25,179 nucleotides of DNA from a virus: positions 1-25,179 of IMG/VR virus record IMGVR_UViG_3300024999_001501; one strand, given 5' to 3'. How positions within the stretch are numbered: the stretch's first letter is position 1; each line of letters begins with the position of its first letter. Shown here one piece after another: positions 1 through 25,179 of this stretch. Both the position numbers and the translations under genes were made by a program. The notes below the pieces were generated by a model that saw only the letters and a list, made by a program, of their open reading frames with translations, had not been told where the DNA came from and searched no databases.

Positions 1-10
1 CCTAAACACC

Positions 11-285
11 ATAACCACTACGAGTAATTACGAGTGGTTATAGAACAACCTTACTCTCGCAACGGTTTGAGGGTAATTTAACACCATAACCACTATTTTT
101 GAAAAGGGTAACTATATATTTTTGACTTAAGACTAAATAGTAAAATTGATATAAACTCATTCTCTATAGAAGGGTATATATAGTGGTTATAGTGGTTATA
201 GTGGTTATCTAACTAAATTAAGTCAGTCATACCAAGGGTTTCAGGCTTTAGGTACCATAACCACTCCATAACCACCATAACCACT
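11..285. repeat. Iteron-like 9-bp repeats, candidate origin
   Basis: The gene-free stretch 1-321 contains ATAACCACT at 11-19, 86-94, 257-265 and 277-285, a one-base variant at 268-276, and the complement AGTGGTTAT at 33-41, 182-190, 191-199 and 200-208. The three complement copies at 182-208 are exactly tandem. They face the three forward copies at 257-285, so the two blocks could pair as arms of a hairpin with a 48-nt loop. Copies 11-19 and 33-41 form a smaller inverted pair. The ground between 95 and 181 is AT-rich. The array lies just past the stop codon of the primase-helicase gene. Iterons next to an AT-rich stretch and a replication initiator are typical of theta-type origins of plasmids and phages. 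The repeats are certain; the origin role is inferred. Confidence 0.85.
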
Positions 286-321
286 ACATCAAAAAACTTA
301 TGATCAAACATAACTAAATAG

Positions 322-3264
322 TTATTCATTAAATAAGCCTTCCGCCTGCTCTTTGAACACAATGCATCTCACCACGGCCCCGCCGATATTTTTCTGAATA
401 GCAAATCTTGTCTTTCCCTCCGAATCAACTCTCTGCTTAATTTTTCCTTGCTCCGCCCACGCCTTAATTATCTTTTGGGCTGAAGAGTACTTGCCTAAAA
501 ACTCATCAACAACACTGCGAATGATATAAATATTTCCTGAGTCCTTTATCCCAATCTTTGTATTCGAGTACGAGGTAGATAGCTTCTCGTGATTAATCCC
601 AACCCAGTCCTGAAACTCCAGCCATGCACGTTCTGACTCACTGGCATCAACCTTCCTGATCAGACGCTCGGCAATCGCGGTACCCATAGCATAGGCTTCG
701 GCATTCGCAACCACAGGGTCTAATCCAAACACCCAAACACTCGAGTAATAATCAGCGGTCATTACTGAAGCCAACGCATCGAGGTGACTGTCGATTCTGT
801 CGCTAAAATATTGTCTAAGCCACCCTTGAGCCTGACGGTAGTAATCCATAATCTCACCGCGCTCCGCCCCCATCAGCGCGTGCATGAACGCAATCCCTGC
901 ATGACCATGGCAAGAGGGCAGGAAACTGTAGAGATAACGAGCGAGGTCTTTGTTGCCCGCAAGCGGCCCGCCCTCGAGCTCGATTGTCCGGGTCATAAGG
1001 CCATCCATCGACGATGCGGATGTTAGAGGACCTTCTCCGGTGGTCAGCACTATGGTTCTCCAGGTATTTAACTCTTGCAGGCCTACCTTACCACCGCGCC
1101 CCTTGCCCTTGCCCTCAGCCAGCATGTAGAGTGTTGCAGATATATCTTGTTTCTTAAGCTGACTAAGGACCTCGCGTTCATTGATGCCCAGCGGTAAATC
1201 TGAGAATAAACTCGCCCGGCGCTCCAAGGCTGTCGTGGTACCGTCAAAACTGCAAGTAATCACGTTCGGATCCCCCCATATGCTCATCGCCATCCAGAGC
1301 ATAGCGGTTTTTCCACCTTGAGAATCACCGTGGTTATGAACGATAAAATTACGCTGTGACAACGGCTTAAGCAATGGAGTCGTAAACCCGGCTGCGAGGA
1401 TGAAACGTGCATTAGGCGAGTAATTACGAACCTGATTCGCCACGCTTACCCATTCCGCGAAATCACCCGTAGCGGCAAATCCCCTCAGTGCGTGCTTGCT
1501 TCCGATGTCGTCAACATCAATCTCAATCTCTGGTGATAGTCCTGGGAAAACGAATTCCTTGCCTCTCCATCCGAACCGAGAAACGGCTTTCTGAACAGGA
1601 ATACTAGGGTTGCAGAACAGGAAATCGTCGAAGTATTTAGCTAGGTATTTGGCTCCCTCTGAGCTCACGCTGATCCCCTTGTCGGCCAGGCCAATGACCT
1701 TGCGCGAATCAACTCCCATCGATCGAGGAATAACAATGTCTCGCCAGTGGCCCATGTGTTTATACGATATCCTGAGGGACTCGGTCTCTGTATCCGTGTT
1801 GAATAATCGTGCCGATATGATTGCAGGACATCCGCAGGCTCGAGTAACGACAGGACCGTTTTCCGTAAACCTGATGTAATTCACACCAGTATCTGTAACC
1901 CTGAAGCTCTCTGGGAACACGATTTCTTGCGGTCCTCGCACTGGCTCAATCTCTGTCGTTTGCCCCTCGGTCGACGTTGGGAGATCAGTAATATTATCGA
2001 TAGGTATCTCCGCAAACTCAGAGTTCGTTATTTTTTGAGTAAGCTGTTTAATGGCGGTCTCGAGATCCCTAAGATTAATTGCTCCCTTGAGCTTGTCCTT
2101 CACCTTGGCATACAGTGCCGCGTCATTGCGCTTGACGATCGATAATGCTGTCAACATATCATCGTTGAATATTTTCTCCGCGCCTGGAATCCCTATCATA
2201 TTAACTTTTGCACGAGCAATGTCGACGCGGCCAAGCGAGAAGGAGCATGGAGATTTTACACCACAACCTCCGGACGGGCACTGGAAGCCATGAGTAGCGC
2301 GGATGTAGTCGCAAGTATGCGGATTCATCTTTAACGCCTCAGAGATACGGAAATCCGTTCCCTTTGGCGTATATCTACCGGAGTCACCATGTGATAACTC
2401 GTGACATTTATCAACCCCATCAGTACCCCTGACAACATTAGTTAACATACTGAGCCATTCGCCATAGGTTATTTTCTGAGCGTTAATAAGACAGTGTTGC
2501 AGAAATTGGCAGTTTGCGATCATTAAATCTGAGCTCGCATCCGTGGATCGGCGTTCAAACTTCCCGCGATTCGTTATCTCTGACCTGAAATCGATATCAG
2601 GAATTAAGTCCTCCAGCTCCGATGGATCGTAACGTATCTCCTCGTTAACTTGTGTAATTCGAACCGGTTGTTTCTGGCCCAGCTTATGATTCAACGTACC
2701 TGGTACCCGGAGGACGCGAGAGAGGTCTGGCGTAGAATCAAGTTTCCATCCTCTCTCACTCGCGAGGGACTTAATATACGATTGCAGTCGAATCATGAGA
2801 TTAGATGCTCGAAGATTTTCCTCCTGAGCCTCGAAGATCCATGCCTCCTTGAGCAACCAGTACATGTGTAAGCCATTCCCCGACGAAACCGTTATCGAAG
2901 GCTGTAGGAAGTCAGGGAGCACACTCAGCGCATCCTCAATCGTTGGCGGAAGATCTGTTTGCTTGTGCGCAGGACCGAGTATGTCGATGTCCATCCATAA
3001 GCAGGTGATAAAGGACACATTGTTGGCCAGTAGTCGCTTACTATCTTCGATGTCCTGCAGTGACCCCCCGAGCCCCAGATATGCATCCCTATCATCCTGA
3101 ATCGCATGAGCAGCATTCGCCATCGTTCGAAGATCGTTCACGGAGAATGACCAGGTGCGTTTGTCAGGCAATGTCCAAAGATACAGGTTGCCTGACTCGA
3201 GATTGCCGAATAGTGCGTTTAGAAAACGTTGGGTATCGTGTGATTGACCTGTATCTTGGTTCAC
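322..3264 (-). CDS. Primase-helicase (AEP-like primase plus DUF927-type ATPase)
   Basis: This 980-aa protein probably starts replication of the element by making primers and unwinding DNA. The N-terminal part carries archaeo-eukaryotic primase features: a DID motif at residues 92-94, SGNGLHMYW at 128-136, and DLSRVLRVPGT at 180-190. A zinc-binding cluster follows (C319, C329, C334, C340). Residues about 455-780 match DUF927-type helicase domains, with Walker A GDSQGGKTA at 646-654 and an acidic LPLGINE stretch near 690-696. The last 80 residues look like a winged helix. The start is GTG, preceded by an AAGGTG Shine-Dalgarno about 6 nt upstream. It is the last gene of the leftward operon, 14 bp after the nuclease gene, and its stop abuts the iteron region. 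The primase and ATPase assignments rest on motifs; the exact subfamily is not certain. Confidence 0.85.
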   Translation of the reverse strand: MNQDTGQSHDTQRFLNALFGNLESGNLYLWTLPDKRTWSFSVNDLRTMANAAHAIQDDRDAYLGLGGSLQDIEDSKRLLANNVSFITCLWMDIDILGPAHKQTDLPPTIEDALSVLPDFLQPSITVSSGNGLHMYWLLKEAWIFEAQEENLRASNLMIRLQSYIKSLASERGWKLDSTPDLSRVLRVPGTLNHKLGQKQPVRITQVNEEIRYDPSELEDLIPDIDFRSEITNRGKFERRSTDASSDLMIANCQFLQHCLINAQKITYGEWLSMLTNVVRGTDGVDKCHELSHGDSGRYTPKGTDFRISEALKMNPHTCDYIRATHGFQCPSGGCGVKSPCSFSLGRVDIARAKVNMIGIPGAEKIFNDDMLTALSIVKRNDAALYAKVKDKLKGAINLRDLETAIKQLTQKITNSEFAEIPIDNITDLPTSTEGQTTEIEPVRGPQEIVFPESFRVTDTGVNYIRFTENGPVVTRACGCPAIISARLFNTDTETESLRISYKHMGHWRDIVIPRSMGVDSRKVIGLADKGISVSSEGAKYLAKYFDDFLFCNPSIPVQKAVSRFGWRGKEFVFPGLSPEIEIDVDDIGSKHALRGFAATGDFAEWVSVANQVRNYSPNARFILAAGFTTPLLKPLSQRNFIVHNHGDSQGGKTAMLWMAMSIWGDPNVITCSFDGTTTALERRASLFSDLPLGINEREVLSQLKKQDISATLYMLAEGKGKGRGGKVGLQELNTWRTIVLTTGEGPLTSASSMDGLMTRTIELEGGPLAGNKDLARYLYSFLPSCHGHAGIAFMHALMGAERGEIMDYYRQAQGWLRQYFSDRIDSHLDALASVMTADYYSSVWVFGLDPVVANAEAYAMGTAIAERLIRKVDASESERAWLEFQDWVGINHEKLSTSYSNTKIGIKDSGNIYIIRSVVDEFLGKYSSAQKIIKAWAEQGKIKQRVDSEGKTRFAIQKNIGGAVVRCIVFKEQAEGLFNE

Positions 3265-3278
3265 TGGAACACCTTCTC

Positions 3279-3641
3279 TCAGCTACCGTTGATAATTTTA
3301 AGAACGTCCTCGAATGATCGCGCAATGCCTGCAATGGCACCCCTCATAGATACGGTGTTTAGGAAATTTTCTTGGGCTTCAGACGGCTTACCCTTAAGGG
3401 ATTTAACTTCGATGAATAATGCGCGACCTCCAGGTAAGACCCCGAAGAGGTCGGAGAAGCCAGGAGGAATACCTGCGTTGAATGGACGTGGATCAAAGAT
3501 AGTGAGCGAGCCGTCTGCGTTCTTAACAGTGCGGGACCCAGTCCACGCTTGGCCTACATTTAGCCTGAAGAGGAGGCCGTGAGGGATTTGACGGGAGAAC
3601 TCGAGACGGATGAGATTTTGAATGTCATGTTCACTGGGCAT
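3279..3641 (-). CDS. VRR-NUC domain nuclease
   Basis: A 120-aa single-domain nuclease of the PD-(D/E)XK superfamily, VRR-NUC type, common in phage replication modules beside helicases and primases. The core is visible as PPGFSDLFG followed by ALFIEVKSLKG: the Asp of SDLF and the Glu and Lys of EVK are the expected metal-binding and catalytic residues. Such proteins are thought to act as structure-specific nucleases or Holliday-junction resolvases; which applies here cannot be told. An in-frame ATG lies six bases upstream at 3647 but directly abuts the Shine-Dalgarno. The ATG at 3641 has a GAGGGGG site 7 nt upstream and is preferred. It overlaps the end of the preceding membrane-protein gene by 11 bp, which suggests coupled translation. 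Confidence 0.85.
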   Translation of the reverse strand: MPSEHDIQNLIRLEFSRQIPHGLLFRLNVGQAWTGSRTVKNADGSLTIFDPRPFNAGIPPGFSDLFGVLPGGRALFIEVKSLKGKPSEAQENFLNTVSMRGAIAGIARSFEDVLKIINGS

Positions 3642-3873
3642 CCACATACCCCCTCGCTCTATTCAATGCCCTACATGACCTCTCGTATCTCTTCTTGCCA
3701 AAATCCGGCGCGTTCCAATAATTCTCATTAATCTCAACCCATTCTTCCAATGCTCCACACAATTCAGTGACAACATCGTCGGTACCCTTGGAGATGAATG
3801 CCATGCACATGATAATCACTCCGATAATAACCCCGACCATTATGCCGATAAATAATCCGCCATAGAATGTCAT
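3631..3873 (-). CDS. Small single-pass membrane protein
   Basis: An 80-aa protein of unknown function. Residues about 3-28 form one hydrophobic segment rich in Gly, Ile, Val and Met, followed by a charged soluble tail containing two Trp and two Cys. The short N-terminus and positively charged tail do not give a clear topology. Its ATG overlaps the TGA of the HD-domain gene as ATGA, so translation is probably coupled. It sits between HD and nuclease genes in the replication operon. No family was recognised, and its reality rests on the tight overlaps at both ends and the lack of any other frame. Confidence 0.7.
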   Translation of the reverse strand: MTFYGGLFIGIMVGVIIGVIIMCMAFISKGTDDVVTELCGALEEWVEINENYWNAPDFGKKRYERSCRALNRARGYVDAQ

Positions 3874-4466
3874 CCTGGTTCCTCCTTCCCCTCGAGTAAA
3901 TAAGTCGCCTCCATATCGGCCAGGTGTAAGAAAACAGCTAACGGATAACCTCGAAACGCTTCAGCCATGGCATTCGATAATCCGTAGTCCTGTATCCCTG
4001 GCGTAAATCCTCCCATGTGCCAGCGAATCGCCATAAACTCTGATGTCTTCAGCTTAATAAATCGATTAAGGAGTAACGCAGATTTCTCTCCATGTCCGTA
4101 TGGGAAACCGTCCTTGACTACATAGACGGGGTACTGCTCCCACTGATTTTTATCGCTCTTGCGCCATCGTTGCTCCGTAGTATAAAAATTTATTTTACAG
4201 AAATCATGAGCTAGAGCAGTAATTATTACACTCTCATGGTCAGCCTTCAGCTCATCAAGTCCTCTAAAATGTAAACAGTCCTGTAGTGCAACGTAAACGT
4301 TCATTGAGTGTTCGAGTAATCCGCCCTCTCTAGATAAATGATATTTCGTCGAGCATGGAGCGGTGTAGAAATCAGTTGTTTCTAGCCATGCCAGTAACTC
4401 GGAGACTCCTTCACGCTTAACGCTTTGCCATAGTTCGATGTATCGGTTTTTCAATTTATTACTCAT
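3870..4466 (-). CDS. HD-domain phosphohydrolase
   Basis: A 198-aa HD-superfamily protein of the kind found in phage and plasmid replication clusters. Metal-binding residues are recognisable in order: H53 (GGLLEHSMN), H87-D88 (ALAHDFCKI), H125 (YGHGEKSA), H150 (IRWHMGG) and D184 (LHLADMEA). This pattern resembles HD proteins that cleave phosphate esters of nucleotides or nucleic acids. The substrate here is unknown; nucleotide-pool or cyclic-nucleotide hydrolysis are both possible. The ATG lies within the end of the preceding zinc-protein gene (8-bp overlap) with only a weak GGTGG upstream, so coupling is likely. Its own stop overlaps the next ATG. Confidence 0.8.
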   Translation of the reverse strand: MSNKLKNRYIELWQSVKREGVSELLAWLETTDFYTAPCSTKYHLSREGGLLEHSMNVYVALQDCLHFRGLDELKADHESVIITALAHDFCKINFYTTEQRWRKSDKNQWEQYPVYVVKDGFPYGHGEKSALLLNRFIKLKTSEFMAIRWHMGGFTPGIQDYGLSNAMAEAFRGYPLAVFLHLADMEATYLLEGKEEPG

Positions 4467-4998
4467 TCAGTAAAACCACCGTTTTATAATCAGATTCATA
4501 GGTCATTCCGGTTTGCTTGGCATTCCATTCCTTGATGAAATCTCGTAACCCCTTCTCATCCTCAATGTCATTGAAGTCCTCATACATTCTTTCGACTGCC
4601 GTCTCAATGGCTCCGTCAATGTCAATACTAAAAGGGATTTCCGTGCATCCGTAGCACCAAGTCGGGATCTCGGGGAATGCTCCTTCGTTTTCGACATCCT
4701 CCGCATCATTAAGGTACTTTTCTTCGAGCGCTTCTTTATCCCTGAAATATTCATCCTTGTTTTCGTCCCACAGGTACCCAACTTTGTACTCGCTATATTT
4801 GACCTTTTTAGCCTTTTTAAAGCGTTCGTTATTATCACACCTGGGACAAATTAGATAATATTCTTTTGTCTCACACCCACAAACTCGGCATGTATATTTA
4901 GTCTCTGGCTTTTCCCTACAGCAATCGTCTGTGGCAGCTTTATTTAGATACGCTTTACCGCATTTTTCACACTTCCATGCATCAACTCTTACCGACAT
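4459..4998 (-). CDS. Phage-type zinc-ribbon protein
   Basis: A 179-aa protein with two Cys clusters in its first 60 residues: C10, C13, C26/C27, then C37, C40, C51 and C54, fitting one or two zinc ribbons. The middle is acidic and charged. The C-terminal half ends in a WNAKQTG...YESDYKTVVLL stretch, which I recognise from a widespread family of uncharacterised phage proteins ending in a similar W-x-x-x-Q-T-G...DYK motif. A GGAGG site 7 nt upstream fixes the ATG at 4998, only 4 bp after the helicase stop. Function is unknown. Binding to nucleic acid or to a replication partner through the ribbons is inference. Confidence 0.75.
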   Translation of the reverse strand: MSVRVDAWKCEKCGKAYLNKAATDDCCREKPETKYTCRVCGCETKEYYLICPRCDNNERFKKAKKVKYSEYKVGYLWDENKDEYFRDKEALEEKYLNDAEDVENEGAFPEIPTWCYGCTEIPFSIDIDGAIETAVERMYEDFNDIEDEKGLRDFIKEWNAKQTGMTYESDYKTVVLLNE

Positions 4999-5002
4999 CT
5001 CT

Positions 5003-6367
5003 TTACCTCCCCTTCCCAGCTCTCACCGCCAGCATCTTATCGACCCACCTGAGCGAATACCCTCGCTTAATCGCGATCTGCTCCAATGCCTCCCGGGTCC
5101 TCGCCGCACCGATCTCTCGTTTCTGATTCTTCCTCTCGAGGTCCTTAATTTGTAATAACTCGCCCTTAGTCTGCTCAATCTGCGCTTGAACCTGCACGGG
5201 ATAAACGTGGCCACAACTCGGGCACTTGGGAGCTGGCGTATGCGTGTAATAACACTTTGGACACTGCCTTACGGATATCTCATTCGGTTCACGCTTCTTC
5301 ATCTTTCCTTCGAGCGTCCACTCGCGGTCTTCATCCGGTAAACCGTGTCGGTATACATTCCCAACGTGATCAATAATCACAGCTCGTTTATCGGGGTTTT
5401 CCGGATCGGCCCTCATGGCCCTCATGGCTTGCTGGATAAACAATGTCGTTGACTGCGTGGGCCTCAGCAAGATCACAGCCTCCATATTCGGCACATCGAA
5501 ACCCTCGGAGACTAGATCCACGTTTGTCAGTATCTTTACGATACCAGTTCTAAACTGCTCGATAGCTGTTTTCCTAATCGTATCCGGCGTTTTACCGTCA
5601 ATGTAAGCCGCCGATATCCCTGCAAGATTAAACTCCTTAGCAACATGTTCAGCATGATCGCAACTTGCGCAGTAAACGATCGCCCTTTTGCCCTCGGCGA
5701 GCTTGTGGTATGTCGCGATCACATCCCCAATGATCTCCGACTTGTCCATCCTTAACGCGACCTCAGACGTTTGGTAATCTCCATACCTTACCTTTATATC
5801 CGTAAAATCAGCAACAACCGGCGGAGAGTAATAATCAAACGGTGCAAGATTCCCCATCTCGATAAGTTCCTTAACTGAGGGCCCGAGTGCTAGTGCTTGG
5901 AAAATAACTCCTAGTCCATCACCAGACAGACGAGCTGGTGTAGCTGTGAATCCAATAATTAATGAATCCGGAAAGTGTTCGATAACCTTACGCCAGGTGT
6001 TCGCCACCGCGTGCTGACACTCATCAAGAATGATCAGGTCTGGTGGTTTCTCGAACTGACTAACTCGCCTAGCCAACGTGTAAACACTCGCCACATGCAC
6101 ATCACACGAGTTTATATTTCGTGAATTCAGTATTTCGTGTGGAATATAAAACTGGTCCAAAGTCCTCGATGTCTGCTCGATAAGCTCCTGACGATGTACC
6201 ACGATAAGTATTTTCTGCCTCTTAGCCCTCGACTGAGCGGTGATCCATGAGAACAGCACTGTTTTCCCAGCCCCACAAGGTGCCACTGCGCAGATCCGGG
6301 AGGAACCGGACATGATGAGATGTCTCAGCTCCTCGATTAATTCAGATTGGTAGTCTCTTAGTTCCAT
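5003..6367 (-). CDS. RadD-like superfamily 2 helicase
   Basis: A 454-aa DEAD/DEAH-type helicase resembling RadD (YejH) and related phage helicases that work in recombinational repair. Visible motifs: an N-terminal RDYQ (Q-motif-like), Walker A APCGAGKT at 29-36, DECQ at 115-118, TATP at 141-144, a motif V-like TNVDLVSEGFD near 281-291 and a motif VI-like QQAMRAMR at 312-319. A four-Cys zinc module (C369, C372, C382, C385) and a basic tail follow, as in RadD. The ATG at 6367 has an AAGGTGGAG site. It lies 21 bp after ssb; RadD is known to work with SSB in E. coli, so the adjacency fits. Motif VI has Met-Arg where many members have Gly-Arg. Confidence 0.85.
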   Translation of the reverse strand: MELRDYQSELIEELRHLIMSGSSRICAVAPCGAGKTVLFSWITAQSRAKRQKILIVVHRQELIEQTSRTLDQFYIPHEILNSRNINSCDVHVASVYTLARRVSQFEKPPDLIILDECQHAVANTWRKVIEHFPDSLIIGFTATPARLSGDGLGVIFQALALGPSVKELIEMGNLAPFDYYSPPVVADFTDIKVRYGDYQTSEVALRMDKSEIIGDVIATYHKLAEGKRAIVYCASCDHAEHVAKEFNLAGISAAYIDGKTPDTIRKTAIEQFRTGIVKILTNVDLVSEGFDVPNMEAVILLRPTQSTTLFIQQAMRAMRADPENPDKRAVIIDHVGNVYRHGLPDEDREWTLEGKMKKREPNEISVRQCPKCYYTHTPAPKCPSCGHVYPVQVQAQIEQTKGELLQIKDLERKNQKREIGAARTREALEQIAIKRGYSLRWVDKMLAVRAGKGR

Positions 6368-6388
6368 ATCTCCACCTTACTTATTTCC

Positions 6389-6982
6389 TTAAAATGGGAT
6401 ATCATCATCTAGCGATACCTGACGTCCGAGTTGGCTTGCAGGAACCGATCCTGGAGGGCCCTGAGCTGGTGGTGCGCCATTGTAGGGATATCCCGGAGGA
6501 GGCGGCATCGAACCATGGTTCTGCGTAGGAGGTGCGCCATACTGCGGAGGCTGACCATATTGTTGATGGGCGCCGGATGGTGGTGCGGTATTCTGCGTTG
6601 CGGTATTCTGTGGCTGGTTATACTGTGGTTGCTGTTGCTGTGATGATCCCTCACTCTTGGGGCTTAGGAATTTAACCTCCACGCCGATAATTTCAGTAAC
6701 GTATTTTTTCTGACCATCTTGTCCATCATACGAGCGTGTTTGCTGACTCCCCTCCACATAAGCCATTTTTCCCTTACTGAGATAATTCGCACAAAGTTCA
6801 GCCAACTTTGCCTTGAACGGCGGGATTGATATATTGATAAAATCTGCTTCCTTTTCGCCTTGCGCGTTCTTCATTTGTCGATCACAGGCCAAGGTAAAGG
6901 AGCAAGTGGCATTTCCAGCTGGTGTATACCTAAGCTCTGGATCCCTAGTTAATCGCCCAATTCCCATCCATTTGTTTAACAA
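6389..6982 (-). CDS. ssb: Single-stranded DNA-binding protein
   Basis: A 197-aa SSB. Residues 1-110 form the OB fold (GRLTRDPELRYTPAG near the N-terminus; a DFINISIP stretch; a YVEGSQQTRSYDGQDGQ loop). The linker from about 115 to 185 is rich in Gln, Pro and Gly, and the protein ends in the canonical acidic tip DDDIPF that binds partner proteins. It should coat single-stranded DNA during element replication and recruit the recombination enzymes encoded around it. The start is TTG with GGGAGG 9 nt upstream. An ATG slightly further upstream is out of frame. It follows the ERF gene after 6 bp. Confidence 0.95.
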   Translation of the reverse strand: MLNKWMGIGRLTRDPELRYTPAGNATCSFTLACDRQMKNAQGEKEADFINISIPPFKAKLAELCANYLSKGKMAYVEGSQQTRSYDGQDGQKKYVTEIIGVEVKFLSPKSEGSSQQQQPQYNQPQNTATQNTAPPSGAHQQYGQPPQYGAPPTQNHGSMPPPPGYPYNGAPPAQGPPGSVPASQLGRQVSLDDDIPF

Positions 6983-6988
6983 TTCTCA

Positions 6989-7567
6989 TTACCTCCCGTA
7001 ATTCTCAAGCTCCGACTTCAGGACACTGAGCTCAGATATATTTAACTGATCAATAGGTCTCTTGAATCTCTGTAAAACGTAATCAGGAAATAGCGCTTGA
7101 TCCCATTTCCAAAGTGCGCCGATCGTGGCGATAAGCTTGGACTCTGGCGTTTCGACGATGATTTCGGGCTCGGGATTACTGATATGATCAGGATCACCGG
7201 AAGGTTCTGTATCGCTAGCCGATTCGGTAATCTCAATACTCAGGGCTGCTATCCACGCGTACCAGAGCGCCCCTCTCTGTGCCTTCATAACCGCCTTGTC
7301 ACCACAGTCCATCCCAGAGCCAAGAGCAATATAGGTAATTTCCTCGTCCGACTCAAAGTCAATGATCGTCAGCTTGCAGGAAACCATAACGAGCTGCCAT
7401 GTAACTCCCCGTGCCGTTACTCTCTCCTTGGAATCAATAATCTCGTAACTTACCTTGGTAATAAGTTTCTGTTCAATAAGGACCTCACTTAGCTTGCCTA
7501 GGTCATTTACGCTTGGTATTTGACGCATAACTTCAAGGATTTTTGGTGCTATTTTTGTGTGGCTCAA
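6989..7567 (-). CDS. ERF-family single-strand annealing protein
   Basis: A 192-aa protein resembling phage P22 Erf and its relatives, which anneal complementary single strands during phage recombination. The diagnostic stretch is GSGMDCGDKAVMKAQRGA at residues 83-100, followed by a Trp/Tyr-rich helix, matching the family's G-x-D-x-x-DKA-x-x-KA-x-x-GA pattern. The usual Thr-Gly before Ala is Arg-Gly here. The C-terminal region is acidic and linker-like. The start is TTG, whose last two bases overlap the TGA of the preceding DUF5131 gene (TTGA), with GGAGGTG about 5 nt upstream. Its position directly before ssb supports an annealing role. Confidence 0.75.
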   Translation of the reverse strand: MSHTKIAPKILEVMRQIPSVNDLGKLSEVLIEQKLITKVSYEIIDSKERVTARGVTWQLVMVSCKLTIIDFESDEEITYIALGSGMDCGDKAVMKAQRGALWYAWIAALSIEITESASDTEPSGDPDHISNPEPEIIVETPESKLIATIGALWKWDQALFPDYVLQRFKRPIDQLNISELSVLKSELENYGR

Positions 7568-8544
7568 GGTTTCACCTCCGGAATTTCATCCCACGTCCGA
7601 CCGTCGAGTTCGCGGCCAGCTTTCTTTTTGCCGATTCGATTCATGTTAATTGTTCCGGGATAAATCGATTCGTTTCTTCCTTCGCCGTGATTAAACCTAC
7701 TTGAGCATTTATCCCAACAACCAAACTTGCCCCTTGGTGGAGAATCGAAAGGCATTACAGCCCATTCACCCCATTGCTTAAAGAAAAATGGCACACTAGC
7801 AGCCTGACACTGGTCTCTCAAACTCCTTACCCAATCTGGGTGCATCGGCCTCGCTCCTGGCCCTGATTCTCCACCGACGATGACCCAGCCAAGACTTGGG
7901 TTGCAATCAGGACAAGGTATTCCGGACGCATAACCATGCTTGCATTCGTTTGGCCCGCCTGCGTTTTGCCATGGAATATATTTTATTAACCACTTGCTAA
8001 TATCTACTGGCCCTAATAACGGCTCTGCACTAATAAACCTCACTGCAGCCGGTGTCCGCAAAAGCAATGGTATTCTCTCATCTGCAGCGGCTTGGTTCTC
8101 GACCGAAACACCCATCCAAACATGAGTATATTCACGCGGCCATGCGCCCTCAAATCCGGCAAGCCATTCTGTTTTATACCACTCAATAAATTCCTTCATT
8201 CGTTCCGGACGCTTTGTTAAAATCATGAAGGTATGTTGCTGGTAGTTGTGCATTTTCGCAAATACATTGCCAATAAATTCAAAGGGAACATCCTTATGAA
8301 ACAAATCACTCATTGAATTCACGAATATCCTACGCGGCTTCTTCCATTCCAACGGCTGTTCTAATCGTTCAGGGTGACACGCTACGTCATTAAAATTACG
8401 GTCCTTATAAGCGGGATTGCCCATTGCTCTTAATCTGGGCCATAGTCGTTCGGCGTAACAGTTGCGACAGCCCTCGCTTACCTTACTGCAGCCAGTAACC
8501 AGATTCCATACAGCATCAGTCCACTCAATAGATGTTTTACTCAA
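7564..8544 (-). CDS. DUF5131 (phage Gp37/Gp68) family protein
   Basis: A 326-aa member of the phage Gp37/Gp68 family (DUF5131), common in phages and plasmids and biochemically uncharacterised. The N-terminus SIEWTDAVWNLVTGC begins the family signature. Cys19, Cys26 and Cys29 (C-x6-C-x2-C) resemble a radical-SAM-like iron-sulfur cluster site, though the spacing differs from the classical C-x3-C-x2-C. Other conserved blocks are FVNSMSDLFH, ILTKRPERM, VSVENQ, ISAEPLLGP, VGGESGPGARPM and FFKQWGEW. The start is TTG, overlapping the TGA of an 8-Cys microprotein gene, and its own stop overlaps the next TTG. Role in DNA metabolism or modification is a guess from context. Confidence 0.85.
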   Translation of the reverse strand: MSKTSIEWTDAVWNLVTGCSKVSEGCRNCYAERLWPRLRAMGNPAYKDRNFNDVACHPERLEQPLEWKKPRRIFVNSMSDLFHKDVPFEFIGNVFAKMHNYQQHTFMILTKRPERMKEFIEWYKTEWLAGFEGAWPREYTHVWMGVSVENQAAADERIPLLLRTPAAVRFISAEPLLGPVDISKWLIKYIPWQNAGGPNECKHGYASGIPCPDCNPSLGWVIVGGESGPGARPMHPDWVRSLRDQCQAASVPFFFKQWGEWAVMPFDSPPRGKFGCWDKCSSRFNHGEGRNESIYPGTINMNRIGKKKAGRELDGRTWDEIPEVKP

Positions 8545-8681
8545 GGTTTCTTGCCCCCAATCTCAATCCATCGACAGTCCCCCGTATAGACATACTTGCA
8601 TGTATCCCTATCAAGACAAGTCCCGCATACGCAGGCTAGGCCTTTACATGTTCGACAACTACATCTCGCTGTTGCGCTCAT
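8541..8681 (-). CDS. 46-aa cysteine-rich microprotein
   Basis: A hidden gene in the gap between SbcDC and DUF5131. It reads from an ATG that overlaps the SbcDC stop (ATGA) to a TGA that overlaps the DUF5131 TTG start (TTGA), so it fills the gap exactly. The 46 codons contain eight cysteines (C7, C9, C12, C17, C19, C22, C28, C36), with two C-x-C-x2-C groups in a row: CSCRTC and CVCGTC. That density suggests zinc or iron-sulfur binding. I do not recognise the family. Since DUF5131 itself has a putative cluster site, the microprotein could serve it, but this is only inferred from coupling. Confidence 0.75.
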   Translation of the reverse strand: MSATARCSCRTCKGLACVCGTCLDRDTCKYVYTGDCRWIEIGGKKP

Positions 8682-11600
8682 ACTATCCTCACCTTACTCC
8701 CCTCATCCCCCATATCCACAACTTCAATCTGCTGAGGAAACCTCGCCTTCATTGCTGGATCATGAGATATCGCGATAACTCGCATATTCGGGTACCTAAC
8801 ATTTAATTGCTCAAGTGCATCACAATACGCCTCAGTACCTTCGGCATCTAAGAACGGGGGCTCATCCACAAACATCATCCCCAGCTGTATACCCACTCTC
8901 CTCGCCTTGAGATCAGCCAACGCAAACGCATTAGCTAGTGCAGCCTTAACTTTCTGTCCTCCGGAACGATCTTTATAAGGGATATTTCCCCTCCAATCCG
9001 TGATCCACACCTCGAGTGCGTTGACTTCTTTTTTATTCCTTTGGACTCGTTCAGTCCGCATTTCCAAGGCCATTTTTCCACCCGTCATTTGGCCTAGAAT
9101 CTCGTTAGATGTTGCTGACAGTTCCGGCACCACTGAGCGCACGATTGAGAACGGGATTCCGTCGAGGCCGAATGCCTTGGTGAGAGTTTGGTAATTCACG
9201 AGCGACTTCGCTGTCGGCTCCATGTCATTGGCGAGCTGTCGGCGCTCATCCTCATCCTTGGCAAGGGCCTGAAGCTGTGCGGTTAGTGCTCCGATCTTGG
9301 CATGCAAGTCGTTTTGTTGACCATGAAGTGTCTTAAGATCCTCAAGTAATCCACCTGCACTGATTTCTGCCGCAAGCAACCTAGGCGCATCGACACTGCA
9401 TAGATCGAACTCCTTCTCCAGCACTTCAACCTGGGTCTCCTTGACCTGAATATCCGCCTCAATACCACCTATGATTTCAGCCGTAGACAGAACGATCTGT
9501 CGAGCCGCTGGGAGCTCGTCCTTAGCGTTAACCCATTGCAGGAGCTTCTGGAGGCGTTTGTTGAGCTCAGGCAAAACTTCTAGCTCAGCATTGAGCGCCT
9601 TGCCTTGTTCATTGATATTATTTATTTGAATTTGCAGCTCGTCTCGACGTTTTACGCAATCTGACACCTGTTCCTTGAGTCCCTTGAGTAGTTCGGTCCT
9701 TGAATCTAACTGTCCGGCTAGTTCAGCTTTGGGCCTGAGAGCGTTCACCGAGTTGGTGAGATCGTAATGTATACCTCTGTCGTATCCGATAGCCTTATGT
9801 TCAGCATCCAGATCTTGAACTATCTTAACTAGCGGCACCCTAGCCTCTTTTAAATCTTCAATTTCCTGTTCGATCATTTTCTTTTCTTGCTCAGCAGCTG
9901 GTAACTGAGACTTCGCCATTTGAGCGTCTGCAAGGAAGGCGCATTTTGCATTCTCGGGATCAACACAATTCGCGTTTGCAAGCATTGCCGATTTTCTGAC
10001 TAACTCCTCGATCTTAGATACCTTTTCTCTGAGTGATACTTCCTTGGAATAAATGAATTCTGCGGTTTTATCGGTATCTTTTTCGGCCACTCTTATGCGG
10101 TCGAGTACCTCTGCTGATTTTTTCGCAAGAGCCTCCATTTCGGAGAGCTTAATAATCTCCACTTTGTATTGCTCTGCCGCGATATCCAACTCCGGTTTAC
10201 TTGCTAAAACTTTCTCCAGCTCGCTTATCTGAGGTTCGAGTTTTAAGAGTTGAGTATCCACGGCCGCCATATCAACTGATAACCTCGTGTGATCATTCCT
10301 AAGCTCCGGCACCTTCGCCTGTTTAGTTTGAAGCACTAAGACCTGATCCTTAACAGTCTCATACTCCGCAGCCTTCGCCAGAATCGTCGATTCATTATCG
10401 AGCATCTTTGATGCTCGATCTGCCTTCTGCTTCCTAGTTCCAATATCAACCCTCTTGGCGAATATATCATCTGTGATAACTTTAATTTGCACTCTCAGAT
10501 CCTCGGCCTTCTCCGCTTTACTCTTCAGTGTCCGCACGAGTTCTTCGGCTGCCTTGATCTCTGATTCCTTGGTTTCCATATCCAGCTTGACTAGATTAAG
10601 ATCTGTCTCGGCTTCGGATAGCTCAACTACTAACCGGATTTTATCCTTTAACTTCTCCTCAAGATCCGCCAGCTTCGCCTTCGACACCGTCAACGATTTA
10701 TTCAACTCCGTAACCTTCGCCTTGGCCAAATCCGTTAATTGTTCGTAAATACTTAACCCGAGGATATTTGCTAACACGCCCATGCGCTGCTCCTTGTCCG
10801 CCTCCATAAATAACCCATAAGCATCCTGCATAATCAAGGCCGTACACCTGAACGTGGCGCAATCCATGCCAAGTAAGGACTCGATCTTCTCCTGTGTTTG
10901 CTTGGCTGTGGTACCGGATCGATCTTCCCACTTATCACTGTCTGATAGATACTCCTGTAATGCCAAGGTAATCTTCCCGCTACCTTTGATGCTCCTGTTC
11001 CGGATCACTCGCCAGTTCGTTGCACCCATCGAGAACTCAAAGTTAAGCATTCCGTCTGTCTGTCCGTTCGTGATCCACGATCCTGTTACCCCGGTGCGGG
11101 TTTCCTCGTAGAGACAATCTGAGATAGAGTCCATGAAAAATGCTGACTTGCCGATACCATTAGGACCGTTAACCGTAGCAAAGTAGATGTCTTGGAAGTT
11201 GAACGTTTCCTGTTGATAGGACCGATAGTTCCTGACCTCCAGAGATCGTGGTTCGAATACACCTGAGAGAGTTCCGGTAGGCATCTTTGCGCTGATTGTG
11301 GCTATCATCGGACGCGCGAGTTCTAGTATCTGAATTATCTCGTCGTTTACAAATCCTTCAGCTACAAGCCATGCATACAGGTTTTCGAGTGGACCAGAGG
11401 TTTCGGTTAGCTCTTGCTTGACTAGGTCTGTAGTAATCTTCTCTGGCTTGATCTCGGCAAGGTGAAAGGCTCCTGCAGTGTAGAGGGCTTTTTCTAGGGC
11501 TTTGCGATTCAGTTGTTTGTTTAGTTCGTCGGAGCAGGAGTAATGGACGCGAATAATTACGTCTTCGACATAATCTGGACTCATAGGCCATGTACCATTA

Positions 11601-12511
11601 ACAAAATCCTGTATATCTACGTCATTCCATCGAGTTGTCCAAAACTTGCGATATGGCGTCTTAACAAACTCCGACCCCACATAGCTCGGCATCTCGGAAT
11701 ACTCATCGCCTTCGACCGTCCCAATCTCGTGCATCCAAAACCCCTTGTCCTGACCTTCCTCATTAAATGTGATCCCATTTACTGGCCCCGAGTAAAACAC
11801 TGGTTTCTCGATACCCTCGACTCTCTGAGCCCTGTGAATATGACCTAATGCCACCAGGTCGAACGCGGATCCCGCTAGTGCCTCTTTTGGTAAAACAACC
11901 TCAGACTGAGTGAATACGTGCTGGCCATTATCAAGTTCGCATCCTACGACCGTGTAATGGGCCATGAGCACGCTGGGGATCGTAGGATCTAACTGAGCGC
12001 TTAGGCCATTGACCATGTCGCCGAGGTATTTGGAGCACATCATAGATTCTTCAGCTGGTGCCATGCCCGGGAACTTGGCGCGGAAGTAGCCTTTGTCGAA
12101 ACCGGGGAGACAGGCAATCTGTAATGGTTCTCCTGACCCCGTAAATATGGTAAATAGTTCAGGATTAGTTACGACTTTAAGTCCTGGAATATTCATTGTC
12201 CTAATGTTCTCAAACGCCTTAAGGCTATCGTGGTTATCTGTCCCAAACATCAGAACTGTTGTCGCGATTCTTCCAAGTGCCACTAATCGTTGAACTACTT
12301 CATCGATAAGTGAAAGCATGTTGTCGCCCCAAAGTTTAGACTTATCGAAGATGTCACCAGATATCAGAATCGCGTCTGGTCGTTCTCTCTGAGCGTATTC
12401 GACAAGGTAATCAGCACATCTCAATGTATCTTTTAATCGTGCGTTCTTTCCTTCGATCACTGGCCCGGGCAACTCACCTATGTGCCAATCTGCACTATGG
12501 AGTATTAGCAT
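8678..12511 (-). CDS. SbcD-SbcC (Mre11-Rad50) single-chain fusion
   Basis: A 1277-aa fusion of nuclease and ATPase that normally are two proteins. Numbering from the ATG at 12511: residues 1-400 are a calcineurin-like phosphoesterase (D8-x-H10, GDIFD 52-56, TDNHD 91-95, H185, GHIH 223-226). From about 422 an SbcC/Rad50 ATPase follows, with Walker A GPNGIGKS 449-456, Q-loop Gln near 562, long coiled coils around a two-Cys apex (C849, C857), signature SGGQ 1183-1186, Walker B MMFVDEP near 1212-1218 and H-loop ISHD 1248-1251. All catalytic groups look intact. It would trim DNA ends or hairpins during element replication. The frame is open to 12595, but ATG 12511 has a perfect AGGAGGTG site. It overlaps the previous gene by 7 bp. 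The ATPase half is shorter than typical SbcC. Confidence 0.92.
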   Translation of the reverse strand: MLILHSADWHIGELPGPVIEGKNARLKDTLRCADYLVEYAQRERPDAILISGDIFDKSKLWGDNMLSLIDEVVQRLVALGRIATTVLMFGTDNHDSLKAFENIRTMNIPGLKVVTNPELFTIFTGSGEPLQIACLPGFDKGYFRAKFPGMAPAEESMMCSKYLGDMVNGLSAQLDPTIPSVLMAHYTVVGCELDNGQHVFTQSEVVLPKEALAGSAFDLVALGHIHRAQRVEGIEKPVFYSGPVNGITFNEEGQDKGFWMHEIGTVEGDEYSEMPSYVGSEFVKTPYRKFWTTRWNDVDIQDFVNGTWPMSPDYVEDVIIRVHYSCSDELNKQLNRKALEKALYTAGAFHLAEIKPEKITTDLVKQELTETSGPLENLYAWLVAEGFVNDEIIQILELARPMIATISAKMPTGTLSGVFEPRSLEVRNYRSYQQETFNFQDIYFATVNGPNGIGKSAFFMDSISDCLYEETRTGVTGSWITNGQTDGMLNFEFSMGATNWRVIRNRSIKGSGKITLALQEYLSDSDKWEDRSGTTAKQTQEKIESLLGMDCATFRCTALIMQDAYGLFMEADKEQRMGVLANILGLSIYEQLTDLAKAKVTELNKSLTVSKAKLADLEEKLKDKIRLVVELSEAETDLNLVKLDMETKESEIKAAEELVRTLKSKAEKAEDLRVQIKVITDDIFAKRVDIGTRKQKADRASKMLDNESTILAKAAEYETVKDQVLVLQTKQAKVPELRNDHTRLSVDMAAVDTQLLKLEPQISELEKVLASKPELDIAAEQYKVEIIKLSEMEALAKKSAEVLDRIRVAEKDTDKTAEFIYSKEVSLREKVSKIEELVRKSAMLANANCVDPENAKCAFLADAQMAKSQLPAAEQEKKMIEQEIEDLKEARVPLVKIVQDLDAEHKAIGYDRGIHYDLTNSVNALRPKAELAGQLDSRTELLKGLKEQVSDCVKRRDELQIQINNINEQGKALNAELEVLPELNKRLQKLLQWVNAKDELPAARQIVLSTAEIIGGIEADIQVKETQVEVLEKEFDLCSVDAPRLLAAEISAGGLLEDLKTLHGQQNDLHAKIGALTAQLQALAKDEDERRQLANDMEPTAKSLVNYQTLTKAFGLDGIPFSIVRSVVPELSATSNEILGQMTGGKMALEMRTERVQRNKKEVNALEVWITDWRGNIPYKDRSGGQKVKAALANAFALADLKARRVGIQLGMMFVDEPPFLDAEGTEAYCDALEQLNVRYPNMRVIAISHDPAMKARFPQQIEVVDMGDEGSKVRIV

Positions 12512-13392
12512 CCTTGTCCACCTCCTGAACATGTCGAGCAAATAACGCGACCATGCTTCTTGCGAAGACTCTCGACAATCATCTCCACTGTCCACTCTCC
12601 GACCGGCTCAATCACTAACCCACATAACTCGCAGCAATGAGCACTGCTCGGTCCCTCATCATCAACGACCACAACCTCGCCATTAATGCCCCCCGAGATC
12701 TGCAGACAATCACCTCCGGCTAACTGGTGACTACTCGATACACCTCCGCCAAATAATGCATCCTGACCAGCTGCGTATCTCTGGATAAGTGCCTTCTTCA
12801 TTTCGGGGTCTTGCGTATTTAGCACCACTAAGGCCACGGCGAATGGTTTAGCTAGTTCATTGAGCGTATAACCACCCTTGAGACCCAACCCTGCGCGTAA
12901 CGCTCTTAGTAGTGCCTTGGTCTCGCAGTTAGCTCCCATGTGTTCTACGGGATTTTTTTTGGCTAAGGTATCCTGCTTGGAAACTTCCTTCGTCGCGGTA
13001 TACTTTCTGTACCCACCGCTTGGCTCAGGCACAAGTATGGACACCTGATAGGCAACATCTTCTTTTGTTGGACATCCTGCACACTGAGGAGCAAGGCGAG
13101 TTGCCTTCGCAATCTCAACACACCTTTGACAATTTTTGGGGAGTATAGATCTTGACTCATCCATAACCACGTTAGCAGCCGTCATGAGCTTGAGGCATCC
13201 GATTTTAGTTAATGAAAACTCACCATTTTTTTGCTTATAGATATCCTTAGCCAAGATATCCGTGTCGATCTGAACGATATTAACCATGATTTTATGCAGC
13301 GGAGATATCTCCGTCATTGTTGCGGGAAAGAGTCGATTATATGTTTCGACTGGATAATTATTGATTGATGAAATCGTTAATGCGTTATTCAA
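12505..13392 (-). CDS. Candidate annealing/recombination protein with Zn clusters
   Basis: A 295-aa protein I recognise only loosely, as a phage family found in recombination operons. Residues 60-78 (SLTKIGCLKLMTAANVV) precede a four-Cys knot (C88, C91, C104, C107). Then comes a beta-rich stretch and CETKALLRALRAGLGLKGGYTLNELAKPF (start 156), whose TKA...RALR helix recalls RecT/Rad52-like annealing proteins. A second Cys set (C253/C254, C257, C285, C288) lies at the C-terminus. The start is TTG with GAGGAGG 9 nt upstream, inside the end of the HTH gene. Direct overlap with SbcDC suggests an exonuclease-annealase pair like SbcCD or lambda Exo with Beta; the function is inferred, not shown. Confidence 0.55.
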   Translation of the reverse strand: MNNALTISSINNYPVETYNRLFPATMTEISPLHKIMVNIVQIDTDILAKDIYKQKNGEFSLTKIGCLKLMTAANVVMDESRSILPKNCQRCVEIAKATRLAPQCAGCPTKEDVAYQVSILVPEPSGGYRKYTATKEVSKQDTLAKKNPVEHMGANCETKALLRALRAGLGLKGGYTLNELAKPFAVALVVLNTQDPEMKKALIQRYAAGQDALFGGGVSSSHQLAGGDCLQISGGINGEVVVVDDEGPSSAHCCELCGLVIEPVGEWTVEMIVESLRKKHGRVICSTCSGGGQGC

Positions 13393-14248
13393 TATGTTTT
13401 TCCTCCTCTAATTCGCCAACCACTTCAGCACACAAGGCACGAAATCGCTCATCGAAGGATTTCTCAGCCTCTAATAAATAAACCCTCCGGATTGACTTAA
13501 TATCCTGTAGAACGCCTTGCCAGACCTCCTCACACATTTCGCGAGTCATGGGCATTTCGGGATCTGACGTGATCGGTTCAATTATCTTAACCTTGGACAT
13601 CATTTGATCCCATTCAGCATCTGACATGTTCTCCTCGGCTGACATGCCGTTGATATGTCCGCCCTGACAATGATCGGAATCCAAGAAACAAGTAGGGCAA
13701 ACCACTCTTACCTCATCCATAGGCGGAAACTCATTTTCCATATCCGCGACGAATGGCTCCATCTCTACCTTCGGCAGCTCCTGCACCTCGACATCCGTAT
13801 GAAACTGCTCAACCTCAGCCAAACTAGGAGAGTGCTGAACCATATCGTCAACTGGTTCCGACTTCAGCAACTTCTGCCCCTTAATCCCCTGCAATCCATA
13901 TCCTCTGATCCAGTTGTAGACAGTCGCCCTAGTCGTGTCGTATTTTCTACCTATCTCGGATGCTGTCATGCCATTTCTCAAATGACCTTCAAGGACTTCT
14001 TTTTTCGGCTTATTTGCGTTCATCCTTGCCATCTCCCCCCTCCACTCTATTTGATTTGGTGGGTGCTCCTCCCCATTCTCTATCACTGGCGACACGAACT
14101 CCTCAAAGGGTTCGATCATCTCGACCCTGCCTGTTCGGTTGTACAAATCTAGGTCGAGCATGCCACGCATACAAGGTTTTGTTTCGCCTTTTGGTAGTAC
14201 CGTTCGGATATCAGCTGGGATACCTTGTCTATACTCCTCACGCTTCAT
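13385..14248 (-). CDS. HTH-containing protein with Cys motif, unknown role
   Basis: A 287-aa acidic protein. Residues about 83-118 form a helix-turn-helix of the resolvase/transposase type (LEGHLRNGMTASEIGRKYDT, then TRATVYNWIRG), so DNA binding is likely. A partial zinc motif C184-x2-C187-x6-C194 lies in the second half, between acidic, low-complexity linkers. No catalytic motif is visible. The ATG at 14248 has GGAGGTG 8 nt upstream. It overlaps the candidate annealing-protein gene by 8 bp. It could be a replication accessory or operon regulator; neither can be chosen from the sequence. Confidence 0.65.
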   Translation of the reverse strand: MKREEYRQGIPADIRTVLPKGETKPCMRGMLDLDLYNRTGRVEMIEPFEEFVSPVIENGEEHPPNQIEWRGEMARMNANKPKKEVLEGHLRNGMTASEIGRKYDTTRATVYNWIRGYGLQGIKGQKLLKSEPVDDMVQHSPSLAEVEQFHTDVEVQELPKVEMEPFVADMENEFPPMDEVRVVCPTCFLDSDHCQGGHINGMSAEENMSDAEWDQMMSKVKIIEPITSDPEMPMTREMCEEVWQGVLQDIKSIRRVYLLEAEKSFDERFRALCAEVVGELEEEKHIE

Positions 14249-14266
14249 CCACTCATCACCTCCAGC

Positions 14267-14680
14267 TCATAGCTTCGGCCTATGTTCGCAATTCGTAACG
14301 CTGTGCTTGCCCTCACACTTGTGGAGGCAGTGATATAATGTTGTCGGCAATAAGATATGGCAAGTGCCAAGATTGCCGCACAAAAAACAATCGCACTTCA
14401 AGCACCCCAGGTCATCATGTGGCATATCAACCAGTGATTCCACTTTCGAGACATCTATGCTACACTTAGGTTGTATAGTTTCCTTTGGGGCTCCTTGTGG
14501 CGAGGAGTCCTTTTTCATGTTCCAGGCTTGATTTAAGCCCTGTAGGGTCTGTGCAATTCCAACAACCTTCTCTTCGGCTGTGGTGTGTATTTCGCCCATG
14601 ATTTCCTCGATGATTCCGATGGCGTTCGTGTTCATTTGGGCTTTGGTTTCTAGGTCGATGAACCATCCTGATCTATCCAT
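14267..14680 (-). CDS. Cys-rich C-terminal zinc protein, unknown
   Basis: A 137-aa protein. The first 60 residues contain an amphipathic helical stretch (ETKAQMNTNAIGIIEEIMGE). The last 45 hold a dense Cys/His cluster (CLKCDCFLCGNLGTCH, then HCLHKCEGKH and a final Cys-Glu-His), likely two zinc sites. The frame is open further to 14731, but the ATG at 14680 has an AAGGAGG site about 8 nt upstream, while the upstream ATG lies inside the methyltransferase gene and has none. Function unknown; it sits between DNA methyltransferase-like and DNA-binding genes. Confidence 0.65.
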   Translation of the reverse strand: MDRSGWFIDLETKAQMNTNAIGIIEEIMGEIHTTAEEKVVGIAQTLQGLNQAWNMKKDSSPQGAPKETIQPKCSIDVSKVESLVDMPHDDLGCLKCDCFLCGNLGTCHILLPTTLYHCLHKCEGKHSVTNCEHRPKL

Positions 14681-14699
14681 TAGTTGCCTCCTTGTAAAT

Positions 14700-15320
14700 T
14701 TATTGGTTAGCCTTAAAAAAAGCTTGGGCAAATCCTTGGGGAGTAATACTGCGTCTTACTTGGCGCTTGTCTAGCCCGCATCCTGGGTTGTATTCATAAC
14801 CTTGTGGTAATTCTGGCAAATCATTTAATAGGGTTTTGTCGAACTTTCCTGCCGTACACTTAATTGGTGTTTTAGTTGGAATATTAAAATTCCCCCATAT
14901 ATGCGTTCTCTTTTTGTAGTTGTCACCGTAGTCTGCAGGTGTAAATTCTAGCGGCGGATTGCCAAGAAAGTATTTCAGGAAACCTCTCGGATTTTCTAGG
15001 GCCCAAAATTTAAGAGAAGTTACTTTTGCGTATTCGCTCACTAGTGAGTATTGTTGTTGCCAAATTATCTCCAGGCAACGCTTAACTAATTTCATGGACT
15101 GCTCCAGGTTGCGCGGGTTCTTAGCGTTGGTTCGGCAAAGACTAAAGTGTGTGCATGTTGGCGCTGCGAGTATGCCATATACCCCCCCAGGAGGCTCATA
15201 TGTGAATACATCGTGCTCCGGCAATGTTATCAACCTAACGTCATAACCAGCGTCTTTGTACGGTTTGCTCCAACTTCCAGTACCTCCACAAAGGTCGAGG
15301 ATTATCTTGTCTCCGTTCAC
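14700..15320 (-). CDS. C5 cytosine-methyltransferase-like protein
   Basis: A 206-aa short, phage-type DNA cytosine methyltransferase-like protein. It shows the S-adenosylmethionine motif LDLCGGTGSWS (8-18), AAPTCTHFS (52-60) at the place of the catalytic Pro-Cys loop, ENP at 109-111, and a final ITPQGFAQAFFKAN that matches the closing motif of the family. Cys56 is kept but the preceding residue is Thr55, with Pro one place earlier, so the canonical PC dipeptide is missing. The target-recognition region is very short, as in other phage members. The GTG start overlaps the TGA of the 39-aa gene (GTGA). Likely role: methylating element DNA against host restriction; activity is uncertain. Confidence 0.75.
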   Translation of the reverse strand: MNGDKIILDLCGGTGSWSKPYKDAGYDVRLITLPEHDVFTYEPPGGVYGILAAPTCTHFSLCRTNAKNPRNLEQSMKLVKRCLEIIWQQQYSLVSEYAKVTSLKFWALENPRGFLKYFLGNPPLEFTPADYGDNYKKRTHIWGNFNIPTKTPIKCTAGKFDKTLLNDLPELPQGYEYNPGCGLDKRQVRRSITPQGFAQAFFKANQ

Positions 15321-15341
15321 GCCCCCAACCCCCTAACTTCC
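15317..15341. repeat. 25-bp direct repeat, copy 1
   Basis: A perfect 25-bp match to 15433-15457, 116 bp apart start to start; it begins TCACGCCCCCAACCCCCTAA on the plus strand. On the coding strand it encodes the last seven residues EVRGLGA, the TGA stop of the 39-aa gene and the overlapping GTG start of the methyltransferase. Confidence 0.98.
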
Positions 15342-15436
15342 TTTTCGCATATTAATTCATGCTCACACGCTACAATGTAAACTGCGAACACCATTCCACA
15401 CGCTTTACATTTGTAAACTTCAATTGTTTCCCTCAC
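15317..15436 (-). CDS. 39-aa zinc-knuckle microprotein
   Basis: A hidden small gene from GTG 15436 to TGA 15317, exactly bridging the DUF6906 and methyltransferase genes through GTGA overlaps at both ends. The 39 codons read RETIEVYKCKACGMVFAV from residue 2 and later have Cys24 and Cys30, giving a C10-x2-C13...C24-x5-C30 pattern that suits one zinc ion. The C-terminal seven residues, EVRGLGA, are identical to the end of the preceding protein because the 25-bp DNA repeat covers both ends. The zinc role is inferred; the protein family is not recognised. Confidence 0.7.
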   Translation of the reverse strand: MRETIEVYKCKACGMVFAVYIVACEHELICEKEVRGLGA

Positions 15437-15457
15437 GCCCCCAACCCCCTAACTTCC
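15433..15457. repeat. 25-bp direct repeat, copy 2
   Basis: Identical to 15317-15341. Here it encodes the EVRGLGA tail and stop of the DUF6906 protein plus the GTG start of the 39-aa gene. Together the two copies frame a 116-bp unit. Confidence 0.98.
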
Positions 15458-15582
15458 CCACTAACCCGATGTATAACCCGAAAACACCCGGGAACATCTC
15501 TTTCGACGAGCCAGTTCTTTGGTGCTGGCAATGACTTCATTTTGTCCTTCTGCGCCCGAGTAGGTTTACGACCATGTTTCAC
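15433..15582 (-). CDS. DUF6906-like small phage protein
   Basis: A 49-aa protein starting with GTG at 15582, overlapping the TGA of the helicase-methyltransferase gene (GTGA). The sequence MKHGRKPTRAQKDKMKSL, then PKNWLVERD and FRVIHRVSGEVR, matches what I know of the DUF6906 family of small phage and ICE proteins (M-K-x-G-x-x-PTR-x-QK...NWLV...IVHR-x-SG). The function of the family is unknown. The usual LN before PKNWLV is PA here. Its last seven residues and stop lie in the 25-bp repeat and may have been rewritten by that duplication. Confidence 0.75.
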   Translation of the reverse strand: MKHGRKPTRAQKDKMKSLPAPKNWLVERDVPGCFRVIHRVSGEVRGLGA

Positions 15583-17846
15583 TTCAAGTCACCCCCTATA
15601 TCAAATATCGTTAAGTTCACCATCCCATCTGGTAGAATATTAACCGCTGGAGCATCATCCTTTTTCTTTCCTCTCGCCGGTTTAATATCGGGGTCAAACG
15701 AATCGAAAACGGTTAACGACCCTTCCTTGTCTGCCATTTCTTCAACTGCGGCCCTCAAATTCCCAATAGATTGATCAAAATAACTAGGCTTTAACTCGAT
15801 ACCCTTGTATTGGCGGCCCATCTTTAACGCCACATACCCGCTGGAACCTATGCCATTGAAGGGGTCCAACACAGTATCACCAACGTTTGTCCATAACTCC
15901 AAGCCTCTCTGAATAACTTCCAATTGTAATGGGCAAATATGTTTTTCGTCTTGCTCCACCCGAGCTGACTTGCGCTGCAATGTGTCAGATTGACGAATAT
16001 CCATCCATACCGGGCTTGCGTATCTCTGCCAAATTTCGACCGGAAACTCCTCTGGCGTGTGGCAAACTTTCTCGGGGTTTTCTCCAGGCTTTCGCATCGT
16101 AATTAGATAATCCGGCATACCTTGGCGGCACATGGAACTATCCTTTTTGATCTGCTTATGGAGAAGTCCAAGAGCTTTTGTCCTCTGCATTTCCACAACA
16201 GGGTCTTTCCAAATAACAACTTTTGAATGATAGATAAATCCTGCGTCCTGGAATAGCTTTACAAGCATACCTGGCAAGTCTTTCAGTCCGATAACCCCAT
16301 CCTTCGACTTCATCATTGGCAATTCCATGCAATGGAAACTGAGTAATCGTCCTGGAATAGTAACGCGATAAAGTTCGTCGACTAGGTATTTGAAGTGCTG
16401 CAAAAACTCATCATCGTTGCGACAATTACCCATGTCCCTATCACTATTTGAGTATGTGTATAAATTAGCAAATGGTGGCGAGAATACAGTGTAGTGGATA
16501 GAATCGCTTGGCATTTTCCTAGTCTCTTCAACGCAATCCCCTAGCCTCAATTCCCATCCCTGTCCTTCAACAACAGACGTTTCGTAGGTTGCCGTATCCC
16601 GAATAGTACTCTTGATATTTTCTTTAGTGATTTCCTGAGTCGCCGCAATCATCCCGTCTAACATTGTATTAAAATCATCCTCTTTCCTTTGAATATTGCG
16701 GACTACTGCGCCCTCCGCCTTTGCTGTGATAATGTAAACGTCAACAGGTTTGGTTTGTCCGAATCTCCAGCATCGTCTAATCGCTTGGTAGAGTTGCTCG
16801 AAGCTATCTGACAACCCCACGAACGCCATCTTAGAACAATGCTGCCAGTTCATCCCGAACCCAGCTATGGATGGTTTTGTGACAAGTTTCTGGACCATAC
16901 CATCTGTGAATCCGATCATGGATTGCTCTTTGTATTCTGGCTTGTGGCTCCCTCTGATCTCGATAGCGTCTTTAATCCCCTGGGTTAATTTTTCGCTCTC
17001 ATCATTCAAATTGCACCAGACTATCCACGGCTCGTCAGACTCATTAACGATGTCTGAGCATGCCTTTACTCGCTCATCAATACTCTCTCGCCTTGCTTGC
17101 TGCCTATCCGATAGAGTTAGTGCTTCTCCATCAAAACTGCTATTCTCAACATCTACAGAGATTTGGTGAATATTAAGTGGAGGAAGATCAAATCCATCAT
17201 CTTCATACCCTAAATTTGATGGTTTTTGCATCATTACGGCCCAATTAGCGACCCATATCCAGAATGTTTCAACAGCATGACCTTTGATTCTCCATTTGCT
17301 TGTTGAACCTCCATCATGGACAAAGAACATGGCCAACATTTCAGATCGTGTCATTACCCCTAAGAATTCGGCATGATTACATAACTCCATGTGGTCGTTT
17401 GGGGCTGGCGTAGCCGTGCAGGCTAGTTTGTATTGGGTATCCTTAAAACCTTCAATTATGGACGTTCTAACCTTACCCGTAAATGATTTCAGGATAGAAC
17501 TTTCATCCAGGGCAACACCGCCGAACTTAGATAAATCAAACTTGTGTAGAAGCTCATAGTTGGTGATATTAATACCTGGCTTTACATCGAATTGCTCTCT
17601 ACAGAGGTTTACATGGATACCGAACTTAGCTCCCTCTTTTACCGTTTGACTTGATATGGCTAATGGTGCGAGAATCAAAACGTCTAAGCCTGTAGCGACA
17701 TGTATCTGCTTACTCCATTCGAGCTGCATAATTGTTTTACCAAGCCCTGTACCTGCAAATATTGCAGCTCTTCCCTTTGCCAATGCCCATCGCACAATGT
17801 CTTTCTGGAATTGAAATAACTGTTGACTTATACCTGTATCGGCCAC
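15579..17846 (-). CDS. SNF2-like helicase fused to DNA methyltransferase
   Basis: A phage-type fusion, 755 aa from GTG 17846. The helicase half has Walker A GTGLGKT 32-38, DESS 114-117, TATP 144-147 and motif VI QAIRRCWRFGQ 354-364. The second half is an amino-methyltransferase with SPPF at 456-459 (the N4-cytosine/N6-adenine catalytic motif) and DPFNGIGSSG at 661-670 binding S-adenosylmethionine. It probably methylates element DNA while translocating. GTG 17846 has no ribosome binding site, and 20 sense codons continue upstream (EYAAFLESKKPAF...), resembling the usual N-terminus of the family, up to an ATA at 17906 that overlaps the previous TAG stop. Translation may therefore begin at 17906. 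Confidence 0.88.
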   Translation of the reverse strand: MADTGISQQLFQFQKDIVRWALAKGRAAIFAGTGLGKTIMQLEWSKQIHVATGLDVLILAPLAISSQTVKEGAKFGIHVNLCREQFDVKPGINITNYELLHKFDLSKFGGVALDESSILKSFTGKVRTSIIEGFKDTQYKLACTATPAPNDHMELCNHAEFLGVMTRSEMLAMFFVHDGGSTSKWRIKGHAVETFWIWVANWAVMMQKPSNLGYEDDGFDLPPLNIHQISVDVENSSFDGEALTLSDRQQARRESIDERVKACSDIVNESDEPWIVWCNLNDESEKLTQGIKDAIEIRGSHKPEYKEQSMIGFTDGMVQKLVTKPSIAGFGMNWQHCSKMAFVGLSDSFEQLYQAIRRCWRFGQTKPVDVYIITAKAEGAVVRNIQRKEDDFNTMLDGMIAATQEITKENIKSTIRDTATYETSVVEGQGWELRLGDCVEETRKMPSDSIHYTVFSPPFANLYTYSNSDRDMGNCRNDDEFLQHFKYLVDELYRVTIPGRLLSFHCMELPMMKSKDGVIGLKDLPGMLVKLFQDAGFIYHSKVVIWKDPVVEMQRTKALGLLHKQIKKDSSMCRQGMPDYLITMRKPGENPEKVCHTPEEFPVEIWQRYASPVWMDIRQSDTLQRKSARVEQDEKHICPLQLEVIQRGLELWTNVGDTVLDPFNGIGSSGYVALKMGRQYKGIELKPSYFDQSIGNLRAAVEEMADKEGSLTVFDSFDPDIKPARGKKKDDAPAVNILPDGMVNLTIFDIGGDLK

Positions 17847-17902
17847 ATAAATACCGCTACTTTTGAACGCTGGTTTTTTGCTTTCAAGAAATGCTGCGTA
17901 CT

Positions 17903-18148
17903 CTATTTAAATCCACCCCAATTCACACTATCGATAAACACCGGCTGCACAGCCCTCTGTCCGACCATCCTCGTATCCTGATAATCGACCACCATCTCCG
18001 ACCGAATCGTGTCGCCACTCCTCAGCATCCGCGACCAGAGTTCATGGTGCTCTCGCTTGGCTTGCTCGAGCTTGTACGCCTCGACTTCGCGACGAATCAG
18101 CTCGATTTTGAGTAGTTGCTTGCGAATGGATTTGAGTAGGTTTTTCAT
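17903..18148 (-). CDS. 81-aa helical protein, unknown
   Basis: Residues 1-45 form a strongly charged amphipathic helix (KNLLKSIRKQLLKIELIRRE), followed by a less ordered tail ending VNWGGFK. No family was recognised. The frame is open to a GTG at 18175, but ATG 18148 overlaps the TGA of the open frame before it (ATGA), as at other junctions of this operon, and is preceded by a purine-rich GGCGGGGAG. The TAG stop overlaps the presumed ATA start of the next gene. Confidence 0.6.
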   Translation of the reverse strand: MKNLLKSIRKQLLKIELIRREVEAYKLEQAKREHHELWSRMLRSGDTIRSEMVVDYQDTRMVGQRAVQPVFIDSVNWGGFK

Positions 18149-18276
18149 CTTCTCCCCGCCTTTCCTTTCCTCCACGCCATATACCGCTCGTAATGGTTCA
18201 ACTTTTTCTTTGTGAAAATCGGCGTAAATGCAATCCTAGCAACACCTAACGCCCAATACCCCTCTGGCCCCTGCTC
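18145..18276 (-). other. Open frame without a start codon, possible readthrough or broken gene
   Basis: Directly after the TGA of the 34-aa zinc gene, the same frame stays open for 43 codons (PEGYWALGVARIAFTPIF, then TKKKLNHYERYMAWRKGKA) and ends in a TGA that overlaps the next ATG. The composition looks like protein rather than chance, and the overlap at its end is of the kind used by real genes here. No ATG or GTG lies near its beginning; a TTG near the middle would give only 18 residues. It may be read through, use a rare start, or be a fragment created by a nonsense mutation. Confidence 0.4.
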
Positions 18277-18381
18277 TCACTTAGCCTTGCATTTCGGACA
18301 GCGGAATTCGGCCTTACCTGCAGGGAAGTACATGAGTTGACCGCAAATGCACGTTGGGACCATTTGCTTTGGCATCCCCAT
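18277..18381 (-). CDS. 34-aa zinc-ribbon microprotein
   Basis: A short gene with GAGGAGG 8 nt before ATG 18381. It encodes MGMPKQMVPTCICGQLMYF, then FRCPKCKAK and TGA. The C-x-C...C-x2-C pattern (C11, C13, C28, C31) fits a minimal zinc ribbon. Function unknown. Its stop is in frame with the following 43 open codons, so a 78-residue product would arise if the TGA were read through or had arisen by mutation. Confidence 0.65.
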   Translation of the reverse strand: MGMPKQMVPTCICGQLMYFPAGKAEFRCPKCKAK

Positions 18382-18398
18382 TGGCTTGTCCTCCTCAC

Positions 18399-18728
18399 TT
18401 AATCCTTACTCAATTTGGCGATTAGCGCGGCCTTGCAGATTGCTTCGGTGACTTCCCCTACGGCAGCATTTGCCTCGTTTCCAAAATGCACCCAGCTTTG
18501 ATCGCCGTCTTCTGTGCTGGCAATAATGTAAGGTGAATTCATCTTCTCAACGACTTCCCAAGCATCATAGAGTCTGGTTGATGGTCGAAACTGTTCGCTT
18601 CTTTTCAGTCCTGGAGCAATATCCTCAAAAGGTCTCCATGCTCCTCGACCCCATTCCATAACGTCATTTCCCACCAAGGCATCCAACTCCGGCCCTGGCT
18701 TCATGGCTAAAATCTCAGCCTTTGTCAT
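18399..18728 (-). CDS. Phage ABA-sandwich domain protein
   Basis: A 109-aa protein resembling the small phage proteins with an ABA-sandwich domain. Visible features are the opening MTKAEILAMKPGPELDALVGNDVMEWG (in two overlapping blocks), RPSTRLYDAWEVVEKM in the middle and EAICKAALIAK near the end. The family has no assigned biochemical function. ATG 18728 has GAGGG about 8 nt upstream and matches the usual start of the family. A GTG at 18743, which overlaps the stop of the preceding gene, would add five residues. Confidence 0.75.
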   Translation of the reverse strand: MTKAEILAMKPGPELDALVGNDVMEWGRGAWRPFEDIAPGLKRSEQFRPSTRLYDAWEVVEKMNSPYIIASTEDGDQSWVHFGNEANAAVGEVTEAICKAALIAKLSKD

Positions 18729-18739
18729 ACTTACATCCC

Positions 18740-18880
18740 TCACTTAATCAACTTACTCACAAACGATTTAAGCTGTCCCTTGCTTAGCTCTTCCTTCTTC
18801 AATCGTTGTTGCTCCTGATACTTCAGCCTCCGCGCCTGATCCCTTTGCAGTATCTTCCATCCCCTTAGATGAGTTATCAT
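18740..18880 (-). CDS. 46-aa basic helical protein
   Basis: ATG 18880 is preceded by GGAGGT at ideal spacing. The 46 residues are strongly basic and helical (QRDQARRLKYQEQQRLKKEE) and end at a TGA overlapping a GTG of the next frame (GTGA). It lies almost wholly inside the 3' part of another open frame (18768-19079) in a different reading frame. The good ribosome binding site supports it as real. No family recognised. Confidence 0.55.
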   Translation of the reverse strand: MITHLRGWKILQRDQARRLKYQEQQRLKKEELSKGQLKSFVSKLIK

Positions 18881-19079
18881 GCTTACCTCCTATACCCTCT
18901 AACGCATCGCGCCAACACTGCCGACATTCGGTTCCTACACCACACTCAAGCGAATCATTCAGCCCGACATTGCTCGGACAAGGGACATCGTCGCTATCTG
19001 GCCCGAAAGCCTCTAGGACCTTTTCAAGTTGGAGTTTTGGGCGAGCGTTTTCGGATTTGAGTTGATCGATGGTTGTCAT
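18768..19079 (-). CDS. Small Cys-containing protein, unknown
   Basis: A 103-aa frame with a perfect GGAGGTG before ATG 19079. Residues 1-25 are a short coiled helix (TIDQLKSENARPKLQLEK). Residues about 34-56 hold four Cys (CPSNVGLNDSLECGVGTECRQC), a possible zinc site. The last 40 residues are low-complexity and acidic and overlap the 46-aa gene in another frame, so the C-terminal part may be selected only weakly. Function unknown. Confidence 0.55.
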   Translation of the reverse strand: MTTIDQLKSENARPKLQLEKVLEAFGPDSDDVPCPSNVGLNDSLECGVGTECRQCWRDALEGIGGKHDNSSKGMEDTAKGSGAEAEVSGATTIEEGRAKQGTA

Positions 19080-19098
19080 GGTTTTTCACCTCCTTGTG

Positions 19099-19716
19099 TT
19101 AGTTTAAATACCTGCCCTGCACCGTCTTACTAATCGAAAGACCTAAATTAAATTTCTCACTAAGTGCCATTAAGTTCACAGTCTCATCCAGGATCTCCTG
19201 ACGTGGTACGAGCATATCTGGTGTCATTTTGTCCTTCTTGAGCATCTTTTGATAACCATACATAGTTGATACTGTTTTATTGGCGATTGTGTTAGCTTTG
19301 ATAAAGTGCTTTGGAACTGGTTTAGCTAGATTGGCGTTTAATTGGGCCATTGCTCCGCGCTGGTGCTCTTTGTCCAACATGCGGAAGACCTGAAATCCCT
19401 CGAGGCCATCGGACTTGCGGAGAGTTTTAAGGATATCGAAGACCCAATCTTGAAAGTCTTCAGCTTCTTTCTTCCTAGAGCGCATAATCACCCTGTAGAT
19501 ACCAGCCTCGGAAATAATAGATACTTCCTGTTCTCCACCTTGGGTGCTCATTAAGTGAGTACCCTTTTGACTGGGTTTCACCTTGCGGAGCATGCTATCA
19601 ACTCTGTGATAATCCAAAGCTGTTGCGATGTCGGTCGCCGCTCCCCACCAATCACCATGATTAACCTCTACAAATCGGACTTCATGACCTAGCCAAGTTT
19701 CGGTTCGTATTTTCAC
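19099..19716 (-). CDS. BRO-N domain antirepressor-like protein
   Basis: A 205-aa protein with a BRO-N/antirepressor N-terminal domain at residues about 5-100 (GDWWGAATDIATALDY, then ISEAGIYRVIMRSRKKEAEDFQDWV in adjacent blocks). The C-terminal 100 residues are mostly helical and include KANTIANKTVSTMYGYQKM. Phage antirepressors with this domain counteract or modulate the lytic-lysogenic repressor. Its place near the Cro-like regulator fits that. The start is GTG with AAGGAAG upstream; it overlaps the TAG of the preceding gene by one base. Confidence 0.8.
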   Translation of the reverse strand: MKIRTETWLGHEVRFVEVNHGDWWGAATDIATALDYHRVDSMLRKVKPSQKGTHLMSTQGGEQEVSIISEAGIYRVIMRSRKKEAEDFQDWVFDILKTLRKSDGLEGFQVFRMLDKEHQRGAMAQLNANLAKPVPKHFIKANTIANKTVSTMYGYQKMLKKDKMTPDMLVPRQEILDETVNLMALSEKFNLGLSISKTVQGRYLN

Positions 19717-19841
19717 TAGCTCACTTCCTTTTTGATCAAATCCGCTTTTTCACAATCCATCGACTTCCTATACCAATCAACAAGGTAATCCGCTAACTCC
19801 TGTAGTTCGCGTTCATCGTTCGCATCTAATATCTTTTCCAA
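19716..19841 (-). CDS. 41-aa LADYLV-family microprotein
   Basis: A hidden gene from TTG 19841 to TAG 19716, beginning inside the end of the Cro-like gene and touching the antirepressor start. It reads EKILDANDERELQELADYLV, then DWYRKSMDCEKADL. It is related to the 37-aa protein at 22712 (shared I-L...ELQ-x-LADYLV core). The ribosome binding site is poor (AGGGGG too close), so it may depend on coupling. Function unknown. Confidence 0.55.
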   Translation of the reverse strand: MEKILDANDERELQELADYLVDWYRKSMDCEKADLIKKEVS

Positions 19842-20070
19842 CCCCCTCGATTCTCCGAATAACGGATTTCGTTAGTTTTTCGTCATAAAAAACTGCTACA
19901 TCTTCGCCTAATACCTTGGCGATAACCTCAAGTTTCTCAGCGGTTATATTGGCTTGTCCGTTCTCTAAGTACTGATACCCCTGTGGTGTCTTGTATCCCA
20001 GCATTTTACTAACATGACTTGCCATAATCCCCTTTGCCTTCCTTATGTTCTTCACGTTGTCGCGAATCAC
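19813..20070 (-). CDS. XRE-family (Cro-like) regulator
   Basis: An 85-aa HTH protein, first gene of the leftward operon. The helix-turn-helix spans about residues 7-45 (NIRKAKGIMASHVSKMLGY, then YQYLENGQANITAEKLEVIA). The frame is open to 20172, but that would run through the promoter; GTG 20070 with GAGGGGGTG six bases upstream is the fitting start. Divergent from the CI-like repressor, it probably controls the switch as Cro does, or helps repress its own promoter. An operator-like AACG-N5-CGTT lies within its own 3' end. Confidence 0.75.
   Translation of the reverse strand: MIRDNVKNIRKAKGIMASHVSKMLGYKTPQGYQYLENGQANITAEKLEVIAKVLGEDVAVFYDEKLTKSVIRRIEGVGKDIRCER
19861..19873. promoter_or_regulatory. 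Operator-like AACG-N5-CGTT inside Cro-like gene
   Basis: AACGGATTTCGTT, a 4-bp inverted repeat with a 5-nt centre (5 bp with the flanking T and A). It differs by one base from the site at 22896. Being inside a coding region, it could be an auxiliary operator or chance. Confidence 0.4.
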
Positions 20071-20091
20071 TCCAGTCACCCCCTCTCTATG

Positions 20092-20104
20092 CACGGATTT
20101 CGTT
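20092..20104. promoter_or_regulatory. Operator-like site downstream of leftward promoter
   Basis: CACGGATTTCGTT matches the site at 19861 in 12 of 13 bases, lies between the predicted leftward -10 and the Cro-like start, and could block transcription when bound by the repressor. Confidence 0.5.
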
Positions 20105-20119
20105 TGTAGGCTTACGCTT

Positions 20120-20148
20120 ATCTTATATTCGAATCTCGTACATGTCAA
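20120..20148 (-). promoter_or_regulatory. Leftward operon promoter
   Basis: On the minus strand TTGACA (20143-20148) is followed, 17 bases later, by TAAGAT (20120-20125). The -35 is perfect and the -10 matches four of six consensus positions. It would start transcription near 20113 and drive the long replication operon. Confidence 0.7.
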
Positions 20149-20183
20149 TATCTTTTTTGGTAAATTTAACATATTGCGTACAA

Positions 20184-20199
20184 ATAGTTCATAGACTAT
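20184..20199. promoter_or_regulatory. Inverted repeat in repressor promoter region
   Basis: ATAGT-N6-ACTAT is a perfect 5-bp inverted repeat overlapping the -35 area of the rightward repressor promoter; a possible operator for one of the two XRE proteins. Confidence 0.35.
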
Positions 20200-20206
20200 C
20201 TGGTTA

Positions 20207-20229
20207 TGCTATAATAATGCTGTTATAAT
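20207..20229 (+). promoter_or_regulatory. Repressor promoter (extended -10)
   Basis: TGC-TATAAT at 20207-20215 and TGT-TATAAT at 20221-20229 are two extended -10 elements in a row before the CI-like gene. No good -35 is visible, which is acceptable for extended -10 promoters. Which of the two is used cannot be decided. Confidence 0.6.
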
Positions 20230-20253
20230 TATAAAAGATGGAGGCTATCACAC

Positions 20254-20646
20254 ATGACCAATATTGGTGATCGTATCCGAGATTTGCGTGATCGCCGTGG
20301 TTTCAAACAACAAGAACTAGCGGAGAAGATTGGAACATCGCGGCAAGTTCTTTCTAATTGGGAGAGAAGTTATACGCCAGTTGATACTGAAGGAGTAGCG
20401 AAATTAGCTAAAGTATTAGAGGTATCGGCTGACTACATCCTTTATGGGCGAGAAGGCGGCTCTACAATTAAACAAATAGCACTAGCACTGGAGGGGGATG
20501 ATGAGCTTTTAGCATTCTTTGATGATTTAAGCAAGAGAGAGGATTTGAGGCTGTTGTTTAAGCAGGTTAAACCCTTAAAGCCAGACGTTATCAAACGCAT
20601 AATTAAATACATTAAGTTGGTAGAGGACGAAGAGATGAATGAATGA
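20254..20646 (+). CDS. CI/ImmR-like XRE repressor
   Basis: A 130-aa repressor. The N-terminal HTH (residues about 6-60: IGDRIRDLRDRRGFKQQELA, then GTSRQVLSNWER) is a classical XRE domain with recognition helix near 28-37. The C-terminal part is helical (LKPDVIKRIIKYIKL) and probably dimerises. There is no LexA-type peptidase domain. Inactivation would therefore depend on the metallopeptidase encoded next to it, as ImmR depends on ImmA in ICEBs1. GGAGG lies 9 nt before the ATG. A hairpin terminator follows the stop within a few bases. Confidence 0.85.
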   Translation: MTNIGDRIRDLRDRRGFKQQELAEKIGTSRQVLSNWERSYTPVDTEGVAKLAKVLEVSADYILYGREGGSTIKQIALALEGDDELLAFFDDLSKREDLRLLFKQVKPLKPDVIKRIIKYIKLVEDEEMNE

Positions 20647-20651
20647 TTAAA

Positions 20652-20679
20652 CCCACGACAATGATGTCGTGGGATTTTT
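20652..20679 (+). terminator. Rho-independent terminator
   Basis: CCCACGACA (20652-20660), a 4-nt loop, TGTCGTGGG (20665-20673), then ATTTTTG: a perfect 9-bp stem with a T-run right after the repressor gene. Some readthrough could still feed the metallopeptidase gene. Confidence 0.9.
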
Positions 20680-20722
20680 GCATCTTTAAGCGTTCTTACA
20701 AAATAAACAAGAAGGTGACATA

Positions 20723-21031
20723 ATGGGACAAAGTTTTCGTGCAACCGACCTAAACGACGTTAAAGTTCACTCAGTCATGCTAGGAGAAGGAATTAAAGGT
20801 TTCATCTATGTCTCAAAGAAAAACGTACCACACATCTTTATTAGCGAGTCACTGTCTCCAGAATGCACAGCAGAAACATTGGCTCACGAACTCTATCACC
20901 TCAAGCACGACAACCTATCTCGCGGAATCGGACTAGACAAACAGCAAGATGAATCTGAGCAAAAGGCTAATAAATTCGCCGCACGAAATTTTCACAGACT
21001 AATAGACCTTATGCGTATTAGTGCCATTTAA
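20723..21031 (+). CDS. ImmA/IrrE-type metallopeptidase
   Basis: A 102-aa zinc peptidase. AHELYHLKHD gives the HExxH zinc motif (H55, E56, H59), and ESEQKANKFAA with E79 supplies the third ligand, as in the ImmA/IrrE family. In ICEBs1 and related phages such proteins cleave the neighbouring repressor upon DNA damage or cell-density signals. It is shorter than many members. AAGGTG precedes the ATG. It lies after the terminator behind the repressor and ends tail-to-tail with the recombinase gene, with a 14-bp overlap of the two coding ends. Confidence 0.85.
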   Translation: MGQSFRATDLNDVKVHSVMLGEGIKGFIYVSKKNVPHIFISESLSPECTAETLAHELYHLKHDNLSRGIGLDKQQDESEQKANKFAARNFHRLIDLMRISAI

Positions 21032-22643
21032 CCCTAAGACCATCACCTCTAGAGAATGCCTGGAACTCCCAGGTGCTCTCTATATAATAAAGTGTAGTTT
21101 GTGATATGGCATCTCCTGAAATTCCTAACTCTAAACTCCGTCCCAAACGATACGAGATAACTGCCCTATTGCCTCTTTTTCCGTTTTCCTGCTCAATTGT
21201 AAGCACCTCTACCTTTTTAACTAGACCGCGAATAACCCTAGCCTTTACCTTTTTGTCGAGGATTTCGGATTGTTTAAGGATAAAATCAAAGAGCACTTGA
21301 GAATTAATCACCTCAGCCTCAACTGACTTCGATTTCTCCTGCTGCTCAAATAACTGTTCCTTGCGCGAATTAAGAGATCTTATTTCTATTGATATTGATT
21401 TCAGCTCTTTTTCTGCATCCTCATCCGATATGATTCCCCTGTTGATCAGGGAGAGTATCTTCTCTTTTGCTTTCTGCTTCTTGATAAGAGCCTCTTCAAC
21501 TTCAGATAACTCGTTGACAACAGGCGCGACAGACTCCTTACCCTTGGCAACCGAACGATCTACATATTTCTTGATTTGCTCAGGCTTCTTCACGATCTCT
21601 AATATGTCGGACCAAACAGCATCCTCGATCAGTGTGGCCTTGATTTGCTTTGCTGTACATCGTTTGCCCTGCCCTTGGTCCGTTGTGCCCGTACAGCGAT
21701 AATAGGCCCTATTAGTTCCTCCACTGTTCCCAATCATGGACCTTCCGCAATGTCCACAGAAAATAACTCCCCTTAACAAGTACAATCTTCCTCGCTTTCC
21801 TCTCGCATTATCAGCATTGGCCAGTATCTTCTTCTGAATAGCATTAAATGTCTGTATATCGACAAGTGCAGGAACGTCCACTTCGATTGTTTCCCTATTC
21901 CTCTTTGACCTTTGTAGATAATTATAAACCCCAGTATATGCCTCAGTCTTGAGAATGATAGAGATATGTCCTGCATGCCATTTCCCTGTGCTGGCGTTCT
22001 TCGTGCCCTTGGAGGTTGCTGGAGTCTCGACTCCTTTTGCGTTAAGATATTTGGCTAACTCAAACATAGTCATTTCCTCAGAATATAATTTAAAGACGAG
22101 CTTGACGGTTTCTGCCTCCGGTTCATAGATAACCAACTTCCCATCATCGCCGATGCGATAACCAAATGGTGGAGCACCAGAAACCCACTTTCCAGCTTTT
22201 GCATTGCGATCCTTACCCATTTGTGTACGCTCCAATATTGTGTCTCTCTCAAGGGCCGCGATACTTGCCAGCAATGTCATAAAGAACTTACCTGTTGGCG
22301 TACCAGTATCGAAGGCCTCTGTCATACTTATGAGCCGAACATTATACGCCTCAAGGAATTCGTAGGTATCAAGAACGTGCTTAACGCTCCTAGCTAATCG
22401 GTCTAGGCGATAAACATAAACCGCCCCAATCTTCCCTATCTTCACATCGTTTAGCATCCTTGATGCGTTTTCTCTTTTCTCTAACGCGATGGTTCCAGAC
22501 GTACCTTCATCAAGATACATTTCAAATCCAGTTGTTTCGTTCAAATCAAAATACTTATTCGCATAGTCTACTTGTGTCTCGATCGTCCCCTTTTCAGCTT
22601 GCTCGTCCGTTGAATTCCTACCATAAAAAGCGTCTATCTTCAA
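21018..22643 (-). CDS. Large serine recombinase (integrase)
   Basis: A 541-aa site-specific recombinase. The catalytic domain shows YGRNSTDEQ with nucleophile Ser11 and the RLDRLARS arginine motif at 79-86. The recombinase domain begins at about 156 (GAPPFGYRI). A zinc ribbon (C296, C299, C317, C329) and a coiled coil (about 365-440) follow, as in phage and ICE integrases of this type. It would integrate and excise the element. The start is TTG with GGAGG 7 nt upstream, and an extended -10 promoter lies about 45 bp before it. The variant Asn10 before Ser11 differs from the more common Val-Ser. No att site was identified. Confidence 0.93.
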   Translation of the reverse strand: MKIDAFYGRNSTDEQAEKGTIETQVDYANKYFDLNETTGFEMYLDEGTSGTIALEKRENASRMLNDVKIGKIGAVYVYRLDRLARSVKHVLDTYEFLEAYNVRLISMTEAFDTGTPTGKFFMTLLASIAALERDTILERTQMGKDRNAKAGKWVSGAPPFGYRIGDDGKLVIYEPEAETVKLVFKLYSEEMTMFELAKYLNAKGVETPATSKGTKNASTGKWHAGHISIILKTEAYTGVYNYLQRSKRNRETIEVDVPALVDIQTFNAIQKKILANADNARGKRGRLYLLRGVIFCGHCGRSMIGNSGGTNRAYYRCTGTTDQGQGKRCTAKQIKATLIEDAVWSDILEIVKKPEQIKKYVDRSVAKGKESVAPVVNELSEVEEALIKKQKAKEKILSLINRGIISDEDAEKELKSISIEIRSLNSRKEQLFEQQEKSKSVEAEVINSQVLFDFILKQSEILDKKVKARVIRGLVKKVEVLTIEQENGKRGNRAVISYRLGRSLELGISGDAISQTTLYYIESTWEFQAFSRGDGLRVKWH

Positions 22644-22685
22644 ATTTACGCCTCCTTGTCTTAGGACAACTTTAGTGGTGCATAG

Positions 22686-22694
22686 ATTATACCA
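22686..22694 (-). promoter_or_regulatory. Recombinase promoter (extended -10)
   Basis: On the minus strand TGG-TATAAT forms an extended -10 about 45 bp before the recombinase TTG; no clear -35. It overlaps the region just before the rightward 37-aa gene. Confidence 0.6.
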
Positions 22695-22711
22695 TTAAGG
22701 GAGGGGGTAAA

Positions 22712-22825
22712 ATGATAGAAATAATTAGGATACTCCAAGACGAGGATGACCAAGAGGAATTGCAAGCCCTGGCGGATTACCTCGTAAATCTAATCATTAA
22801 CTCTTCCCTAATCCCTCGGCAATAA
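22712..22825 (+). CDS. 37-aa LADYLV-family microprotein
   Basis: A short gene with GGGAGGGGGT just before ATG 22712. It encodes MIEIIRILQDEDDQEELQAL, then ADYLVNLIINSS. The core ELQ-x-LADYLV is shared with the 41-aa protein at 19716-19841. Its last codons lie in the left arm of a terminator hairpin. Function unknown; the small acidic helix could bind another protein. Confidence 0.65.
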   Translation: MIEIIRILQDEDDQEELQALADYLVNLIINSSLIPRQ

Positions 22826-22842
22826 CAGCCGGGGGTCTTTTT
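22813..22842 (+). terminator. Rho-independent terminator
   Basis: CCCTCGGC (22813-22820), a 7-nt loop, GCCGGGGG (22828-22835) and TCTTTTT: an 8-bp stem with one G-T pair. The stop codon of the 37-aa gene is in the loop. Confidence 0.88.
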
Positions 22843-22855
22843 ATATTCTGCACAT

Positions 22856-22868
22856 AACGTAAATCGTT
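22856..22868. promoter_or_regulatory. Operator-like AACG-N5-CGTT, site 1
   Basis: AACGTAAATCGTT, a 4-bp inverted repeat (AACG/CGTT) in the promoter region before the conjugation-like genes, exactly 40 bp before the second site. Confidence 0.55.
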
Positions 22869-22883
22869 TATACATTTCATTAT

Positions 22884-22913
22884 TTTACTGTCATAAACGG
22901 ATTACGTTAGCAT
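22884..22913 (+). promoter_or_regulatory. Tentative rightward promoter
   Basis: TTTACT (22884-22889), 18 bases, then TAGCAT (22908-22913): weak -35 and -10 matches. Operator site 2 occupies the spacer, which fits repression by occlusion. Confidence 0.35.
22896..22908. promoter_or_regulatory. Operator-like AACG-N5-CGTT, site 2
   Basis: AACGGATTACGTT, one base different from the site at 19861. It lies on the same helix face as site 1, four turns away, suggesting cooperative binding by a dimeric repressor. Confidence 0.55.
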
Positions 22914-22929
22914 ATTGTTTATCAGTAGC

Positions 22930-22951
22930 ACAAACGAAACACAAACGAACC
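22930..22951. repeat. Tandem 11-bp direct repeat before RHH-like gene
   Basis: ACAAACGAAAC and ACAAACGAACC follow each other directly with one mismatch. The helical-turn spacing suits paired binding of ribbon-helix-helix dimers, as in autoregulated plasmid genes. Confidence 0.7.
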
Positions 22952-22977
22952 ACACTTGATATACAGGAGGTATGCAT

Positions 22978-23214
22978 ATGGGCGACACATTAATTCTAAG
23001 GGCAAGAATTCGCAAGCGAGACAAAGACATCCGACAGGCTGTGAAATGCCTGAATCTCGAGGATGGTGAAATGGCTGATATGATCAGAGATGGATTTCGA
23101 AAAATGTTAGTCGAAAAAAGCGTACCAGGATCAAACAACTCAATTACCCCCGACACGGCCCGAATGGTGGCCAGGGAGTTAATGCAAAACCTTAAAACAG
23201 AAAGGGGTAAATAA
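22978..23214 (+). CDS. Ribbon-helix-helix-like small protein
   Basis: A 78-aa basic protein, first gene of the rightward module. The N-terminus TLILRARIRKRD looks like a beta strand, followed by two helices (DIRQAVKCLNLED and MADMIRDGFRKML), the order expected of a ribbon-helix-helix DNA-binding fold. A helical tail ends in KTERGK. Two ATGs lie close together (22972 and 22978); AGGAGG is 7 nt from the second and too close to the first. RHH proteins often act as plasmid regulators or relaxosome accessories; either would fit here. The fold is inferred from pattern only. Confidence 0.6.
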   Translation: MGDTLILRARIRKRDKDIRQAVKCLNLEDGEMADMIRDGFRKMLVEKSVPGSNNSITPDTARMVARELMQNLKTERGK

Positions 23215-23263
23215 AAAAACCCCAACATCCCAAAGGACATCGAGGCCCAGACTCTGCCTATGT

Positions 23264-23284
23264 AAGTTTAAAGGTTTTAAACTT
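23264..23284. repeat. 9-bp perfect inverted repeat
   Basis: AAGTTTAAA-GGT-TTTAAACTT in the 118-bp gap between the RHH-like and pilin-like genes. No T-run follows, so it is more likely a protein-binding site or an RNA hairpin than a terminator. Confidence 0.75.
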
Positions 23285-23332
23285 TATGCGACAACTACCC
23301 CGAAATATACCGAAAAAGGAGCGTGAAGACAA

Positions 23333-23647
23333 ATGAAAAAAATTACCATCAACCGAAAAGTTGTCTTGCAGGTTGGAATCCTAGCTTTTGCGTTCTTCCT
23401 CCTCTCCCCCGCTGATGTCCTTGCGGCGGCCGCTAGTGTTGATGATGGAGGGATGAGGGCTTACAGGAAGATATTCTCGGTGGGCAAATGGATTATTATT
23501 GGCAAGTGGGCCTTGGACTCAATTCAATGCGCCCTCAATGGTGATTATGACGGAATTAAACAAAAGTCGATTGCATATGCCGCTTGTGTCGCCTTGATAA
23601 TCCTCATCCCAACCATCGTGCTTCAGATCGAAGAGTTCTTGAGTTAG
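23333..23647 (+). CDS. Pilin-like (VirB2/TrbC-type) membrane protein
   Basis: A 104-aa protein with a signal-like N-terminus: basic MKKITINRK, then a hydrophobic stretch 10-32 ending in ADVLAAAAS, a plausible signal-peptidase site. After it come a soluble stretch and two hydrophobic segments (about 51-61, weak, and 83-99). This size and layout are those of VirB2/TrbC-like subunits in type IV secretion clusters, though sequence identity was not recognised. AAGGAG lies about 11 nt before the ATG, a somewhat long spacing. It is followed after 11 bp by the M23 gene, as expected in a conjugation operon. Confidence 0.6.
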   Translation: MKKITINRKVVLQVGILAFAFFLLSPADVLAAAASVDDGGMRAYRKIFSVGKWIIIGKWALDSIQCALNGDYDGIKQKSIAYAACVALIILIPTIVLQIEEFLS

Positions 23648-23658
23648 GAGGGTTTGAT

Positions 23659-24273
23659 ATGTTGGCTTTAGCGCTAAAAGGAGGAATACTGGCGGCCATC
23701 GTTACACTTATAACCGCTAAGCCCGATCTATTCGTCAGTTACATGCGCACACTCACTATGGTTGGCTGCACTATACTCGTGATCCTTTACGTTGGAGGAC
23801 TGAAACAAGGAATACGTTTCGCCGGAATATTATTTGTTTCTTATATCATAATCGTGGCCATGTTGGGATCGCCAGTTCAAGGAGCGCCTGAAACTTCGGG
23901 TTTTATCCTCCCTGTCTCTGGTCCGGTTTCATCACCCTTTGGACCACGCTCTAGTGGTTTTCATCATGGCATTGACTTCGCGGTGAACGAGGGAACCAAA
24001 GTCCTTTCAAGCAAGGCGGGGACAGTTGGATTTGCTGGATACAATGGGAACATAGTCGGGAATGTCGTTGAAGTGGATCATCCAGACGGCACACAAACGA
24101 TGTATGCCCACAACAGCAGGGTATTAGTGATTATTGGTCAACCGGTTAAGCAGGGTGAGGTTATTGCCTTGTCAGGTAACACGGGACGATCTACAGGACC
24201 ACACGTTCATTTCGAAATACGATTTGACAGAGGGACACGATCGGTCGATCCGGCACCATACCTTGGCTTATAG
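23659..24273 (+). CDS. Membrane-anchored M23 peptidase
   Basis: A 204-aa wall hydrolase. The N-terminal 70 residues hold two or three membrane segments (about 4-20, 32-48, 52-69). The M23 domain spans about 82-204 with all expected zinc and catalytic residues: H102-x3-D106 (FHHGIDFA), H151 (YAHNS) and H182-x-H184 (PHVHFEIR). It should cut peptidoglycan cross-links locally so that a transfer channel can cross the wall, a role wall hydrolases play in Gram-positive conjugation. The frame is open to 23584, but ATG 23659 has TAGGAGGGT and lies after the previous stop. The next gene starts 11 bp later. Confidence 0.88.
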   Translation: MLALALKGGILAAIVTLITAKPDLFVSYMRTLTMVGCTILVILYVGGLKQGIRFAGILFVSYIIIVAMLGSPVQGAPETSGFILPVSGPVSSPFGPRSSGFHHGIDFAVNEGTKVLSSKAGTVGFAGYNGNIVGNVVEVDHPDGTQTMYAHNSRVLVIIGQPVKQGEVIALSGNTGRSTGPHVHFEIRFDRGTRSVDPAPYLGL

Positions 24274-24284
24274 GGGGTGACGAT

Positions 24285-25179
24285 TTGAAAAAGAAATCAA
24301 TCAAGCTTAGTGATTACGTAGCGTTTGTTAAACCAGAGTACGTTTATATCAAATTAACCCCGAACAACTCCATACGGAATAACACCACTAGCAACATTGC
24401 AAAAACAATTGGGTCTTTCTATAGGGATGTCAAGCAGCGCGTGAAAGTTGAGCGGGGAAAACTCGTGAAGATCTTCGGGCGAGAGTTTATGCTCGGGACA
24501 AAATACTCCATCGCCCTGGCGCCTAAAGTATCCTACTATATCTACATTGAAAAGAAGCGAATTGAGTTTTACTTCATTGTGCCTAAGCAATACTCGAGCA
24601 TTCTGATGGAGAAACTGACCAGTACGTGGGAAGGAGTTACTGCCAAATCTGTGACGGATCCATCCACGATCCCAATATTCGGGGACTCTTCGACAAAGTA
24701 TCAACTATGCTACAGCAAGGAGGATGGCCTAAGTCTGGCTGTCGATAAGCGCGCCAATGATCTCCTGACGTCAAACTTAAACATCGTGGATATTATGGAG
24801 GATGGGGACAAAGTTGCAATATATTATAACTTCCTCCCCACTTCCCAATTCTCTTGGTCCACGACATATAAGAAAACGATTGCCAAGATGCGTAGTGACC
24901 TACCCGTCGACCGTGACATAGCAAACGTTGGCTACCTGCTAAAGTGGGCTTTTAGGCAAATCCATGATCTCGTTAACGATGCCACCACTATCCTTGCAGG
25001 AGAGAATAAGCGAGCAATCAAGACCAAGGAATACGAGTTATTCGATCAAGTTATTGCCAGCCTTAGGAATACTAAAATCATATCAGATGCAACTTTATCA
25101 AAGGGTAAGAGCATGGTCCTAGACACTCAGATTGCGGTACTGAGCGAAAGTAAAGATAAGATGCGGCAGTACAACAACG
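24285..25179 (+). CDS. Conjugation-ATPase-like protein (5' part, cut by window)
   Basis: The first 298 residues of a larger protein running off the window. It starts with TTG and GGGGGTG 5 nt upstream. The N-terminus (LSDYVAFVKPEYVYIKLTPN, then NSIRNNTTSNIAKTI) and the stretches SKEDGLSLAVDKR, IMEDGDKVAIYYNF and VLDTQIAVLSESKDK resemble, from memory, long ATP-binding proteins of Bacillus-type conjugative plasmids. No Walker motif lies in the visible part, so the ATPase itself is not seen here. Position after pilin-like and wall-hydrolase genes supports a transfer role. Confidence 0.6.
   Translation, partial: MKKKSIKLSDYVAFVKPEYVYIKLTPNNSIRNNTTSNIAKTIGSFYRDVKQRVKVERGKLVKIFGREFMLGTKYSIALAPKVSYYIYIEKKRIEFYFIVPKQYSSILMEKLTSTWEGVTAKSVTDPSTIPIFGDSSTKYQLCYSKEDGLSLAVDKRANDLLTSNLNIVDIMEDGDKVAIYYNFLPTSQFSWSTTYKKTIAKMRSDLPVDRDIANVGYLLKWAFRQIHDLVNDATTILAGENKRAIKTKEYELFDQVIASLRNTKIISDATLSKGKSMVLDTQIAVLSESKDKMRQYNN

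Follow-up and report, generated by a model that had tools for sequence, protein, structure and literature searches.

Two neighbouring gene junctions in this phage carry the same 25 letters, and the question is whether this repeat is a device by which small genes enter and leave, a regulatory motif, the trace of an insertion or the product of a single recombination event. The preliminary description of the locus favoured the first of these, a modular junction framing a 116-bp microgene cassette. We analysed the locus in the window, that is, the whole stretch of 25,179 bp from one IMG/VR record, and compared it with 2.9 million viral contigs.

The repeated junction and the gene between its copies

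On the minus strand, four genes lie head to tail, and every successive overlap consists of the same four letters, GTGA (Table 1). The sequence GGAAGTTAGGGGGTTGGGGGCGTGA forms both the junction between the DUF6906 gene and the 39-aa gene and the junction between the 39-aa gene and the methyltransferase gene. The two copies are direct, perfect over 25 bp and 116 bp apart from start to start. Both read GAA GTT AGG GGG TTG GGG GCG TGA on the minus strand, which encodes EVRGLGA and a stop, and the next GTG overlaps the TGA by 4 nt. The results confirmed what had been described for 15317-15457, namely the perfect repeat, the tail with its overlapping stop and start, and the arithmetic by which loss of one period would remove 116 bp and leave the DUF6906 TGA joined to the methyltransferase GTG. 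Allowing for as many as 3 mismatches, we found no third copy anywhere in the 25,179 bp of the record, and such a 25-bp repeat appeared in none of 100 dinucleotide shuffles of the record. The same arrangement was present with zero differences in the separately assembled contig IMGVR 3300025011_000283, indicating that an assembly artefact is unlikely.

Table 1. Features of the coupled gene run and of the two repeat copies, in window coordinates
Feature	Position	Strand	Basis
SNF2-type helicase + N6/N4 DNA methylase fusion, 755 aa	15579..17846	-	ORF; Pfam N6_N4_Mtase 3.2e-17, Helicase_C 3.9e-6
Helicase/methylase as first gene of the coupled run, ending GTGA into DUF6906			4-nt overlap
DUF6906 gene, 49 aa, assigned native owner of the EVRGLGA tail	15433..15582	-	Pfam PF21847 E 2.6e-15; family alignment
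Repeat copy 1: DUF6906 3' end, ribosome-binding site and GTG start of the 39-aa gene	15433..15457	-
Ribosome-binding site of copy 1, AGGGGGT, with 7-nt spacer and GTG at 15434-15436	15444-15450	-	Predicted anti-Shine-Dalgarno duplex, -12.1 kcal/mol
39-aa small gene, weakly zinc-ribbon-like (CxxCG ... CEH), with putatively borrowed EVRGLGA tail	15317..15436	-	ORF; profile match; codon score
Unique 91 bp between the repeat copies; no diverged DUF6906 end	15342..15432	-	Local alignment no better than shuffles
Repeat copy 2: putative secondary DUF6906 3' end, ribosome-binding site at 15328-15334 and methyltransferase GTG start	15317..15341	-
Phage DNA methyltransferase, 206 aa	14700..15320	-	PHROG 757 DNA methyltransferase 6.1e-29
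Backbone gene, 154 aa, common to the allelic relatives; putative recombination edge near 14427-14484	14267..14731	-

The 39-aa reading frame starts inside copy 1 and takes its final 7 codons from copy 2, and the part that is its own is 91 bp long. We scored this unique part against codon usage in the large genes of the phage. It reached +5.5 bits in the annotated frame, compared with a median of 6.7 for in-frame windows of the large genes and a 95th percentile of 1.2 for off-frame windows. Because the score lies near the in-frame median and above the off-frame 95th percentile, the 39-aa gene is probably real. The earlier account of a complete zinc-type gene between the copies was thus borne out for the coding frame, and the zinc label, judged from profile matches to DUF7128 (25.3 bits, cut-off 25.7) and desulfoferrodoxin-N (E 0.008), is plausible but weak. 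No homologue of the protein was matched in phages or plasmids. DNA patterns derived from the peptide recovered the sister contig and one unconvincing match among the viral contigs, and a comparison with 398 genomes gave weak zinc-ribbon or chance matches and nothing better. The 39-aa cassette was also considered as a diverged tandem copy of DUF6906, which was ruled out because its alignment to DUF6906 scored like shuffles.

The DUF6906 end as coding sequence and ribosome-binding site

To assign the shared tail, we aligned 11 members of the DUF6906 family encoded on viral contigs or in bacterial genomes. The arginine of EVRGLGA (Arg45) was one of ten invariant residues, and because this invariant arginine lies within the tail, the tail was assigned to DUF6906. 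The 25-bp stretch is thus the 3' end native to DUF6906, and the copy that ends the 39-aa gene is a secondary one. The C-termini of the family follow the pattern SG[EK]xR[TGK]L..., with the variants KVRTLKGA, KARTIRRGA and EARRLGA, and DUF6906 relatives carry the same nucleotide design at the gene end (cggaggtgctgggcATGA, cggcggggagcATGATG and aaggaggttgggggcGTGA). We found no mention of DUF6906 in the literature searched.

The next start overlapped the DUF6906 stop in 42 of 73 non-redundant viral loci, and the genes that follow DUF6906 fell into 24 sequence families across 80 loci. Since embedded overlapping starts are common in the family and the next genes are varied, the DUF6906 end commonly serves as the ribosome-binding site for the following gene. 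Both repeat copies were predicted to pair with the anti-Shine-Dalgarno sequence in the same way, at -12.1 kcal/mol and with a spacer of 7 nt, and the canonical AAGGAGGT in the relative 3300024999_000502 gave a pairing of -13.0. The family comparison and the predicted pairing together show that the 25-bp stretch has two roles, providing C-terminal codons and, embedded in these, the Shine-Dalgarno/start region of the next gene.

Alternatively, a protein or RNA could bind the repeat as a regulatory element akin to start-associated sequences, which would place several genes under common control. It covers the ribosome-binding site and the start codon, as do the start-associated sequences of Cluster K mycobacteriophages (PMC3203893), and its G-rich GGGGGTTGGGGG core might conceivably form a fold or a binding target. 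Such a motif is nevertheless very unlikely here: there are two copies in 25 kb and no others even with 3 mismatches, the records of the relatives hold one copy or none, and the DUF6906 codons together with Shine-Dalgarno pairing already explain the sequence.

Relatives of the locus and the origin of the second copy

The duplicated junction was limited to the window phage and the near-identical contig 3300025011_000283, which is identical to window 14485-18320 and carries the same repeat and the same 39-aa gene. At window 14427-14484, the 100% identity with this contig gives way to scattered differences and then to no match, a pattern suggesting that a recent recombination had its edge here, within the 154-aa gene.

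Two further contigs, 3300024999_000502 and 3300024999_000199, proved to be allelic, sharing DUF6906 and, to either side of the locus, the 90-aa and 154-aa genes. After DUF6906, both carry an 83-aa gene and an HNH endonuclease (201 aa, PHROG 1891, 1.7e-72), and the tail is single in both. In 3300024999_000502, the DUF6906 island (15433-15587) retains 93% identity between two replaced, unrelated flanking blocks, and its similarity is bounded exactly by the start-codon region and GTGA. The two allelic relatives differ from the window through replacement of both flanking blocks, not through a loss of 116 bp. As aligned, these alleles show that different genes have been joined to the DUF6906 end at precisely this point.

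We also looked at the junction from the side of the methyltransferase, which has 63 viral relatives. In the 14 upstream regions inspected, the upstream genes were unrelated, the ribosome-binding sites were the relatives' own and the EVRGLGA tail was absent. Local repeats (within 1 kb) were found at 0 of 72 other DUF6906 junctions. A pattern scan of all viral contigs placed the repeat core in these phages; its only three other occurrences (L069, L071 and L073) lie within unrelated reading frames and were rejected as chance matches. Among the 2.9 million viral contigs, no allele joined DUF6906 directly to this methyltransferase, had another gene between two repeat copies or carried extra repeats. 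An immediate ancestor with DUF6906 coupled to the 39-aa gene but lacking the methyltransferase was likewise not found.

We then asked whether junction duplication is general. A first set comprised 142 loci (677 kb), most of them connected by the methyltransferase or by DUF6906, in which neighbouring gene-start pairs were compared with more distant pairs of the same loci for at least 12 identical letters in register. The results showed such matches in 6 of 1,032 neighbouring pairs versus 2 of 3,589 distant pairs (p = 0.002; p = 0.008 without the window), exact matches at gene starts being inflated by the common Shine-Dalgarno and start motif. In an independent set of 59 new stretches (1.16 Mb), the same criteria gave 0 of 1,233 neighbouring pairs, and the enrichment was therefore treated as not replicated. 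In L025 (1827-2024), L021 (681-985), L085 (5220-5504) and L035 (about 1594-1785), identical stretches of ribosome-binding site and start, 15-18 bp long, frame small genes that are not paralogues. If duplicated junctions drove small-gene turnover, this would help to explain the many tiny unrelated genes of phages. The instances would be the 25-bp repeat here and the shorter examples in those four loci, and we think it very unlikely that some phages gain and lose microgenes in this manner, with initiation regions acting as scarless recombination sites.

A modular cassette device, in which identical junction copies let small genes enter or leave by recombination while translational coupling is kept, would account for the exact geometry of the locus, where loss of one period equals 116 bp and a coupled junction remains. 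A 116-bp deletion by slippage or annealing would be possible in principle, and the framed small genes in several unrelated phages and the first-set enrichment also speak for such a device. Against it stand the failure of that enrichment in the independent set, the single junctions at all 72 other DUF6906 loci, the lack of any cassette-free or alternative-cassette allele in the viral contigs, and the sole other carrier, which is identical across the whole region. A dedicated device is accordingly quite improbable. The preliminary description had suggested looking for related elements with no cassette, other cassettes or more repeats, and our search of the 2.9 million contigs returned none of these; the repeat is absent in every relative but one nearly identical copy, which is largely the outcome that the description itself had taken to indicate a chance local duplication. 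What stands of its modular junction is a complete coupling junction, with ribosome-binding site and stop/start overlap, at which different genes (39-aa versus 83-aa) are joined exactly; the cassette mechanism does not.

Insertion of the 39-aa gene with a 25-bp target-site duplication, for example by copying repair of a break made by a homing endonuclease, would also leave a direct repeat on both sides of the insert, and an HNH endonuclease does adjoin the allelic locus in the relatives. The insert, however, has no terminal inverted repeats and no mobility gene. The second copy lies in frame with the 39-aa gene and supplies its last codons, which a simple duplication need not do, and 25 bp is long for a transposon target duplication. 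These points make an insertion of this kind unlikely.

We consider it likely that the DUF6906 end with its ribosome-binding site was fused onto the 39-aa gene by recombination as a one-off event, that is, by gene-boundary mosaicism and not by a dedicated cassette system. In an ancestor of the window phage and its near-identical relative, a single recombination between copies of phage DNA, through short homology or illegitimate, would have linked the end of DUF6906 with the 3' end of the 39-aa gene. The exchange may have run through the shared motif GGAAG at the repeat's 5' edge and through TGA at the start codons, both motifs being short enough to occur by chance. An Erf-like annealing protein that the phage itself encodes may have assisted, and the product would have been retained since the copied end supplies the downstream methyltransferase with a functional ribosome-binding site and with coupling through GTGA.

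The window phage encodes an Erf-like protein (PHROG 155 E 8e-6, weak but consistent), an SSB (2.5e-29) and SbcCD. Machinery of this kind enables phages to recombine stretches that are short and diverged: their Rad52-like recombinases are reported to work on such stretches, with frequent exchange of small fragments, and the minimum given for Red-beta is about 30 bp (PMC3945230). The 25-bp repeat is slightly under this minimum. The finding is real and ordinary in kind, and it is a neat example, a clean case of how a phage couples a newly joined small gene, in which the 3' end of one gene serves as the ribosome-binding site of the next and can be copied with its function intact. As a separate observation, SbcD-like and SbcC-like parts are fused in one 1,305-aa reading frame at window 8678-12595.

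Other repeats observed and comparison with known systems

Repeats of other kinds were observed in the loci examined. In L015, L014, L016, L022 and L023, TAAACCTTTACTTATATGAAA is found repeatedly at gene starts, always in the same orientation, with 2-6 copies per contig. It sometimes spans the stop of the upstream gene as well as the start of the downstream one, and has the appearance of a start-associated sequence in phages that are unrelated. In L015, two perfect 27-bp copies of TAAACCTTTACTTATATGAAA (1164-1190 and 1494-1520) frame a 105-aa gene. In L060, a repeat of 21-26 bp, ATATTGTATAGAGTGAAAATATTGTG, precedes each of several consecutive small genes and the methyltransferase relative (2392-2417, 2578-2603 and 2943-2968), with a further partial copy near 251, and is possibly a shared promoter or operator. 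Window 1-290 holds four copies of a 19-bp TAAACACCATAACCACTAC-like repeat and three tandem TATAGTGGTTAT units with a TAAACACCATAACCACTAC-like core in the opposite orientation; these repeats, beside the gene for a DUF927 protein, could be iterons or operator sites.

The start-associated sequence of Cluster K mycobacteriophages is 13 bp long, has many copies per genome and 93 sites in total, and is conserved between phages (PMC3203893). It resembles the repeat described here in being a short repeat with a Shine-Dalgarno core over the start codon, sometimes with the upstream stop codon included. Its defining feature is the spread of copies over many starts throughout the genome, whereas the window has two copies confined to one lineage. 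The T4-type mobile regulatory cassettes or PeSLs (Arbiol 2010 and Comeau 2014, cited in PMC4503421) are promoter-terminator stem-loop units that lie between genes in many copies. They share with this locus the general idea that repeated junction elements let small genes shuffle; the repeat in the window, in contrast, consists of a coding end and a ribosome-binding site, in two copies. A recombination cassette with exchangeable content would have alleles with no cassette or another cassette between the same repeats, and none were found in the viral contigs.

As in the gene-boundary mosaicism of temperate phages, blocks at this locus are exchanged at gene edges, and an island of near-identity lies between replaced blocks. 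An Erf-like annealing recombinase encoded by the phage itself is a further likeness to this mosaicism, in which Rad52-like recombinases carry out relaxed recombination (PMC3945230). Homology edges coincide with gene edges, as seen in the DUF6906 island with its unrelated flanks, and the same locus is occupied by the 83-aa gene and HNH endonuclease in the relatives versus the 39-aa gene and methyltransferase here. Phage genomes usually lack repeats (PMC3945230), and unlike in usual mosaicism, the edge sequence is here duplicated within the same genome as a perfect 25-bp direct repeat.
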